Origin: Paenibacillus sp. FSL H7-0326
GTDB lineage: Bacteria > Bacillota > Bacilli > Paenibacillales > Paenibacillaceae
Direction: 5' to 3'
Assembly (NCBI RefSeq): GCF_001955535.1
Contig: NZ_MPVN01000003.1
Coordinates: 558,001-622,000, forward strand
DNA: 64,000 nucleotides
Every line of letters starts with the position of its first letter. Position 1 is the first letter of the stretch. Below are positions 1-64,000 of this stretch, piece after piece. A program made the position numbers and the translations under genes. The notes under the pieces are model-generated. The model searched no databases. It was not told the origin of the DNA and saw nothing but the letters and a program-made list of their open reading frames with translations.

Positions 1-276
1 ACGATTCCTGCGCTGATGCCGATAACTATCGTACTCATGACACTTTCCATCGGCAACATTCTTAATGCAGGGTTCGATCAGGTGTTCAATCTGTACAATC
101 CGCTTGTGTATGACAAAGGCGATATCATTGATACGTTTGTCTATCGACTAGGTATTCTGAACGGTCAGATGAGCTTTGCTACAGCGGTAGGATTGTTTAA
201 ATCGGTCGTAGCAACGATTCTAATCGTCATCTCATACCGACTTGCTTACAAATGGGCTAACTATCGAGTGTTTTAG
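1..276 (+). CDS. Sugar ABC transporter permease, LplB-like (C-terminal part)
   Basis: The reading frame is open from the first base, so only the last 91 residues of a membrane permease are present. Seen: hydrophobic segments and the ending GFDQVFNLYNPLVYDKGDIIDTFVYR, split here as GFDQVFNLYNP and the motif DTFVYRLG, which are typical of the LplB/YtcP-associated permease subfamily of Bacillota. Known: these pair with a second permease and a lipoprotein to import oligosaccharides, using a shared ATPase such as MsmX. The next permease starts 16 bases downstream behind an AGAGGAGAA ribosome site, so the two are cotranscribed. The N-terminus and the substrate-binding gene lie outside the window. 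Confidence 0.88.
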   Translation, partial: TIPALMPITIVLMTLSIGNILNAGFDQVFNLYNPLVYDKGDIIDTFVYRLGILNGQMSFATAVGLFKSVVATILIVISYRLAYKWANYRVF

Positions 277-291
277 AGAGGAGAAAACGGC

Positions 292-1170
292 TTGTATTAC
301 AAAACAAAAGGATATCGAATATTCAGCGTTGCCAATTATATTTTTCTCGGTGTATTGTCACTGCTGTGCATACTGCCTATCATTCACATTTTGGCTGTCT
401 CGTTCAGCAGCATGGCGCCGGCTTCATCCAATCTGGTCAGCTTGTGGCCGATCGGATTCACTACAGATGCCTACGTGAAGACGTTTGGCAATTCAAATTT
501 CATTAACTCCTTGCTGGTCTCGCTCGAACGAACAGTCATTGCAACCGTCCTTGGTATGGTCATTATGTTAATTACAGCGTTTCCACTCTCGAAGGAAGAC
601 ATCAGCTTCAAGGGTCGTTCCATATACACATGGTTCTTCGTATTTACGATTCTATTCAGCGGAGGTCTGATTCCGAGCTACATTCTCATTCAGAAGCTGG
701 GGCTGATGGATACCATCTGGGCTCTGATTCTACCGGGTGCGCTGTCCGTATGGAATGTAATTCTCATGATGAACTTCTTTCGAGGACTGCCCAAGGAACT
801 GGAGGAAGCTGCCTATCTGGATGGTGCTGGTCACATCAAAACACTCGCGCTGGTCTATGTTCCGCTGTCTCTCCCGGCGATCGCCACACTGTCGCTTTTC
901 ACGATGGTAGGTCAGTGGAACTCCTGGTTTGACGGCATGATCTATATGTCTGATGTAAAAAATTATCCGCTTGCTTCCTTACTTCAGACCATTATCGTGC
1001 AGCAGGATCTTAGTAAAATCAATGTAGATCCGTCCATGCTGGAGAATGTCTCCCAGCGTACGGTCCGCGCAGCACAAATCTTTATCGGAGCATTGCCTAT
1101 TTTGCTGGTTTATCCATTTTTGCAGCGCTTTTTCGTAAAAGGTATCGTGATCGGGGCAGTGAAGGAATAG
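292..1170 (+). CDS. Carbohydrate ABC transporter permease, LplC/YtcP-like
   Basis: Inner-membrane permease of a CUT1-type sugar importer, 292 residues, full length for the family. Seen: about six hydrophobic segments and the cytoplasmic EAA loop near residues 171-190 (EEAAYLDGAGH...PLSLP), which docks on the ATPase. The start is a TTG at 292 preceded by AGAGGAGAA; no better start exists. It follows the LplB-like permease by 16 bases and precedes the SLH-glucanase gene by 41 bases. I infer that the transporter imports beta-glucan oligosaccharides released by that enzyme. No ATPase gene is visible, in line with a shared MsmX-type ATPase. Confidence 0.92.
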   Translation: MYYKTKGYRIFSVANYIFLGVLSLLCILPIIHILAVSFSSMAPASSNLVSLWPIGFTTDAYVKTFGNSNFINSLLVSLERTVIATVLGMVIMLITAFPLSKEDISFKGRSIYTWFFVFTILFSGGLIPSYILIQKLGLMDTIWALILPGALSVWNVILMMNFFRGLPKELEEAAYLDGAGHIKTLALVYVPLSLPAIATLSLFTMVGQWNSWFDGMIYMSDVKNYPLASLLQTIIVQQDLSKINVDPSMLENVSQRTVRAAQIFIGALPILLVYPFLQRFFVKGIVIGAVKE

Positions 1171-1211
1171 CTCTGCCTTGAAAGCAACCATACATTTAGG
1201 GAGGAATATGG

Positions 1212-4200
1212 ATGAAAAAAGGTTTGGCTTGTCTCTTGGCAGGAAGCATGATGATTATACCGATCGCTCCGGCATCAGCCGGAGCGGGGAGCACAGCGAA
1301 GCAAGTAGAGACGGGACAGATGCAGGCGGACAACCTGCATTCTGCCCCATACCAGGACCTTGCGGGTCATTGGGCGGAAAAAGCGGTAGTGCGAATGCAG
1401 AATCTGAACTTAATCAAGGGATACTCGGACGCCACATTTAAACCGAATGAACCGATGAGCCGGGCCGAATTAGTTGCGCTGCTGGACCGGATATTCGGCT
1501 TTGCCGGGAGGCAAACAGCAGCTCCAGCTTCTTTTTTAGATATGAATGAAAAAGACTGGTATTACGATGTCATGGTACGTGCACATGGCTCCGGGGTCAT
1601 CCAGGGAACCGATGCTGAACATCTGTCGCCAGAACGATTGGTTACCAGACAAGACGCGGCTGTTATGATCGATCGGGCGTTTCAGCTGTCGACAGGTAAG
1701 GAAGAGGGGCAAGCCTTAACCGGTTACAAGGATGCAGGAGATGTGGCAGGTTACGCACAGAAAGCATTCAGATATTTTGTTCAGCAGCAAATTGTAAACG
1801 GATACAGCGGCAAGTTAGCTCCAAAATCAGAAATTACACGTGCAGAGGCAGCCACCATAATCTCCAACCTGATCTCGGATGTGAAACATACGCCGGGTAC
1901 GTATGAATCTAACGTTGAAGGTAACCTGGTCGTTCGATCAACGGATATCACCCTTCGAAATATGACGGTCAACGGCAATCTGTTACTCACCGAAGGAATT
2001 GGAGAGGGTACAGTGACCCTGGATGGTGTAACCGTTACGGGGAGTGTCATAATCACAGGTGGAGGAAGTCAATCCATTGACATCCGCGACTCCAAACTGC
2101 AACAGGTTAACGTCAATAAAGCTTTTGGTACGGTTCGTGTAAATATCGAAGGGACCAGCGTGGTCGATGAGATGACCATTAAGCGCCAAGCAACGGTTGA
2201 ACTATCAGAGGAGAGCATCATTAACAGGTTACGCGTGAACAGCACAGCCCCTCATACCCGCATCGATGCCAAAGGTAAAATCAAGCTAATGGTAGTGGAA
2301 GCCGGAAACGTACTTGTTAACGGGGAATCCGCTGCAATCGGGGAGCATCATGTTAACACAACAGAAGGCAATGAGGAGTCCGAACAACCTAAACCAAACC
2401 AACCTAGTAGTGGAAACGGTTCAGATACCACACCGTCCAATCCTGGCGGAGGAACACCATCCGTACCTGAAACGCCATCAGGTGAGAAGCCCGTTCCTGC
2501 GACTACTATACCGAACGAGCAATGGGAGCTTATCTGGAATGATGAATTCAGCGGTTCCACTGTAGATACCACCAAATGGACCGTTCAGGATACCGGACTT
2601 GTCTATAACAATGAGATGCAGTATTACAGCCCTGACAATACACGCATCGTTACAGATGGTGAACGGAATGTATTGCAAATTGAGGCCAAGCGAGAGCAAA
2701 AGGACGGGAAAGAATTCACTTCAGGGAAGCTGATCACCATGGGCAAAGGAGACTGGACCTACGGAAAAGTTGTCGTTCGGGCGAAGCTTCCTGTTCAGCA
2801 GGGCATGTGGCCAGCGATCTGGATGATGCCAACGGACGAAGCTCATTATGGGGGATGGCCGGCTTCAGGCGAAATTGACATTATGGAACTGATTGGTGGC
2901 AAGGACAGAGATCATGAAGTCTACAGCACGATCCATTATGACTCCGTTAGACCTGACGGTTCACACGGACATGATCAAGGCAAGTTCTCCCTGCCACAGG
3001 AGCAATCTTTTGCCGATGAATATCATGATTTTCAGGTGGAATGGCTGCCTGGCATGATCCGATTCTATGTGGATGGCAATCTGCATCATCAGGTAAACAA
3101 TTGGGAGACCACAGCGGCAGGGCAGCCGGAAAGCTACACCTTCCCTGCACCGTTTGACCGACCATTTTATCTGATTCTCAACCTGGCGGTAGGTGGAGAC
3201 TGGCCGGGATCACCGGATAGTGAATTCGTGTCGGAGAAGATGAACGTTGATTTTGTGCGAGTGTATTCGTATAAAGGGCTAGATCAATGGCCTGATGTAA
3301 CCTCCAATCCGATTGAGCCCGAACTTCAGCGCGAGCCGCAAGCGGATGGGAACCAGATATACAATGAACAATTCACGGAAGGTGTAGATGAAGCAGGTGT
3401 ACCGAAGGAATGGAAGTTTATTACCAATGCAGGTGGTGCCGGCAAGGTTGAAGTTGTTGATGATGAACAAAAAGGCAAAGCCGCGAAGGTGACCATTTCA
3501 GAGGCAGGAACTGAGAATTATTCAGTTCAACTGACACAAATGCCAATCTACATGAAGAAAAACAAAAAGTACAAGGTTCAGTTCGATGCAAAAGCTTCCG
3601 ATAACCGCATCATTCGTTCGAAAGTGACGCAGTTTGAAAAGAGCTGGACGAATTACTCCGAAGAGAAAGAATTTGCTATAACGTCCGATTGGCAACCGTA
3701 CGAATACACATTCAACATGCGTAATGGTTCCGACAACAACGCAAGGTTTGAATTCAATCTAGGATTAGTTGAAGGAGAAGTTACACTGGCGAATGTGAAG
3801 CTGATCGAGATCGGTGAGGCCGATCCTCTCCCGGTGGAACGCAAAGTATTGCCGGACGGTAATTACATCTATAATGGTACGTTTGATCAAGGAAAAGAGC
3901 GTCTCGGCTTTTGGGAGAGCCGGATTGAAACGGGTGCCGAAGCTCAAGTATCCGTGAATAACTTCTTGAAGTTCCCGATTATGGAGAGGCAGCTCGTGGT
4001 TGAGGTGCAGCAAACGAATGGGGAGCCTGATCAAGTCGCAGTCGTCCAGCCGGATATAATACTGGAAGGTGGTACGACCTATGGATTCTCTTTTGATGCC
4101 AAAGCGGATGTGTCCCGCACCATGGATGTGAACTTATCCAGCGCTGAGGGTCATGAAGTGAAGGTAAATGGGGGGCAGCAAATTCAGCTTGGACAGGAAC

Positions 4201-5666
4201 TTCAAAATTACACAGGTGAGATTGTCATCGGTGAGGGAGCGGCTGAAGCAACCACTGAATTAAAGCTTCTCTTCGGCAGTTCTACTGGCAAGGTCTATGT
4301 GGATAATGTCAGGTTGACCAAGTACGGAAAGCCGATATCGATCCAAGGTTATGCCCATATTCCTGCAGGCGAGGCGTGGAAGATGCAAGGCTTACAACTG
4401 GAGAACTCCGATGAAGGCGGCAAACATGTCGGCTATATGGATGAAGGTGATTTGCTTCAATTTAAAATGAATGTTACGAGTGACGGAGTCTACGCATTCT
4501 CCACACGTATGGCGAGTGCCGCGGCCAATTCAACCGTCCGATTCAGTGTTAAAGACGAGCAAGGAATAACCGTAGCAAGCTCGGAACTAATGCTCGGAGA
4601 CACGGGTGGATGGCAAACTTACAAAACCGTACATCTGCCAGCAGTTCCATTGAAAGCCGGAGTTACTTATTACGTTAATTTTGAAGGGAACGAATACAAC
4701 ACACGCTGGTTGGACGTTTCACAGAGCCAGGTGAAAAATGGCGAACTGACTGAAAATGCGACGGATTGGACACTGATTCCTAACGTTTTATCAGCAACGT
4801 ATGGTCATGATCACGGCATGAGCATTACTGTGCCGGGTACAACCGAGAATTGGTGGGAGGTGTTGTTGCAGCAGGGGCAGCTTTCTCTTGAGGGGGGTAA
4901 AACGTATCGTCTTAGCTTTGAGGCCTCAGCATCCGCTCCAAAGTCGATACAAGCGGTCGTCTCACAAAGCAGCGGCGGAGATATAAAGTATATGAATGAA
5001 ACCGTACATCTGACGGAAACCAAGCAGCAATATGCTTATCACTTTACAATGGGGGAACAAGGGGATGCTGCGGCCTTACTGAATTTTGGTCTGGGTACCC
5101 CTCCAGCGGGAGAGCATAAAGTCTCTCTTCAGAATGTGATGTTATACGAGGTGAATCCGAATGCAGATCAAGGTGGACAGCCGGTATATGTCAATCTGAT
5201 CCCGAATGGAGATTTCTCTAAAGGCAGTGAAGGATGGTTTAAACACGCTGACGGGGTTGAGTCAGAACTAATGATGAGCGTTGAGAATCAGAAGCTTCAA
5301 GCAGTAATTGGTCAGGCGGGGAATAATCCTTGGGACCGACAAGTTATTAATGAAGGATTTGCGATACAACAAGGTTATAAATACCAGCTGAAGTTTACAG
5401 CCAAAGCTGACAAACCACGTAAAATGGGACTTGGCATCGGTTGGCTTGATGTTCCCGCTGGATATGTTTGGCATGGATTCTATGGTGAACGAGTAGATTT
5501 GACCACTTCTGAGCAGGAATACACCTTCACATTCGATACCACCGAGCCGAGCTATGCAAACAGTCGTATTGTGTTTGATATGGGTAACATCAGTGGGGCC
5601 GAAGACGGGAATACAACGATAACATTATCTGAAGTGAGCCTCATCAATATGGGGCCAGCCCAATAA
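1212..5666 (+). CDS. SLH-anchored GH16 endo-beta-1,3(4)-glucanase with multiple CBMs
   Basis: Surface-bound laminarinase-type enzyme, 1484 residues. Seen in order: signal peptide (1-25, ending APASAGA); three SLH repeats at about 48-92, 107-160 and 172-222 (first has DLAGHWAE...LIKGY); a beta-rich repeat region 225-370; a Pro/Ser/Gly linker 385-430; a GH16 domain about 434-690 with the catalytic GEIDIMEL motif, placing the nucleophile at E554 and acid/base at E559; then CBM4/9-like modules at about 714-865 and 884-1037, a CBM6-like module 1044-1170, and two more CBM4/9-like modules to the end. Known: SLH domains hold proteins to pyruvylated wall polymer and GH16 laminarinases cleave beta-1,3-glucans. 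Its position after two sugar permeases suggests coupled degradation and import. CBM family numbers are by fold resemblance only. Confidence 0.93.
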   Translation: MKKGLACLLAGSMMIIPIAPASAGAGSTAKQVETGQMQADNLHSAPYQDLAGHWAEKAVVRMQNLNLIKGYSDATFKPNEPMSRAELVALLDRIFGFAGRQTAAPASFLDMNEKDWYYDVMVRAHGSGVIQGTDAEHLSPERLVTRQDAAVMIDRAFQLSTGKEEGQALTGYKDAGDVAGYAQKAFRYFVQQQIVNGYSGKLAPKSEITRAEAATIISNLISDVKHTPGTYESNVEGNLVVRSTDITLRNMTVNGNLLLTEGIGEGTVTLDGVTVTGSVIITGGGSQSIDIRDSKLQQVNVNKAFGTVRVNIEGTSVVDEMTIKRQATVELSEESIINRLRVNSTAPHTRIDAKGKIKLMVVEAGNVLVNGESAAIGEHHVNTTEGNEESEQPKPNQPSSGNGSDTTPSNPGGGTPSVPETPSGEKPVPATTIPNEQWELIWNDEFSGSTVDTTKWTVQDTGLVYNNEMQYYSPDNTRIVTDGERNVLQIEAKREQKDGKEFTSGKLITMGKGDWTYGKVVVRAKLPVQQGMWPAIWMMPTDEAHYGGWPASGEIDIMELIGGKDRDHEVYSTIHYDSVRPDGSHGHDQGKFSLPQEQSFADEYHDFQVEWLPGMIRFYVDGNLHHQVNNWETTAAGQPESYTFPAPFDRPFYLILNLAVGGDWPGSPDSEFVSEKMNVDFVRVYSYKGLDQWPDVTSNPIEPELQREPQADGNQIYNEQFTEGVDEAGVPKEWKFITNAGGAGKVEVVDDEQKGKAAKVTISEAGTENYSVQLTQMPIYMKKNKKYKVQFDAKASDNRIIRSKVTQFEKSWTNYSEEKEFAITSDWQPYEYTFNMRNGSDNNARFEFNLGLVEGEVTLANVKLIEIGEADPLPVERKVLPDGNYIYNGTFDQGKERLGFWESRIETGAEAQVSVNNFLKFPIMERQLVVEVQQTNGEPDQVAVVQPDIILEGGTTYGFSFDAKADVSRTMDVNLSSAEGHEVKVNGGQQIQLGQELQNYTGEIVIGEGAAEATTELKLLFGSSTGKVYVDNVRLTKYGKPISIQGYAHIPAGEAWKMQGLQLENSDEGGKHVGYMDEGDLLQFKMNVTSDGVYAFSTRMASAAANSTVRFSVKDEQGITVASSELMLGDTGGWQTYKTVHLPAVPLKAGVTYYVNFEGNEYNTRWLDVSQSQVKNGELTENATDWTLIPNVLSATYGHDHGMSITVPGTTENWWEVLLQQGQLSLEGGKTYRLSFEASASAPKSIQAVVSQSSGGDIKYMNETVHLTETKQQYAYHFTMGEQGDAAALLNFGLGTPPAGEHKVSLQNVMLYEVNPNADQGGQPVYVNLIPNGDFSKGSEGWFKHADGVESELMMSVENQKLQAVIGQAGNNPWDRQVINEGFAIQQGYKYQLKFTAKADKPRKMGLGIGWLDVPAGYVWHGFYGERVDLTTSEQEYTFTFDTTEPSYANSRIVFDMGNISGAEDGNTTITLSEVSLINMGPAQ

Positions 5667-5701
5667 AACGGCATAAATTTATCAAAATAAATCCTCAAAA
5701 A

Positions 5702-5738
5702 AAACCTCTAAAGCCATGATGGCTTTAGAGGTTTTTTG
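5702..5738. terminator. Rho-independent terminator, bidirectional
   Basis: A perfect stem AACCTCTAAAGCC / GGCTTTAGAGGTT with a short ATGAT loop, flanked by A and T runs. It lies between the convergent glucanase and solute-binding-protein genes and can end transcription from both sides. Confidence 0.93.
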
Positions 5739-5746
5739 ATCTGTCG

Positions 5747-7159
5747 TTATTCGTTCAAATACGTATTAACTTTGCTAGCGACAGCAGCTGCAACTGCCTC
5801 AGCCGATTTGCTGCCTGAGAAAAAGGAGGCTGTTTCTTCTTTTATCATGGCGATAACCTTATCGTCCTTGTGTTCATAGTTGCCTACGGAAGGGAGCAGA
5901 TTTAACCCGTCGTTAATTTGTTCATCTGTGGCGGACAAGGATTGAGCGGCACCGTTCTTATCTGTGAGCACAACAGAAGCCTCGCCGCTATTTAAACGTT
6001 CGGTGATTTGCTCCACTCTCGTTTTTACGGCAGCCTGATGGACAGGAAGCACAGTCAATGACGGGGACGATTGGATTTCCTCCGACAGCAGAAATTTAAC
6101 GAATTCCCAAGCAGCCGGCTTCACCTTGGACTGCTTGTTCAGGGCAAAAGCCAAATCGGAGGTGAAAGGGAGTCCTTCGTCCGTTCCCGTTCCCGGAGGC
6201 GTCAGCACTTCTGCGATGCCGTTGCCCAGCGTGCTTGGCAGCGTAGCTATTGCCAGTGGATCTAGTATGTCCATCGTGGAAAAAACTTGATTCATAATGC
6301 CAAGATGATCCTTTGAAGCGGCGCCACTGTCGTATAGCTCTTTGATTTGTTCCATATAAACGCGGAATGCCTCCTCATCGAACGTGCGGCTGGTGCCTTC
6401 CTTAAGAACAAGCTTTTCATATATCGTTTCCGTCAAATAGCCAAGCAGCTCTTCCGGCTTCATGCCCCCAAATACAGAGGTTTTGGTTCCGCTTGCTTGT
6501 GCTTGCGAAGCGAATTTCTGGGATAACGCCATGAATTGCTCCCATGTCCATGTTTCATCATCGATCTCGCCCCCTTGGGCAATCGCTGCCTTATTTCCAA
6601 GCATAACTTTAAGGGAGTAGCTTATCGGGATGGCGTACCAGCCGTTATTCGTATCGGATATTCCTTTCAGAACCCGCTCGTAATAGTCCGCAGTCTGAAA
6701 TTCGCCATCCTGATCAGCCAGCTTGCTCCAGTCCGAGAGCAATCCTTTATCCAAATAACGGTCTACCGGGAGATAACCCACCGAGATGAGGTCGGCGGCA
6801 TTGCCAGACATAAGCGCGGTATTGACCGAGTTGACATATTTCTCAATATCTTCCGCAGCAGGGACGATATCATACATTTGCGACTCCATGTTAGCGATAG
6901 GCTCCGTGGGCACTGTCTCCTGGATTTGCACGTCAATATTCGGATAAGCTTGTTCGAATTTGTTGACAGCCTCCTCGAGGAATCGGTCCTCCGTGAACAC
7001 GGAAACTTTAAGTATCTGCTTCTCGCTTACATCAAGAGAGGTTGGTTCCTTGGTGACTGCCGGAGTGCTGCCGTTACCTGAGCTGCAGGCCGCTAATGTC
7101 GAACACAGCAGCGTTAAAGATGCCGTTATGGCCCATTTGGTCATCCATACCTTTCTCAT
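5747..7159 (-). CDS. Extracellular solute-binding lipoprotein of an ABC importer
   Basis: Substrate-binding protein, 470 residues, of the sugar-binding (SBP_bac_1) type. Seen: a lipoprotein signal with lipobox LAAC, lipidated Cys at 25; the mature region has typical SBP features (repeated short hydrophobic strands, PAAWEFVKFLLS near the C-terminal third). Start ATG at 7159 has AGGGAGGA upstream. It is the last gene of a minus-strand operon: two permeases, an HlyD-like adaptor, then this gene 21 bases after the adaptor. Substrate unknown. Because the operon carries an adaptor normally used in export and a divergent two-component system, a sensing role is also possible. Confidence 0.9.
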   Translation of the reverse strand: MRKVWMTKWAITASLTLLCSTLAACSSGNGSTPAVTKEPTSLDVSEKQILKVSVFTEDRFLEEAVNKFEQAYPNIDVQIQETVPTEPIANMESQMYDIVPAAEDIEKYVNSVNTALMSGNAADLISVGYLPVDRYLDKGLLSDWSKLADQDGEFQTADYYERVLKGISDTNNGWYAIPISYSLKVMLGNKAAIAQGGEIDDETWTWEQFMALSQKFASQAQASGTKTSVFGGMKPEELLGYLTETIYEKLVLKEGTSRTFDEEAFRVYMEQIKELYDSGAASKDHLGIMNQVFSTMDILDPLAIATLPSTLGNGIAEVLTPPGTGTDEGLPFTSDLAFALNKQSKVKPAAWEFVKFLLSEEIQSSPSLTVLPVHQAAVKTRVEQITERLNSGEASVVLTDKNGAAQSLSATDEQINDGLNLLPSVGNYEHKDDKVIAMIKEETASFFSGSKSAEAVAAAVASKVNTYLNE

Positions 7160-7180
7160 TGCTTATTCCTCCCTAATAAT

Positions 7181-8296
7181 TTATTCCAAGCGTACGCGGT
7201 TGCCGTCGCTAAGCGGTTCGCTTGTATCCGTAATAAATAGTTCCTCGGGCAATAATCCGTTCGTAATAACAACCGTTTCGTTGTTTTTGGCGCCTATATT
7301 GACATATGTTTTTTTGGCAAAATAGGATGATCCAAGCGGCCCCTCCGTGACGGATACCGTAAACAAGTATGTTCCGTTTAAATCCGATTGCATTACATCT
7401 GCCGGAACCATAAATCCAGGCTGTTGGCTTTCCTGATGAATATAAGCGGTTGCTTTCAATCCTGGCTTCAGGCCGATTCCGTTTACGTCAATTGTGACGG
7501 CTCTCGAATCCGGGTCCGCTGCTCCGCTTTCGGAAGCTGAAGCTGAAGCTGGATCCCCCTGATTTTCGATGCTGGAAATGATCCCGTCCAGAACGCGCAC
7601 GCCGCCATCGTCAATATTTACTTTAACTTCACCCCCGATCCGCAGGGTTGAGGCTTGGTATTCTGAGACGATCACATCCAGCTTGTAGCCTGAATCGTCG
7701 CTGGCTATTATACATACCTGCTGCGCTGCGGACACGGTGATGCCTTCCTTGGCTGTTAATTCGGTGACAACTCCGTCGTATGGCGCGCGAAGTACGCGGC
7801 CATCGAGGATTTGCTGCTCCAAATCCTTGAGTTCACGCTGCTGGATGGTCATATTCAGCTTCTGGATCTCGATTTGATGCTCTTGATTGGCTATCGCTTC
7901 GGTATCATCCTCGCGCAGCAGCGGCTTTAATGCCTCCATTAATTGGTTCAGCACAAGCTCCTCCTTCTGATACCGCGTTTTTGCATCCTCCAGCGCCCGT
8001 TCCGTAACGCCGAGATCAAAGGTAATCAGCGGATCGCCCTTGCATACACGATCGCCTTTTTCGACATGAACCTTTGAGATGGTCCAATTGCCGGCCGACA
8101 TTAGCGGAGTGGAATAAGCGGGCTGCAAATACCCTTCCTCGGATACGCTTAAGTCAAGGCTGCCCATGGCCGCCTTCTCTACTGCCACTTTTGGCAAAGT
8201 CAGTGATTGAATCGTATTGGACAAAAACGTTAGCAGCAGCAGTACTGTGAAAAATAGGATGATGATAAGACGCAAGGTTCTTTTTTTGGTGGACAT
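7181..8296 (-). CDS. HlyD/MFP-family adaptor protein in a sugar-ABC operon
   Basis: Membrane-anchored periplasmic-adaptor-type protein, 371 residues. Seen: one N-terminal membrane segment (about residues 5-24), a first lipoyl-like half (VEKGDRVCKGDPLITFD), a predicted coiled coil rich in Glu/Gln/Leu (about 95-155), a second lipoyl half (LRAPYDGVVTELTAKEGI), and beta-barrel strands to the end. Known: this fold links exporters (MacAB, HlyBD) to outer layers; Gram-positive forms assist peptide export or sensing. An upstream in-frame ATG at 8317 exists, but a GGGGG-rich ribosome site just before 8296 favours the start used here. Its placement between importer permeases and the binding protein is unusual. 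No ATPase or MacB-type permease lies nearby. Confidence 0.87.
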   Translation of the reverse strand: MSTKKRTLRLIIILFFTVLLLLTFLSNTIQSLTLPKVAVEKAAMGSLDLSVSEEGYLQPAYSTPLMSAGNWTISKVHVEKGDRVCKGDPLITFDLGVTERALEDAKTRYQKEELVLNQLMEALKPLLREDDTEAIANQEHQIEIQKLNMTIQQRELKDLEQQILDGRVLRAPYDGVVTELTAKEGITVSAAQQVCIIASDDSGYKLDVIVSEYQASTLRIGGEVKVNIDDGGVRVLDGIISSIENQGDPASASASESGAADPDSRAVTIDVNGIGLKPGLKATAYIHQESQQPGFMVPADVMQSDLNGTYLFTVSVTEGPLGSSYFAKKTYVNIGAKNNETVVITNGLLPEELFITDTSEPLSDGNRVRLE

Positions 8297-8335
8297 TTCT
8301 TTCCCCCTTTCTTGCATAATGCAGTAAATGTGAAA

Positions 8336-9229
8336 TTATCCTTTAACCCCGGACCGCTGAATGCCTTCCACCAGACGCTCTTCTCCGTACAGAAACAGCA
8401 GTACCATCGGTGCCATATAAAGCGCGGAGGATGCAAAAGCGACGCCTTGCTCACCAGCGGTTATGCGAGCAAGGTAGACGGATAACGGCTGCCGCAGCTC
8501 TTCCGTTAAAAACAACAGCGGCTGCTCCACCATGTTCCAATTGTCCGCAAAAGCCAGCAGCAATAACGCGGTCATGCCCGGCTTGACTTGCGGCAGCACG
8601 ATATGGAAAAAGGCGCGAAAATGACCGGCTCCGTCGATTTTGGCCGCTTCAAGGTACGCATCGGGAATAGCGGACGTGAACTGGCGCATCAAAAATACGC
8701 CAAACGCTGCAAACACGCCGGGCCAAATAATGGCTCCATACGTATCCAGCAGCCCCAGCTTATCCGCCACTATGTAGTTGGGAACCAGCGTTACTTGGTA
8801 CGGCATCATCATTGTCAGCAGATAAACAAAAAACAGCTTGTCTCTTCCGGGGAATTTCAGCTTGGCAAAAGCGTAGGCCGCAAGTGTTCCTACCACCGCT
8901 TGCCCGATAAGAATAGGTACCGTCAGCCGAACCGAATTCCAGAACAGCAGCAGGAAGGTTGGCTTAAAGATAAGCACTTCTGCAAATGGCTTCAGCGTGA
9001 CCAGCTCCGGAATGAAGCGGATCCCTACGTGCTCCTTGGGCATGGCCGCCGCATCCAATCCATCTGCCTCGGTGTCGTACAACGCGCCGTAATGATGCCC
9101 AATTTCCCGCTCCGACATGAAAGCATTTGTAACAGTCAATGCAATAGGAAACAGGACAATAGCGGACAGCAGGATGAGAAACGTCAGCTTGACAGCGATG
9201 GCAAGCCGGCTAATAGCTACCTTCTTCAT
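8336..9229 (-). CDS. Carbohydrate ABC transporter permease, MalG-like
   Basis: Inner-membrane permease, 297 residues, normal for MalG/CUT1 second permeases. Seen: about six hydrophobic helices and an EAA loop (YLEAAKIDGAGHFRAFFHIVLP) in the C-terminal half. The ATG at 9229 overlaps the stop of the preceding MalF-like gene (ATGA), so translation is coupled. The HlyD-like gene follows after about 40 bases. Substrate is not deducible; the shared-ATPase arrangement is inferred from absence of an ATP-binding gene. Confidence 0.92.
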   Translation of the reverse strand: MKKVAISRLAIAVKLTFLILLSAIVLFPIALTVTNAFMSEREIGHHYGALYDTEADGLDAAAMPKEHVGIRFIPELVTLKPFAEVLIFKPTFLLLFWNSVRLTVPILIGQAVVGTLAAYAFAKLKFPGRDKLFFVYLLTMMMPYQVTLVPNYIVADKLGLLDTYGAIIWPGVFAAFGVFLMRQFTSAIPDAYLEAAKIDGAGHFRAFFHIVLPQVKPGMTALLLLAFADNWNMVEQPLLFLTEELRQPLSVYLARITAGEQGVAFASSALYMAPMVLLFLYGEERLVEGIQRSGVKG

Positions 9230-10107
9230 TCCATCCCCTCCCTAAAACGGCGTTCTGCTCGAAACAGCACATACACAACAGCCCCGATGGCAAGCGCGAG
9301 AAGCACCGCCGCAGACGTCAGCTTTGGATAATCCAGATTGTAAAATTGATTGTTCATGAAGTGCTGCAGCGTATAGATGGCATCGTGGGGATAAGCGCCG
9401 GCTACCAGATAGGCTTCACGAAACACTTTAAACGAGCTGACGATTGACATGATGATAACAAAAAAAGAAACAGGAGCCAGTCCCGGCCATACAATGGACC
9501 GGAAGTGCCGCCACGTGCCGGCTCCGTCAATCGACGCCGCTTCATGCTGCTCCGCCGGAATGTTTGCTAGGCCGGCCATAAACAGCACTAAGTTGTAGCC
9601 GGTATTTTTCCATACGAAAACAGCCATCATCACGACAAATGACCAGCGGCTGTTCATCCAATCGATTGGGTTAAGCCCGGCGTTCACTAATAAACCGTTA
9701 AACGCCCCGTTGTAATGGAATAACGCCTGCCAGACGAGCACGACCGAAGCGACTGGAACAACCAGCGGCAGCAAGAGAGCTGTCCGGAACGTTTGGCGAA
9801 GCGGCATCGCTTTGTTCAGCAGCAGCGCGAGGCTAAGAGATACGGCGAATAAGACCGGAACACTTGTGGCTGCGAACAGCAGCGAATTCATAAACGCTTT
9901 GCGGAATGATGAGCTGTCCCATAGCTGACGGTAATTGTCCAATCCAACGAAATTTCCCTGCATAGGCGAGTCAACGAAAGAGTAGTAGACAACAGCCCCA
10001 AATGGAATGAGAAAAAACAGCAGAAAGCCGGCCAGACTTGGCCCCAGAAATGCCAAAATGGCAACTGCCTCCCGAATGCGAAGCTTCGGCGCCTTAAATT
10101 TGGTCAA
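9226..10107 (-). CDS. Carbohydrate ABC transporter permease, MalF-like
   Basis: First permease of the operon, 293 residues. Seen: hydrophobic helices starting with LAFLGPSLAGFLLFFLIP and an EAA loop (EHEAASIDGAGTWRHFRSIVWP). The frame is open to an ATG at 10146, but GGAAAGGAGG sits 7 bases before a TTG at 10107 and gives a start (MTKFKAPKLR) that fits family N-termini, so I use the TTG. It heads the minus-strand operon and is divergent from the response regulator gene 144 bases away, with a candidate regulator-binding direct repeat between them. Confidence 0.9.
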   Translation of the reverse strand: MTKFKAPKLRIREAVAILAFLGPSLAGFLLFFLIPFGAVVYYSFVDSPMQGNFVGLDNYRQLWDSSSFRKAFMNSLLFAATSVPVLFAVSLSLALLLNKAMPLRQTFRTALLLPLVVPVASVVLVWQALFHYNGAFNGLLVNAGLNPIDWMNSRWSFVVMMAVFVWKNTGYNLVLFMAGLANIPAEQHEAASIDGAGTWRHFRSIVWPGLAPVSFFVIIMSIVSSFKVFREAYLVAGAYPHDAIYTLQHFMNNQFYNLDYPKLTSAAVLLALAIGAVVYVLFRAERRFREGME

Positions 10108-10156
10108 GATGCTTCCTCCTTTCCTGATTTTGACGTCCCTAATCATAACCCGGCTT

Positions 10157-10180
10157 TGTTACAGCTGTGTGACAGCTCTG
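10157..10180. promoter_or_regulatory. Candidate OmpR-type direct-repeat operator
   Basis: TTACAGCT (10159-10166) and TGACAGCT (10170-10177) form a direct repeat with 11-bp spacing, one helical turn, as is typical for PhoB/OmpR-family regulators. It lies in the spacer between the importer operon and the response regulator. A -10-like TACAAT at 10208-10213 with a poor -35 lies downstream toward the regulator. The binding assignment is inference. Confidence 0.5.
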
Positions 10181-10251
10181 GATGTGGCAAATGAGAAGTT
10201 ATCCCGTTACAATGGAGCTACGTCTATTTTGATGCGGGAAGGAAGATTCAA

Positions 10252-10944
10252 TTGAACAAGACTGTGCTGATCGTTGAAGACGAGAAGAAGCTGCGGGAAT
10301 TGATAGCCGATTACCTGGAAGCCGAAGGTATCGCATGGCGCGAAGCCGCTGACGGTGACGAGGCGGTGGCGGTGTTCCGCGAAGCCTTGCCGGATCTGGT
10401 TATTCTCGATATTTTGATGCCGGGTCTCGACGGGTACGATGTGTGTGAGGAAATCCGCAAGGTGTCGGACGCACCGGTATTATTTTTGACGGCCAAAAGC
10501 GAAGAGGAAGACAAGCTGCTCGGGTATGATCTTGGTGCCGACGATTATATGACCAAGCCCTTCAGCCCGAAAGAGCTGGTAGCAAAAGTGAAAGCATTGC
10601 TCAGGCGCGCCGACAAGGCGATGGCTGAACAGGCGACAACGGAAGGGGAGCCGTTAAGCTTGGACAGCATCCAGATCGACGTATCCGGCAGGGAGGTGCT
10701 GCTGGACGGACAGCTGCTGGCGTTGTCGCCAAAGGAATTTGATCTGCTGCATTATTTTGTCAGCCATAAAAATATCGTGCTCAGCCGGAATCAGTTGGTA
10801 GAGCAAGTGTGGGGTTATGATTACGAAGGCGACGAGCGAACGGTGGACACCCATGTCAGGCGGCTCCGTCAGAAGCTGGGCTCGCGGGCGGATTGGATAA
10901 CCACGCTGCGCGGCAATGGCTACCGGTTTAAGGTGACGCCATGA
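10252..10944 (+). CDS. OmpR/PhoB-family response regulator
   Basis: DNA-binding response regulator, 230 residues. Seen: receiver domain 1-118 with acidic pocket E9/D10, phospho-acceptor D53, T80 and K102; winged-helix output domain about 135-228 (SPKEFDLLHYF ... ERTVDTHVRRLRQKLG). The start is a TTG at 10252 after a GGGAAGGA ribosome site. Its stop overlaps the kinase start (ATGA). It is divergent from the MalF-HlyD-SBP operon, which I infer as its target together with its own operon. Confidence 0.94.
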   Translation: MNKTVLIVEDEKKLRELIADYLEAEGIAWREAADGDEAVAVFREALPDLVILDILMPGLDGYDVCEEIRKVSDAPVLFLTAKSEEEDKLLGYDLGADDYMTKPFSPKELVAKVKALLRRADKAMAEQATTEGEPLSLDSIQIDVSGREVLLDGQLLALSPKEFDLLHYFVSHKNIVLSRNQLVEQVWGYDYEGDERTVDTHVRRLRQKLGSRADWITTLRGNGYRFKVTP

Positions 10945-12554
10945 TTCGTTTTCGCCACTCGATTGCATTCCGCCTTTTTGTAATCACATTTGTTGTGATG
11001 ATGGTCTTTGTTGGATTGCTGCTGGTATTGCTGGGGAACGGGTTTTCCCGTTTTTATGAGCGGCGTCAAGTCAGTGATGTTACGGAAGCTATGAAGGGGA
11101 TTGGCCAGCAGTATGGTTTGGATTGGAAGCAAAATATCGAACCAGGCTTGCCAGCTTATATTTCGCAATTTGAAAGCAGCTACTTCGCCAAAGTTGCAGT
11201 ATTGACGATTGAAGACGGCATTGCCAACCAATTGCTAACAGGCGGCGGTACGGAAAATTCGCAATTAGTATTGCAGCTGCAGGCCCCCAGCAATTCTGAT
11301 TTTATTGTGACGCCAAAACCTTCCGTGGAATCAGAGGTGTCAGGCTTAATGGCTGCACTGCAGGAATGGTTAGGTGATGAAAACTCGTTCCAGCAGGTGA
11401 TGGAGCAAGGCCAAACGCTCACTTACAAGTCAGAAGCAGCTTCCTCTGCTGCCGGCACCGCCGTGAGTCCGTTAATTGCCATAACGGCTGCTTCAACCGA
11501 TGGCAGCCAAAGCGGTACCATTCTGCTGGCGGTTTCCTCTTTGCAGCCCATCACCCATGCGGCCAGTGTGTTCAGAGGCTTGTCACTGTATGTTTTTGGC
11601 GCCGCTCTTGTATTTGTGCTGCTGCTGGCGTTTGGATACGCTCAAATGATTGCTAATCCTTTGATTCGGCTGAATGCATTTGCCGGCCGCCTTGCCAATT
11701 TGGAGTTCGATAAACGCATCGGCTGGAAACGCAAGGACGAAATCGGAGAGCTGGCGCGTACGTTTGACTTTCTGACGGATAATTTGCAGCAAACGCTGGA
11801 GCAGCTGCAAACGGCAAATGAGAAGCTGCGGCAAGATATTGAACGGGAGAAACAGCTGGAGCGGATGAGACGCCAATTTGTAGCGGGAGTATCACATGAG
11901 CTGAAAACACCGTTGAGCCTAATTGGAGGTTATGCAGAAGGGCTGAAAGACAACATTGGCAAGGGAGCCAAACGCGAGAAGTATGCCGAAGTCATACTCG
12001 AGGAGACCGGAAGGATGGCGGCGATTGTAGCCGATATGCTGAATTTATCCCATTTAGAATCGGGACAATATGCGTTAAAATGGGAAACGTTTGATGTGGC
12101 GGAGCTGCTGAATGCGGCGGCGGATCGGGCGGACGGGTTACATGCGGGAAAAGCGGGCTTGCACGTCAAAGTAAATGTGACGCCAGCGCCTAATGGCGAG
12201 ACGGCCGCTGTTGCGGACCGCTTCCGGATTGATCAGGTGCTGACCAATCTTGTTTCAAATGCGGTGCGGCATACGCCGGACGGCGGGATAATTGAATTAT
12301 CGGCGTCTGCAGGAGAAAAGGAGTGGACGGTCACCGTCTATAATGAAGGTGATTCGATCCCGGAGGAGGAGCTTACGCGCATTTGGGGTGAATTTTACCG
12401 CATCGACAAAGCGCGGAGCAGGGAAAGCGGCGGCACAGGCATCGGTCTGGCGATAGTGCGCGAGATTATGGAGCTGCACGGCAGCCGCTGCGAAGTCCGC
12501 AACGAGCGGGGCGGCGTTGCGTTTCGGTTTAAGCTGCGCCTCGCGGGCTCGTAG
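10941..12554 (+). CDS. HAMP-domain sensor histidine kinase
   Basis: Membrane sensor kinase, 537 residues. Seen: membrane helix about 8-30, extracytoplasmic sensor region about 31-205, second helix about 212-235, HAMP linker 236-290, HisKA domain with H319 in VSHELKTPLS, and an HATPase domain with N box (LVSNAVRHT), G1-like region and GGTGIGLAI. Known: phosphorylates its cognate regulator. The 4-base overlap with the regulator gene makes it the partner. The extracytoplasmic sensor could read a ligand held by the neighbouring lipoprotein or HlyD-like protein; that is inference. Confidence 0.93.
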   Translation: MIRFRHSIAFRLFVITFVVMMVFVGLLLVLLGNGFSRFYERRQVSDVTEAMKGIGQQYGLDWKQNIEPGLPAYISQFESSYFAKVAVLTIEDGIANQLLTGGGTENSQLVLQLQAPSNSDFIVTPKPSVESEVSGLMAALQEWLGDENSFQQVMEQGQTLTYKSEAASSAAGTAVSPLIAITAASTDGSQSGTILLAVSSLQPITHAASVFRGLSLYVFGAALVFVLLLAFGYAQMIANPLIRLNAFAGRLANLEFDKRIGWKRKDEIGELARTFDFLTDNLQQTLEQLQTANEKLRQDIEREKQLERMRRQFVAGVSHELKTPLSLIGGYAEGLKDNIGKGAKREKYAEVILEETGRMAAIVADMLNLSHLESGQYALKWETFDVAELLNAAADRADGLHAGKAGLHVKVNVTPAPNGETAAVADRFRIDQVLTNLVSNAVRHTPDGGIIELSASAGEKEWTVTVYNEGDSIPEEELTRIWGEFYRIDKARSRESGGTGIGLAIVREIMELHGSRCEVRNERGGVAFRFKLRLAGS

Positions 12555-12612
12555 CGGGTCAGCAGGTTAGCAGCTCTAAATTAATATATCCTTACCACCA
12601 TATTAGGCCACC

Positions 12613-12662
12613 AAAAAAAACAAATCAGCGCTGCCGAATTAATGCAGCGCTGATTTGTTTTA
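12613..12662. terminator. Rho-independent terminator
   Basis: Long perfect stem AAACAAATCAGCGCTGC / GCAGCGCTGATTTGTTT around a 9-base loop, flanked by A-run and T-run. It ends the two-component operon. Confidence 0.93.
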
Positions 12663-12776
12663 TACGAGCACTTGCTATCGTATTTGCTGACGGAAGAATC
12701 TACTCTACATTGTACTTGTCCACACATAAAATATGGGATATAAAGATGGGATAGTATATTAGTAGGAGGGATTACA

Positions 12777-14111
12777 ATGAAAAACAAAAAGCTGCGCATC
12801 TATACCGAACGTCATATGTTGCGAAACCCTGCACTTACTGTATTGATGAAGATAAGCGTTGATGGACATTTTGATGAGCCGCGTTTTGAAAAGGCATTGC
12901 AAAAATTAAAACATGTTCATCCGTTACTTTATTCGTCCGTTGTCATAGATAATGACGGAGAGGCTTATTATCGTGAAAATGCCGTCCAACGACTTGAATT
13001 GCATTGTGCAATGCGTGAGCGTAAAGATCAATGGCTGGAGGTTGCCGAAACCGAAAACAAGCATCCCTTTCATTGTGAAAAAGGGCCACTTGTTCGTTTT
13101 TTTGTGTTTTACAGTGAAACGGACTTCGATATTCTGGCCATTGTACAACATTTGATTGGTGACGGTGACGCTATTGCCCGTTTGTTGCGGGACGTGGTAA
13201 CTGCTTATGCGGGTATTGATTTGTCACATCAAGATCAAATACTCATTTCAAGTCAAAATGATTTTCCGCATACCGCAACACCAACTTTTCTTGTAAAAGC
13301 ATTTACCCGAACAATGAATAAAATGTGGGATAAAGGTGAGAGGCGACGTTTTGGAGAACATGAATTTCAAGAAATGTTTTTTAACTATCATCAAATAGCG
13401 GATATTGGATTATCTTATTCAACGATAAACTCAAGTGAGATGAATGACTTATACATAGCATGCAAAGCACATGGCGTAACCGTAAATGAAGCAATTGTAA
13501 CAGCATTAATTGGGGCTATGCAAGAAATTTGCCTACACAGGAGCAATAAAAAAACGGTTGTAGGAGTTCCAATAAATATGAGAAGACAACTTTCATTACC
13601 CACGGATGATTGCTTGGGCAACTTTGCTTCAGCTGTTACCATTAAAGAGCTCTACGATACAAAAAAAGATTTTTGGCAAAATGCCGTCCAGGTGCGAAGC
13701 AAGTTGAAATCAAAGTTGGAATCTGCTAAAGCCCCGTGGGTGCCCTTGAATCTTTTTGCACTCTTGAATCCTTTGCTTACTGACGCTATGTATTTTGCCG
13801 CTTATGGCAACTGTGATGATATGGCGGCAAAGAAAGCGGCGGCTATGCTTTCGATTGATAATCCTTCTTCTACGGCAGTATCTAATCTTGGACGGTTAAA
13901 TTTTGATTGCCAGATAGGTTCATACCACATTCGTGATATGGTATTCTTTGCACCCAAAGCCCCCGGCAGTTATGTTGTGCTTGGAGTGGCCACATTAGCA
14001 GATAAAATGCAGATTGGATTTAGCTATGATCGAAAAAAAATATCATCTGATACTATGGAGGATGTAAGTTCAACGATGCTTGAGTTGCTAATCTCGAGAT
14101 CACAGAGGTAA
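12777..14111 (+). CDS. Stand-alone condensation-domain/acyltransferase-fold protein
   Basis: 444 residues, resembling the chloramphenicol-acetyltransferase/NRPS condensation fold (PapA, alcohol acetyltransferase or wax-ester-synthase type). Seen: QHLIGDG at 124-130, which fits the HHxxxDG catalytic motif with the first His replaced by Gln but the catalytic second His (H125) and DG kept; a later VGVPINMRRQL stretch matching the family's second half. Known: such enzymes transfer acyl groups to alcohols or amines. No carrier protein or synthetase is adjacent. Start ATG has GTAGGAGGG upstream. Base composition is more AT-rich than the preceding operon. Substrate unknown. Confidence 0.72.
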   Translation: MKNKKLRIYTERHMLRNPALTVLMKISVDGHFDEPRFEKALQKLKHVHPLLYSSVVIDNDGEAYYRENAVQRLELHCAMRERKDQWLEVAETENKHPFHCEKGPLVRFFVFYSETDFDILAIVQHLIGDGDAIARLLRDVVTAYAGIDLSHQDQILISSQNDFPHTATPTFLVKAFTRTMNKMWDKGERRRFGEHEFQEMFFNYHQIADIGLSYSTINSSEMNDLYIACKAHGVTVNEAIVTALIGAMQEICLHRSNKKTVVGVPINMRRQLSLPTDDCLGNFASAVTIKELYDTKKDFWQNAVQVRSKLKSKLESAKAPWVPLNLFALLNPLLTDAMYFAAYGNCDDMAAKKAAAMLSIDNPSSTAVSNLGRLNFDCQIGSYHIRDMVFFAPKAPGSYVVLGVATLADKMQIGFSYDRKKISSDTMEDVSSTMLELLISRSQR

Positions 14112-14257
14112 TGAGGCGCGTCAAAGTTGTGAGAGAGCGGCTGCCAATTGTAATGTTAAGCTGGTGGAATCGCTCGTGATTCGTGACTTTACATAGGAAA
14201 TCAATTATGCTAAGTTAATCAATGTTAGTCTCAATCAATAAGAAAGAGGTGAAAGCA

Positions 14258-14353
14258 ATGTTAACCGTTTTTGGAATTATGTTTGGTGGTAAAAAAGCAA
14301 ACGTGGATATAAAAACAGTTATCGGAGCTTATCCTCAACGACAAATTCAATGA
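14258..14353 (+). CDS. Leader peptide of the ABC-F gene (31 residues)
   Basis: Short frame with a strong ribosome site (AGAGGTGAAAG, 5-8 bases before ATG), ending 43 bases before an intrinsic terminator. Its codons 21-23 carry TTATCGG (14319-14325), which is complementary to the terminator's left arm CCGATAA (14400-14406). That is the layout of ribosome-mediated attenuation, known for antibiotic-resistance ABC-F genes: a ribosome stalled early frees TTATCGG to block the terminator. Peptide function is inferred from position, not from homology. Confidence 0.6.
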   Translation: MLTVFGIMFGGKKANVDIKTVIGAYPQRQIQ

Positions 14354-14395
14354 CATCATGTCTTGTATAGTTGTGAGTGATTTGTATTTAAGCGT

Positions 14396-14424
14396 AACAC
14401 CGATAATTATATCGGTGTTTTTTT
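14396..14424 (+). terminator. Intrinsic terminator acting as attenuator
   Basis: Stem AACACCGAT / ATCGGTGTT (14396-14404, 14411-14419) with a six-base loop and seven T. It lies inside the leader of the ABC-F gene, 200 bases before its start, with an alternative pairing partner upstream in the leader peptide frame. Confidence 0.85.
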
Positions 14425-14479
14425 ATGTTTTTATAATACAAGAAACCAATTGGAAATCCTATTGAAAAGGAGAGATAAC

Positions 14480-14560
14480 ATGGCTATAGAATTGGATGTT
14501 ACGCATGTAATGCTCCGTATAAGTCGATATACTCCATCAAACTTATACGGAGTAAAGTAA
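14480..14560 (+). CDS. Second small leader ORF (26 residues) with embedded hairpin
   Basis: ATG at 14480 follows AAAGGAGAGATAAC. The frame contains both arms of a perfect 12-bp inverted repeat (CTCCGTATAAGT 14513-14524, ACTTATACGGAG 14541-14552). An alternative pairing of AAGTCGATATA (14521-14531) with TATACCGACTT (14571-14581), 10 of 11 bases, would exclude the first hairpin. This looks like a second control stage for the ABC-F gene. No homology for the peptide itself is claimed. Confidence 0.45.
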   Translation: MAIELDVTHVMLRISRYTPSNLYGVK

Positions 14561-14623
14561 TACGGATGGATATACCGACTTTGTAATCATAAGAAAGGAT
14601 GATATACAAAGGAGGATTTAAAT

Positions 14624-16102
14624 ATGTCAATAATCCAAGTTCAAAATTTGTCTTTCTCATATCCGAGCAGTTTCGATAACATCTTTGAAGATGTAAGCTT
14701 TCAGATCGATACAGATTGGAAGCTAGGCTTCATAGGCAGGAACGGACGAGGGAAAACAACTTTTTTCAATTTATTATTAGGGAAGTACGAATACATCGGA
14801 AAAATAAGTTCTTCGGTGGAATTTAATTATTTCCCCTATCCAGTCAAAGATAAAAGTAAATATACCTATGAAATTCTTGAAGAAATCTGCCCTCAAGCGG
14901 AAGACTGGGAATTTCTTAGAGAGATCGCTTATTTAGATGTTGATTCAGAAGCGATGTACCGCCCGTTTGAGACCTTATCGAACGGTGAGCAAACCAAGGT
15001 TTTACTTGCCGCTCTTTTTTTGAATGAAGGACAATTCTTGTTAATTGATGAGCCCACAAACCATTTAGATACGGAAGCTCGTAAGATGGTCTCTGATTAT
15101 TTAAGGAGAAAAAAAGGATTTATTTTAATCTCGCATGACCGTCAGTTTTTAGATGGCTGCGTTGATCATATTTTGTCTATAAATAGAGCAAATATAGAAG
15201 TCCAAAGTGGGAATTATTCGTCTTGGAAACTGAATTTTGATCGCCAACAAGATCATGAAGAAGCAACAAATGAACGCTTGCAAAAGGATATCGGAAGGTT
15301 AAAACAATCTTCAAAACGTTCAGCAGGCTGGTCTAATCAAGTCGAAGCTTCAAAAAACGGAACAACGAATTCAGGATCTAAATTAGACAAAGGATTCGTT
15401 GGACATAAAGCTGCAAAAATGATGAAGCGCTCAAAAAATCTTGAAGCTCGGCAGCAAAAGGCGATTGAAGAAAAGTCGAAGCTCTTAAAAAACGTTGAAA
15501 AGACGGAATCCTTACAGTTAGAACCTTTGGAATACAAATCAAAGGAGCTTGTTCAATTAACTGATGTGTCTGTCATGTATGACGGCCAAATGGTGAATTC
15601 ACCCATAAGTTTTAATGTCGAACCAGGAGATCGAATTGTATTGGACGGGAAGAACGGCAGTGGGAAAAGTAGTATTTTAAAATTAATTCTAGGCCATTCA
15701 ATTCAGCATACAGGCACGGTGAATATAGGTTCCAGCCTCATCATTTCTTATGTTCAACAAGATACCTCGCATTTAAAGGGGATGTTATCGGATTTTATTG
15801 AGGAACATCAGATTGATGAAACGTTATTTAAATCCATTTTAAGAAAAATGGATTTTGACCGAATCCAGTTTGAAAAAGATATTTCCTTTTATTCAGGTGG
15901 ACAGAAGAAAAAGCTGCTTATCGCGAAGAGTTTATGTGAAAAAGCTCATCTATATATTTGGGATGAACCATTAAATTTTATTGATATTTACTCACGCATG
16001 CAGATTGAAGAGCTTATCCAAACCTTTAAACCGACGATGGTTTTTGTGGAACATGACCATACCTTCCAAAAGAGAATTGCTACAAGAACAATAAAAATGT
16101 AA
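14624..16102 (+). CDS. Lsa-type ABC-F ribosomal protection protein
   Basis: Cytosolic ABC-F ATPase, 492 residues. Seen: two nucleotide-binding domains with Walker A GRNGRGKT and GKNGSGKS, signatures LSNGEQ and YSGGQKK, Walker B LLIDEPTNHLD and LYIWDEPLNFID, no membrane segments, and a linker between them (about 205-300) rich in Lys/Glu. The linker motif SAGWSNQVEASKNG and overall layout recall Lsa(A). Known: Lsa-type proteins dislodge lincosamides, pleuromutilins and streptogramin A from the ribosome. Start ATG has AAAGGAGG. A 500-base leader with two small frames and an attenuator precedes it, suggesting drug-inducible expression. The AT-rich composition and adjacent IS3 remnant hint at acquisition. 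Confidence 0.9.
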   Translation: MSIIQVQNLSFSYPSSFDNIFEDVSFQIDTDWKLGFIGRNGRGKTTFFNLLLGKYEYIGKISSSVEFNYFPYPVKDKSKYTYEILEEICPQAEDWEFLREIAYLDVDSEAMYRPFETLSNGEQTKVLLAALFLNEGQFLLIDEPTNHLDTEARKMVSDYLRRKKGFILISHDRQFLDGCVDHILSINRANIEVQSGNYSSWKLNFDRQQDHEEATNERLQKDIGRLKQSSKRSAGWSNQVEASKNGTTNSGSKLDKGFVGHKAAKMMKRSKNLEARQQKAIEEKSKLLKNVEKTESLQLEPLEYKSKELVQLTDVSVMYDGQMVNSPISFNVEPGDRIVLDGKNGSGKSSILKLILGHSIQHTGTVNIGSSLIISYVQQDTSHLKGMLSDFIEEHQIDETLFKSILRKMDFDRIQFEKDISFYSGGQKKKLLIAKSLCEKAHLYIWDEPLNFIDIYSRMQIEELIQTFKPTMVFVEHDHTFQKRIATRTIKM

Positions 16103-16139
16103 CAAAAAAGGGCCGTGGGCGGCATGATGTAATAAGTCA

Positions 16140-16319
16140 TCAAAAAACCTGAAATAATAGTAAACAAAAGACTCCCCTAGAGGGAGTCTGGTCAAGACCC
16201 CTTCTAACAAGCTGATTCCTGTACTCAACAGGGGTCAGCTTATTTAGTTTACTTTGCGCTCGTTCTTCATTATAAAAACGGATAAACTCTTCAATTCTTC
16301 TTTGTGCTTCCTCGATTGT
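16140..16319 (-). pseudogene. IS3-family transposase fragment (OrfB C-terminus)
   Basis: Minus-strand frame encodes VTIEEAQRRIEEFIRFYNEE and LNKLTPVEYRNQL, the conserved C-terminal end of IS3/IS150-type integrase-like transposases. The rest of the transposase and the other insertion sequence end are absent; sequence above about 16320 no longer matches. A terminator-like hairpin (AGACTCCC/GGGAGTCT, 16169-16189) lies beyond the coding end. It is a remnant between the ABC-F gene and the alcohol dehydrogenase gene. Confidence 0.8.
16161..16189 (-). terminator. Terminator-like hairpin at the IS3 remnant end
   Basis: AGACTCCC/GGGAGTCT stem (16169-16189) followed on the minus strand by TTTGTTT. It may serve the ABC-F gene on the plus strand or be the original IS end. 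Confidence 0.6.
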
Positions 16320-16465
16320 GACATGCTGATTTGGGCGCCAACCTGTGGCAGCATGTCGTGGTATGCATGAGACGTCACGTGAATACATTATCGCTGTTTG
16401 GATAACTTAGTTTCATGAACTCATTTAAGGTATTTGATTGAGTTATCAATTTCTAGGAGGTAACC

Positions 16466-17554
16466 ATGAAAATTCAAGCAGCTGTTACTCACGGTAAGGG
16501 AGAAGAATTCAAAATTGAAGAAGTAGAATTAGCAGCTCCAAAAGCAAATGAAGTGTTAGTGAAAATCGTTGCTACAGGTGTTTGTCATACAGACGCAGTT
16601 GCACGTGATGCAGCAATCACACCGCTGCCGGCTGTACTTGGACATGAGGGTGCAGGTATTGTAGAGGCGGTTGGTGAAGGAGTTACACGTTTAGCAAAAG
16701 GTGATCATATTGTATTATCATTCGCACATTGTGGCCATTGTGATAACTGTTTAACAGGTCACCCAACAGTTTGCGAAACGTTTAATGACTTAAACTTTGG
16801 TGGCATGCATGACGATCACACACATCGTTTATCAAAAGATGGTCAACAACTCTCAACATTCTTCGGTCAATCTTCATTCGGTACATTTGCCGTTGCTCAT
16901 GAGCGCAATGTTGTCAAAGTAGATAAAGATGTGGATCTAGCATTACTTGGTCCTTTAGGCTGTGGGATTCAAACAGGTGCAGGTACTGTTTTAAATAAAA
17001 TTAAGCCTGAATTCGGCTCCACAATTGCCATATATGGTGCAGGTGCAGTAGGTCTAAGTGCTATTATGGCCGCAAAAATTGTAGGATGCAAAACGATTAT
17101 TGTCGTTGATGTACACGATTCACGCTTAGAGCTAGCGAAAGAGCTTGGTGCAACTCATTCATACAACGGAACAAAAGTGGATGTTGTGGAAAAAATTAAA
17201 AAATGTACAAACGGTGGTACAAATTACGCTGTCGATACAACAGGCGTTCCACCCGTTGTCCGTCAATGTTTACAAGCATTACGTCCACTAGGCGTTGCTG
17301 CGATTGTTGGATTTACACCAGAAATGAACATTGATGTGCATAATGATCTAATGGCCGAAGGAAAAACAATGATGGGTGTAATCGAAGGCGATTCAGTGCC
17401 CAATGTTTTTATTCCACAATTAATTGATTACTACAGAGCAGGTCAATTTCCATTTGATAAATTAGTAAAATTCTATGACTTCGCAGAAATAAACGAGGCA
17501 TTTGAAGATTCTAAAAAAGGTTTGGCCATTAAACCCATAGTAAAAATAAGCTAG
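16466..17554 (+). CDS. Zinc-dependent NAD alcohol dehydrogenase (aryl-alcohol type)
   Basis: Medium-chain dehydrogenase, 362 residues, oxidising alcohols to aldehydes. Seen: catalytic zinc ligands C40, H60/E61 (GHEGAG) and C166; structural zinc cysteines C89, C92, C95, C103; Rossmann motif GAGAVG at 191-196 with D215 at the end of the second strand, pointing to NAD. The pattern resembles benzyl-alcohol (XylB-like) dehydrogenases. Start ATG has CTAGGAGG. Codons are AT-rich and unlike the GC-richer neighbours. A terminator-bearing repeat follows immediately. Exact substrate unknown. Confidence 0.9.
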   Translation: MKIQAAVTHGKGEEFKIEEVELAAPKANEVLVKIVATGVCHTDAVARDAAITPLPAVLGHEGAGIVEAVGEGVTRLAKGDHIVLSFAHCGHCDNCLTGHPTVCETFNDLNFGGMHDDHTHRLSKDGQQLSTFFGQSSFGTFAVAHERNVVKVDKDVDLALLGPLGCGIQTGAGTVLNKIKPEFGSTIAIYGAGAVGLSAIMAAKIVGCKTIIVVDVHDSRLELAKELGATHSYNGTKVDVVEKIKKCTNGGTNYAVDTTGVPPVVRQCLQALRPLGVAAIVGFTPEMNIDVHNDLMAEGKTMMGVIEGDSVPNVFIPQLIDYYRAGQFPFDKLVKFYDFAEINEAFEDSKKGLAIKPIVKIS

Positions 17555-17574
17555 AGCATAACCGATATGGAGCA

Positions 17575-17631
17575 TCGAAGTCGCTATTTTAGCGGCTTTT
17601 TTTGTTTTATCGGCACAAGTTCTTGTCCCAG
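17575..17631 (+). repeat. Dispersed terminator-bearing repeat, copy A
   Basis: Shares AAGTCGCTATTTTAGCGGC followed by seven T and then ATCGGCACAAGTTC with copies at 62173 and 63650, and a diverged form at 39031. The GTCGCTA/TAGCGGC hairpin plus T run can terminate the dehydrogenase transcript. It ends in GTTCTTGTCCC, the complement of the GGGACAAGAAC-like motif that opens copy C. Confidence 0.7.
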
Positions 17632-17639
17632 CATAAAAG

Positions 17640-17668
17640 TTGACAGGAGTTGTATGATTAAATATACT
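17640..17668 (+). promoter_or_regulatory. Consensus sigma-A promoter of the flavin cassette
   Basis: TTGACA (17640-17645), 17-base spacer, TATACT (17663-17668), about 80 bases before the LLM monooxygenase start. The AT-rich dyad TTAAATATACTTAA overlapping the -10 could be an operator. Confidence 0.75.
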
Positions 17669-17747
17669 TAATATAGTAACTAACAAAAATATATTAACAA
17701 AGATTTATTAATAGAACCATAGATCTCACAAGAGCGGAGAAAAGAGG

Positions 17748-18812
17748 ATGAACATGGAACAATACCGGATTGATATAAACAACGGTTTAGAGTTTGGACT
17801 ATATACATTGGGGGATCATTTAGCTAATCCTGAAACGGGTAAGCGGATATCAGCCAAACAGCGTATACAGGAAATCATTGAATTGGCGAAGCTTGCAGAA
17901 CAAGCAGGCATTGAATTTTTTAGTGTTGGAGAGAGCCATCAGGAATATTTTGCAACTCAGGCCCACAGTGTTGTCCTGGCAGCCATAGCACAGGCTACAA
18001 CTACAATGAAAATAGGCAGCTCATCTACAATAATAAGCACCTCTGATCCAGTCAGGGTGTACGAAGATTTTGCAACGATTGATCTTATATCGAATGGCCG
18101 GACTGAGATCATTGCAGGTCGTGCCTCTCGAGTAGGGTTATATCAGTTATTAGGATATGATCTCAACGATTATGAGGAGTTATTCGAAGAAAAGTTTGAT
18201 TTGTTATTGAAGATAAACGAGAATGAAGTGCTGAATTGGAAAGGCGAATATCGTGCTCCTCTTAACCAAGCAAGAATTCTCCCGCGACCTGAAGAAGGCT
18301 ATCTACCTATTTGGAGAGCCGTAGGGGGAACCCCTGCCAGTGCAATTAAAGCAGGTGTTGCAGGAGTTCCTATGTTTTTGGCTCATCTAGGTGGACCAGC
18401 CGTGTTATTTAAAAGATCCATTGATGCTTACCGAGAAGCTGCACGTCAAAATGGACATGATCCGTTGAAATTACCTGTAGCAACCGCCGGATTCTTTTAT
18501 GTAGATGAAACGACACAAAAGGCTCAAAGAGCCTATTATCCTTATATTAATGAGGGAATGAAATTAACCAATGGACGTGGGTTTCCAAAACAGGCATTTG
18601 CACAAGGAGCTGACTCCCGTGATGTTATGAATATTGGCAGCCCACAAGAAATCATAGAGAAGATCCTATACCAGCACGAACTCTTTGGGCATCAGAGATA
18701 TATTGCGCAAATGGATTTTGGTGGAGTTCCTTTTAAGAACTTAATGAAGAACATCGATATCATTGGCAATGAAATTTTACCAGCGATAAAGAAGCATACA
18801 GCTAAAAAATAA
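17748..18812 (+). CDS. LLM-class flavin-dependent monooxygenase
   Basis: Luciferase-like FMN-dependent monooxygenase, 354 residues. Seen: TIM-barrel pattern of the bacterial luciferase family, ESHQEYF near residue 64 and the SSSTIISTSDPVRVYEDFATID stretch (motif core SDPVRVYEDFA), then ISNGRTEIIAGRAS, typical of this family. Known: uses reduced FMN and oxygen to oxidise diverse substrates, including alkylated sulfur compounds. The next two genes encode an FMN reductase and a flavokinase, so the cassette supplies its own FMN and electrons. Start ATG at 17748 or 17754, with GAGCGGAGAAAAGAGG upstream. Confidence 0.9.
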   Translation: MNMEQYRIDINNGLEFGLYTLGDHLANPETGKRISAKQRIQEIIELAKLAEQAGIEFFSVGESHQEYFATQAHSVVLAAIAQATTTMKIGSSSTIISTSDPVRVYEDFATIDLISNGRTEIIAGRASRVGLYQLLGYDLNDYEELFEEKFDLLLKINENEVLNWKGEYRAPLNQARILPRPEEGYLPIWRAVGGTPASAIKAGVAGVPMFLAHLGGPAVLFKRSIDAYREAARQNGHDPLKLPVATAGFFYVDETTQKAQRAYYPYINEGMKLTNGRGFPKQAFAQGADSRDVMNIGSPQEIIEKILYQHELFGHQRYIAQMDFGGVPFKNLMKNIDIIGNEILPAIKKHTAKK

Positions 18813-18831
18813 GACATTGGAGGTCAGTAGT

Positions 18832-19398
18832 ATGAAAGTTGTCGTATTGTCCGGTTCGAAGATCGGCTCCAAAACCAGAATCGCTATGAATTACACCGTA
18901 AACTCGATTCACAATAAGTATCCGGATGCTGATGTTACATTATTAGATCTGGCTCTCTTTGATGTTCAATTCAGTGATGGACGGAATTATATGGAGCATG
19001 AAGGAGACACGAAATTCGTCATTCAAACCGTTATGGAGGCAGATGTGATTGTGATTGGAACTCCTATTTTCCAAGCCTCCATTCCAGCGACACTGAAAAA
19101 TATATTTGATTTGGCACCTGAAAAAGCCTTCCAAGGGAAGGTAGTAAGCATGATCATTACGGCAGGCTCTCAGCGGCACTTCCTCGTTGCAGAACAACAA
19201 TTAAAGCCCATTTTGACTTTCATGAAAGCTCAAATGGTATCAACCTATGTTTTTATTGAAGAAAAGGATTTCCTTCGCAAAGAGATTGTGAATGATGATG
19301 TCTTATTTCGTATAGACCGCTTAGTGGAAGATACCTTCGTATTAGCGGAGACTTACACTAAGATCCTAGAGGCTGAAGAAGCGAAATATGGATTTTAA
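18832..19398 (+). CDS. NAD(P)H-dependent FMN reductase
   Basis: Flavodoxin-like reductase, 188 residues, giving reduced FMN to the preceding monooxygenase. Seen: N-terminal VVVLSGSKIGSKTR phosphate loop, GTPIFQASIPATLKN around residue 75-90 and ITAGSQRHF, as in SsuE/MsuE-type proteins. A TTG at 18817 is in frame, but TTGGAGGT is itself the ribosome site for the ATG at 18832, so I start there. It begins 19 bases after the monooxygenase stop. Confidence 0.88.
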   Translation: MKVVVLSGSKIGSKTRIAMNYTVNSIHNKYPDADVTLLDLALFDVQFSDGRNYMEHEGDTKFVIQTVMEADVIVIGTPIFQASIPATLKNIFDLAPEKAFQGKVVSMIITAGSQRHFLVAEQQLKPILTFMKAQMVSTYVFIEEKDFLRKEIVNDDVLFRIDRLVEDTFVLAETYTKILEAEEAKYGF

Positions 19399-19406
19399 AG
19401 GAGCCA

Positions 19407-19931
19407 ATGATGATGACTAATAAGGAGATTACGATTAAGAAACCATTGACGCCTGAGAATCGATCCCTTGGTGAGCTTGTGATACAGGGGGATATGGAGA
19501 GAATTATACAACTGTATGGACACCCATATACGATTAAAGGGACCGTGGTACATGGTCAAGCACTGGGAAGAACGTTAGGCTATCCAACCATAAATCTTGG
19601 AGGGGAAGCTGACCTCTATGTATCTCCAAAGCCTGGAATCTATTTCGGGACTTCAGTAATATTTGAAGGAGATCGGGAGACTGAGCAATATAACGCCATA
19701 ATAAGCGCTGGTTACCGTCCTACAGTAGGTGGAGAATCTTATTTTATTGAAGCCTTTTTATTAGATTATTCTGGCGATATGTACGGTCGGAATGTATCAC
19801 TTCAATTTTTAAAATATGTGAGGGAAGAAATTACGTTTGCCAATCTTGACGAGTTAATCATACAAATGAAATTAGATGAACAGCACGCCAGAGATTACTT
19901 TAGCCATAAAAACTTACTGAATAAACAGTGA
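19407..19931 (+). CDS. Stand-alone riboflavin kinase domain
   Basis: 174 residues covering only the C-terminal flavokinase half of bifunctional RibF/RibC. Seen: GTVVHGQALGRTLGYPTINL, the ATP/flavin-binding segment, PGIYFG, and the C-terminal SLQFLKYVREEITFANLDELI. No FAD synthetase half precedes it. Known: such short flavokinases (RibR in Bacillus subtilis) accompany an LLM monooxygenase and sulfur-transport genes in the ytm operon. It follows the FMN reductase by 8 bases. Three in-frame ATGs (19407, 19410, 19413) follow AAAGGAG; the second or third has better spacing. Confidence 0.87.
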   Translation: MMMTNKEITIKKPLTPENRSLGELVIQGDMERIIQLYGHPYTIKGTVVHGQALGRTLGYPTINLGGEADLYVSPKPGIYFGTSVIFEGDRETEQYNAIISAGYRPTVGGESYFIEAFLLDYSGDMYGRNVSLQFLKYVREEITFANLDELIIQMKLDEQHARDYFSHKNLLNKQ

Positions 19932-20291
19932 TATCATGAAGAATCTGCTAATACGATAATACGATTCTCATATATGTGACAGTAATCTTTTTAGAAACAA
20001 ATGGAGGCTCTCTACGAACTGAGAAATAACCTTCTAAAGGGCAATAGCCTGTTTCCCGTACTTAAAGACTCGGGAGCAGGCTATTGTTGTATAGCATCAT
20101 TTTTTAATGAAACTGCTTAAACAAACATAGTCAATCTTAAGATTATAATATGTGATTATTCGAGCACACGAAGTATGATGAAAGAGTCTCGTCAGAAATC
20201 TATCCGGGAGGTGAGAAGAGTCATGAGAAGCACAAAATTGTAAGCGGCATCATTTGATGGCGCAGCAGGCTCAATCAAAAAGGAGGAATTC
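19932..20291. other. Gene-free stretch with one hairpin
   Basis: Only a strong inverted repeat was found (20042-20086, see the separate entry). The rest is AT-rich, with a possible promoter region for the beta-helix gene near 20130-20160; no coding sequence is supported. Confidence 0.5.
20042..20086 (+). terminator. Hairpin, probable terminator of the flavin cassette
   Basis: CAATAGCCTG / CAGGCTATTG with an inner TTCCCG/CGGGA pairing around a loop. It is followed by TTGT rather than a clean T run, so termination is likely but not certain. Confidence 0.6.
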
Positions 20292-22049
20292 ATGATGATG
20301 AAAAAAAGTTTGGCTAAGCTATTCACGGCAGCCATGTGTTTGATAAGCGCCAGCCTATTAGGGGCGTCGCTAGACAAAGCGCATGCGGATACGGCGTATT
20401 ATGTGAGTCCGACAGGCCAGAATAGCAGCGGGTATGGTACGAATCCCTCGACTCCTTTCCGGACGATCCAATATGCGGCTGACCGGACTAATCCGGGTGA
20501 TACCGTCTACGTCATGAATGGAACCTATTCCGAAACAAACAATGAAGCCGTATTAAAAGTCACTCGATCCGGGAATGAAAATGCCTACATAACGTACAAA
20601 AATTATCCCGGACACAGCCCGAAACTGACAACGGATTCTGCTTGGAATCACATCCTCGTAGCAAGCGCCTCCTACATCCGCATAGAAGGCTTTGAAATTG
20701 CCGGAAACAATGCCAACCTTACCCTGAGTCAAGGGGAAGCGCGTTATAATCATTATCTGCAGAACTATCCATCCGGCACGGTTGACTGGGATTACATGGC
20801 TGTAACGAATACGAACGGTATTAATGTCAAGCCTGCCAGTACGACAAGCGCAAAACCCAGTCATATCATTATCGAAAATAATAGTGTTCACGATGTGCCC
20901 GGCGGAGGCATCCTCACAGAGGAATCCGACTATATTACCATCCAGAACAATAACGTCTATAACAACGCGTGGTACGCGGTTTATGCAAATAGCGGTATCA
21001 GCGTCTTTCACTCTTATAATTCGGATAACAATACCAGTAATTATAAAAACATCGTACGCAACAACGAGGTGTATAACAACAAAGGGCTTGTTAAGTGGGT
21101 GAAGACGGAAGATTATTCGGATGGCAATGGCATTATTATCGATGACAACAAAAACACGCAGCTGGATGGCAGATTGGCGCCGTATACCGGGAAGACGCTG
21201 GTAACCAACAATATTACGTACAACAACGGGGGCTCGGGCATTCACTCCTACTCCAGCGCAAGGGTCGATATTATGAATAATACGTCCTACCAGAATGCTT
21301 CCCAGCTTAACTACGGTGAAATATACGCGCATGACAGCACAAATGTTAACTTGTTCAACAATATCATGTATGCACGCACTGGGCGACATATAACGTCGAA
21401 CTCCAATAACAGCAATGTGAATTATAACTACAATATTTATTACAATGGAACCCCTGCCGTAAGCGGGCCGAACGATATTACCTCTGATCCGTTATTCTAT
21501 AATGCGGAAGCCGGAGATTTCCGTGTCCATATCGGTTCGAAAGCGATCGACAACGGGACTTCTAGTCTAGCACCGAACCATGACTTTAGCGACAATTCGC
21601 GTCCAAGAGGATTTGCGCCGGACCGTGGCGCCTACGAAAGCCAAAATATAATCGGGAATCCCAGCTTCGAGTGGGGCAGCTTGACGGGCTGGGACAAGGA
21701 GCAGAATGCAGCAGGGATAACGGTCGTCTCAAATGGGACTTATAGCGGAACCCATAAAGTGGCGTTCGACACGACTGCAGCCACAAAATTATCGCAATCC
21801 AGAACCGCACCAGCAACTAAAACATATACCGCAACCGCTTATATAACCACGAATATTGCAGATAACATCAAATTGAACATCGAGGTCAACGGTGTAGCCA
21901 AAGGTACGCAGACAGTTGCTGCAGGCGGCGGGTACAAGAAGGCGACGGTTACCTTCTCAGCGAATGCGAATGACACGATAAAAGTATCCATTACCGCACC
22001 ACAGACTTCAGGCGGTTGGGTCGGAATTGACAATATCTCAGTAGAATAA
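20292..22049 (+). CDS. Secreted right-handed beta-helix protein with C-terminal CBM-like domain
   Basis: Exported protein, 585 residues, probably a polysaccharide lyase or hydrolase. Seen: signal peptide 1-33 (ends KAHA), a DUF1565-like start (YYVSPTGQNSSG ... PGDTVYVMNGTY), many Asn-rich beta-helix coils (NNSVHDVPGGGI, NNNVYNNAWYAVY, NNITYNNGGSGIHSY), the conserved YSDGNGIIIDD, and a C-terminal beta-sandwich domain about 450-585 starting NIIGNPSFEWGSLTGW. Known: this fold is used by pectate lyase families such as PL9, but catalytic residues could not be fixed by eye. Start ATG at 20292 (others at 20295, 20298) after AAAGGAGG. The next gene encodes a larger paralogue. Confidence 0.85.
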   Translation: MMMKKSLAKLFTAAMCLISASLLGASLDKAHADTAYYVSPTGQNSSGYGTNPSTPFRTIQYAADRTNPGDTVYVMNGTYSETNNEAVLKVTRSGNENAYITYKNYPGHSPKLTTDSAWNHILVASASYIRIEGFEIAGNNANLTLSQGEARYNHYLQNYPSGTVDWDYMAVTNTNGINVKPASTTSAKPSHIIIENNSVHDVPGGGILTEESDYITIQNNNVYNNAWYAVYANSGISVFHSYNSDNNTSNYKNIVRNNEVYNNKGLVKWVKTEDYSDGNGIIIDDNKNTQLDGRLAPYTGKTLVTNNITYNNGGSGIHSYSSARVDIMNNTSYQNASQLNYGEIYAHDSTNVNLFNNIMYARTGRHITSNSNNSNVNYNYNIYYNGTPAVSGPNDITSDPLFYNAEAGDFRVHIGSKAIDNGTSSLAPNHDFSDNSRPRGFAPDRGAYESQNIIGNPSFEWGSLTGWDKEQNAAGITVVSNGTYSGTHKVAFDTTAATKLSQSRTAPATKTYTATAYITTNIADNIKLNIEVNGVAKGTQTVAAGGGYKKATVTFSANANDTIKVSITAPQTSGGWVGIDNISVE

Positions 22050-22099
22050 TAGTGCCGAACTTCTATAAGATCATTTCAATACAACAGGAGGTTGACGAA

Positions 22100-25000
22100 G
22101 TGAAGAGGATAGTAGGACAGATCTTGATATTCGCGTTGTTTATTAGTTCATTTTATTCGGCTGTGCCTGCGGAGAAGGTGTTCGCCGACAGCGGGTCCAA
22201 ACGATACGAAGCGGAGGCTGCAATACTAGAGAATGCTTCTGTAACAGATGCTGTTTACGTGGACATGTCCAATGAAGCATCCAGCATCACTTGGGATACA
22301 GTGAGTGCTTCCGTGTATGCGAATTATAATTTGAACATTAAATACAGCAGCAGTGCAAGTGGTATTGTAAAGCTCCATGTCAACGGTCAAGAAGTTGCCT
22401 CATTTACAACGGGACAAGAGGGAACACAAGAAAACTCGGTATGGAGCGATCTGAACGCCATTGTTACGCTTCATCCCGGCACTAATGTCATTCTACTGAC
22501 ATCGGAGGGGAAAGGCGGTCCTCTGGTCGATTATCTGGATGTCACACCATTCACGAAATTTATTGAAGGTGAATCGGGTCATGGCACAACGCATGTGAAT
22601 CATACTTTTGGAGCCAACACAGCTGCTGCGCCAGGCTTTTCCGGTACAGGCTATGTCATTATTCCAGGCGGCAGAACACCGCCCGCATACTTACTATGGG
22701 ATAACATTTCTATTGCAGAAACAGGAAGCTATACACTTAAATTCAGATATAATAATGCCGATAACGGAGCCAGACCCGTAAATCTTAAAGTAAATGATGT
22801 AGAGGTTCCAGGTTTTACGGGAGCAAGTACAGGCTCTTGGAGTAATTGGCAGCTTCAAGAAATCAAGAATGTTACCTTAAATGCCGGAACGAATTCGATA
22901 AAAATAGAGCCTAAATTAACAGCAGCAGGTCTAACGGCAGCTATGCCCAATATTGATCGAATTGAAATCCATCCGGAGTCCATTCCGGTCATAGGTGATC
23001 AAATCTTTCGAACAACAACCTTCGAGGCAGATGATGTAGATCCTGTCATTGCAGCGACTCCTGTTGGAGCAAATCTGGTTACTCCATTATTAGATGGCAA
23101 ACCGGTGGATCCTTCTTCTAATACCGCTGTTACTTTAACTGAAGAGAATGGCAACCGGATGGCGCAGGTTACAATCCCTGCACGAAGTACGGGAACCATT
23201 GGATTTCCGTTCCATAGCAGCTGGACAACCCCTGTTTCCATGAATAGCTACACCATCGAAGCTAACCTGATGTTTAAAGATCAAAAGGCTAATTATTTGT
23301 TTAATCTCGTAAATGGTTCCGGTTCGCTTCATAATCCAATGCTCGTATTTGGTATGGACGGAAAGATGTACGCTCGTTCAGACAACAGCGCAAATGGTGC
23401 GTTGGCAGCTAGGACGGACTGGGAAATTAATACTTCCTATAAGATAAAGATGATAGCTCATGTCGATACAAAAAGCTATGATCTCTACCTTAATGACACC
23501 CAAATTGTAAATAATGAACCTATGAAAAATGAAAATTACTCTAGCGGCCTGAAAGCCTTTTATCTGCAAGTAAAGGACGGGCCGCATGAGGAGACAGCCG
23601 TAATCGTCGATAACATTAAGCTTTCTGGTTCCAATGTGGCTGGATCTGCGCCGGTAGTAAAACCGAATCCTGGAGAGTATTATATTGACTTTCCTTATAT
23701 TGGAGAACCTGTGGATTATTATGTTAGTCCCTCGGGTTTGGATACCAATGATGGTTTGACGCCAGAAACCGCATTCAAAAACATTCAAACGGCCGCAGCA
23801 TTAACAAACCCGGGAGATACCGTATATATTATGCCGGGTACCTATACAGCGAGTAACACGAGCTACGGAAGTGAATGGTTAAAGATTACACGCTCAGGCG
23901 CCAAAAATAAAAATACGGGCGAAACAGCTTATATTACGTACAAAGCCTATGATTTTAACAACAAGCCCAAGCTTAAGCTGGCCGATAACGTTCCGGGCAT
24001 ATGGAATATGGTCGATATTCAAGCGAATTACATTATTATTGATGGACTTGAAGTCGAAGGCAACAATATGAACATTTCGTTGGAGCAAGCAGAGGCAAAC
24101 TATGAGCACAAAATAGCGGGCGGCTCGAACTGGGCCGAATATGCAAAGACCAACACCAATGGGATTAATGTTAAAGGACATCACATCATTGTCAAAAACT
24201 CGTATGTCCATCATATGGCTGGCGGCGGCATTGGCGGAGCAGGCGACTATATGTGGTTTGATCATAATATCAGTCACAGCAACAGCTGGTACTCGATGCA
24301 TGCAACCAGTGGCATGGGTTCGATAAACAATGTGTCTTTCGATGATAATACGGCGGATTACAAAATTATCATGAGCAATAACATTATTTATGATAATGAA
24401 GCTAAAGTGAAGTGGGAAAAAACCAAAGGCTATTCGGATGGCAACGGCATTATCTTTGATGTTGATGACGGCTATTACGGAAAGAAATTAGCTTTCAATA
24501 ATATTGTCTATAACAATGGCGGCGGTGGTATCCACATTTATAGAAGCAATAATGTTCATGTCATCAACAACACGATATATCATAACAGTAGAAGCCCGCA
24601 TCTGAAATATCCCAATATGGATGCTCAATCTAGTGACAATTCCATCTTGATAAACAATATCTCGATTGCTAGGGATGAAGAGGGTGAATATGCCAATCTA
24701 AACAGTGGCTGGAATAATATGTTTGCCAACAACATTTACGGCGGCAATGTTCGGTTCTTGGATCAGAATGAACAGGTTATCAATCCCAAATTCGTAAATG
24801 TTTCTCAGGCAAATGGCAGTTTTGATTTCACATTGCAAGCAGATTCACCAGCAATCGATACCGGTACACGCGAGATATTCTCTAAATTGCCGCGGATTGC
24901 TGAAGGTTTTGGAGATGAAGTAGGTATCGATTCTCCATTCTCAAAGGACTTTTTAGGCAATGATCGTCCTTATGCCGGAGTCGGATCCAATAATAGAATT

Positions 25001-26332
25001 GATATCGGAGCCTATGAAACTGAATATAATAATCCAGAATACTTGGTAGATGACTCTATTGAGTTTAAGACGCCGATTCCGGATGAAATTCTGAAAGCAA
25101 AGGCATCGAAAGGAACACCGGAATTAGATGGCGAGATTGACGAGATCTGGTCAACAACAGAAAGCTTCCAGGCGATGAAGATCAGTGACCCTACCAAGGC
25201 AGCGCCTATGGCAACTATGCGTTTGCTATGGGATGAACATAATCTTTATGTCCTGGCCGAGGTTGAGGATGACAACCTAAGTGTCAGAGGTGCGAATTTG
25301 TGGGAACACGATTCCATGGAGTTCTTCATGGATGAGAACAATGGAAATTCGACAGCATTTCAATTAGATGACGGTCACTATCGAGTGAATTACGAGAATC
25401 TGAGAACGGGGGGATCCCGCGGTAAGGGCATTAACGCGAGCAGTTTCTCCTCAGCAGCGAAAGTAGTAGATGGCGGATACATTATTGAAGCTAAGCTGCC
25501 GCTTACAACCATAACAGGCTCCGTCGGGAAAGTTATTGGTTTCGATGCTGGAGCAAGCGATGACAACAATGATGATGGCATCCGCGATAATGCAACCATG
25601 TGGAGCAACCAACGCTTTAATTCCCATGAATCCACGGAGTGGTATGGGGATGTAACCTTTGTTGAAGCGGGGGATCTTCCGACAACGCCGGGGCCAGCAC
25701 CGACGCCGGTTGTGGAGGGTTCTATGATTCAGTTGACACCAACCCTCACAGGTAATACGGCCAAGGCGGAGCTCTCACAGGAACTGCTCGACGACTTGCT
25801 CAAGCAAGCGGAAAGCGATGCAAGAGGCGAGAAAAACGTAAGAATTAAGCTCAACCCGATCGCTAACGCCAAATCGTATAGTCAAAGCCTGCCGGCACAA
25901 ATGTTCAAGGAAGGCGATGGCAAGATCTCACTGACGGTACAGTCGGAGCTTGGTACGATTACATTATCTAACGATATGCTGAAGGCGAATGATTTAGCAG
26001 ACGCTTCAAGCGTACAGATTGTTATAACAGCTGCAGATACATCCGGCCTGAAGCAGGAATTGAAGGAAAGAATCGGCAGCAAGCCCGTTCTGGATCTCTC
26101 CGTACGGGTTGATGGTCAATTAATCGCATGGAAAAACAACAAGTCACCCGTAACCGTATCCGTCGATTACGAGCCAACAGCTGAGGAATTGGAAAAACCG
26201 GAGAATATCTTCGTGTGGTATATTGACGCCAAGGGTAAGGTTGTCAAATTACCATCTGGAAAATATGATACCGCATCCGGGAAAGTTACGTTTACAACTT
26301 CTCACTTTAGTCTGTTTGCAGTTGCTTATTAG
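22100..26332 (+). CDS. Large secreted beta-helix protein with CBM35-like and CBM9-like modules
   Basis: 1410 residues from a GTG start at 22100. The frame opens at 22052, but AACAGGAGGTTGACGA precedes this GTG and the signal peptide (KRIVGQILIFALFISSF, cut after VFA) starts there. Seen: two CBM35-like jelly rolls (about 30-165, 170-320), a LamG-like segment (about 330-530), a beta-helix (about 555-960) with DYYVSPSGLDTNDG, NPGDTVYIMPGTY and YSDGNGIIFD shared with the preceding gene, a CBM9-like module (about 1005-1210; DGEIDEIW, DDNLSVRG) and a C-terminal domain ending SHFSLFAVAY. In similar Paenibacillus proteins that domain precedes SLH repeats; here the protein stops. Probably a polysaccharide-degrading enzyme. 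Confidence 0.85.
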   Translation: MKRIVGQILIFALFISSFYSAVPAEKVFADSGSKRYEAEAAILENASVTDAVYVDMSNEASSITWDTVSASVYANYNLNIKYSSSASGIVKLHVNGQEVASFTTGQEGTQENSVWSDLNAIVTLHPGTNVILLTSEGKGGPLVDYLDVTPFTKFIEGESGHGTTHVNHTFGANTAAAPGFSGTGYVIIPGGRTPPAYLLWDNISIAETGSYTLKFRYNNADNGARPVNLKVNDVEVPGFTGASTGSWSNWQLQEIKNVTLNAGTNSIKIEPKLTAAGLTAAMPNIDRIEIHPESIPVIGDQIFRTTTFEADDVDPVIAATPVGANLVTPLLDGKPVDPSSNTAVTLTEENGNRMAQVTIPARSTGTIGFPFHSSWTTPVSMNSYTIEANLMFKDQKANYLFNLVNGSGSLHNPMLVFGMDGKMYARSDNSANGALAARTDWEINTSYKIKMIAHVDTKSYDLYLNDTQIVNNEPMKNENYSSGLKAFYLQVKDGPHEETAVIVDNIKLSGSNVAGSAPVVKPNPGEYYIDFPYIGEPVDYYVSPSGLDTNDGLTPETAFKNIQTAAALTNPGDTVYIMPGTYTASNTSYGSEWLKITRSGAKNKNTGETAYITYKAYDFNNKPKLKLADNVPGIWNMVDIQANYIIIDGLEVEGNNMNISLEQAEANYEHKIAGGSNWAEYAKTNTNGINVKGHHIIVKNSYVHHMAGGGIGGAGDYMWFDHNISHSNSWYSMHATSGMGSINNVSFDDNTADYKIIMSNNIIYDNEAKVKWEKTKGYSDGNGIIFDVDDGYYGKKLAFNNIVYNNGGGGIHIYRSNNVHVINNTIYHNSRSPHLKYPNMDAQSSDNSILINNISIARDEEGEYANLNSGWNNMFANNIYGGNVRFLDQNEQVINPKFVNVSQANGSFDFTLQADSPAIDTGTREIFSKLPRIAEGFGDEVGIDSPFSKDFLGNDRPYAGVGSNNRIDIGAYETEYNNPEYLVDDSIEFKTPIPDEILKAKASKGTPELDGEIDEIWSTTESFQAMKISDPTKAAPMATMRLLWDEHNLYVLAEVEDDNLSVRGANLWEHDSMEFFMDENNGNSTAFQLDDGHYRVNYENLRTGGSRGKGINASSFSSAAKVVDGGYIIEAKLPLTTITGSVGKVIGFDAGASDDNNDDGIRDNATMWSNQRFNSHESTEWYGDVTFVEAGDLPTTPGPAPTPVVEGSMIQLTPTLTGNTAKAELSQELLDDLLKQAESDARGEKNVRIKLNPIANAKSYSQSLPAQMFKEGDGKISLTVQSELGTITLSNDMLKANDLADASSVQIVITAADTSGLKQELKERIGSKPVLDLSVRVDGQLIAWKNNKSPVTVSVDYEPTAEELEKPENIFVWYIDAKGKVVKLPSGKYDTASGKVTFTTSHFSLFAVAY

Positions 26333-26520
26333 ATGAACAGCTTCGTGATGCTTCACACAGGATCGATGACCGTTACAGTGGAAGGCGATTCCTATAACGT
26401 GGTTTATACTCGAATATCAAGGACAGACACAATAAGGTGAATTGCAGCCATTGTTCGGAAGTAGGCGTCGACGTATGCTTAAGGCATGAAAGACACCAAG
26501 CGAACAAAGGAGACAATGAG

Positions 26521-27264
26521 ATGAACACGACATTTATTCCGCCGCTCAAGCCTTTGACGGATGAGCAAATCGAGCAGTTCCGGGAGCAAGGATTTATTCT
26601 GTTTAAGAAAGGCATGTCGGAGGATTTAATCGAGGCCTTTAACGGACACGTCTACGATATTCGGAACCAATCGCCTATGCCGGAGTGGGCAGCTTGCGAA
26701 GAGAGCAAGAAGTATTCCCTTCGTCTATTTAACCCGCATAAACACGACAGCTTCTCGAGGCAATTGATGAAAAACGCTATCGTTCGCGGAGCGCTGGAGC
26801 AGTTGATGGGCAAGGAAGCCGTATGCGTGCAGAGCATGTATTTCTACAAAGAGCCGGGTTCCCCGGGGCAAGCTGCTCATCAAGATTACTATTACATTAA
26901 GAATGATCCGATGACGATGATTGCGGCATGGATCGCGATGGAGGAGTCGGTGGATGTCGAGAATGGTTGTCTGTGGGTTATGCCCGGCACGCACAAGCTT
27001 GGCCTGCTTCCGCATGGTGCTGTAAAAAATATCGAGGAGCACGAGCATTGGACGGAGGAGACCGAAGGGGTAGATACAACAAAACAGGTACCGGTTCTGA
27101 TGGAGAAAGGCGATATCCTGTTCTTCAGCGAGCTGCTCATTCATTCCTCGAACAAAAATAGGAGCTTAAATCGTTGGCGGAGGTCATACGTGTGTCATTA
27201 CATTCGCGAAGATTCCAGCGTGCTTCATCGTGAAGATTTGCGTCAGAAGTATCCGCTTTATTAG
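26521..27264 (+). CDS. Phytanoyl-CoA dioxygenase (PhyH) family protein, copy 1
   Basis: Fe(II)/2-oxoglutarate-type dioxygenase, 247 residues. Seen: iron motif H120-x-D122 (AHQDYYY), distal His H208 (LLIHSS) and the Arg pair R220/R221 as possible 2-oxoglutarate contacts. The frame extends upstream to 26437, but AAAGGAGACAATGAG precedes the ATG at 26521. Copy 2 at 59360-60103 has the same length and about 87% identity by eye. Known: PhyH proteins in such loci hydroxylate small molecules; substrate unknown. Located after the beta-helix genes and convergent with a Gfo/Idh/MocA oxidoreductase. Confidence 0.9.
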   Translation: MNTTFIPPLKPLTDEQIEQFREQGFILFKKGMSEDLIEAFNGHVYDIRNQSPMPEWAACEESKKYSLRLFNPHKHDSFSRQLMKNAIVRGALEQLMGKEAVCVQSMYFYKEPGSPGQAAHQDYYYIKNDPMTMIAAWIAMEESVDVENGCLWVMPGTHKLGLLPHGAVKNIEEHEHWTEETEGVDTTKQVPVLMEKGDILFFSELLIHSSNKNRSLNRWRRSYVCHYIREDSSVLHREDLRQKYPLY

Positions 27265-27278
27265 GAGGCGGCGAAATC

Positions 27279-27321
27279 GACGGCCTTAGTCCATTGGTAT
27301 CGGGGCTAAGGCCGTCTTTTT
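27279..27321. terminator. Rho-independent terminator between convergent genes
   Basis: GACGGCCTTAG / CTAAGGCCGTC stem followed by five T. It ends the PhyH gene and probably also the minus-strand oxidoreductase gene. Confidence 0.9.
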
Positions 27322-27339
27322 GTGCCAAATATTCTGCTG

Positions 27340-28485
27340 TTACTCCTCAAACGAAGGAATCAGTACTTCCTTTCCGCCTTTCATGGCGGATTCGTGCGCG
27401 CAAATGCCGGCAGCTGTCCAGTTGGCTGCAGTCACGGCGTCGATACGAGGCTTGCGATCCTCGACGATACTCCGTATAAACTCATGCACCAAATGCGGAT
27501 GGGAACCATGATGGCCATTTCCCTGGAGTACGGATTGATGCGGGTTGTTCGGATCCAGCTCATCTTGATTCGTAATGTAATAAGCTAGCTCAGGAGGCAG
27601 CAAATCGGGACGGGCAGGCGGAGCAACACGTTCCGTATGAATGTTACGGCCCCTGCCTTCCTCCAGATCGCCCATCTTGAACAGGATAGGCGCTTCATCT
27701 TCCATATGCCATTCCATTGAAGCTTTCTCCCCATAGATATTGAAGCTCTCCATATACGCTCTTGCCGTGTGGAACAAAGTACGTGTGACCTCTGCACTGA
27801 TCGGCTCCTTATCCAGTTGGAAAATCGCCGTCTCCACCGGATAGGGGTTGCCATATCGCTGTACAAGCTCCTCACGCATCGTACCGGAGCCAAAGCAGTG
27901 CACTTTGGTCGCACGCGCACCGGTTATGGCCAGAAGAGGAGAAACGGCGTGTGTTGCATAGTGCATCGGGGGAAGACCCATCCAGTAGGCAGGCCAATTC
28001 TCCATGTCCTGATAATGGGCGCCGCGAAGGAATTGTATCGGACCAAACTCGCCGCGATCCATCATCTCCTGTGCATACAAAAATTGATAAGTATAGACCG
28101 CAGTCTCCATCATCATATAATTTCGGTTGTTGAGCTTCTGGGCCGCAACGATAGCCTTCAGTTCATCAATGGTTGTGGCCATAGGAACAGTGCAGGCGCA
28201 ATGCTTGCCCGCATTCAATACAGCTATGGATTGCTGCGCATGCATGGGAATCGGAGTAACTAAATGGACGGCGTCATATTCATCGGAACGAAGTATTTCT
28301 TGCAGATCCGTGTAACGGCGCTCGAAGCCGAACTTATCCCCGTACTGTTGCAGCAGCGTTTCGTCCGGATCGCATATGGCTACATGCTCTACATCGGGAT
28401 GTGCATGATAGATCGGGGCAAACGCACCTCCAAACCTAAGGCCTGCAAGCGCGACCCGTAATTTTCTGCCTTGTTGGTTGTTCAT
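27340..28485 (-). CDS. Gfo/Idh/MocA-family oxidoreductase
   Basis: NAD(P)-dependent sugar or cyclitol dehydrogenase-like protein, 381 residues. Seen: N-terminal Rossmann domain with GLRFGG in place of the usual GxGxxG, acidic D at the end of strand two (ICDPDE), VTPIPMHAQQ after it, and a C-terminal alpha/beta domain. The usual EKP lysine motif reads TVPMATT, so the catalytic Lys appears absent, which raises doubt about normal catalysis. ATG at 28485 follows AGGAGAGATCACCT. It is divergent from the AraC regulator at 28648. Confidence 0.88.
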   Translation of the reverse strand: MNNQQGRKLRVALAGLRFGGAFAPIYHAHPDVEHVAICDPDETLLQQYGDKFGFERRYTDLQEILRSDEYDAVHLVTPIPMHAQQSIAVLNAGKHCACTVPMATTIDELKAIVAAQKLNNRNYMMMETAVYTYQFLYAQEMMDRGEFGPIQFLRGAHYQDMENWPAYWMGLPPMHYATHAVSPLLAITGARATKVHCFGSGTMREELVQRYGNPYPVETAIFQLDKEPISAEVTRTLFHTARAYMESFNIYGEKASMEWHMEDEAPILFKMGDLEEGRGRNIHTERVAPPARPDLLPPELAYYITNQDELDPNNPHQSVLQGNGHHGSHPHLVHEFIRSIVEDRKPRIDAVTAANWTAAGICAHESAMKGGKEVLIPSFEE

Positions 28486-28647
28486 ATAGGTGATCTCTCC
28501 TTTATTGATGTTATGAATAATTCTATTATTACGAAACGTTTAACCGTTGAGAATGAACCGATTCGCAGAATAAATATACTTTGTTCAGGTTTTTAATGAA
28601 GTCGAAAGTAAGTAAAAAAAACAGACTCATAGATTGGGGGTGGAGTC

Positions 28648-29535
28648 TTGCACGAGGTTATACTTCTGGGAAGCGAGTACCCGCTTGTTCGCGACATAGG
28701 TACGACGTATACCCAAGGCCGATGGATACATCCGGAACGTGTTGCGGACTACCATGTATGTATTTATTGCATACAAGGCCAAATGCAGGTTGTTGAGGAT
28801 GGGAAGGAGTACATTCTGCGAGACGGAGATATTATGTTTTTGAAGAAAGGTGTTCATCATTGGGGTGGCGAAGGAACGCTTCCCGGTACTTCGACCTTAT
28901 GGATCCACTTCTACGATTCACCGAATAACCAGGTTGAATTGCCGGCAACGGAACAAACATCTCTTCATCAAATGCTGTTCGCTCCTACTGATCAACTATT
29001 CTCAAAAAGTCAGTACGAGTGTACAGTCGTTCTGCCGAAGTTGATGAATGTCAAAGGATTCCCGCACATGAACAGAAAAGCCCGAGAGCTTTATGAGCTA
29101 TATTCGTCATCACGGCCATTTCGTCATCTCTATGTATCCCTGGAGACGATGTCTCTGTTCCTGGAGATCTACCGGATCTCACTCATGCGTCACATTCCCG
29201 GCAAGTCTGATGCGCTCGTTCAGAAATTGGCTAGATATTTGGAGGAGCACTGTGAGGAAGAACTGGATATAGAGCGAATAAAATCAACATTTCAACGTAA
29301 CTACAACTACCTCAGCACTTTGTTCAAAGCCAAGCTCGGGACGAGCATCTTCTGCTTTCATGAACGGCAGCGTATCATGAAGGCGGCCGAATTGTTGAAG
29401 AACACATCAATGAATATTACCGAGGTGAGCTATGCTCTTCAATTCAATAGTCCTTATTATTTCAGTCGGGTGTTCAAGAAGGTGATGGGCGAGTCGCCGA
29501 CCGATTATATTAAAAATATTTACCGGATGAAGTAG
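28648..29535 (+). CDS. AraC-family transcriptional regulator
   Basis: 295 residues. Seen: N-terminal cupin-type sensing domain (about 25-100; VEDGKEYILRDGDIMFLKKG), C-terminal double helix-turn-helix about 195-293 (LSTLFKAKLGTSIFCF, SYALQFNSPYYFSRVFKKVMG). Start is TTG at 28648 after GGGGTGGAG. It is divergent from the Gfo/Idh/MocA gene and upstream of the FAD proteins. I infer control of this local sugar-related set. Confidence 0.9.
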   Translation: MHEVILLGSEYPLVRDIGTTYTQGRWIHPERVADYHVCIYCIQGQMQVVEDGKEYILRDGDIMFLKKGVHHWGGEGTLPGTSTLWIHFYDSPNNQVELPATEQTSLHQMLFAPTDQLFSKSQYECTVVLPKLMNVKGFPHMNRKARELYELYSSSRPFRHLYVSLETMSLFLEIYRISLMRHIPGKSDALVQKLARYLEEHCEEELDIERIKSTFQRNYNYLSTLFKAKLGTSIFCFHERQRIMKAAELLKNTSMNITEVSYALQFNSPYYFSRVFKKVMGESPTDYIKNIYRMK

Positions 29536-29704
29536 GACTACTTGGATAGTTTCATGTTAGAAAAGATAGGGTCTGGAACGAGAAGATAATTGACCATGTT
29601 TTATAGAGGTTTCTCCATTGAGGCCATGCCACAAGAGAGTATAATCATAGGTGAGCGAAAGTAAATCATCCATATGTTTGTATGGGAAGAAGGGTGTGAT
29701 AAGG

Positions 29705-30511
29705 TTGCATCAGATCGAACAGGTATCAACGGTGATCATAGGCGCTTCATTCCTAGGTTTGGGGCTTGCCTCTCGTCTTGGCCCAGATGTTTTGGTTATC
29801 GAGCCTTCTAATGGTGTGGGGAACGAATTCATTCGCAGCTTCCGGCTGTCGGACCGCAAGTATACGCCTGTGACTGCAAGCGGTGTTGAACTGCTTAGGG
29901 AGCTTATCCTCAGGAATGTAACGGATGAGGAGGGAAGGCTTCATTTGCCGGGGATGATGCCGGTGATGATCCAGCATATCACCGGACAGAAGCTGCATGT
30001 GAGAATGCAGACGCAAGTTGTGGAGGTGCACCTTCGTGACGGAAAATTCAAAGTCGTGTGCTATGATGCCTCGGGATTTCGTTATTTCGTTGCTGACCGT
30101 CTGGTGGACACGACTTCGCAGTGTGTCACTAGGAATGGTCAGGGCTGTGTAAAGACCAAGAGCCTGAATATGATGCTGCTCGGTACCTTCGGCACTCATC
30201 ACTCAGAGGAATCTTCAGCGTACACGATATACCAAGGGCACTTCCCGAACGAAACGGTGTTGAAATTCGCTGTAGATCCAATGGATGACTGGATAATGGC
30301 AAGAAGCAAATTGTTCGATTTTTGGCTTAATCGTCCGGAGCCATTGCGTCACTGCTCATTCGTGACGCACGCAGATGAGTTCGATATAGAGCTTGATACG
30401 ATGCAAGCATCGATTCAACCAGGATGGGACTGGCTGCCTTCCGCCTATTATGCGAATCCGCTGGAAGCCTATGATCAGGGATACAACTTTGAGATTGGGG
30501 GTAGACGATGA
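29705..30511 (+). CDS. Small FAD-binding-like protein, partner of the next gene
   Basis: 268 residues from a TTG at 29705; the frame is open from a GTG at 29651, but the ribosome-like GAAGAAGGGTG favours the TTG. Seen: N-terminal VIIGASFLGLGLASRL and VLVIEPS, a beta-alpha-beta dinucleotide fold with a changed GxGxxG pattern. No complete FAD domain is visible and it is shorter than typical FAD oxidoreductases. Its stop overlaps the start of the 632-residue FAD oxidoreductase gene (ATGA-like overlap), so the two are coupled and probably act together. Function not recognised. Confidence 0.65.
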   Translation: MHQIEQVSTVIIGASFLGLGLASRLGPDVLVIEPSNGVGNEFIRSFRLSDRKYTPVTASGVELLRELILRNVTDEEGRLHLPGMMPVMIQHITGQKLHVRMQTQVVEVHLRDGKFKVVCYDASGFRYFVADRLVDTTSQCVTRNGQGCVKTKSLNMMLLGTFGTHHSEESSAYTIYQGHFPNETVLKFAVDPMDDWIMARSKLFDFWLNRPEPLRHCSFVTHADEFDIELDTMQASIQPGWDWLPSAYYANPLEAYDQGYNFEIGGRR

Positions 30512-32406
30512 TGCGTTTAATGGAGAAACATGCTGGGGTGATTACGCCATCTGCTAGTAAGGGCGTATTCGAGGATCACTATGACGTTATCGTAGTAGGC
30601 CTCGGTACGGCGGGATCCATGGCCGCTATTCGTGCAGCCCAAAGAGGATTGAAGGTGCTAGGGCTTGAGAAGCTCTCTTGCATGGGAGGGACAGGGACGA
30701 CAGGTGGTGTTGTAGGCTATTACTATGGCAATCGAGGCGGGGTTTTTGAATCCATAGACAGTCAAGTGGCTGCTTACCAGAGGCAAGATGATTTCGTACC
30801 TTTCCTAGGTGTGCATTCCGAGATTAAAAACTGGGTAATGGATTCCGAAGCGATGAAGGCAGGCGTCGATGTCGAATACGAATCTTATGTTATAGGAGTG
30901 TACCTGGAGGGCCAGGCGGTGAAGGGTTTACGTTGGGTATCACCGAAGGGTGTTCATCAGACTTCAGCTAAGTTCATTATCGATAGTACCGGAAATGCGG
31001 AGGTTTGTGAGCTGGCTGGCTGCTCCTTCGATATGGGCAGGGAAATGGATGGGACCTGCCAGCCTTTCTCCAATGTGCAGATGAGATTGTACCCTAATCA
31101 TAAAGTAGGCAACTTCTATACGGATTCAGGCTACATGGATATCAGTAAGGCGGAGGATGTGACCCGTGCGATCTTCGAATCGAATCTGTTAGGTACCCAT
31201 TTGCAAGAGCGTTATGATGCAGAATCAATGCTGCTGAAGATCTGTCAGCTGCTAGGTATACGTGAAAGTCGCAATATCGTGGGGGAGGAGAGAGTTACCT
31301 TCTCAGATTTTCTTGAAGGCCGGGTGACAAGGGAACCTGTATTTCAAGGCTTCTCCAACTTGGATAACCATGGGAAGGATATGGCGTTCGAAAGCAATAC
31401 CCAGCAGGATTGGCTTGTCGCAGCAAGCTTGTTCGGTCCTTGCTTCAACGTTCCAATCCCTAGAGAGGCCTTGATCCCAAGAGGATTTGACGGGTTGCTG
31501 GCCGCTGGCCGCTGTATTTCGCTTGATCATGACATCGCCTCTGCCATAAGGCAGAAGCGGGATATGGAGAAATGCGGGGAGACCGCTGCGAATATGGCCT
31601 ATCTGTCCATTTCGGAGGAAGTTCCAATCAGAGAGATTTCCTATGAACAGCTGGTAGAGCTGCAGCTCGAGACCGGGTGCATGAGAGCAGGAGACCGACC
31701 TGAATTCAAGGAGATGACACCGCAAGAATCGAATGAAGAGCTAGCTGTCCCCGCTATGAAGTGGCTGAACGATCCGCAAGAGATAAAGGTTGCCTTAAGT
31801 TCGGATAAATCGGGCTTTGCTATCTGGTCGGCTAAGCGGTTGGGAGATCAGATGAGGGGAACCTTACAGGAGTGGATGGGTGAGCAGGATTACGGCTTGC
31901 TTCGTAAAAACTGTGCGTTGGCACTTGGTTTGATCGGAGATTCTGTTTGTTTGCCTGTGCTGCGGGAGATGGTATATAGCCGAGATCTCTATGTGCCAAA
32001 GTCTAGCCGTAAGTTCAATCAACCTCATGTATTTGCAGCCATTTATTTGTTGGGCCGGCTAGAGGATCAGGACATCATGCCAGAGCTGCTCTCTTTCATA
32101 CGAAGTGAGGCTTTCATTGATAAAATGGATGTAGATCGAAGCAATGATGAATTCATTTTTGATCTCAAGGAGTTATATTTCCAGTTCTTCTCTTTCTCCA
32201 TGATAGCTGCCATTCGAATCGCGGATGCTTTCCCCGAATGGAGAAGTCAAGTGACTGAGTTGTTAACTAAGCGGCTCGCCGACCCTGAATTAGAATTAGT
32301 CATTACTCTAAAAACTCATATTAAAGAAGCGAATGGATTTTTGAAGAAAAATATGAATGACCGGGTTAATTACATTTACGAAAAGCGAGTCCAGCATTGG
32401 ATTTAA
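30508..32406 (+). CDS. FAD-dependent oxidoreductase with C-terminal HEAT-like repeats
   Basis: 632 residues. Seen: FAD-binding motif GLGTAG at 31-36 with E54 at strand two end, GGTGTTGG near 60-67 (cysteine in SCMGG), second ATG-like motif FIIDSTGNAEV, and a closing FAD segment GFDGLLAAGRCISLDHD. This is the FAD_oxidored (thioredoxin-reductase-like) family often found in carbohydrate loci. After about residue 465 follow helical repeats (YGLLRKNCALALGLIGD, HVFAAIYLLGRLEDQD) resembling HEAT repeats, an unusual extension. It starts inside the preceding gene's stop and ends 76 bases before an AraC gene. Confidence 0.85.
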   Translation: MMRLMEKHAGVITPSASKGVFEDHYDVIVVGLGTAGSMAAIRAAQRGLKVLGLEKLSCMGGTGTTGGVVGYYYGNRGGVFESIDSQVAAYQRQDDFVPFLGVHSEIKNWVMDSEAMKAGVDVEYESYVIGVYLEGQAVKGLRWVSPKGVHQTSAKFIIDSTGNAEVCELAGCSFDMGREMDGTCQPFSNVQMRLYPNHKVGNFYTDSGYMDISKAEDVTRAIFESNLLGTHLQERYDAESMLLKICQLLGIRESRNIVGEERVTFSDFLEGRVTREPVFQGFSNLDNHGKDMAFESNTQQDWLVAASLFGPCFNVPIPREALIPRGFDGLLAAGRCISLDHDIASAIRQKRDMEKCGETAANMAYLSISEEVPIREISYEQLVELQLETGCMRAGDRPEFKEMTPQESNEELAVPAMKWLNDPQEIKVALSSDKSGFAIWSAKRLGDQMRGTLQEWMGEQDYGLLRKNCALALGLIGDSVCLPVLREMVYSRDLYVPKSSRKFNQPHVFAAIYLLGRLEDQDIMPELLSFIRSEAFIDKMDVDRSNDEFIFDLKELYFQFFSFSMIAAIRIADAFPEWRSQVTELLTKRLADPELELVITLKTHIKEANGFLKKNMNDRVNYIYEKRVQHWI

Positions 32407-32482
32407 TAGGAATCAAATGGCTTTATCTCTTATAATAGGGAAAGGCCATTTTTCCTATTAAATCAGGGTTGGAGGTGCAGGG

Positions 32483-33316
32483 ATGGATCAGGATTTCATG
32501 AATCGGTTTATGCCGAGAGTTATCGATGTTTTGATTCGGGATAAGGAGCACTGGAGCAATCACCAATATGAGGTGGAAATCCCTTTGACACGAATGTGTA
32601 ATATGGGGTATGTCTTCAACGGCGAAGGGAAACTGGAGATTAATGATGAGAGCTATAAGCTGCGCAAAGGGTGTTTTTATCACGTCTCTCCGCCTGGTGT
32701 CCGATTGAAGTTTACTACGGAGTCAAGTAATCCGCTATTATATATTGCTGTGCATTTCGATTATCGATTAATGGAGTGGGAAGGACGAGAGTTAATTTCC
32801 AAGGTATCTCGTACTTCTTTGCGGCTTCCGCATGTGCTTGAGTTAGAGAGTGTGACGCGGGCAGAAGAGCAGTTTCGGCAGCTGCTTCAGCTGTGGAAGG
32901 ATAAGGGGCCGGGGTATGAGTGGCGCTCCCGTAATTTTCTTATTCGTTTATTGGATCAACTGGAAGGTATGCAGGCGTCTAAGCCATTATCTGAATTAAG
33001 GGCAGAGCACTCGATTCACCGTGCTATGGAGCATGTACATGAACACTTCAGAGAACCATTAAACAGAGAAGAAATGGCACAATATTGCTCCTTGTCGGTC
33101 AGTTATTTTTCTCTATTATTTAAGAAATATACAGGATACAGCTATGTTCAATACCTACATAAAGTGCGCCTGGAGAAGGCCAAGATGCTTCTGCGCAATG
33201 GATTCGCTCCTGTTTCGGAGATTGCGCGTGATATTGGCTATGAAGATCCGCTATATTTCTCCAAGCTCTTTACGCGGGAAGTGGGCTTATCACCGAGGGA
33301 TTATCGCAAGGGATAA
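32483..33316 (+). CDS. AraC-family transcriptional regulator
   Basis: 277 residues. Seen: N-terminal cupin-like sensor (NGEGKLEINDESYKLRKG, HVSPPGV) and C-terminal double helix-turn-helix about 178-275 (MAQYCSLSVSYFSLLFKKYTG, EIARDIGYEDPLYFSKLFTREVG). ATG at 32483 has TTGGAGGTG upstream. The dehydrogenase gene starts 14 bases after it, so they share a transcript. Ligand unknown. Confidence 0.9.
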   Translation: MDQDFMNRFMPRVIDVLIRDKEHWSNHQYEVEIPLTRMCNMGYVFNGEGKLEINDESYKLRKGCFYHVSPPGVRLKFTTESSNPLLYIAVHFDYRLMEWEGRELISKVSRTSLRLPHVLELESVTRAEEQFRQLLQLWKDKGPGYEWRSRNFLIRLLDQLEGMQASKPLSELRAEHSIHRAMEHVHEHFREPLNREEMAQYCSLSVSYFSLLFKKYTGYSYVQYLHKVRLEKAKMLLRNGFAPVSEIARDIGYEDPLYFSKLFTREVGLSPRDYRKG

Positions 33317-33330
33317 AGGGGTTGATTAAA

Positions 33331-34296
33331 ATGAAGCCTAAAATCTTTATTACAAGGAAAATTCCATCCAGTGCACTGGACAAGCTTGCATTGATATGTG
33401 AAGTGGACCTGTGGGACGAAGAAGAGATCCCTGTTCCCAGAGATGTGTTAGAACAAAAGGTTAAGGATGTCGAAGGCTTGCTGTGCTTGCTTACCGAAGC
33501 AATAGATCAGCCCTTGTTAGAGAAAGCGCACCGTTTGAAGGTGGTTAGTAACATGGCCGTCGGCTACAACAACATTGATGTGGCCGAAGCCAGCAGCAGA
33601 GCCATTATGGTCACGAATACCCCGGGTGTGCTTACGGAGACTACGGCGGACTTAACCTTTGCTTTATTGATGGCGACCTCGCGAAGGGTTGTGGAGGCTT
33701 CCCAATATCTACGGAAAGGCGAATGGAAAACCTGGTCTCCCATGCAGCTGACGGGACAAGATATATATGGAGCGACCATGGGAATCATCGGGATGGGAAG
33801 GATTGGCCAAGCGTTGGCGAAACGGGCGAAGGGATTCGATATGCGGGTGCTCTACTTTAATCGGAGTCGCAAGCTTGATGCAGAGCAGGAGAACGGCATA
33901 GAATACGCAGAGTTGGATGCTCTTCTAACCCAGTCCGATTTCGTATGCTTGATGACTCCGTTGAGCGATGAGACGTATCATCTTATTGGGAAGCGAGAAC
34001 TGGAGCTGATGAAGTCCACGGCTGTCTTGATCAACACCGCGCGTGGAGGAATCGTGGACGAGGAGGCCCTGTATGATGCGTTGACGCAGGGCGAGATCTG
34101 GGCTGCCGGTTTAGATGTATTCGAGCAAGAGCCCATCCGGATGGATCATCCGCTGCTCAAGCTGCCGAACGTAGTCACACTGCCCCATATTGGCAGTGCT
34201 TCCATTCGCACCAGGACGTTAATGGCTGAGTTAGCTGCGGATAATTTAATTCGCGGATTACTTGGACAACGGCCGGAACACTTGGTGAACGATTAA
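33331..34296 (+). CDS. D-2-hydroxyacid dehydrogenase (glyoxylate/ketogluconate reductase type)
   Basis: 321 residues, full length. Seen: Rossmann motif GMGRIG at 154-159 followed by NRSR at 177-180, whose basic residues suggest NADP(H); catalytic R238 (TARGG), E267 and H286 (LPHIGSA). A TTG at 33322 is in frame, but AAAGGGG is spaced for the ATG at 33331. Known: reduces glyoxylate, hydroxypyruvate or 2-ketogluconate. Downstream of an AraC regulator, fitting a sugar-acid catabolic role. Confidence 0.92.
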   Translation: MKPKIFITRKIPSSALDKLALICEVDLWDEEEIPVPRDVLEQKVKDVEGLLCLLTEAIDQPLLEKAHRLKVVSNMAVGYNNIDVAEASSRAIMVTNTPGVLTETTADLTFALLMATSRRVVEASQYLRKGEWKTWSPMQLTGQDIYGATMGIIGMGRIGQALAKRAKGFDMRVLYFNRSRKLDAEQENGIEYAELDALLTQSDFVCLMTPLSDETYHLIGKRELELMKSTAVLINTARGGIVDEEALYDALTQGEIWAAGLDVFEQEPIRMDHPLLKLPNVVTLPHIGSASIRTRTLMAELAADNLIRGLLGQRPEHLVND

Positions 34297-34673
34297 CACC
34301 GAGTAAACTACTGCTTTAGCTTGGGGAAGATTGATGCACCACGAGAATTCCACATTAATTTGACCGCTATGTCACAGTTAACGGGAAACTTTAGCCTAAT
34401 ATACAGGGAGCAGATTGCCGCATGGTAACTGCCCCCTGTTTTCATTCACGGAATCGACTGAATTATATCATACTCTTCAAGCTCAGTAGGAGGCCGAATT
34501 CAAATCGCTTGTTTGGCACAATGGTCAAATAAAAGCTTAAAAAACGGAATTTGGGTACTGGAAAAAGGTATGGAGGGACAAAAAAATGTTCCGATCAGCG
34601 ATAAGGTATATAACTAATCGGTTTCTGCATGTTATATTAATTTGAATGAGGGCGAATTTGAGGAGGAATACGG
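34297..34673. other. Intergenic region with decayed repeat
   Basis: Holds a decayed copy of repeat family II at 34375-34445 (listed separately). The rest is AT-rich with no supported frame; GGAGGAATAC at 34662-34671 is the ribosome site of the SUFU gene. Confidence 0.55.
34375..34445 (+). repeat. Repeat family II, decayed copy
   Basis: Aligns over about 70 bases with 49008-49077: shared TTAACGGGA, then AGAGCAG/GGAGCAG, TTGCCGC, and a C-rich right arm followed by T-rich sequence. It lacks the clean AACTAACG/CGTTAGTT dyad of the better copy. Confidence 0.55.
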
Positions 34674-35735
34674 ATGAAAGAGGAAGAAGATATGGCCCCA
34701 GGATGGGATGCCATTGAAGATGCGATGACCAAGCTATACGGAGATCAGAAGCCTATGCACTACGGCTCGTCGCTGCCTGCTATGTTCGGAGGTGATCCGC
34801 TGGACGGCATCAGTGTATATAAAGCGGAGCATCCTGCGCCGCATTGGCATATGGTGACTTTTGGATTTACGGAGCTGTACGGCAAGGAGAAGGAGGATAA
34901 GGAGCATAGCGGTTTCGGCTTTGAGCTGACCTTCAGGCTGAAGCGCAGCGAGACGGAGGAGCAGCCTCCGGCATGGGCGCTTGACCTACTGCAAAATATG
35001 GGAAGGTATATATACAAAAGCGGAAACCGATTCCGGTCGGGTGATTACTTGGATACCAATGGTCCAATCTGCTTGGGTTCGGATACGAAGCTTACAGCGC
35101 TATGCTATACGGAGGATCCGGAGCTGCCTTCGATAGAAACGCCAAATGGGCGTATGGAGTTTATCCAAATGATTGGCATTACAGGGGATGAACGAGATGC
35201 AATGCAGACGTGGAATTCGCATGCCATGCTGAAAATCTGCGAGCCATATATGCCTTACTATATAACGGATCTCGAGCGGTCATCTTTGCTGATGCTGCCT
35301 GCGGTTGCCACAGCGGTGGAGGAAGGCTTGAAGCGTGACGGGTCGAATACGGGCTTCCTGTATGTCAGCCAATTAGGCTGGGAGCCGCCCGTGAAACGGC
35401 TGTTAAGAAAATCGCCGGCGGTGCTTACGCTTGGCGCCAAGCAGGCAGAGATTATCGGCAAGATGCTTTCGGGCCGCATTTTGAAGCAAAACCCTCTGTA
35501 TCTCTCAGGTCCGAACGTTCGGGTAGCGCTGGAGCCGGGAGATAATCCGGTGATTGAAGAAGGTCCGGAGCACATTCGTATCGTGCTGGATGCGGCAACC
35601 GTTGCCGAGCTGTCAAGCAAGCTGCGGCCGAAGGAGGAGCTGATTAAGCTATCCTCCTTTAAGGGTCTAACCGTTCAGGTAGCCAAAACGTATATTAAAG
35701 ACCAGCAAGACAATGTGGTAGAGACGATTGGTTGA
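34674..35735 (+). CDS. SUFU (suppressor of fused) domain protein
   Basis: 353 residues. Seen: the SUFU-type start GWDAIEDAMTKLYGDQKP, HWHMVTFGFTELYGKEKED and FGFELTFRLKR, then LQNMGRYIYKSGNRF, as in bacterial SUFU proteins; the second half (about 185-350) has no feature I recognise. ATG follows GAGGAGGAATAC. Known: bacterial SUFU-domain proteins often act as immunity proteins for polymorphic toxins. No toxin gene is visible beside it, so it would be an orphan immunity gene or have another role. Confidence 0.82.
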   Translation: MKEEEDMAPGWDAIEDAMTKLYGDQKPMHYGSSLPAMFGGDPLDGISVYKAEHPAPHWHMVTFGFTELYGKEKEDKEHSGFGFELTFRLKRSETEEQPPAWALDLLQNMGRYIYKSGNRFRSGDYLDTNGPICLGSDTKLTALCYTEDPELPSIETPNGRMEFIQMIGITGDERDAMQTWNSHAMLKICEPYMPYYITDLERSSLLMLPAVATAVEEGLKRDGSNTGFLYVSQLGWEPPVKRLLRKSPAVLTLGAKQAEIIGKMLSGRILKQNPLYLSGPNVRVALEPGDNPVIEEGPEHIRIVLDAATVAELSSKLRPKEELIKLSSFKGLTVQVAKTYIKDQQDNVVETIG

Positions 35736-35920
35736 AAGTTAACTTATTAAGGCTAAGAATAGGGCTTCTCAAAGGTCATCACAATGAGAGGCTGTATTCC
35801 TTTGTTAAGGGCTTGTCTGCATCGGCATTATGGACTTAAATGAGCCTCTACATTAATCTTTCCCATTCACTGTGGGACGGACGGCAATCTGCACTAAAAC
35901 TGAATAACTTATAAACACTT

Positions 35921-35956
35921 AAACAAGCCTGTCTTTATAAATAGACAGGCTTGTTT
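35921..35956. terminator. Terminator-like hairpin
   Basis: Perfect stem AAACAAGCCTGTCT / AGACAGGCTTGTTT around a short AT loop, flanked by A and T runs. It can act in both directions. Confidence 0.85.
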
Positions 35957-36119
35957 ATACTTTTAATATATCAAGTTAAACGAAGAGCTTCTATATGTAG
36001 AAGAGCAAACGAAGGCATGAAAGTCAATTGTTATATTGACGGTTCACCAAATTGAATAATAGGAGAATACGTTGTACAATCTCTATTTTAGAGCATGGAA
36101 CAAAAACATGATTAGTGTT

Positions 36120-36310
36120 TGATTACAGAAGATGACAAAGAGCTTTGCGTTCTTATAAAAAAATGTGTAGAGCAGGAAAATCTAACTGCTGTGACTGCTA
36201 CCGGTGGTGCAGCCGGGCTGAGGTTGGCTGATGTCCGGCTTGGATGGTTTTCAAGTGCTTCAAAAAATTAGAGAAACCAGCAATGTTCCTGTTCTGATGC
36301 TTTTGTCGGC
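36120..36310 (+). pseudogene. Response regulator receiver remnant
   Basis: One frame reads EDDKELCVLIKKCVEQENL, then after a shift DGFQVLQKIRETSNVPVLML, which are the start and middle of an OmpR-type receiver domain (acidic pocket, and the segment after the phospho-Asp). The phospho-Asp region and the rest are lost through frameshifts. No kinase gene remains nearby. Confidence 0.7.
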
Positions 36311-36599
36311 TATATGGAAACAATCGAAAACGGATTAGTACCCGGGCAGGAAAAAGACAAATATGTTCAAGTAGCTTCTGTTAAATTCCTTACATGTAAA
36401 ATATTCTCATATTTTAGTAGTGAAAGTTCGCAGCACGGCAGTTTGTTGTGTCGGCTGTGATATTCAATAAACGAATGAAAGAATAAGCGGATTAAAGGGC
36501 ACAAATGAGAAGTTGTTATAACGTTCATTATGAGACGGACAGATGACGTTGATGGAAATATTCAAGTTGGTTTAGTAAAAAGTGCAGGAGTGTGTATGC

Positions 36600-37550
36600 G
36601 TGGCAAATATTATTGATATTGCAAAGCTAGCAGGAGTATCCGTATCCACCGTATCAAGGGTAATAAACAATCATCCTTATGTCTCGGAGTCGAAGAGGGA
36701 AATGGTACAGCGAGTAATTGATGAGCTTGACTTCACTCCAAACCGGTTAGCTGTTGATTTAATCCGTAAGGAAACAAAATGCATCGGTGTGATCATACCA
36801 TACAACAACAATCAAGCCTTTGATCAACTGCTCCATGGCGTACTCAATCGATCGGTTGAGCATGATTATTCTATAATGGTGCTTCCTACGAAATACGATC
36901 CTGCAAAAGAGCTTCGCTGCTTAAACATGCTAAAAAATAAACAATTGGACGGAGTCATTATTACTTCTCGTTCCAATGATTGGAATTCGATCCTTCCGTA
37001 TAGTAAGTATGGAACGATCGTTGCATGCGAGTTCACTGATCATCCCCAAATTGGGTGCGCCTATATTGATCGTTATGCATCTTTCGTGGACGCGTTCCAG
37101 TTGTTGAAGGACAAAGGTCATTCACGCGTCGCGTTTACAACAGCAAGAGGCGAAGAGAGTAGCAGCACACAGCTGACAATAAAAGCATATAAGCAAATAT
37201 TTGGAGAATTGTCACCAATGTATCATTTGAATGATTGTCAAACGATGGATGACGGGTTTATAGCAGCACAGCGACTGCTTATTATGGAAAGTAGACCCAC
37301 AGCTATATATGCCAACGGTGATGAGGTCGCGGCAGGGATGTATCAGTGTGCAAAAAACATGAATTTAAGCGTACCGGTGGATCTGGCGATTATTGGCCAA
37401 GAAAATCAACCGGTTGGTATTGGACTGAGCCTGTCTACAGTTGATCATCAGTTAGTAAAAGTTGGTGAACAAGCCTTTGATCTTACAATGGATAGAACCA
37501 ACAATAAGGTAAAGATTCCCTACCAAATCATTATACGTCAGTCTACTTAG
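36600..37550 (+). CDS. LacI-family transcriptional regulator
   Basis: 316 residues from a GTG at 36600, preceded by GCAGGAG. The frame opens at 36582, but the family N-terminus (NIIDIAKLAGVSVSTVSRVI) begins right after this GTG. Seen: LacI helix-turn-helix 3-22, hinge region, and a periplasmic-binding-type effector domain (CIGVIIPYNN, LDGVIITSRSND, AIYANGDEVAAGM, TVDHQ). It precedes the HAD phosphatase gene by 75 bases. I infer sugar-responsive repression. Confidence 0.93.
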   Translation: MANIIDIAKLAGVSVSTVSRVINNHPYVSESKREMVQRVIDELDFTPNRLAVDLIRKETKCIGVIIPYNNNQAFDQLLHGVLNRSVEHDYSIMVLPTKYDPAKELRCLNMLKNKQLDGVIITSRSNDWNSILPYSKYGTIVACEFTDHPQIGCAYIDRYASFVDAFQLLKDKGHSRVAFTTARGEESSSTQLTIKAYKQIFGELSPMYHLNDCQTMDDGFIAAQRLLIMESRPTAIYANGDEVAAGMYQCAKNMNLSVPVDLAIIGQENQPVGIGLSLSTVDHQLVKVGEQAFDLTMDRTNNKVKIPYQIIIRQST

Positions 37551-37625
37551 CTATTGACCTGAAAAGGATTTCATACTTTAGCATACGAATAGGGGTTCAT
37601 TACTTATCATGCTAAGGAGGATGAA

Positions 37626-38258
37626 ATGATGTACAAAACCGTTATTTTTGATATTGACGGAACATTAATCAACACAGAACAAGCGGTGTTAGGCTCATTA
37701 CAGAAGCTGCTGGAGAAGAACTATAATCGGATAATGAAAAAGGAAGATCTCGCATTTGCGCTTGGGATACCGGGAGCCGTATCTTTGGGGCAACTCGGTA
37801 TCGAAGATATTGAATATGCGAATAAATGCTGGAATGATCTGATGAATGATTTCCGGCATACCATTCACGTATTTGAGGGTTTTCAACAACTGCTTGCTAG
37901 CCTGAAGAAACAATCCGTTGCAACGGGTGTCGTGACGTCCAAGACTAAACGAGAGTATCAAGATGACTTCGTTCCTTTTGGTCTCGCTTCTTATTTGCCT
38001 TATGTGGTATGTGCAGATGATACAGATCGGCACAAGCCTCATCCTGAGCCATTAGTTAAATTTCTAGATATATCTGATGCAAAGGCAGAAACCTCCATTT
38101 ACATCGGTGATACGATCTATGATTACGAATGTGCCAGAGACGCCGGAGTAGACTTTGGATTAGCATTGTGGGGATGCAAACAACCTGATGCAATTCCGGC
38201 AAAATATAAGTTCGCGAATCCAGAAGATATTCTTGTTCTTTGGGATGACATGAAGTAA
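37626..38258 (+). CDS. HAD-family hydrolase (phosphoglycolate/sugar phosphatase-like)
   Basis: 210 residues. Seen: motif I FDIDGT with D9 and D11, motif II TSK near residue 100, motif III lysine in RHKPHPEP, motif IV GDTIYDYEC. A helical cap lies between motifs I and II, as in subclass I. Known: hydrolyses small phosphate esters. Start ATG at 37626 or 37629 after AAGGAGGATG. Downstream of LacI, so probably a sugar phosphatase. Confidence 0.9.
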   Translation: MMYKTVIFDIDGTLINTEQAVLGSLQKLLEKNYNRIMKKEDLAFALGIPGAVSLGQLGIEDIEYANKCWNDLMNDFRHTIHVFEGFQQLLASLKKQSVATGVVTSKTKREYQDDFVPFGLASYLPYVVCADDTDRHKPHPEPLVKFLDISDAKAETSIYIGDTIYDYECARDAGVDFGLALWGCKQPDAIPAKYKFANPEDILVLWDDMK

Positions 38259-38286
38259 GTAATGATACGTAAACAAGGGAGATGAA

Positions 38287-38505
38287 ATGATGAGTTTTAA
38301 AGTGACAGAGTACGTTGACGAGAGATTAGTAGAAATTGAAAAATTAAAGAGTGAAACATTCAATTGGTTAAAAAATGTAACCAAGACTGTTGATGAGCTG
38401 ACAAAAGAAGAGGAAATAGAAATCTTAGAGAAAAAAATGATTTATTATTCTGCTTCTGGTGCGTTAGAGGAGCTAAGCAGATTAAAAAAGAAATTGGATG
38501 AATAG
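38287..38505 (+). CDS. Small hypothetical protein (72 residues)
   Basis: Charged, mostly helical protein rich in Glu/Lys, probably coiled coil (TKEEEIEILEKKM, SRLKKKLDE). Not recognised. AAGGGAGATG lies before ATG 38287/38290, so it is likely translated with the preceding HAD gene, 28 bases away. No catalytic motif is visible. Confidence 0.6.
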   Translation: MMSFKVTEYVDERLVEIEKLKSETFNWLKNVTKTVDELTKEEEIEILEKKMIYYSASGALEELSRLKKKLDE

Positions 38506-38533
38506 TCGATATTGAGCTACTAGCCCCTCATTT

Positions 38534-38634
38534 GCTCCCGAAACGGACGATCGGAGGATCAGGATAGAGCCTGCAGAGTTTTGTCCTACGGGGAATGCAG
38601 GAACTTCACGCGCTGATCCGATCCTTTCCCGAGC
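38534..38634. repeat. Nested inverted repeats, candidate structured element
   Basis: Outer arms GCTC/GAGC, a middle pair GATCGGAGGATCAG (38549-38562) with CTGATCCGATC (38613-38623), and an inner pair CCTGCA/TGCAGG (38570-38575, 38596-38601). The three are nested over about 100 bases between two small genes. No known riboswitch class was recognised. Confidence 0.5.
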
Positions 38635-38725
38635 GGGGTATTATAGTCGTTCATTAGAACAATAATTTAGTTTATCCATATTGAATAGATTGAGATCAGA
38701 GAAGAAGATTCTGAAGAGGTGTATA

Positions 38726-39019
38726 ATGTCAGGCTATCCTATTGAATACCGATTTGAAAAAGGATACTTTCTTATTCATTACTCAGCGACTAAATATAGA
38801 GAAGGGGATATCGCTGTAGTTAAACTGTTGGATCGGCCTTTTAAAGATAAGGTAGAAATGATGTTAAACACAAAGAATTATGCTTGCGCAACAAAAGTAG
38901 AGTTTCTAAATTTTGATCCAGTAACGAATGAAAAACCAGAGCTACTTTCAGTTGGTCGTTCTATGGAGCAAAGCGAGTTTGATAGGATGTGGGATACGAT
39001 GAATGGATATTTTGGATAG
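38726..39019 (+). CDS. Hypothetical protein (97 residues)
   Basis: Frame opens at 38681, but AAGAGGTG precedes the ATG at 38726. Seen: alternating strands and helices (IEYRFEKGYFLIHYSATKY, CATKVEFLNFDP); no recognised domain. A diverged copy of the dispersed terminator repeat follows 12 bases after the stop. Confidence 0.55.
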   Translation: MSGYPIEYRFEKGYFLIHYSATKYREGDIAVVKLLDRPFKDKVEMMLNTKNYACATKVEFLNFDPVTNEKPELLSVGRSMEQSEFDRMWDTMNGYFG

Positions 39020-39030
39020 CTAAAACTACT

Positions 39031-39100
39031 ATGTCGGGGGATAAGAACATATTCCTATTGAGAGTCGCAAATTTTGCGGCTTTTTAGTTTTATATCCCCC
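39031..39100 (+). repeat. Dispersed terminator-bearing repeat, copy B (diverged)
   Basis: TATGTCGGGGGATAAGAACAT then CCTATTG and AGTCGCAAATTTTGCGGC with T run, parallel to copy C at 62173 in order and spacing. The hairpin arms have changed together (GTCGCAAA/TTTGCGGC), keeping the pairing. The end ATATCCCCC pairs with the starting GGGGGAT. Confidence 0.65.
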
Positions 39101-39165
39101 TCTACAATCTCATATCGAGACACAAACACAGCAAAAACAATTATGCGATACGATGCCACATTACC

Positions 39166-40644
39166 TCATACATGAGATCGTATGGCATTTCTTAATCTTA
39201 ATACACCTTCCTTTAATTCCGAATCAGATAAATGTGCAAAAGATAAATAAATACCATGTTTCGTGCTTAGAGCTGTGGAAGTACTGACTTCCGAGTATAT
39301 AACCCCTTGTGTTCTTGCTAAAGTCCGGAAGGTATCATAACTCGAGGAATCCCCTTTCCACCAACCAAAAACATGAAGTCCCGCTTCGTTTTCCACCCAA
39401 TCAAACCAAGTCGAGAGCTCCTGTTTTAATAATTTAAGTAACAGATGAAATTTGCGACTATACAAGCGATTCATCCTACGCAGATGCCGCTCATATTGAC
39501 CACTTGTCATAAATGCTGCTAAAGCTCGCTGCTCTAATAAATTTACTGGTCTAGGTTCATATAATGCTTGAGCTTTTCTAAATGTATCAGACAATGATGG
39601 AGGAAGAACGACATAACCAAGTCGCACTTCAAATGGCAATGTTTTGGTAAAGCTGCCAATGTAGATTACGCGTCCATCTTTATCCAGTGTTTTCAGAGGT
39701 TCTACATGCATTCCGCGATATCTGAATTCACTATCGTAATCATCCTCCACAATCAAAGCATCATGACGATGTGCCCAGTCAAGCAAGGTTCGTCTGCGTT
39801 CAAGGCTAAGCATTTCACCAGTAGGAAATTGCCTGGATGGCGTGACAAATAACATACGAGCATCCCAATCTTGAGGAACAATTCCTTGACCATCAAGATT
39901 GGCTTCAATCAACTTCGCACCCGTAGCCAATACAGCCTGAGAAATTCCGACGTAACAAGGGCTTTCTGTCACCACATGATCACCAGGATCTGCAATTAAT
40001 TGCGTAAGAAGTGCTATAGCTTGCATGGAGCCTGCAGTCACAGCGATCTGATTCGAATCGACCTGGATTCCCCTCATCCTTCTTAGGTAGGCAGCAATAG
40101 CTTCTCTCAATTTTGGCTCTCCCAATGAGTCCACAGTTGCGTAAGTTGTATTGGAGTAATGTTCTCGATGCCGTACCTCCGCATACAGTCGATTGTTCCA
40201 TTCATCGTAAGGAAATTTGGTTAAATCGGGTTGATATTTGCTAAAGTCAATTAATGCTTCACTTGTTAAGCGGGCAACTGTTGATTGTGTATGTCTTTGA
40301 GGTGTTGTTTGCACAAGCTGCTCTATACGATTTCCCCAAGCGGATAAGTGCTGCGGGCTATATTGGGTTGTATTCTCCTCCTTGTTAAACTCACTTTGAT
40401 AAGCAACAAAGGTACCTCTTCCATGCTGTGAATGAAGATAACCTTGAGAAGTTAACATATCATAGACCTGATTCACGGTTCCTCGAGAAATTTGATACGT
40501 TGCAGCTAATTCTCGTGTAGATGGCATCTTCTCACCGTGCAAGAGATTCCCCTCATGAATAGCTTCGCGAATGGCATGATACAGAGCCTTCATCTTGGTA
40601 TAATGGCGGTTTAAATATGAGCTATAAGCGGCATGAAATTGCAT
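39166..40644 (-). CDS. pdxR: MocR/PdxR-family regulator (GntR helix-turn-helix + aminotransferase fold)
   Basis: 492 residues. Seen: GntR-type winged helix in the first 75 residues (MPSTRELAATYQISRGTVNQVYDML), then a fold-type I aminotransferase domain with the PLP lysine in GSFTK and the DDYDSEFRY motif. Frame opens at 40674, but GGAGGTC stands before the ATG at 40644. Known: PdxR uses PLP as effector to control pdxST. It is divergent from pdxS, 161 bases apart, which supports the symbol. Confidence 0.85.
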   Translation of the reverse strand: MQFHAAYSSYLNRHYTKMKALYHAIREAIHEGNLLHGEKMPSTRELAATYQISRGTVNQVYDMLTSQGYLHSQHGRGTFVAYQSEFNKEENTTQYSPQHLSAWGNRIEQLVQTTPQRHTQSTVARLTSEALIDFSKYQPDLTKFPYDEWNNRLYAEVRHREHYSNTTYATVDSLGEPKLREAIAAYLRRMRGIQVDSNQIAVTAGSMQAIALLTQLIADPGDHVVTESPCYVGISQAVLATGAKLIEANLDGQGIVPQDWDARMLFVTPSRQFPTGEMLSLERRRTLLDWAHRHDALIVEDDYDSEFRYRGMHVEPLKTLDKDGRVIYIGSFTKTLPFEVRLGYVVLPPSLSDTFRKAQALYEPRPVNLLEQRALAAFMTSGQYERHLRRMNRLYSRKFHLLLKLLKQELSTWFDWVENEAGLHVFGWWKGDSSSYDTFRTLARTQGVIYSEVSTSTALSTKHGIYLSFAHLSDSELKEGVLRLRNAIRSHV

Positions 40645-40805
40645 ATGACCTCCGTAATTAAGAAAGTGGTACAATGAAATTATAAATTATTGGATCTTTT
40701 TAATTGTCAGTTTCCCCTTTATATTAATCCATAGATTCAAGTCAATCAAGAACTGAAAAGAGCTGTGATTAGATTGTTAAACATGGTATAGGGGGAATAG
40801 AAGTT

Positions 40806-41687
40806 ATGAGAACAGGTACAGATCGTGTCAAAAGAGGGATGGCTGAAATGCAAAAAGGCGGCGTCATCATGGACGTTATGAATGCAGAGCAAGCAAAAAT
40901 CGCAGAAGCGGCAGGGGCAACTGCCGTTATGGCTCTTGAGCGCGTCCCTTCCGATATTCGCGCAGCCGGCGGTGTCGCTCGCATGGCAGATCCAACGATC
41001 GTTGAAGAGGTTATGAAGGTGGTCTCTATCCCAGTGATGGCTAAGGCGCGTATCGGTCATTACATAGAAGCAAAAGTACTGGAATCCCTTGGCGTAGACT
41101 ATCTGGATGAAAGTGAAGTCCTTACACCTGCGGATGAAGTGTTCCATATTGATAAACAGGAGTTCACCGTACCGTTCGTATGTGGGGCCAAAGATTTGGG
41201 AGAGGCTCTTCGCCGTATTGGTGAAGGGGCATCCATGATTCGTACAAAAGGTGAACCAGGAACGGGTAACATTGTGGAAGCAGTCCGCCATATGCGTCTG
41301 ATCAATGGTCAGATTCGTAAAGTGCAAAACATGTCCAAGGATGAGCTCTACGCTGAAGCTAAAGTTCTGGGTGTGCCTTACGAGCTTCTGTTTGAAGTTC
41401 ACGAGAATGGTAAGCTTCCTGTCGTTAACTTTGCAGCCGGCGGTGTTGCTACTCCGGCAGATGCTGCACTAATGATGCATTTGGGAGCAGACGGAGTCTT
41501 TGTAGGATCTGGTATTTTCAAATCTGACAATCCTGAGAAGTTTGCTCGTGCCATCGTTGAAGCCACAACACATTATACGGATTATAAACTGATTGCCGAA
41601 GTATCTAAGAACTTGGGCACCCCTATGAAAGGGATTGAAATTTCTAAACTGACTGCAGCAGAACGCATGTCTGATCGCGGTTGGTAA
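40806..41687 (+). CDS. pdxS: Pyridoxal 5'-phosphate synthase subunit PdxS
   Basis: 293 residues, one fewer than in Bacillus subtilis. Seen: nearly invariant family sequence, D23, Schiff-base lysines K80 and K148 (Bsu K81 and K149), GGVARMADP and the C-terminal AERMSDRGW. Known: makes PLP from ribose 5-phosphate, glyceraldehyde 3-phosphate and ammonia supplied by the glutaminase PdxT. No pdxT follows; a terminator stands directly after. The frame is intact, so it would need PdxT from elsewhere or free ammonium. Divergent PdxR probably controls it. Confidence 0.97.
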
Positions 41688-41726
41688 GAGGAGAATTAGA
41701 GTCACGTATACCCAAAAATCAAACTA

Positions 41727-41758
41727 TACCCTTGGAACTCGTTTCCGAGGGTTTTTTT
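41727..41758 (+). terminator. Rho-independent terminator of pdxS
   Basis: CCCTTGGAA / TTTCCGAGGG stem with a short loop and seven T, 40 bases after the pdxS stop. Confidence 0.85.
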
Positions 41759-41911
41759 CTACACGCACTAAAGAATCATTGTTTGGATCTAGATCATGAT
41801 CGGCAGCGATTAAAGGAAGGAAAACCACCACAACAAAGACCGATATTCAACCCTTTTATGAAGGAGGATGGTAATCGGATACTTACATAAAAATGGAGAA
41901 ATTCGAATAAT

Positions 41912-41932
41912 ATACTTGTAAAATGCAAATAT
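41912..41932. promoter_or_regulatory. Candidate MarR operator, site 1
   Basis: ATACTTG-N7-CAAATAT, an imperfect dyad (TTG/CAA core). The same motif with identical N7 spacing recurs at 42445 before the flavoprotein gene. It lies 34 bases before the marR-type start, where it could overlap the promoter. Confidence 0.6.
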
Positions 41933-41965
41933 ATATTGTATAACTGAAGCAAGAGGTGAGCTTAG

Positions 41966-42415
41966 ATGGAAGAAAGTCCGAGAGAACTACTACAAGTGAC
42001 TGCACGCCGATTCGGCCTTCTGAATAAGAATTGTTGTAGTGTAGGGACTAATGAAATATCAATGATCCAAAGCCATATTCTTTATGAAATTGATCGACAG
42101 CATGAGCCATCTATGCAGCAGATCGCAGATTCACTCGGTATGGATATCACTACATTTAGCCGTCAGGTGCAAACGTTGATTAAAAAGAATTTAGTCAAGA
42201 AAACAACACATCCCGAGGATCGTAGAGTATATATTCTACATCTTACGACCGAAGGGAAATTCGTGGCTACAACGATTGATGAGAATATGAACAGTTACTT
42301 AAATGAGGTTTTCTCTTTTATGAATGAATTTGAGCGTGAAACTGTTCTGCGATCGATTAAATTATTAAATGAAAGTATGCTTAAATCAGACAAATGCTGT
42401 ACTCCTATGGGGTGA
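41966..42415 (+). CDS. MarR-family regulator with vicinal cysteine pairs
   Basis: 149 residues. Seen: winged helix (MQQIADSLGMDITTFSRQVQTLIKK, then EDRRVYILHLTTEGK wing), C23-C24 near the N-terminus and C144-C145 near the C-terminus. Known: vicinal thiols bind trivalent arsenic and other thiophilic agents or form disulfides. The following flavoprotein carries similar pairs, and both genes have the same upstream dyad. I infer a thiol/metalloid sensor that represses itself and the flavoprotein. Start ATG after CAAGAGGTGAG. Confidence 0.85.
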   Translation: MEESPRELLQVTARRFGLLNKNCCSVGTNEISMIQSHILYEIDRQHEPSMQQIADSLGMDITTFSRQVQTLIKKNLVKKTTHPEDRRVYILHLTTEGKFVATTIDENMNSYLNEVFSFMNEFERETVLRSIKLLNESMLKSDKCCTPMG

Positions 42416-42431
42416 TCTTGAAGATCACCCC
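42409..42431 (+). repeat. Perfect palindrome at the end of the MarR gene
   Basis: GGGGTGATCTT / AAGATCACCCC overlaps the marR-type stop codon. No T run follows, so it is more likely an RNA-stabilising or processing hairpin than a terminator. Confidence 0.6.
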
Positions 42432-42444
42432 ATATATAAAATAT

Positions 42445-42465
42445 ATACTTGCATATTACAAATAA
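42445..42465. promoter_or_regulatory. Candidate MarR operator, site 2
   Basis: ATACTTG-N7-CAAATAA, matching site 1 in both half-sites and in spacing, 22 bases before the flavoprotein start. Confidence 0.6.
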
Positions 42466-42486
42466 AAAATAAGTGAGGTATGTGAA

Positions 42487-43881
42487 ATGAAGGAAATCCA
42501 ATTCAAACAGGTTCAGAACAGTTGTTGTGCTCCTGAAACCAAGCAAGATTTAGTGAAGCCGGACAGTAACCTGTTCACCAATCTTCCTGTTGCCATCATT
42601 GGAGCCGGTCCGATCGGACTTGCTGCAGCTGCACACCTTATTGAAAGAGGAGAACGTATTATCATCTTTGAGTCGGGATCTGAGGTTGGAAGTCATATTA
42701 AGGAGTGGGGGCATGTACAATTATTTTCCCCTTGGCAATATAACATCGACAAAGCAGCGGCTAGATTACTCGAGAAAACGGATTGGGAAAGACCAAATGA
42801 TGATGATTTACCTACAGGTAAAGAGCTTTTGGAGCAGTATCTATATCCACTGTCCCGATTGCCTGAAATAGAGTCCAACCTAAAGCTAAATGCAAAAGTA
42901 ACAGCAGTCAGCAAAAAAGATATGGATAAAATGAAAACCTTAGGGCGTGAAAGCCAGCCATTCATTGTATTCGTGGAGGAAAACCAATTAACAACCCTGT
43001 ATGAGGCAAAAGCAGTTATTGATGCGACAGGCACGTGGGGGAAAGCGAATCCGATCCATAGCAGCGGGATATGGACGAAAGAAGAAGGAGACCTTAAAGA
43101 ACATATTTTTTACGGAATTCCTGATATTACAAACAGAGATGGAGAACGATTTAATGGTAAAAAAGTGGCTGTAATTGGAGGAGGGCATTCGGCAATCAAT
43201 TCAATGCTGGAACTGTCTGAAGATCCAAATACGAAAATTTTCTGGATCATGCGGAAGAGTAAAGTAGGAAATGCGTATGGCGGGGAAGACAATGACCAAT
43301 TGAAGGCTAGAGGTGCACTCGGAAGTCGAATTCATCGACTTGTAGATCAAGGTAGAATACAGGTCTTTACACCATTCCGTATTCATCAGTTGAAACAAGT
43401 GGATGGTAAAATCAATATTATCGGCATGAGCCTTGGTGGAGTAAAGCAAGTTGAGGGCATAGATGAAATTGTTGTGAACACAGGAAGTCGTCCGGATTTC
43501 TCGTTCTTAAGCGAGCTGCGACTGAATATCGATCCAACTACGGAGAGTGTAGAAACGCTAGCTCCACTTATTGATCCTAATGTACACAGCTGTGGAACGG
43601 TTCGTCCACACGGTGAAAAAGAACTTCGGCATCTGGAAAAGAACTTTTATATGGCAGGCATGAAGAGCTACGGCCGAGCCCCAACCTTTCTAATGGCGAC
43701 AGGCTACGAGCAGGTGAGATCCATTGCTGCATACCTGGCAGGAGATTACGAAGGCGCCGAAAAAGTAGAGTTGGAATTACCAGAGACTGGCGTATGCAGT
43801 ATAAATAATGTATCCGATCAAGCTGAGGAGAGCTGCTGTTCTACAACACCTGCTGCTAAAGTGTCTTCATGCTGTAGCTAA
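42487..43881 (+). CDS. Flavin-dependent monooxygenase-like protein, ArsO type, with CC motifs
   Basis: 464 residues. Seen: FAD motif GAGPIG at 39-44 with E at strand-two end (IIFESGSEVG), second dinucleotide site VAVIGGGHSAIN, and FLMATGYEQVRSIA near the C-terminus. Vicinal cysteines occur at 13-14, 450-451 and 462-463. The layout matches NAD(P)-binding flavoproteins annotated ArsO in arsenic loci. Known: ArsO is linked to arsenic resistance but poorly characterised. No arsB, arsM or arsC is nearby. Preceded by a MarR gene sharing its operator motif. Start ATG after GTGAGGTATGTGAA. Confidence 0.82.
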   Translation: MKEIQFKQVQNSCCAPETKQDLVKPDSNLFTNLPVAIIGAGPIGLAAAAHLIERGERIIIFESGSEVGSHIKEWGHVQLFSPWQYNIDKAAARLLEKTDWERPNDDDLPTGKELLEQYLYPLSRLPEIESNLKLNAKVTAVSKKDMDKMKTLGRESQPFIVFVEENQLTTLYEAKAVIDATGTWGKANPIHSSGIWTKEEGDLKEHIFYGIPDITNRDGERFNGKKVAVIGGGHSAINSMLELSEDPNTKIFWIMRKSKVGNAYGGEDNDQLKARGALGSRIHRLVDQGRIQVFTPFRIHQLKQVDGKINIIGMSLGGVKQVEGIDEIVVNTGSRPDFSFLSELRLNIDPTTESVETLAPLIDPNVHSCGTVRPHGEKELRHLEKNFYMAGMKSYGRAPTFLMATGYEQVRSIAAYLAGDYEGAEKVELELPETGVCSINNVSDQAEESCCSTTPAAKVSSCCS

Positions 43882-43916
43882 GCTAGTGAAACTCAAATAT
43901 ATAAGATAATTTAGAT

Positions 43917-43943
43917 GGGCCCGCCGGATGACGGGCCTTTCTG
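43917..43943 (+). terminator. Terminator-like hairpin after the flavoprotein gene
   Basis: GGCCCG / CGGGCC stem around CCGGATGA, followed by TTTCT. Short T run, so moderate strength. Confidence 0.65.
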
Positions 43944-44087
43944 ATGTTCATTAGATTAGATTTTCGGAGCTCATTTTCTCGACTATCACGGCATCGAGCC
44001 ACTCATCCCCTAACAGACTAGTATATAATTAACTTAGGAATACAATTTCAACGAACTTTAAAATTAAAAATTAAGGAGAAAAGCTAA

Positions 44088-44788
44088 ATGAACTATGACT
44101 ATAAAGCTGCTTTTTCGCAGACGGATATTACTCCCGATTTTCCTGTAGAAATGATTGGCCATTCGCCTGAGAAGAATAAAGTAAATTAAATGGTATTCAT
44201 TATCCATTGAGTGCTCAAGTAGTATTGTTTGAACATCAAAATGACCGCTATTGCTTGATTGCCATAGATAGCTTAGGCCTTACCACAGCTCTATCAAATG
44301 AATTACGTGAAAGGGTTGCGGAAGCATTGGACACTACTGCCGTTAATGTTATGCTCAATTTTTCCCATACCCACTCGGCACCAGATCCTTTTTCGCCGCT
44401 TAATGGACAAAAATATTATTCGCTCCTATGTGATAGAGTGGTTTCCTGTGTAAAGGAATCGCTAGTAAATTTACAGCCATGCCTCGTCTCCTGGTCAGTT
44501 GGTGAAACAGATATAGGTGAAAACCGGCGGGACGGGTGCAGCGTTGTGGATAAGCGACTTGGAGCATTGCAATTTGTTAATGCTACTACTCAAAAATCGA
44601 TTGTGATGCTATTACGGGTTGTGCACATGCCATTGCCTGCGTTTGTAGTGAAGGCGAAAAAAGATGGGGCTTCGAAGGCCGCAACTGTTGTTCCGAATGG
44701 TCCTTTTAAGATTAAACAAGGGCAAAAAGGGAAGCTCTCGAAGGCCCGCCACATGGCAGCCCTTCGCTATGCAATCGAGAGACGATAG
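44088..44788 (+). pseudogene. Neutral ceramidase-like gene, frameshifted and truncated
   Basis: ATG at 44088 with AAGGAGAA; the first frame reads AAFSQTDITPDFPVEMIGH then stops at about 44189. A second frame continues with HYPLSAQVVLFEHQNDRY, IAIDSLGLTT, NFSHTHSAPDP, as in neutral/alkaline non-lysosomal ceramidase-like proteins, whose THTHSAPDP holds metal ligands. Homology stops near 44625; the last 45 residues (KAKKDGASKAATVVPNG to ARHMAALRYAIERR) are basic, low in hydrophobics and look like the tail of an unrelated protein. Probably inactive. Confidence 0.75.
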
Positions 44789-44851
44789 TTCAGAACAACA
44801 AAGGGTCAGCTGATTAAGGAGGTTTGAGGTAAAGGGAGGATAGCGGGGCGA

Positions 44852-45727
44852 TCACTCCTGCTGGAATAATGCTTTTCCTTGCCTTTCTACCCAATCCTCA
44901 AAATTCATAAGCTTTGGGTGCAAATTACGCAGTAGTTTAATATCCACTTCATATCCTTCACCATTTAACCATTCGTATAAATCGGCTAATGTTTCATTAT
45001 TTTTCCGAACTGTCTCAATAGAAAGATGAACATAGCTAATAGAACGACCGGTTGCCTTAGCAATTGCTGCGGCGATATTGGGTGGAGTTAGAGCATCACC
45101 GGCAATTTCGATAGTCTTTCCCAAAAATACATCCGGATGCCTGAAGGAAATTTTTACGAAAACGCCAATGTCTTCGACAGCAATAAGTTTGACAGGAATA
45201 TCTGGTTTAATCGCTTCTGTTAACGTACCATTCTGAATCCCAAACAATGAATTTGCATAATTTTCCATAAAACTTGAAGGTCTCAATATTGTTGCAGGAA
45301 GACCCAGTTTTTTTATATATTTTTCGATTTCCCACTTGGCGAGATAACGAAAGCGAGCCTGTTTGTCTGCACCGCTAACCGATGAATAGACAAAGTGGCG
45401 AACTTGTGCAGCTTTCGCCGCATCGGCAACGTTTTTACCCATTCGTAATTCTTTTTCGGTAGCTGCATCGCTCGGATTCCATTCAGGAGGCTGCACACTG
45501 AAAACTCCGTACACTCCTCGCATAGCTTCATCTAAAGAATTGCGATTCTCCATGTCCCCCTGGAAAAGTTGTGCTCCAGCCTGAGCTATGATTTTGGCTG
45601 TTAAACTTGAGGGGTCCCGGGTTAATGCTCGTACTTGCCAACCGTCTTCAAGTAATTGTCTCGTAGCTGCACCACCTTGTTGACCAGTAGCTCCAATCAC
45701 TAAAATACTCCTATTATAACCAGACAT
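44852..45727 (-). CDS. NmrA-like NAD(P)-binding protein
   Basis: 291 residues. Seen: N-terminal VIGATGQQGGAATRQLL dinucleotide motif (GxxGxxG) and the atypical short-chain dehydrogenase fold; no YxxxK motif, as in NmrA/HSCARG proteins. Frame opens at 45778, but TAGGAGGAAG precedes the ATG at 45727. Known: members sense NADPH redox state or act as quinone/isoflavone-type reductases. It is divergent from an HxlR regulator with a palindrome between them. Confidence 0.88.
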   Translation of the reverse strand: MSGYNRSILVIGATGQQGGAATRQLLEDGWQVRALTRDPSSLTAKIIAQAGAQLFQGDMENRNSLDEAMRGVYGVFSVQPPEWNPSDAATEKELRMGKNVADAAKAAQVRHFVYSSVSGADKQARFRYLAKWEIEKYIKKLGLPATILRPSSFMENYANSLFGIQNGTLTEAIKPDIPVKLIAVEDIGVFVKISFRHPDVFLGKTIEIAGDALTPPNIAAAIAKATGRSISYVHLSIETVRKNNETLADLYEWLNGEGYEVDIKLLRNLHPKLMNFEDWVERQGKALFQQE

Positions 45728-45797
45728 AAACTTCCTCCTAAATGAATTGGTTTGGGTGTGAGTAAAGCAATATAGCATCTAATAAGCCCTGGTGAAA

Positions 45798-45817
45798 TTG
45801 TAATTCATGAATTATAA
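45798..45817. promoter_or_regulatory. Palindromic operator between NmrA-like and HxlR genes
   Basis: TTGTAATTCATGAATTATAA is a near-perfect palindrome (18 of 20 positions) in the divergent spacer, as expected for an HxlR dimer. Confidence 0.65.
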
Positions 45818-45872
45818 TTTTATAAGGAGGCACTTTTTTTAGTTCTACTAACAAAATGTAATTAGCTTTATT

Positions 45873-46235
45873 ATGAAAGAGTGTGATTGCTTGAGGAGAA
45901 ATGAAGAGCAAAAATGTTTTGTCGCGGTTAATGAGGCATTACAGGTGATTCATAATAAATGGGCATTTCAGGTTATTACTCAACTATATTATAGCCGCCA
46001 ACGATTCAATCAACTGAGACGAAATGTCGGAGATCTAAGTGTTAAATCTTTAATCGATACTTTGCGGCATTTGGAACAATTGCAAATCGTTAATCGCGAA
46101 GTGTACCCTACAATACCCGTAAGCGTGGAATATTCCTTAACGGAAAAAGGTAAGGAATATAGAAAAGTACTGCTTCAAATGCGGGAGTGGGGAGAAAAAT
46201 GGATGCTTGATTCTGAAAATGCAGAAAGACAGTAA
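45873..46235 (+). CDS. HxlR-family transcriptional regulator
   Basis: 120 residues. Seen: CDCLRR near the N-terminus (cysteines C4 and C6), the HxlR winged helix (IHNKWAFQVITQLYYSRQRFNQLRRNV, SVKSLIDTLRHLEQLQIV, EYSLTEKGKEY). Known: HxlR proteins respond to aldehydes, quinones or oxidants through a conserved N-terminal cysteine. Divergent from an NmrA-like gene, which is a common pairing; probably its repressor. Confidence 0.92.
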   Translation: MKECDCLRRNEEQKCFVAVNEALQVIHNKWAFQVITQLYYSRQRFNQLRRNVGDLSVKSLIDTLRHLEQLQIVNREVYPTIPVSVEYSLTEKGKEYRKVLLQMREWGEKWMLDSENAERQ

Positions 46236-46387
46236 GAGACCCCGTAGACCAGGAAAACATGAAGGCATGGCGAAATAGAAGGGGAAGTTACCATCCCATA
46301 TCCATCTATACTGCACGCATTCTCCATTAACCAATAATTATTTCAAGTGCTAATATTTACAAAATAAAATATTTAATCAGTAAGTAT

Positions 46388-46645
46388 CTATAAGGGACTT
46401 TTTGATTCCTTATAAAATAAAATGCCGATTACTGTAGCACCTACTGTCCCAATTCCAGTCCATACTGCGTAAGCAACAGACAGTGGGATTTGTTCTAGGG
46501 ACATACGTAAAAGCGACAAACTGATGATAAATCCTCCAATGAGAATGATGTAGGTAAACCAGCTACCCTTTTCTGATACCTTCCTTAATCCAACAACTCT
46601 AACAATTTCAATTAAGCCTGCTAGAATCAAATATACCCAACTCAA
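46388..46645 (-). CDS. SMR-family multidrug efflux subunit, short form
   Basis: 85 residues against the usual 105-110. Seen: MSWVYLILAGLIEI with the essential Glu at 13, a second helix ISLSLLRMSLEQIPLSVAYAVWTGIG, and GATVIGILFYKES; the frame stops in the fourth helix (ESKSPL). The helix-4 end is missing and the usual FGVVGLNK reads VRVVGLRK. Overlaps the end of the upstream SMR remnant, as in paired EbrAB/YkkCD genes. Probably non-functional. Confidence 0.7.
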   Translation of the reverse strand: MSWVYLILAGLIEIVRVVGLRKVSEKGSWFTYIILIGGFIISLSLLRMSLEQIPLSVAYAVWTGIGTVGATVIGILFYKESKSPL

Positions 46646-46973
46646 TTATTTCTTTCAAAAGGCTGATTGTTTCTTGAAACAATGCGAAATCAACAACTAC
46701 CATCCCAACTACACCAATACCCGAAAATACTGCATAGGAGGTACCAACACCTAATTCCTTTACGGATTTAATGAGCAAATCAAAACTAATAATTAGCACA
46801 ACCGATATCTCTTCGGTTACTGACTCTTTTTTAGATTCTGCACCTGCTTTTTTCTTTTTTGGAAATATAGTCTCTATTATCTCTAATATTAGATGAATAA
46901 TTAGAATCGGTTTCCATATAGCACTAATGTTGTTAGCTATGCTATTTTTGTAAATGTTTACTCCGTGGTTCAA
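46608..46973 (-). pseudogene. SMR-family partner gene, frameshifted
   Basis: The C-terminal part SFDLLIKSVKELGVGTSYAV, FSGIGVVGMVVVDFALFQE and ISLLKE is SMR-like, but the first 55 residues (IWKPILIIHLILEIIET, KKKKAGAESKKESVTEE) do not align with the expected first helices, so the start is lost or shifted. With the shorter downstream gene it forms a decayed heterodimeric pair. Confidence 0.65.
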
Positions 46974-47298
46974 GAAGTTATCCTTTATTTATTCCTTATA
47001 ATCCACATTTCCCAATTCAGAAAGTGGCATAGCCCAAAATTCGAACCATCAAAATTTGGATTGGAATATACGTATGCTGCTCATAGTTATTCAAAATAAA
47101 AGAATCCGCTAGTAATGTGAAGTCAATCTACTTTCTTTAACAAAACTCCTGGGATGCTTCCCCACCAAACTACATATCCTGTTTGTAAAAACTAAGCCCT
47201 TTTGCTTTCTAAAGGAGAGGAAAGCTGAAGGGAAGCTCCTAGTTATTAAAAAAGCATCACTTTCACAGATCATAAAATAGCTAATGGCAATTTTCTTA

Positions 47299-47327
47299 TT
47301 GACAAAAATTGGTACAAAATCTACTAT
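47299..47327 (+). promoter_or_regulatory. Sigma-A-like promoter upstream of the serine hydrolase
   Basis: TTGACA at 47299-47304, 17-base spacer, TACTAT at 47322-47327. Confidence 0.6.
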
Positions 47328-47329
47328 AT

Positions 47330-47356
47330 TTATTGATTGATCTTGTCAATCAATAA
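47330..47356. promoter_or_regulatory. Operator-like palindrome at the start site
   Basis: TTATTGATTGA / TCAATCAATAA, perfect 11-bp arms around TCTTG, directly after the -10 element. This is the position of a repressor site, but no adjacent regulator gene is present. Confidence 0.6.
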
Positions 47357-47510
47357 ATTATTCCAAAGTGAGGTGCTTGGTTGTATTGAAAAAATGAATC
47401 CACAGTGAAAGAACAGAAGCAGAATTCTTTATAAAGGAAAACGCCAAGCCGGGAGAGCAATTGTAGTTTGAAACAATAGGATTCATAAAAAGTAAAGTGA
47501 GGGAAATTAA

Positions 47511-48755
47511 ATGAAAACGTTGATGGGACAAAGCAACGTAGGCTTCTCCAAAACAGGGCTGCAAAGAATGCGAGACGTGCTATCACGACATGTCGAGTCC
47601 GGGAAGATTCCTGGGTTTGTCGCCTTAATCAGCCGGAACGGTGAGACGCACGTCGAAGCAATAGGCACGATGTGCCATGACGGTGGCGCTCCAATGCGCC
47701 GGGACACGATCTTCCGGATGGCATCCACTTCCAAGATGGTTGGGGCCGCGCCAATAATGATCCTGCTTGACGAGTGTAAGTTGCATCTCGATGACCCAGT
47801 AGACCCATGGTTGCCCGAACTTGCTAACCGGCAGGTGCTGAAACAACCCAACGGTCCGCTAGACGACACGGTGCCGGCGCGGCGGCCAATCACCGTTCGG
47901 GACTTGTTGACCTCTACGTTCGGGCTCGGAGTGGATATGACGTTAATGGGCTCTCCGATCCAAAACGCGATCTTCGAAAATGGATTATTTGACACGCCAG
48001 GGCAGGAGATGCCTGAGTCAGATGAGTGGATGCGTCGCTTGGGTACTCTTCCGCTATGCTACCAGCCCGGAGAGCGGTGGCAGTATCACATGAGCAACGA
48101 AGTGCTCGGCGTACTCGTTGCCAGGGTCACGGGTCAGACATTCGAAGGGTTCCTGCGCAAACGCATCTTTGAACCGCTGGGGATGAAGGATACCGGCTTC
48201 TACGTTCCCGAAAGCAAGATTGACCGGCTGCCGCCCGCCTACGTCCCTGATCCGCAGACCGGTGAGTTCATAGTATGGGACGAGGGTGCAGGCGGACGCT
48301 ACAGTAAGCCTCCGGCATTCCAAGCAGGTGGAGGTGGGTTGTTGTCAACCGTCGACGACTATCATGCGTATTTACAGATGCTGCTAAACCAAGGGATGCA
48401 CGGGACCGAACGGATCCTGTCCCGGCCTGCTGTCCAGCTGATGACCACTAACCGCCTTACGCCCGAGCAACAAGCATTCCGAGACGACTTAGCAAAAAAC
48501 AATGTCCATTTGTCACATGGCCAAGGGCAGCACGGCGGCTGGGGCTTCGGGATGGCGGTACGCACCTACCGCGGCGACTATGCATCCATCGGTCAGTTTG
48601 GCTGGGACGGCGGAACCGGCACCTCGGCTTATGCCGACCCGGATAAACAACTCACAGGAATCCTGCTTACCCAGGTCGGTATGTCCACCCCGGATTCGGC
48701 GCATCTTATCCACGACTTCTGGACCATGGTCTATCAGGCAATCATCGAAGACTAG
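47511..48755 (+). CDS. Serine hydrolase, beta-lactamase/esterase (class C) fold
   Basis: 414 residues. Seen: catalytic S72-T-S-K75 (SxxK), a Tyr in WQYHMSNEVLGVL corresponding to the family general base, and the C-terminal GWDGGTGTSA (HxG/KTG-like position). No signal peptide. Known: EstB-like esterases and beta-lactamase-related hydrolases share this. The gene is clearly GC-richer than the AT-rich flanks, with codons such as GCG, CGG, GTC, suggesting transfer from a high-GC donor. Start ATG after GTGAGGG. Confidence 0.87.
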   Translation: MKTLMGQSNVGFSKTGLQRMRDVLSRHVESGKIPGFVALISRNGETHVEAIGTMCHDGGAPMRRDTIFRMASTSKMVGAAPIMILLDECKLHLDDPVDPWLPELANRQVLKQPNGPLDDTVPARRPITVRDLLTSTFGLGVDMTLMGSPIQNAIFENGLFDTPGQEMPESDEWMRRLGTLPLCYQPGERWQYHMSNEVLGVLVARVTGQTFEGFLRKRIFEPLGMKDTGFYVPESKIDRLPPAYVPDPQTGEFIVWDEGAGGRYSKPPAFQAGGGGLLSTVDDYHAYLQMLLNQGMHGTERILSRPAVQLMTTNRLTPEQQAFRDDLAKNNVHLSHGQGQHGGWGFGMAVRTYRGDYASIGQFGWDGGTGTSAYADPDKQLTGILLTQVGMSTPDSAHLIHDFWTMVYQAIIED

Positions 48756-49005
48756 CACCGTGACCTCATGTGTAGTTTCATAATTTAGCAAATACAATAC
48801 TTATTTTAATTTATAATGCTTAATATATATTCCTCAAATTTCTCAATGAAGTTGTTCCTTCATCAATCGCAACTAAACAAATATTTGCCTTTATCAATGA
48901 GCACAAATTCCTTACAATATGATAAGATTTCATCATAAAAGGCATTTAGTAAGATAGAGAATTTTTGAATCAATAATACATTAATTAAATTTTATAAGGT
49001 GTTAT
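48756..49005. other. AT-rich gap without features
   Basis: No frame, hairpin or promoter that I can support; very AT-rich. Confidence 0.5.
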
Positions 49006-49007
49006 TA

Positions 49008-49077
49008 AACTAACGGGACACGTTAGTTGAAAACAGTGTAGAGCAGTTTGCCGCCGGGCAGCTGCTCCTTTTTTTAA
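49008..49077 (+). repeat. Repeat family II, better-preserved copy
   Basis: AACTAACG/CGTTAGTT dyad (49008-49028) then GAGCAG..GCCGCCGGGC..CTGCTC hairpin followed by seven T. A decayed relative is at 34375-34445. It directly precedes group II intron debris. Confidence 0.6.
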
Positions 49078-49120
49078 GAGCGTGCCCAGCTAAGCACGCA
49101 TCTTCGGAGAAAGGGACGTT

Positions 49121-49400
49121 GCAGACGACCTGCTTGAAAAGATACTAAGCAGAGACAATCTGAATAAAGCCTACAAGCAGGTCAGAAGCAATCATGGGGT
49201 GCCGGAAATTGACGGGATGACCGTCGAAGCGGCACTGCCGTGGCTGCGAGAGAATAGAGACGAGCTCTTGCGAAGCATCCGGGAAGGCAATTCAATCCAA
49301 GTCCAGTGCGGCGTAAAGAGAGATTTCCAAACCCGATGGGAGCGGCGTAAGGAAGCTAGGCATCCCTACCGTTCAAGCGATAGGGAAAGTGAAAGCTTTG
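49121..49400 (+). pseudogene. Group II intron reverse transcriptase/maturase fragment
   Basis: In one frame: LLEKILSRDNLNKAYKQV, SNHGVPEIDGMTVEA and ENRDELLRSIREGN, the N-terminus of LtrA-type maturases. After a shift: RRKEISKPDGSGVRKLGIPTV, the next conserved block. The polymerase core (YADD), maturase domain and intron RNA ends are missing. The remainder of the frame to about 49567 does not match. Confidence 0.8.
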
Positions 49401-49683
49401 CGGAAAAGGGTTCCAGCCACGCGAACGGTTATGCAAGTATTGATATATACACATGTGGGAGGTATGTTCAACCAAAGTTAGCAATTCAGCACCTGTATTC
49501 ATCTTTAGAGGCAAAATATAATAACTGTAGAGAACTCATAAGAGGCATAAAATCTAGTAAGTTGTAAACAACCAGTACTTTTTATCGAACAAACATTAAC
49601 CCAAGGTCAATTAGGGCACGATGAAAATGATCAAAGTTTTTCGAATCAGATAGTAATCGATGTTATTCATATTGAGAGTTTCA

Positions 49684-49712
49684 TTGACAAGTAAACGATC
49701 GTTCACTATAAT
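49684..49712 (+). promoter_or_regulatory. Consensus sigma-A promoter of the TetR-RsgA-GNAT module
   Basis: TTGACA (49684-49689), 17-base spacer, TATAAT (49707-49712). The spacer is occupied by operator 1. Confidence 0.88.
49690..49708. promoter_or_regulatory. TetR-type operator 1
   Basis: AGTAAACGATCGTTCACTA, one mismatch from perfect, between -35 and -10 of the promoter. Confidence 0.85.
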
Positions 49713-49719
49713 TACAATT

Positions 49720-49738
49720 AGTAAACGATCGTTTACTA
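49720..49738. promoter_or_regulatory. TetR-type operator 2
   Basis: AGTAAACGATCGTTTACTA, near-perfect palindrome, exactly 30 bp (about three helical turns) from operator 1 and just past the start site, fitting cooperative repression by the TetR protein encoded 18 bases later. Confidence 0.85.
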
Positions 49739-49755
49739 CAATGGAGGTTGCATTA

Positions 49756-50367
49756 ATGATTGATACAAAGGAAAAAATACTGATTACATCATTGCACCTA
49801 TTTGCAAAAGATGGCTATGAGGCTGTTTCTGTCAGTACCATAGCAGGAGAACTAGGAATGTCAAAAGGTGCATTATATAAGCATTATAAAAACAAGCGAG
49901 ATATATTTGAGTGTATTGTGGATCGTATGTACCAAAAAGACATAGAGCGTGCACAAAAATATGAATTACCAGATGAAACCTTTGATAAAGCCCCGATGAC
50001 TTATCGCAACGCTTCTATCGATAATATAAAGGGATTCATTGAATCTCAATTTCACTTTTGGACAGAGGATGAATTTGCAAGTGATTTTCGGAGAATGCTG
50101 ACACTTGAGCGATATCGAAGCCCTGAGATGACTGATTTATATCAAAAGATCTTAACGAGTGGCCCAGTCAGCTATATTGAAGACTTGTTTCAAGAAATGA
50201 TGGATCAAAGTATTTTAAATATCAGTAACCCAAAGCAACTTGCAATTGAGTTTTATGCTCCGTTTTATCTACTAATAAGCATTTCAGATGAACTCACTAA
50301 TAAAGATGAAGTAACGGTTCTCTTTTTGGAGCATGTGGATAAGTTTTTGAAAAGAAACGTTACGTAG
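49756..50367 (+). CDS. TetR/AcrR-family repressor
   Basis: 203 residues. The frame opens at 49660, but ATGGAGGTTG precedes the ATG at 49756, and upstream codons overlap the operators. Seen: helix-turn-helix at about 5-50 (EKILITSLHLFAKDGYEAVSVSTIAGELGMSKGALYKHYKNKRDIF); C-terminal ligand domain. Two palindromes in its promoter point to autoregulation. RsgA-like gene starts 24 bases after the stop. Confidence 0.93.
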   Translation: MIDTKEKILITSLHLFAKDGYEAVSVSTIAGELGMSKGALYKHYKNKRDIFECIVDRMYQKDIERAQKYELPDETFDKAPMTYRNASIDNIKGFIESQFHFWTEDEFASDFRRMLTLERYRSPEMTDLYQKILTSGPVSYIEDLFQEMMDQSILNISNPKQLAIEFYAPFYLLISISDELTNKDEVTVLFLEHVDKFLKRNVT

Positions 50368-50391
50368 CAGGATAAAACTAAGCCGCTATAA

Positions 50392-51510
50392 ATGGGGTTA
50401 GGTATGCTACTCGACGAATATATAAGACAGGATTTGAACCCAGTGAATATAAATTTGAAAAACTACGGACTAAATGAACGCTTTGAACAGGAAGGTGCTA
50501 CGTACATCGATTTATTTATTGCCAGAGTGGCTGAACAACACCGGGAGTTATACAAAGTTATCAGTGAGTGCGGCGAGATCGATGCCAGTGTATCAGGAAA
50601 ATTCGCTTACAACGCAGATGACCAAACTAGCTTTCCCGCCGTTGGGGATTGGGTGATGATTGACCGAGTAGATGCAAAGGGCGGCAAAACAATCATTCAT
50701 CACATCCTGCGCCGCAAAAGCGTTTTGTCACGGCAAGCTGCCGGTACCGAGAACGCCGGACAGATTATTGCAGCCAATATCGATACCATTTTCATTTGCA
50801 TGTCGCTCAATGCAGATTTTAATATCAGGCGAATTGAGCGATATTTAACGATTGCTTGGGATAGTATGGCAACTCCGGTTATCGTCCTGACGAAGTCGGA
50901 TTTGTGCGATGATTTGCCACAGAAATTGGCGGATATTGCTTCCGTGAGCATGGGCGTGGATGTAATTACCTGTTCGTCAGAAAACGGGGATGGGCTGGAT
51001 GAAATTAGCACTTATGTAGGGCAAGGAAAGACAATCGCGTTTATCGGTTCATCAGGCGTCGGCAAATCTACGCTCATTAACCGCCTTATGGGGCAGGATG
51101 TGCTGAGAACAAAAGCGATACGGGAAGATGACGCAAAGGGCAGACACACCACAACGCATCGACAACTGCTGCTATTGCCGAACGGCGGCATAGTCATAGA
51201 TACGCCGGGTATGCGGGAGCTACAGATCTATACGGGGAACCTGTCAAAAACCTTTGAAGACATTGAGGAAATTGCTGCCCGATGCAAATTTGGCGATTGC
51301 TCTCACGAAACAGAGCCGGGTTGTGCGATCAGAGAAGCTCTTAAAAATGAGACCCTATCCGAAAAACGGTTTGCGAGCTATAAAAAGTTACAACGAGAAA
51401 TGTCCTATAGTGGATTAAGTGCCCGACAGCTTGAAAACGAGAAAATCAACAGAATGTTCGGTGGCAAGGATGAAATGAAACGATTCATCAAAAATGTAAA
51501 AAAAAGATGA
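50392..51510 (+). CDS. RsgA-like ribosome small-subunit-dependent GTPase (paralogue)
   Basis: 372 residues. Seen: N-terminal OB-like domain, circularly permuted GTPase with LTKSDL (G4) before GSSGVGKST (G1) and DTPGMREL (G3), and zinc site CKFGDCSHETEPGC (C-x4-C-x-H-x5-C). Known: RsgA/YloQ releases maturation factors and checks the 30S subunit. The core gene normally sits with prpC/prkC; this copy follows a TetR repressor, so it is probably a second, regulated paralogue. Start ATG 50392 or 50404. Confidence 0.9.
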   Translation: MGLGMLLDEYIRQDLNPVNINLKNYGLNERFEQEGATYIDLFIARVAEQHRELYKVISECGEIDASVSGKFAYNADDQTSFPAVGDWVMIDRVDAKGGKTIIHHILRRKSVLSRQAAGTENAGQIIAANIDTIFICMSLNADFNIRRIERYLTIAWDSMATPVIVLTKSDLCDDLPQKLADIASVSMGVDVITCSSENGDGLDEISTYVGQGKTIAFIGSSGVGKSTLINRLMGQDVLRTKAIREDDAKGRHTTTHRQLLLLPNGGIVIDTPGMRELQIYTGNLSKTFEDIEEIAARCKFGDCSHETEPGCAIREALKNETLSEKRFASYKKLQREMSYSGLSARQLENEKINRMFGGKDEMKRFIKNVKKR

Positions 51511-51566
51511 GATAGCGAAAGAATAAGATGGATCAACTGAACTGTCTTACAGAAGGAGGAACAACT

Positions 51567-52214
51567 ATGATTAACATACGTAACGAACAACCTAAGGATT
51601 ATCGGCGGGTCGAGGAAATCACCCGCAAAGCATTCTGGAACTTGTACTTCCCCGGTGCAACTGAGCATTATCTTGTACATTCCATGCGCAGCCACGAGGA
51701 CTATATGCCCGAATTGTCTTTTGTCATTGAAGAGAATAACGAAATCATTGGCAGCATTCATTTTACTCAAGCAAAGGTGATAACCCCTGGTGGTGAAGAA
51801 ATCCCTGTTCTTTCCTTTGGGCCCGTCTCCATCACACCGGAGCGGCATCGGCAAGGACTTGGTCGCATATTGATAACACATGCTATAGAAAGCGCAAGAA
51901 AACAAGGACATCGGGCCATCGTGCTTGGTGGATTTCCCTATCATTACAAACCGTACGGGTTTGTTGGCACAAAAAAATATAATATCTCGATGCCGGATGG
52001 AAAATTTTATACGGGGGTCATGGCCCTGCCCCTTTATGATGGTGCGCTGGACGACGTGACCGGCACAATTAAATTCAGCGATGGTTTGTATCCAGATGAA
52101 AACGGGCTGGAAGCTTTTGAAGCAACTTTTCCACCGATGGAAAAGCTTTCGCTTCCCCATCAAAAAGCATTTGAGCAAGCAGCCAGTGAATTGGATGAGC
52201 AGGAGTACAAATAA
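51567..52214 (+). CDS. GNAT-family N-acetyltransferase
   Basis: 215 residues. Frame opens at 51528, but AGAAGGAGGAAC precedes the ATG at 51567. Seen: GNAT core with LSFGPVSITPERHRQGLGRILI (acetyl-CoA motif RxxGxG at RHRQGLG) and KKYNISMPDGKFYTGVMAL, as in YhbS-like acetyltransferases. It is 56 bases after the RsgA-like gene, likely cotranscribed. Substrate unknown. Confidence 0.9.
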   Translation: MINIRNEQPKDYRRVEEITRKAFWNLYFPGATEHYLVHSMRSHEDYMPELSFVIEENNEIIGSIHFTQAKVITPGGEEIPVLSFGPVSITPERHRQGLGRILITHAIESARKQGHRAIVLGGFPYHYKPYGFVGTKKYNISMPDGKFYTGVMALPLYDGALDDVTGTIKFSDGLYPDENGLEAFEATFPPMEKLSLPHQKAFEQAASELDEQEYK

Positions 52215-52232
52215 GTATAGAAGATCTATTTT

Positions 52233-52262
52233 AAGAGCCCGCTCCCTGAGCGGGCTTTCTGT
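52233..52262 (+). terminator. Rho-independent terminator of the TetR-RsgA-GNAT module
   Basis: AGCCCGCT / AGCGGGCT stem with CCCTG loop, then TTCTGTTT. Confidence 0.8.
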
Positions 52263-52593
52263 TTAGGCGGCCTAACGGACGGGCAGAAAAACAAGGAAAT
52301 GAAGTGATCACTGCATGAAGAAAAAAACCTCAATATACTCGACTAGGTGGGGCTCGCTAGCTATGGTTATGTGGGAAGAAAGCTTCATCAAGTATGGATA
52401 GAAAATTTTATATTCCCATTGCATCTCCTATGGTTAGATAAACAAGAGTAAAAAATTATGTACTGATTTTTTACTAATTGTTAAACTAAAAGGGCAGTAA
52501 TCTTGAAATAAAGGCAAGGTAAATGTTCCATCCCACGCTTGATACATAATAATATCCAAATATTAAAAAGAATACAGTCAGGAGGTAGAGATT
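52263..52593. other. Gap with no coding feature
   Basis: Nothing beyond AT-rich sequence and the ribosome site CAGGAGGTAGAG at 52579-52590 of the next gene. Confidence 0.5.
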
Positions 52594-53346
52594 GTGCAGG
52601 ATTTACAAGGGAAAATTGTTCTCATTACGGGAGCCAGTTCTGGAATTGGTCAGGCGACGGCGCAATTAATGGCTTCTAGAGGGGCAAACGTTGTCATCAA
52701 CTACAATACAAACGAAAAGGGAGCAACAGAAACAGTTACTGCGATTCGAGAATTGGGTGGTGAATGTATAGCTGTCCAAGCAGATGTTACTAAGAAAGAC
52801 CAAGTTGAGGCAATGGTTCAAGAGGTTGTTTCGATTTATGGAGCCGTTCATGTATTGGTAAATAACGCTGGTGGAGGCATTAAGCAGAGCACATTTATGG
52901 ATATGACCGAGGAACTTTGGGACGATACCTATGCGTTGAATGTAAAAAGTATCCTCTTATGTTCACAGGCGGTATTAAAAGACATGCTTCCACGAAAAAA
53001 TGGTAAAATTATTAATCTTTCTTCGGCAGCGGCTCGTATTGGAGGTTCGGGCGAAAGTATCCACTACGCCTCAACAAAAGGTGCAGTAAACACGATGACA
53101 GTTGGAATGTCTAGGGAGCTTATTGAATATGGGATTATTGTAAATGGAGTCGCCCCCGGAATGGTTGAAACACCATTTCATGATAAGTTTGCCCCTAAAG
53201 ATAACCGCCTCGAACGATTAGTAGCTTCCGTCCCAATGAAACGTGCTGCAACTCCACTGGAAATAGCAGAAGTCATCTGCTTCCTCGCATCAGATGTATC
53301 AAATTATATTTTGGGAGAAACCATTACCGTTGGTGGTGGGAGATGA
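52594..53346 (+). CDS. SDR-family oxidoreductase (FabG/glucose-dehydrogenase-like)
   Basis: 250 residues from a GTG after CAGGAGGTAGAG. Seen: TGASSGIGQ at 12-20, NNAGG, catalytic Ser in LSSAAA and YASTK (YxxxK), and GVAPGMVETPF. Known: NAD(P)-dependent reductase/dehydrogenase; substrate not deducible. It stands alone between gaps. Confidence 0.93.
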   Translation: MQDLQGKIVLITGASSGIGQATAQLMASRGANVVINYNTNEKGATETVTAIRELGGECIAVQADVTKKDQVEAMVQEVVSIYGAVHVLVNNAGGGIKQSTFMDMTEELWDDTYALNVKSILLCSQAVLKDMLPRKNGKIINLSSAAARIGGSGESIHYASTKGAVNTMTVGMSRELIEYGIIVNGVAPGMVETPFHDKFAPKDNRLERLVASVPMKRAATPLEIAEVICFLASDVSNYILGETITVGGGR

Positions 53347-53537
53347 GTGCAAGAACTTGTACCGATTACCGTATTGGACAAGAGTGCTTAAGGAGAAATT
53401 CAATCGATGATATCGTACACTCACACCACAAAAAGTTGCAATGCTAATCATGAACAATCCAAGTGATATGATTGAGTCTGGAGAAAAATGGGTGATGGTC
53501 AATCATTTTGTTCAGTGTCCAGTAGGAGTCGGGGATA

Positions 53538-53576
53538 AAGGTCGAACCGAAAAGCTAATAGAGATGGTTCGACCTT
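53538..53576. repeat. Inverted repeat downstream of the SDR gene
   Basis: Perfect 11-bp arms AAGGTCGAACC / GGTTCGACCTT, 17-base loop, no T run. Possible weak terminator or protein site. Confidence 0.55.
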
Positions 53577-53639
53577 ATGTTATGAACGATCTGGGATTGC
53601 AAAATCCATTCTTGTCGATTCGGAGCTTATTCATCCTTG

Positions 53640-54056
53640 CTATTCGGCGGGATTGCAGGCGGTATTGTTTAAGTCGGGATTTACAACGATCTCATGATAA
53701 TTGTCGAGCTTGTAATCAATAATTCTTTGCGTCTCTATCAATCGTTCAATCTCTTTCTGAATTCTTTTCTTGTGTTCCATTAGTATGGAGACTCTCTGAG
53801 GGATAGAGGCAGCCCCTGCTTCGTAAAGATTACGGAAATGCTTCATTTCCTCCAGAGTCATGCCTGTTGCCTTGAGCCTCGTTAAGAAAACCATGCCCGC
53901 CAATTGGCTTTTGCTGTACGTTCGGTGTCCGTTTGCTTTGCGGTCGGCATGCGGAAGCAAGCCAATCTTCTCGTAATAGCGGATCGTATCCTCGGAGAGC
54001 CCCGTTAATTCGGATGCCTGTTTAATGGAACTTACAGATTCAGGAATTTCGATCAC
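53640..54056 (-). CDS. MerR-family transcriptional regulator
   Basis: 138 residues from a GTG at 54056, with GGAGGTGCGGC upstream. Seen: MerR winged helix SIKQASELTGLSEDTIRYYEKIGLL, NGHRTYSKSQL, TGMTLEEMKHF, and a coiled coil about 80-115. One Cys near the end (C134). It follows the VOC gene by 32 bases on the same strand. Known: MerR proteins activate promoters with long spacers; the VOC promoter fits. Confidence 0.92.
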   Translation of the reverse strand: MIEIPESVSSIKQASELTGLSEDTIRYYEKIGLLPHADRKANGHRTYSKSQLAGMVFLTRLKATGMTLEEMKHFRNLYEAGAASIPQRVSILMEHKKRIQKEIERLIETQRIIDYKLDNYHEIVVNPDLNNTACNPAE

Positions 54057-54088
54057 TTTGCCGCACCTCCTTATCTTCCCATTCTAAC

Positions 54089-54478
54089 TCAAGCAGAGGC
54101 CGGTTGATACAATTCTAAGCGTTCTCCGTCCGGCCCTTGGAAGAATATGAATCTGGTTCCGTCCGCCAACGTTACTATTTTTTCGTTAATAAAAGCTACG
54201 CCAAGCTCTGCAATCCGAGCTGCTTCCTGTTCGACATCCTCTACCGTAAAGGCAATATGGTTCACGGTTCCTTCGTTTGGCAGCTCTGAATTTGTTCTTT
54301 CTACCAGCTCGATGATGAGATTCGCTTCCCCGGGAAAACCTAAAAATCCAAGACGTACGTTAGGGTTAGGCTGACGGATTTCTTTAAGCTCCATGCCAAG
54401 CACTTTCTCGTAAAATGCTGAGCTTTCGTCGATGCTTCTCACGACTACGCCTACATGCTCCAGTTTTTGAACTCCCAT
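54089..54478 (-). CDS. VOC-family (glyoxalase I-like) protein
   Basis: 129 residues. Seen: two betaalphabetabetabeta modules with LEHVGVVVRSIDESSAFYEKVLGM and VNHIAFTVEDVEQE; metal-ligand candidates H8, H73 region (NHIAF) and E in GERLELYQ. Known: members are glyoxalase I, dioxygenases or drug-binding proteins. Frame opens at 54601, but TTGGAGGCGCG precedes the ATG at 54478. The MerR gene follows. Substrate unknown. Confidence 0.9.
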   Translation of the reverse strand: MGVQKLEHVGVVVRSIDESSAFYEKVLGMELKEIRQPNPNVRLGFLGFPGEANLIIELVERTNSELPNEGTVNHIAFTVEDVEQEAARIAELGVAFINEKIVTLADGTRFIFFQGPDGERLELYQPASA

Positions 54479-54521
54479 TATTTCGCGCCTCCAAGAAGTG
54501 GAATTTACTTGCATACTGATA

Positions 54522-54552
54522 ATGATACAACTTGGAGTACACTCCAGATCAA
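54522..54552 (-). promoter_or_regulatory. MerR-type promoter of the VOC-MerR operon
   Basis: Read on the minus strand: TTGATC, 19-base spacer, TATCAT. The spacer contains the dyad TGGAGTGTACTCCA. Both the 19-base spacer and the central dyad are hallmarks of MerR-activated promoters. Confidence 0.85.
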
Positions 54553-54695
54553 GAGTGAAATTTTCGAAACCGTTACTCGTCAACTTAAAAGATTCGCTCA
54601 AGTTACGTGAATTAAGTGGTATTCAATGCCGGACGACAAATGTGAACTCAAAGAGATGTTCGAAGAATTCCGTGAGAAGGTTGGAACAGGTCATT

Positions 54696-55238
54696 TTAGT
54701 TCATAAGTTTCTCATATAATTGCACCACTTGCGTTGCTAAACCTTCAATATCACTATCTATTTCTTCCAGTACATAAGCCTCCAGTACTCCCATGGTTGC
54801 TGTTCCTAAAAACTTCAAGAAAACATTCCTATCAATAAGGGGACGCGAATCCTTATGAAGCTTGTTGTCTATCTCACCTGTAGTAAACGATAACAGCTTA
54901 CTGCGAATTGAAGAAGCGTATTTACTTTTAAACAAAGAAGCAAAGAACAATTTATGCTGCTCAAAATAAGAGAACCATATTATCGAACCCTCTATAATCC
55001 CCATATCTTTTTTTTGGTCACATATTTCTCGCAATTGAACAATATGGTCATCTACAATCTTATCTAACAGATCATACTTATCAACATAATGAAGATAGAA
55101 TGTCTTTCGACCCAAATTGGCTTGTTCCGTAATACTTTTGACCGTAATCTCGTCGAACCCTTCCTTAACTAACATTTGCAAAAAGGTCGTTTGAATCGCC
55201 TGTCGAGACTTTACAATTCTTCGATCTATTTTCTCCAC
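54696..55238 (-). CDS. TetR/AcrR-family regulator
   Basis: 180 residues from a GTG at 55238 with AAGGAGGCTTTCA upstream; the frame opens at 55295. Seen: helix-turn-helix SRQAIQTTFLQMLVKEGFDEITVKSITEQANLGRKTFYLHYVDKYDLL. The C-terminal TetR_C_8-like region. Divergent from the alpha/beta hydrolase gene, which is the likely target. Confidence 0.9.
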   Translation of the reverse strand: MEKIDRRIVKSRQAIQTTFLQMLVKEGFDEITVKSITEQANLGRKTFYLHYVDKYDLLDKIVDDHIVQLREICDQKKDMGIIEGSIIWFSYFEQHKLFFASLFKSKYASSIRSKLLSFTTGEIDNKLHKDSRPLIDRNVFLKFLGTATMGVLEAYVLEEIDSDIEGLATQVVQLYEKLMN

Positions 55239-55394
55239 ACTGAAAGCCTCCTTCAGTTTGTACACACATAAAACATAATGTAAATTAACACCCATAACTC
55301 ACAATGTGGTTATTGGATCAACTCTTTATTTACAATATTATAAATAAACACAAGGCGCTTAACACGCACAAGTGTAATAAAAAATGAAGGTGGT

Positions 55395-56321
55395 ATGAAA
55401 CATATGACAGTTATTAAAAAGAGAGTTTCATTCCCGGCGCATGGACTAAAAGTAGCAGCGATTTTAAATATACCAAAGCATGCTGAAGAAAAGAAACAAA
55501 ACCCAGCTATTGTCTGTGTTCATCCGGGTAGCAGTTGTAAAGATCAAACGGTAGGAATTTATGCGCAGAAACTTGCTGAGCTAGGGTACGTAACCATTGT
55601 ATTCGATGCATCCTATCAAGGAGAAAGCGAAGGCGAGCCTCGTTATGCCGAATACCCGGCTGCCCGTGTTGAGGATATTCGGTCTGCGGTTGATTACCTA
55701 ACTACACTAGATTATGTCGACGAAAATCGTATTGGCGTGTTAGGTGTTTGTGCAGGAGGCGGATATGCTGTAAATACTGCAATGACAGAACGGCGCATCA
55801 AAGCAGTAGGTGCGGTTTCCGTCGCGAATATAGGTCGTGGATATCGTGAACTCGATCCCATCAAAATGTTGGAGCAAGTTGCCCAACAACGCACTGCTGA
55901 AGCACGCGGAGCCGATCCTCTTATTACACAATGGGTGCCTAGCAGTCACAGAGAAAGAGAAGCGGCCGGCATAATTGAATTCGACATAGTAGAAGCTGTT
56001 GATTACTACAGAACACCAAGGGGTCAGCACCCTAACTCTCCGAACAAATTGAAATTCACAAGCGTAGACTCAATCATCGCCTTTGATGCCTTCCACTTGG
56101 CAGACACTTTACTGACTCAGCCTTTGCAAATCATTGTCGGTGGCGTACAAGGAGCGTTTGGTTCATACAAGGACGGTCATGACCTTTATAACCGAGCAGC
56201 TTCTGAGAAAAAAGATTTGTTCGTTATAGAAGGGGCAGGCCATTATGACCTGTACGACAGACCAGAGCCAGTAAGTAAAGCCGTTGAAAAATTAGGTGCT
56301 TTCTTCAAAGAAAATCTTTAA
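55395..56321 (+). CDS. Dienelactone-hydrolase-like alpha/beta hydrolase with Cys nucleophile
   Basis: 308 residues. Seen: nucleophile elbow GVCAGGG with C119 in place of Ser, catalytic His in GAGHYDLYD near 286, oxyanion region VHPGSSCKDQ. Known: dienelactone hydrolases use Cys, and Cys variants are also in polyketide/ylide hydrolases. It is divergent from the TetR gene. Start ATG 55395 (or 55404) after GAAGGTGG. Confidence 0.88.
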   Translation: MKHMTVIKKRVSFPAHGLKVAAILNIPKHAEEKKQNPAIVCVHPGSSCKDQTVGIYAQKLAELGYVTIVFDASYQGESEGEPRYAEYPAARVEDIRSAVDYLTTLDYVDENRIGVLGVCAGGGYAVNTAMTERRIKAVGAVSVANIGRGYRELDPIKMLEQVAQQRTAEARGADPLITQWVPSSHREREAAGIIEFDIVEAVDYYRTPRGQHPNSPNKLKFTSVDSIIAFDAFHLADTLLTQPLQIIVGGVQGAFGSYKDGHDLYNRAASEKKDLFVIEGAGHYDLYDRPEPVSKAVEKLGAFFKENL

Positions 56322-56374
56322 TATTCATGCAACACAGCCATAATCATAAAAGAAAATCTGCTCGTTCGTATTAT

Positions 56375-56412
56375 GAGGTCAGCTAGTTTTTACTGGTTGA
56401 CCTCTTTTTTCT
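56375..56412 (+). terminator. Rho-independent terminator
   Basis: GAGGTCAGC / GTTGACCTC stem with AT loop and six T. Confidence 0.85.
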
Positions 56413-56700
56413 TTAAGGGGGATGTTACGGGGAGCTGGGGTAGAACGTCTCAGCCCTTGGGGCTCAGAACCCGTGAGCTAAACTGGCGACGACGATTGGA
56501 GCCATGCCAAAAAGGCGACTACCGATGCGATCGAAAGTCACCTCTGACCAGCTGAACCTCTTCTTGGATTAGAAAATGGAAATGCTTTAGATTGATAGAT
56601 TTTCCGATATCCTTTATCATGAAAGCGTTATCTGTTAGGTGCTATACCGATTGTACAATCCGGTCACTTGACCAACATATCAAATCATGAGGTGAGAAGA
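56413..56700. other. Gap with unassigned GC-rich segment
   Basis: 56413-56570 is GC-rich with small hairpins (CAGCCCTTGGGGCTC and related) unlike its flanks, perhaps debris of a mobile or structured element; I could not assign it. The AKR ribosome site is GAGGTGAG. Confidence 0.4.
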
Positions 56701-57588
56701 ATGAAGTACAGAAGATTGGGTAAGACCGAACTGGATGTATCCGTTGTAGGCGTGGGCACGTGGCAGTTTGGCGGTGACTGGGGCAAGGATTATACCCAGA
56801 AAGAAGTCGATGACATTCTCTACCGGGCCAAAGAACTGGGCATTAATTTGATTGATACAGCCGAATGCTACGGACCTCACCATATGTCAGAGAAATTTAT
56901 CGGCGATTTTATGTCCCGGGACCGGCGTGAGGATTGGGTGATTGCAACCAAGTTCGGTCACCAGTGGCATGCGCAATGGACAAATGCCTGGAGCGTGGAT
57001 CAGATTCGTGTTCAGCTGGAAGAATCCCTGAAAGCCCTTAGAACGGATTACATCGATTTGTATCAGTTCCATTCCGGGTCGGATGAGGCGTTCGATAACG
57101 ATGAGCTGTGGACTATGCTGGACAAGCAGGTGCAGGCTGGTAAAATTCGCAATCTCGGTATCTCAATCGGAAGTAACGATAATCTGCATCAGACAAGCAA
57201 GGCTACCGAGTTGAATGCGAAGGCTATTCATGTTGTGTATAACCGTCTGGACATGAAGCCGGAAGAGAGGGTATTCCCATCATGTCAGGAGCAGGATCTT
57301 GGTGTGTTGGCGAGAGTCCCGCTGGCCAGCGGCTACCTGAGCGGCAAATACAAGCCGGGCATCGTGTTCAAAGACAATGTCAGGAAGGGCCACGAGCGTG
57401 AAGAGATAGACGAGAAGCTGAAGTTGGTGAGTGAAATCCAGAAGAACGAAGTACCAGAAGGTGTCGACATGGCATCGTGGGCTCTTGCCTGGTGTTTGAA
57501 GCATCCAGCCGTTAGCTGCGTCATTCCGGGATGCAAAAGTCCGGAGCAGGTTGAAGCGAACGCCCGGGCGGCAGATCTGGAGTTGTAA
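56701..57588 (+). CDS. Aldo/keto reductase
   Basis: 295 residues. Frame opens at 56668; GAGGTGAGAAGA precedes the ATG at 56701. Seen: AKR start YRRLGKTELDVSVVGVGTW, catalytic D52, Y57 (ECYGPH), K84, and YIDLYQFH; C-terminal SGYLSGKY and VIPGCKSPEQ. Known: NADPH-dependent carbonyl reduction, YajO/AKR11-12-like. Substrate unknown. Confidence 0.93.
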   Translation: MKYRRLGKTELDVSVVGVGTWQFGGDWGKDYTQKEVDDILYRAKELGINLIDTAECYGPHHMSEKFIGDFMSRDRREDWVIATKFGHQWHAQWTNAWSVDQIRVQLEESLKALRTDYIDLYQFHSGSDEAFDNDELWTMLDKQVQAGKIRNLGISIGSNDNLHQTSKATELNAKAIHVVYNRLDMKPEERVFPSCQEQDLGVLARVPLASGYLSGKYKPGIVFKDNVRKGHEREEIDEKLKLVSEIQKNEVPEGVDMASWALAWCLKHPAVSCVIPGCKSPEQVEANARAADLEL

Positions 57589-57888
57589 GGGAGCTTAATA
57601 GACATAAGTTAAAACACAAGATAAAAAGAATCCGTATCTAACCGGACTGACCCTCGTTTGAGACAGGGATCAAAGCTCCTTTCAAGTTATGCAGCCAGTC
57701 GTCGATAATGAATCGGCGACTGGTTATTTAGTTTCGTTTGAATGCGATCGAATAAAAAGATGTTTCTATTGACCATGCGACGATTCTACTGGCGAATCCC
57801 TGACTCGATATAGACGAATGATTCATTTGAGATTTGTTGTCCCAAAAACGACTGGTTATGTGTGGAGATTCGGGTGAAGTTTCACCAT
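57589..57888. other. Gap with one hairpin
   Basis: Contains only the hairpin at 57693-57728; no coding frame or promoter could be supported. Confidence 0.5.
57693..57728 (+). terminator. Probable terminator after the aldo/keto reductase
   Basis: GCCAGTCGTCG / CGGCGACTGGT stem, 9-base loop, then TATTTAGTTT. Weak T run. Confidence 0.6.
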
Positions 57889-58236
57889 TCACACTAAATT
57901 GTCCACGTCCTCTTCGATTCCGGTAATCCGCGGTTTTCCAATCAATCCGTAGTAAAAAAGGCGATCCATATCTTGAAGCATCGACGTGCTAGATTGTGCT
58001 ATAAATCCTGGTCGAGCCAGCACTTCTTTAAACATTTGAATATAAAACAATACCGCTTCCATTGAAAGATTCGGGTCGATACAACCTTCTTGTTTACCTA
58101 ATTCGATCAAATTAATAAAAAAAGGAATCGTCCTCTCCTTGTAAAACTCCTCGACACCTCGATATGTACTTGTTCATGGTTTTATTCATGAGATCGATAA
58201 GAGTCATTCGGACAAGTTCATCTTTGCTACCAAATG
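57889..58236 (-). pseudogene. TetR-family regulator remnant
   Basis: Two minus-strand frames join: FGSKDELVRMTLIDLMNKTM (end of the TetR DNA-binding domain) and, after a shift near 58140-58150, EEFYKERTIPFFINLIELG then KQEGCIDPNLSMEAVLFYIQ. The helix-turn-helix itself is replaced upstream by unrelated sequence. Clearly broken. Confidence 0.75.
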
Positions 58237-58303
58237 GAATACCGGGAGCGAATCCGGTCCGGCAAGCGCGCAGATTAAGTTCGCCTGCTTCGGTCCGATT
58301 CAT

Positions 58304-58343
58304 AAGAAGGAAGCCCTGCTCATTCGCGCGGGGCTTCCTTCTT
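58304..58343. terminator. Inverted repeat at the AraC gene end
   Basis: AAGAAGGAAGCCC / GGGCTTCCTTCTT, perfect 13-bp arms overlapping the AraC stop codon region. It can fold on either strand but has no long T run. Confidence 0.6.
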
Positions 58344-59180
58344 CATGGATATGTCCGGATGCCGAAGCTTGCTCGTGCGCAGTCCCTGCCAGGAGTTGTG
58401 GCGGATTTGGGTAGCGGTCAGGCCGGTCGCTTGCTTCATATGTCTGGAGAAATGATGGCTTGTCTTGAAGCCGCAGCGCTCTGCGATTTCGGTGACGGTC
58501 AAACCTGTGTGGACAAGGAGGTCCAGCGCCCGTTTCACCCGCAAGTTCCACAGGTAGCGCATGGGGGTGTCGTTCTCGTATTGCCGAAACAAGCGGACGA
58601 GATGCTCAGAAGAGACGCCGGCTTGTTCCGCCAGATCGGACAAGGCGATCTCGTCGGCATAGCGTTCTTTCATCCATGCAATGGCTCTGTAGACGGAGGC
58701 ATGCTTCTCGCGGTCGGACAGGAGCCTGCGTTCCGTCGGATATAGCTGCAGCGCCGCCAAGCCTAAGGTGCGAAGCAACGGATCGTCCGGCAACGCGCTG
58801 TGCTGAAGTGACAGCAGAAGATCGGTCAGCCGGTTCATCTCCTCGGATAAGGGAAGGATGACGGGCAATTGGGTCACGAACGCCAGCGCTTCCTCCGATA
58901 AATGGTGCACATGGACGGCAATCCACCGATGCCACGTTTCCTCCTCCTCCGCGAACTTAAACGTTTCGTGGTGTCCGGGCATTAATTTGACGACGTGACC
59001 GGGCTGAATGTGCAGCGTCCGATCGTCGACGACGACCTCCATCGTACCGGTGTACAGCATGACCAGTTGAATGTCCTGTTGCATGCGCGGACCGAAGCGG
59101 CCGCCGGGCGGATAGACGACCGTCCCGGCAATGACCGAACAAATATGGTCCAGTTGAAGGGGAAGCTCTTCAGGCATCAT
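58320..59180 (-). CDS. AraC-family regulator of the second PhyH module
   Basis: 286 residues from ATG 59180 (ACGGAGCG upstream); the frame is open to 59246. Seen: cupin-like sensor (VVDDRTLHIQPGHVVKLMPGHHE), C-terminal helix-turn-helix pair (LSDLAEQAGVSSEHLVRLFRQYE, EIAERCGFKTSHHFSRHMKQATG). Noticeably GC-rich. Divergent from the PhyH gene at 59360, which it probably controls. Confidence 0.9.
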   Translation of the reverse strand: MMPEELPLQLDHICSVIAGTVVYPPGGRFGPRMQQDIQLVMLYTGTMEVVVDDRTLHIQPGHVVKLMPGHHETFKFAEEEETWHRWIAVHVHHLSEEALAFVTQLPVILPLSEEMNRLTDLLLSLQHSALPDDPLLRTLGLAALQLYPTERRLLSDREKHASVYRAIAWMKERYADEIALSDLAEQAGVSSEHLVRLFRQYENDTPMRYLWNLRVKRALDLLVHTGLTVTEIAERCGFKTSHHFSRHMKQATGLTATQIRHNSWQGLRTSKLRHPDISMKKEAPRE

Positions 59181-59359
59181 CGACGCTCCGTTCGGTTGAA
59201 ATGTCGTAAATGGGGTGCATGTTGGCTTTATTCTAGGGCCTCGCATCGATCGATGTCAATATCAGACACATAATTGATAATTGCAGTCATTGTTGCGACG
59301 GCATGGCTGCGGTAAGCTGTTCCTAGCAAGAAAACCTATTGCTCATGGAGGGAATCGCG

Positions 59360-60103
59360 ATGAATAAGACCTATGCGCCGCCGCTTCAACCGTTAAGCCA
59401 GGAAGATGTCGAATTTTTTAGGGAGCAGGGCTATTTTCTGTTCAAGAACGGCATGGGCGCTGATCTGATTGATGCCTTTAACGGACACATCTACGATATT
59501 CGCAACCAATCCCCGATGCCGGAATGGGCTGCCGTGGTAGAGAGCAAGAAATATTCGCTTCGCCTGTTCAATCCGCACAAGCATGACAGCTTCTCCCGGC
59601 AGCTGATGAAGCATGCCGTCGTCAGGGGGGCGCTGGAGCAGCTGATGGGGAAGGAAGCGGTATGCGTGCAGAGCATGTACTTCTACAAGGAGCCGGGTTC
59701 CCCGGGGCAAGCGTCGCACCAGGATTACTATTACATCAAGAACGATCCGATGACGATGATCGCGGCGTGGACGGCGATGGAAGAATCGGTCGACGAGGAG
59801 AACGGCTGTCTGTGGGTCATGCCCGGAACGCACAAGCTCGGCCTGCTGCCCCATGGCGCAGTCAGAAACCTCGAAGAACACGAATCGTGGACGGAGGAGA
59901 CCGAGGGCGTCGATACGAGCAGGCAAATTCCGGTCGTCATGGAGAAGGGCGACATTCTGTTCTTCAGCGAGTTGCTCATTCATTCCTCGAACAAGAACAG
60001 AAGCCTCGATCGCTGGCGCCGCTCGTACGTGTGCCACTATATCCGCGAGGATAGCAACGTGCTTCACCGCGAGGATTTGCGGCAGAAATACCCGCTATAC
60101 TAA
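59360..60103 (+). CDS. Phytanoyl-CoA dioxygenase (PhyH) family protein, copy 2
   Basis: 247 residues, same length as copy 1 at 26521 and about 87% identical by eye (32 differences counted), with iron ligands H120/D122 and H208 kept. The nucleotide sequence is GC-richer than copy 1, so it is not a recent duplication. ATG 59360 follows TGGAGGGAATCG. Flanked by a divergent AraC gene and a TIM-barrel epimerase, with which it is probably cotranscribed (23 bases). Substrate unknown. Confidence 0.91.
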   Translation: MNKTYAPPLQPLSQEDVEFFREQGYFLFKNGMGADLIDAFNGHIYDIRNQSPMPEWAAVVESKKYSLRLFNPHKHDSFSRQLMKHAVVRGALEQLMGKEAVCVQSMYFYKEPGSPGQASHQDYYYIKNDPMTMIAAWTAMEESVDEENGCLWVMPGTHKLGLLPHGAVRNLEEHESWTEETEGVDTSRQIPVVMEKGDILFFSELLIHSSNKNRSLDRWRRSYVCHYIREDSNVLHREDLRQKYPLY

Positions 60104-60126
60104 TTGGGCCCAAGGAGAGATCGTGC

Positions 60127-60942
60127 ATGAAATTGTTAAGCATCAAAGCCTTGTGGGGGATGGAGGGCACTTACGAGGAGCAGTTCGCGCGGGTTGCCGC
60201 GGTGGGCTACGTCGGCGTGGAGGCGGCCTTGCCTCCTGCCGGCATGGAAGAGAAGTTCCAAGAGCTGCTCGACCGTTACGGTCTCGCCTACATCGCGCAA
60301 GTCTTCACGGGCGAAGATCATGCCAATTCGTTCTACAGGCAGGTGGAGCAGGCTGCCCGGTTCGGACCAGTTAAGATCGTGTCCCACAGCGCGCGCGACT
60401 GCATGAGCGAAGACGAACAGGACCGGTTCTTCGCATCGGCGCTGGAGACGGAGACAAAGTTCGGGATTGCGGTCGGCCATGAGACGCACCGGCAGCGGGC
60501 GATGTTTACGCCATGGACGACGGCCCGGATTCTGCGGAAGTTTCCGGAGCTTAGGATCACGGCCGATTTCAGCCATTGGATGAACGTCTGCGAATCTTAT
60601 CTGGAAGACCAGGAAGAGCAGCTTTCGCTAGCGATGGAACGAACCATTCACATTCATGCCAGGGTCGGCTTTCCCGAAGGGCCGCAGGTGCCTCATCCCG
60701 GTGCCCCTGAGTATAGCAAAGAACTGGAACTGCACTTGGGATGGTGGCGCACCATTCTGAACCGCCAGGCAGCGGAAGGCGCTGCGCAGGCCACGTTCAC
60801 CGCGGAATTCGGCCCTCCGGGGTACATGCCTACGCTGCCGTTCACGAACGTGCCGGTCGCGGATTTGTGGGAGGTCAACCGTTGGATGTCGGAACGGGTC
60901 CTCGAGCATTGCCAAGCGAAGAAAATGGTTTCGAAATCTTAA
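60127..60942 (+). CDS. Sugar phosphate isomerase/epimerase (TIM barrel)
   Basis: 271 residues. Seen: xylose-isomerase-like barrel with candidate metal ligands in HETHRQR, TADFSHW, HIHARVG and TAEFGPP. Known: such proteins isomerise or epimerise sugars and inositols. Start ATG after AAGGAGAGATC. It follows copy 2 of PhyH, suggesting the two modify one sugar-derived compound. Confidence 0.87.
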   Translation: MKLLSIKALWGMEGTYEEQFARVAAVGYVGVEAALPPAGMEEKFQELLDRYGLAYIAQVFTGEDHANSFYRQVEQAARFGPVKIVSHSARDCMSEDEQDRFFASALETETKFGIAVGHETHRQRAMFTPWTTARILRKFPELRITADFSHWMNVCESYLEDQEEQLSLAMERTIHIHARVGFPEGPQVPHPGAPEYSKELELHLGWWRTILNRQAAEGAAQATFTAEFGPPGYMPTLPFTNVPVADLWEVNRWMSERVLEHCQAKKMVSKS

Positions 60943-60952
60943 CTTGCGTACA

Positions 60953-60985
60953 AAGCCCCGGCAGCGGTCATCGCTGCCGGGGCTT
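60953..60985 (+). terminator. Strong hairpin after the epimerase gene
   Basis: AAGCCCCGGCAGCG / CGCTGCCGGGGCTT around GTCAT. No T run, so it may act in either direction with limited termination. Confidence 0.75.
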
Positions 60986-61027
60986 GCCGTTACTCTAGTC
61001 GTTCGCGCGATAGCCGGCCGGCTCCCG

Positions 61028-61109
61028 CTATTGGAGCGCCTTGCGATAGCCGACCGGCGTGATCCCTTTATGCTTCTTGAACAGCTGATTGAAGTACGAT
61101 GGATGGAGC
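61028..61109 (-). pseudogene. AraC regulator tail fragment
   Basis: LHPSYFNQLFKKHKGITPVGYRKAL is the last helix-turn-helix of AraC proteins. Only this fragment remains, in frame with upstream glycosidase debris. Confidence 0.75.
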
Positions 61110-61597
61110 TTCCCGACACGGTCGGCAAACGCTGCCGCCGCATCGGCCTTCGGCGCAGTCGGCTTGACGTTGGACGACGTGCCGTCGCCGTCCTTGACGA
61201 AGATGAGGCTGTTCGTCTGCTGGCCCTCCGGCAATGAAGCCGCCCGACGCGGTATCCTGCATCTGTAGCAGGAAGTCCAGCTCCTGCTTCATCTCGTCCA
61301 GAATATCCGGAATGCCGTTGCCGCTCTCGGGAATGTTCATCTGGTTATCCGAGAAGGAATCGGGAAACGTCTCGTAGGCCCACAGCAGATATCCGTAGCG
61401 CCGTCATTGACATATTTGCCGAAATCGCCTGCATCGTAGCATCCTGCGGAGACATCGCGCGTGACAGACGGATTGGAGGACATATAAGCGTTGGCCGCTT
61501 GCGCGTGCCAGGGCGGATGCGGATAGTCCGGCGCATGAGCCGGGCTCAGCTCGCTGCTTGCCCGCTGGTAAATAAGGGGAAATAAATATGGGAGCAA
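61110..61597 (-). pseudogene. GH9 glycosidase (endoglucanase-like) remnant
   Basis: Pieces in changing frames: YPHPPWHAQAANAYM, VTRDVSAGCYDAGDFGKYVNDGAT (GH9 motif YDAGDxxK with the catalytic Asp), then NIPESGNGIPDILDEMKQEL and LDFLLQMQDTASGGF. These are in GH9 order. Breaks occur near 61200 and 61390; the catalytic core's C-terminal half is missing and the frame runs into an AraC tail. Confidence 0.8.
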
Positions 61598-62110
61598 ACT
61601 TCACTGCTATATTCAAAAATAATATGATAAGTTTTGATCATGTAAATTCTTTTAAGGATAAAATGTTAAAAGACTGGAACGAGTATACATTGAGCCATTC
61701 AGCTCTAGATTGAGTCTCAATTTATTGTGATGAGCCAGAGGTACATTATAAAGAATATGGTTTTGTAGGATTAATTGGATTAAATGATATTGTTATTCTT
61801 ATAAGTCCATATCTTTGTGAGATTCAAAGAAATGAAAGAATGGGTAGAATTTTTAAGAAATCCTGACATTCAAGTAGAAATAAGACGAGATTGAAGAGAA
61901 TTCTCAAAATTCTAGGGAAACCCTATATACTTATCAGATTCATATGGTTACTCAGGATATATATATGATGGTAAGAGTTACAATGAACTGCTGTCATCAT
62001 TAAGATGTAAGTTTGGTGAGCCAGTGCAAAAGATAAAGGATATGTATATACAAAAAGAGTTCTCGTGGGAAACACAAGGATACTATATTAATAACGTAGC
62101 CTTAAGCTAA
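61588..62110 (+). pseudogene. Decayed small hypothetical gene
   Basis: ATG at 61588, reads 41 codons to a TGA at 61711, then continues in frame (YKEYGFVGLIGLNDIVILI) and after a shift ends with SYGYSGYIYDGKSYNELL and SWETQGYYINNVALS. It is a broken gene of about 170 residues of an unrecognised family, low in GC. Nothing else is known. Confidence 0.55.
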
Positions 62111-62172
62111 TATTTACAGAGGAACTGAAGAATCATTGAGTGGTTACATTAAGTTTGGAATTTTGGTTTAGC

Positions 62173-62277
62173 TTATGTGTCGGGGGACAAGAACATATTT
62201 CTATTGAAGTCGCTATTTTAGCGGCTTTTTTATTTTATTGGTACAAGTTCCTATTGCCGATTAGTTAAATATCTAAC
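62173..62277 (+). repeat. Dispersed terminator-bearing repeat, copy C
   Basis: TGTGTCGGGGGACAAGAAC, ATTTCTATTGAAGTCGC, TATTTTAGCGGC plus T run, GGTACAAGTTCC, then CCGATTAGTTAAATATCTAAC; the last block recurs in copy D. Confidence 0.7.
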
Positions 62278-62309
62278 GGGGGATACATCAATTCGATACT
62301 TCATATTCA

Positions 62310-62743
62310 TCGCTTCTTGAATTGAGATTTGAAAGGAGAGACGGGGATACATAGTTAATCTTGCGCAACTGGTGGCAGCTTCACGAGGAGAGAGGCCATG
62401 CCTTATGCGAAAAGAACGGGCAAATGACTCAGGTGAATCATATCCATACATTAGCCAATCTCGATGCCTTTGACCTTTCCACTCTGAAGATCTAACACGG
62501 CTAGTGATAGACGAGGGTTTCGAATATATTCCGTTAATGGAATACCAACGACTAAGCAAAAACCCGCCCGAACTGGTGCGCACTACAGCCTGTGAGCTCC
62601 GCAACATTGTTAAGATCAAAGTCCTCTGTCAAGTGCTCCTCAATATACGTGACCTGAAATTTCTTGCTTGAACCTAACGTAGCGTGATCCCTTATTATAT
62701 GTGTTAGGAGGTGAAAAATAGTGGAACTATTTATTGAAGACAC
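62310..62743 (-). pseudogene. AraC-family regulator (MarA/Rob type), frameshifted
   Basis: First frame from 62743: STIFHLLTHIIRDHATL, EEHLTEDFDLNNVAELTGCSAHQFGRVFA (first helix-turn-helix). Later frame: YGYDSPESFARSFRIRHGLSP and YPRLSFQISIQEAM, typical of AraC proteins with a GyrI-like ligand domain. At least two frame changes separate them and the ligand domain is cut. Divergent from the DUF2268 gene. Confidence 0.75.
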
Positions 62744-63626
62744 AATGAATCAGTATGAAAACTTATTTACTATGCCTGAAGAAAAACGTGAGAGTTATTT
62801 CAGGCATACTATGATGGGCCCATTTGAGAGGATGTGGAACACAATCAATGTTCCTATGAAGGCAAAACAATCAGGTGGATATGATGTTATTATGGCTACA
62901 AAAATGCTTGGATATTTAGATGTTAAGGAAACAGAGATCGGACAAACAGGTACAAGGGAACTCAAAAAAATTAGTATAAATAATGTAGCTGAGCAAACGC
63001 TTTTACATTGTATAGATCAAATGGGACAAGCCGGCCTATCTGTAAATGCTCCATCGCTGCACTTCGGCGCATATTTAGCTGATCCTCAAAAACTAGCATA
63101 CACAAAGGGATACTCAGGTTTTGGGGGCATACCTGGATATATTCAGCTAATGATATATCCAAACGATTATAACATCCCTAGAATTCCAGCTATTCTGGCG
63201 CATGAGTTTCATCACAATATTCGTTTTTCATATTTTGATTGGGATAACGGAAATATAACAGTAGGTGACTACATCATTATTGAAGGACTGGCTGAATCCT
63301 TTGCAAGTGCGATTTACGGTGAGAACATGATGGGACCGTGGGTATCCTCTTTTGATGAGGAAGATTTACACTATTCAATTGAGGTCATTCGTCAAGCTTT
63401 AGATGTGAAAGGATTTGCAGAAGTTAGCAGTTACATGTTCGGTGATGATATCGCTAAGGAAAAGGGTTATCAACCAGTCGGGCTGTCTTTTGCTGCTGGT
63501 TATGCTGTGGGCTATCATGTTGTTCAAGAATTTTTAAAAAATACAGGGGCAACAATTTACGATGCAACACGACTGTCAGCAGCAGATATCATTGAAGGTA
63601 GTCGAGTTTCTCTGGCAACGCACTAA
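62721..63626 (+). CDS. DUF2268-type putative zinc protease
   Basis: 301 residues from a GTG after TTAGGAGGTGAAAA. Seen: HEFHH at 161-165 (HExxH) and E188/E192 in IIEGLAESFAS as the third-ligand candidate, in the DUF2268 family. No signal peptide. Known: gluzincin-like, function undefined. A frameshifted AraC gene overlaps the start region on the opposite strand. The last residues (SRVSLATH) may differ from the family end, with a repeat copy following. Confidence 0.87.
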   Translation: MELFIEDTMNQYENLFTMPEEKRESYFRHTMMGPFERMWNTINVPMKAKQSGGYDVIMATKMLGYLDVKETEIGQTGTRELKKISINNVAEQTLLHCIDQMGQAGLSVNAPSLHFGAYLADPQKLAYTKGYSGFGGIPGYIQLMIYPNDYNIPRIPAILAHEFHHNIRFSYFDWDNGNITVGDYIIIEGLAESFASAIYGENMMGPWVSSFDEEDLHYSIEVIRQALDVKGFAEVSSYMFGDDIAKEKGYQPVGLSFAAGYAVGYHVVQEFLKNTGATIYDATRLSAADIIEGSRVSLATH

Positions 63627-63649
63627 GGGCAGGAAAGTGCGAACTCAAC

Positions 63650-63772
63650 GTATGTCTCCCATTGAAGTCGCTATTTTAGCGGCTTTTTTATGTTATCGGT
63701 ACAAGTTCGTGTCCCGAGTCAAGGACAAGAACATGAGCCGATTACCGATTAGATAAATATCTAACTGGAATT
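63650..63772 (+). repeat. Dispersed terminator-bearing repeat, copy D
   Basis: TATGTCTCCCATTGAAGTCGC, TATTTTAGCGGC plus T run, ATCGGTACAAGTTCGTGTCCC, then GGACAAGAACAT and CCGATTAGATAAATATCTAAC. It combines the blocks of copies A and C and directly follows the DUF2268 gene. Confidence 0.7.
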
Positions 63773-63780
63773 TAATGATC

Positions 63781-63814
63781 AAAAGGAAAAGGCCGCAGAT
63801 GCGATTCGGCGGCC
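63781..63814 (-). terminator. Terminator of the partial minus-strand gene
   Basis: On the minus strand, GGCCGC / GCGGCC stem followed by TTTTCCTTTT, just after the stop of the partial TetR-like gene. Confidence 0.7.
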
Positions 63815-63832
63815 ATCCTGCGGCGAGAGAAT

Positions 63833-64000
63833 TCAATTTCTCGTTCGATATTTATCAATCTCACTCAGCAACCGATTAATGTTAGAACGGATATGTGAAT
63901 TGTCTTCGTACAGTCTACTCAACATGACTCCGCCCTCAATTACTGAGGTTATATAGATGGAAAATTCTTCTACCTCTATCTCTTCTTTAAACTCCCCTTG
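63833..64000 (-). CDS. TetR-type regulator, C-terminal end (partial)
   Basis: 56 codons enter the window from the right edge and end at 63833. Seen: EEFSIYITSVIEGGVMLSRLYEDNSHI, split as EEFSIYITSVIEGG and VMLSRLYEDNSHI, which resembles the ligand-domain end of TetR proteins (YfiR-like EGGxxLSR). The DNA-binding part is outside the window. Confidence 0.7.
   Translation of the reverse strand, partial: QGEFKEEIEVEEFSIYITSVIEGGVMLSRLYEDNSHIRSNINRLLSEIDKYRTRN

What the first reader, a model, noticed from the sequence alone, without database searches (positions are those of the whole stretch)
14112..14626. Two-stage leader with attenuator upstream of an Lsa-type ABC-F gene
A 31-codon frame with a strong ribosome site overlaps TTATCGG, which can pair with CCGATAA in the left arm of a downstream intrinsic terminator (14396-14424). 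A second 26-codon frame contains mutually exclusive hairpins (14513/14541 versus 14521/14571). Drug-stalled ribosomes on leader 1 would free the antiterminator. This would be a dual-leader arrangement, which I have not seen described for Lsa-type genes.
Basis: partly seen in the sequence, partly recalled or inferred. Interest (0 to 1): 0.75.

Follow-up and report, generated by a model that had tools for sequence, protein, structure and literature searches.

The report
Two-step drug-sensing leader before lsa
Upstream of an antibiotic-resistance gene that protects ribosomes, this bacterium carries two short decoy genes in a row, one that appears to decide whether the messenger RNA is completed and one that appears to decide whether it is translated; the same modules recur before related resistance genes, including mobile ones from hospital germs.

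Summary
Before the Lsa-family ABC-F gene (14624-16102) lie two leader systems in series. Stage 1 (14188-14424): likely promoter, 31-codon frame, anti-antiterminator, antiterminator, intrinsic terminator. Relatives support both: stage 2 helices pair in 97-100% of cells over 32 sequences, each with compensatory change, though from few events; leader 2 keeps a VTH motif a fixed 9 nt before the first hairpin; three Paenibacillus loci have lost the middle, so that the first hairpin itself holds the lsa SD. Stage 1 is not the usual first stage of lsa (MIN type, as in vmlR) but one found mostly before cfr-type rRNA methyltransferase genes: 12 of 14 distinct copies, including mobile cfr. Six loci read [stage 1]-cfr-[MIN]-[stage 2]-lsa, so the window looks like cfr's first stage joined to lsa's second. 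Drug response could not be tested. Best reading: transcription attenuation plus erm-like translation attenuation in series. New variant of a known kind.

The parts
14188..14216 (+). likely promoter: TTTACA, 14 nt, TGC-TAAGTT (extended -10)
   Evidence: TTTACA-N(13-15)-TGN-TANNNT stands before 13 of 14 distinct copies of the module (14 of the 15 rows, two of which are one record); L022 differs in TTTACA. The pattern was chosen after looking; chance 0.0004 per 90 nt of the same composition. Not reported by the standard scan.
14246..14251 (+). SD of leader 1 (GAGGTG)
   Evidence: sequence; GAGGTG in 11 of 13 aligned copies, GGGGTG in L090 and GAGGTA in L106
14258..14353 (+). leader 1 frame, 31 codons, MLTVFGIMFGGKKANVDIKTVIGAYPQRQIQ
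   Evidence: in 13 of 13 copies the frame is open across the antiterminator strand, which is read in all three frames
14262..14321 (+). anti-antiterminator: 14262-14272 with 14311-14321 (one C-A mismatch in the window)
   Evidence: fold -18.8 kcal/mol; 96.4% of cells paired over 10 copies, no covariation
14319..14406 (+). antiterminator: 14319-14325 with 14400-14406, and 14327-14331 with 14389-14393
   Evidence: fold -22.1 kcal/mol; 96.7% of cells paired over 10 copies, two pairs changed on both sides, 22 of 500 shuffles as high; a third such pair in the mobile cfr copy L106
14396..14424 (+). intrinsic terminator of stage 1
   Evidence: -12.6 kcal/mol; each pair kept in 10 to 13 of 13 copies
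14466..14474 (+). SD of leader 2 (AAAGGAGAG)
   Evidence: sequence; a purine-rich stretch is visible before the start in 32 of 35 rows; in L010, L013 and L021 the script took a more upstream in-frame ATG
14480..14560 (+). leader 2 frame, 26 codons, MAIELDVTHVMLRISRYTPSNLYGVK
14498..14506 (+). VTH codons, proposed stall site
   Evidence: V, T and H each in 34 of 35 rows, with synonymous third bases (ACG 17, ACA 17), at a fixed 9 nt from the H codon to the first hairpin
14513..14552 (+). helix 1: 14513-14524 with 14541-14552
   Evidence: fold -16.7 kcal/mol, z -6.7; 98.5% of cells paired over 31 distinct rows, one pair changed on both sides; a further compensatory C-G to T-A pair in plasmid locus L108, outside that alignment
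14523..14579 (+). helix 2 (alternative): 14523-14526 with 14576-14579, and 14534-14538 with 14565-14569
   Evidence: 99.6% of cells paired, three pairs and 17 cells changed on both sides
14575..14615 (+). helix 3: 14575-14576 with 14614-14615 and 14579-14585 with 14605-14611; covers the lsa SD AAAGGAGG (14608-14615)
   Evidence: fold -14.4 kcal/mol, z -6.2; 97.4% of cells paired, G-C to T-A in three rows
14624..16102 (+). Lsa-family ABC-F ribosomal protection protein, 492 aa
   Evidence: NCBIfam NF000167 822.7 bits, cut-off 750; best-scoring solved chain Lsa(A), 7nhk

Best explanation
Two ribosome-sensing switches act in series on one transcript. Stage 1, transcription: without drug, ribosomes run through leader 1 and over the antiterminator strand, or leader 1 stays folded in the anti-antiterminator; either way the terminator forms and RNA polymerase stops at about 14424. 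A ribosome held on the first codons of leader 1 blocks the anti-antiterminator, the strand 14319-14331 pairs with 14389-14406, and transcription continues. Stage 2, translation: on read-through RNA, helix 1 and helix 3 form and helix 3 hides the lsa SD. A ribosome held at the VTH codons of leader 2 reaches to about 14520, opens helix 1 and leaves 14523-14538 free to form helix 2 with 14565-14579, which takes helix 3 apart and frees the SD. Shown by sequence and comparison: the elements, their conservation, and that helix 2 shares bases with helices 1 and 3. Inferred: that drugs cause the stalls, which drugs, and that the two stages multiply. Origin, inferred: stage 1 is a promoter-attenuator cassette of cfr-type genes joined to the native second stage of lsa.
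For: Compensatory change in each stage 2 helix. VTH kept as a peptide while the LR codons inside helix 1 follow the RNA: L108 changes CGT to TGT together with the other arm. Three shortened loci (L009, L015, L029) in which helix 1 holds the lsa SD directly. Stage 1 antiterminator conserved in all three frames and with some covariation. All 11 stage 2 matches among 398 class genomes precede lsa, six of them new records. Stage 1 precedes cfr in 12 of 14 distinct copies. Six loci hold [stage 1]-cfr-[MIN]-[stage 2]-lsa. A toeprint edge at +16 from the start codon was measured on the vmlR leader (PMC9226507, section read).
Against: No expression or drug data. Compensatory cells come from few events: in helices 1 and 2 almost all are the Clostridia rows, in helix 3 one three-member clade. 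The number of pairs changed on both sides is reached by 166 to 212 of 500 shuffles, and helix 2 slid by 3 also has three such pairs. The anti-antiterminator shows no covariation; for it and the terminator together a slid version scores as high, and the window has a mismatch in it. In the window's minimum-energy fold, though not in the centroid, part of the VTH codons pairs with bases after helix 1. Drugs that stall at the start codon would not bring a ribosome to helix 1, so one drug may not open both stages. Helices 1 and 2 overlap by only a few bases, so a pseudoknot with both is not excluded. L036 has the cfr-type first stage before lsa without stage 2, which leaves the order of events open. 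Stage 2 was not found in L036, L037, L038 and L088, nor in 37 of the 48 other, mostly Clostridia, loci, two of which have no readable upstream.
Confidence: 0.78

Rival explanations
1. Only stage 1 regulates; stage 2 is a relic or a coding by-product.
For: Stage 2 was not found in several lsa relatives (L036, L037, L038), so lsa can do without it. The ABC-F leaders whose papers I saw work with one uORF (PMC9226507, PMC10201436).
Against: Compensatory changes in the three helices and a VTH motif in 34 of 35 rows; presence in Bacilli and Clostridia; retention with different first stages.
Confidence: 0.1
2. Stage 2 is a ligand-binding or protein-binding RNA that does not need translation of leader 2.
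For: Alternative helices over an SD would also suit a riboswitch. No Rfam family reached its gathering score in the window, so a described class is not indicated.
Against: Leader 2 has its own SD, a conserved peptide motif with synonymous third-base changes, and a fixed spacing from the motif, not from the start codon, to helix 1.
Confidence: 0.06
3. Only stage 2 matters now; the window's stage 1 is a leftover of a lost cfr gene.
For: The genome holds no close cfr: two matches at 38 and 35% identity, probably rlmN (label inferred). The window's nearest group in the Lsa tree (fork 85/93, not starred) has other first stages.
Against: The window's stage 1 keeps every element, and leader 1 stays open across the antiterminator strand despite lacking about 50 nt that the other copies have.
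Confidence: 0.15

Closest known systems
vmlR leader of Bacillus subtilis (PMC9226507; abstract and sections 18 and 23 read)
   Same: uORF, anti-antiterminator, antiterminator, terminator and an SD-covering hairpin before an ABC-F gene; transcription and translation attenuation together
   Different: One uORF (MIN) serves both layers; here each layer has its own leader, and leader 1 is a 31-codon frame starting MLTVF.
cplR leader of Clostridioides difficile (PMC10201436; passages read)
   Same: Antibiotic-responsive uORF with transcription and translation attenuation in synergy
   Different: There the terminator hairpin itself sequesters the SD; here terminator and SD are about 185 nt apart with a second leader between them. 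That paper gives MAGN as the LsaA uORF.
erm translational attenuators: ermB with two leaders (PMC8274638; abstract read), ermC (recalled)
   Same: A leader stall switches helices 1:2 and 3:4 to 2:3 and frees the SD
   Different: Here this is the second stage behind a transcription attenuator. The motif is VTH; it is not the RLR motif described for macrolide leaders (PMC6310831, passages read).
Leader before mobile cfr (annotated as hypothetical protein WP_013356267.1)
   Same: Same MLTVF leader, antiterminator and terminator module as the window's stage 1
   Different: Stands before a 23S rRNA methyltransferase gene, with no stage 2 between terminator and gene
Leader before mobile lsa(B)
   Same: Same stage 2 (82.5% identity over 171 bases)
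   Different: Its first stage is MIN-like, with ATGATTTACTAA

Membership tests
Lsa family of ABC-F ribosomal protection proteins | score above the curated NCBIfam cut-off | tested here: met
   NF000167 822.7 bits against 750
Lsa family of ABC-F ribosomal protection proteins | resistance to lincosamides, streptogramin A and pleuromutilins | not testable with these tools
   no phenotype data
ribosome-mediated transcription attenuator (VmlR-like) | uORF with SD, and anti-antiterminator, antiterminator and terminator that exclude each other | tested here: met
   the anti-antiterminator rests on folding and conservation only
ribosome-mediated transcription attenuator (VmlR-like) | MIN uORF of the vmlR group | tested here: not met
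   window has MLTVF and no MIN match; MIN exactly in 15 and nearly in 6 of 31 Bacilli-group lsa relatives
ribosome-mediated transcription attenuator (VmlR-like) | induction of read-through by ribosome-targeting drugs | not testable with these tools
   no expression data
one uORF for both layers, terminator hairpin holding the SD (CplR-like) | terminator hairpin sequesters the SD of the resistance gene | tested here: not met
   terminator ends at 14424, SD starts at 14608
four-segment (erm-like) translational attenuator | 1:2 and 3:4 helices excluded by 2:3, with 4 holding the SD | tested here: met
four-segment (erm-like) translational attenuator | translated leader that stalls with drug just before helix 1 | tested here: inconclusive
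   motif VTH and its spacing are conserved; stalling itself not tested
cfr-type promoter-attenuator module (defined here) | MLTVF/MITVF leader start and the strand AAAACAGTT[AG][CT]CGG[AC]GC within 110 nt | tested here: met
   window and 13 other distinct copies, 12 of them before cfr-type genes

The most novel reading that the evidence does not exclude
Genes against peptidyl-transferase drugs share a kit of exchangeable leader cassettes, and lsa uses two in series as a two-input gate: leader 1 reads stalls at the first codons and decides transcription, leader 2 reads stalls at VTH in elongating ribosomes and decides translation, so that lsa is made only when both signs of drug-bound ribosomes are present.
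Probability: 0.4. Interest if true: 0.75.

Novelty: new variant of a known kind. Interest (0 to 1): 0.62.

Why it matters
The ABC-F leaders whose papers I could read use one uORF for both layers. Here two separate leaders with different geometry sit in series, and both occur as cassettes before cfr and lsa genes, including mobile ones whose leader is annotated as a hypothetical protein. How such genes come by their drug specificity could be tested by swapping leaders on a harmless reporter. VTH is a candidate stall sequence whose drug is not known.

Tried and rejected
Rfam at gathering scores: no match in the window. One-uORF model with the terminator holding the lsa SD, as for cplR: rejected, since the terminator ends about 185 nt before the SD. 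Start-codon stalling as the trigger of stage 2: disfavoured, because the edge at +16 would be at 14496, 17 nt short of helix 1. A conserved leader 1 peptide across the antiterminator strand: rejected, since the strand is read in all three frames. A wide spread of stage 2 through the phylum: not seen, 1 of 398 genomes, the window's own (with Infernal's stricter filters). A published second leader of lsa: not seen. A published cfr leader: not seen; older subscription work on the cfr upstream region may exist (recalled, not seen). Start-stop uORFs as drug sensors in bacteria: nothing fitting in the listing.

Five of the 11 class matches, the window's own included, were in the model already.

Full report
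Setting. The gene at 14624-16102 is a Lsa-family ABC-F protein (NF000167, 822.7 bits, cut-off 750). Its next best match in its own 6.0 Mb genome has 29% identity. The gene is A+T-rich (36% G+C against 45% for the window). The gene before it (12777-14111) has only weak matches, to condensation and acyltransferase proteins.

Stage 1. Leader 1 (14258-14353) has a good SD and starts MLTVF. Its start strand 14262-14272 pairs with 14311-14321 (-18.8 kcal/mol), the strand 14319-14331 pairs with 14389-14406 (-22.1 kcal/mol, two helices), and 14396-14419 forms a terminator (-12.6 kcal/mol) before a T run. First and last together (-31.4) lie below the antiterminator, so termination is the expected default (inference from the folds).

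Who else has stage 1. The start of the module was found in 4 of 392 genomes of the order and, with a slightly wider pattern, in 4 of 398 of the class; the window's genome is in both. Of these seven genomes six have it before a cfr-type gene and one, the window's, before lsa. With loci and two plasmids there are 14 distinct copies: 12 before cfr-type A2503 methyltransferase genes (L011, L016, L019, L020, L022, L090, L091, L092, L106, L109, L110, L111) and two before lsa (window, L036). The 12 proteins match that of L091 at 74-94% identity, L091 itself aside; L091's scores 617.5 bits for TIGR04432, cut-off 550. The set is not an unbiased sample: one search looked for lsa neighbours, and the plasmids were found with a cfr leader as query. 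Mobile cfr on a Staphylococcus aureus plasmid has the module, with the leader annotated as a hypothetical protein; 109 of 72,556 plasmid records match part of the L019 leader region, none over 80% of it.

Over 13 of the 14 copies (L109, where the terminator stretch is absent, was left out) each antiterminator pair is kept in 10 to 13, with changes on both sides at three pairs, one copy each. On ten copies 22 of 500 shuffles do as well. The strand AAAACAGTT lies in frame 0 in nine copies, frame 1 in three and frame 2 in one, yet the leader is open across it in 13 of 13 and its stop begins 25-72 nt after the start of that strand. This fits a strand that must be translated over and not a conserved peptide. 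The anti-antiterminator is conserved (96.4% of cells) but does not covary, and for it and the terminator together one slid version has as high a covariation score (0.048 against 0.044). A promoter of the form TTTACA-N(13-15)-TGN-TANNNT stands before 13 of 14 copies, though the standard scan does not report it in the window.

Stage 2. The helices were counted on alignment A1: 32 of the 40 sequences with stage 2 among the window and the loci. Left out were L045-L049, identical to L044 in this stretch, and three shortened variants. Helices 1 and 3 pair in 98.0% of cells and helix 2 in 99.6%; slid versions pair in 14 to 59%. Changes on both sides: one pair in helix 1, three in helix 2, one in helix 3. 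The number of such cells and the covariation score are not reached in 500 shuffles, but the number of such pairs is (212 and 166 of 500), and helix 2 slid by 3 columns also has three such pairs with 9 cells against 17. Related sequences can exceed shuffles without structure, and the changes are few events: almost all in helices 1 and 2 are the Clostridia rows (GGTGA/TCACC where Bacilli have CCATC/GATGG), and those in helix 3 are the clade of L023, L026 and L035. A further independent change, C-G to T-A in helix 1, is in plasmid locus L108. Helix 2 shares bases with helices 1 and 3 and each covaries, so both states appear to be selected (inference). Helix 3 spans the lsa SD, with a GA/GA internal loop.

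Leader 2. Over 35 rows V, T and H at codons -5 to -3 before helix 1 are kept in 34 each, with two threonine codons used 17 times each, while codon -1 shows eleven amino acids. The motif lies outside the three helices; in the window's minimum-energy fold, not in the centroid, part of it pairs elsewhere. Its distance to helix 1 is fixed and its distance to the start codon is not. With an edge at +16, as toeprinted on the vmlR start codon, a ribosome with H in the P site covers up to 14520 and leaves the strand of helix 2 free. L108 changes CTCC/GGAG to CTCT/AGAG, which keeps helix 1 and replaces the arginine codon. In L009, L015 and L029, neighbours in the Lsa tree (94/93) and so perhaps one event, the middle is deleted and the 3' arm of helix 1 is the lsa SD: a simpler form of the same switch.

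Distribution. Stage 2 or its short form is in 39 of the 80 loci (38, L082; L059 and L076 have under 25 bases upstream): 28 of 31 in the Bacilli group (L009-L038, L051), 11 of the 48 mostly Clostridia loci, not in L088. Among 398 class genomes it was found in 11, all before an lsa-type gene; five of these (the window and the records of L016, L024, L034 and L082) were in the model already and six are new. In 398 phylum genomes only the window's was found. It stands before lsa(B) or a Priestia lsa on 11 of 72,556 plasmid records. In the 31 Bacilli-group relatives the first stage is MIN exactly in 15 and nearly in six; the other ten are different or too short to read.

Origin. L011, L016, L019, L020, L022 and genome G699 hold [MLT stage]-cfr-[MIN stage]-[stage 2]-lsa. 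Removal of the middle would give the window. In the Lsa tree the window's nearest group (L010, L013, L021, L030; fork 85/93, not starred) has other first stages and L036 is elsewhere. Exchange or deletion is likely; its direction is not proven.

What is shown and what is not. The elements, their conservation, the sharing of bases between helices and the sharing of the cassette are shown. Drug stalls, their specificity and the joint action of the stages are inferred. Of ABC-F leaders in papers I saw, vmlR (sections of PMC9226507), cplR (passages of PMC10201436) and are5sc/tiaA (passages of PMC12421871; two overlapping uORFs, one translated) rest on one working uORF each.

Noticed in passing
L023 2607, L035 2566, L088 2771: First stages with a start codon followed at once by a stop (ATG TAA in L023 and L035) or after one codon (ATG GAG TAA in L088), in the TTTCTTGC/GCAAGAAAG attenuator type; a minimal uORF could suffice for drugs that stall at the start codon.
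   Followed up: partly
L026, 1390-1789: A cfr-type gene preceded by what looks like an attenuator of the CAAGAAAG type and a second leader-like frame, then 150 nt to lsa with stage 2 and no further terminator seen: possibly a cfr-lsa operon with dual leaders.
   Followed up: no
L109, 1812-1995: The copy of the stage 1 module before cfr(B) on an Enterococcus faecium plasmid lacks the terminator stretch.
   Followed up: no
L037, last 180 bases before lsa: Helix 3 over the lsa SD seems kept while the VTH leader and helix 1 are gone: perhaps a partly decayed stage 2 (by eye).
   Followed up: no
L107 (lsa(E) plasmid), 1082-1500: lsa(E) has the TTTCTTGC attenuator type with an MYNFSC frame, and a CCGACTTTGC/GTAAAGGAGG pairing near its SD that resembles helix 3 (by eye).
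   Followed up: no
window 16140-16388, minus strand: A frame resembling the end of an IS3-type integrase just after lsa (resemblance recalled, not searched).
   Followed up: no
L011, L016, L019, L020, L022, L026: Full-length cfr-type genes directly upstream of lsa; short cfr-like remnants upstream of lsa in L015 and L028.
   Followed up: partly
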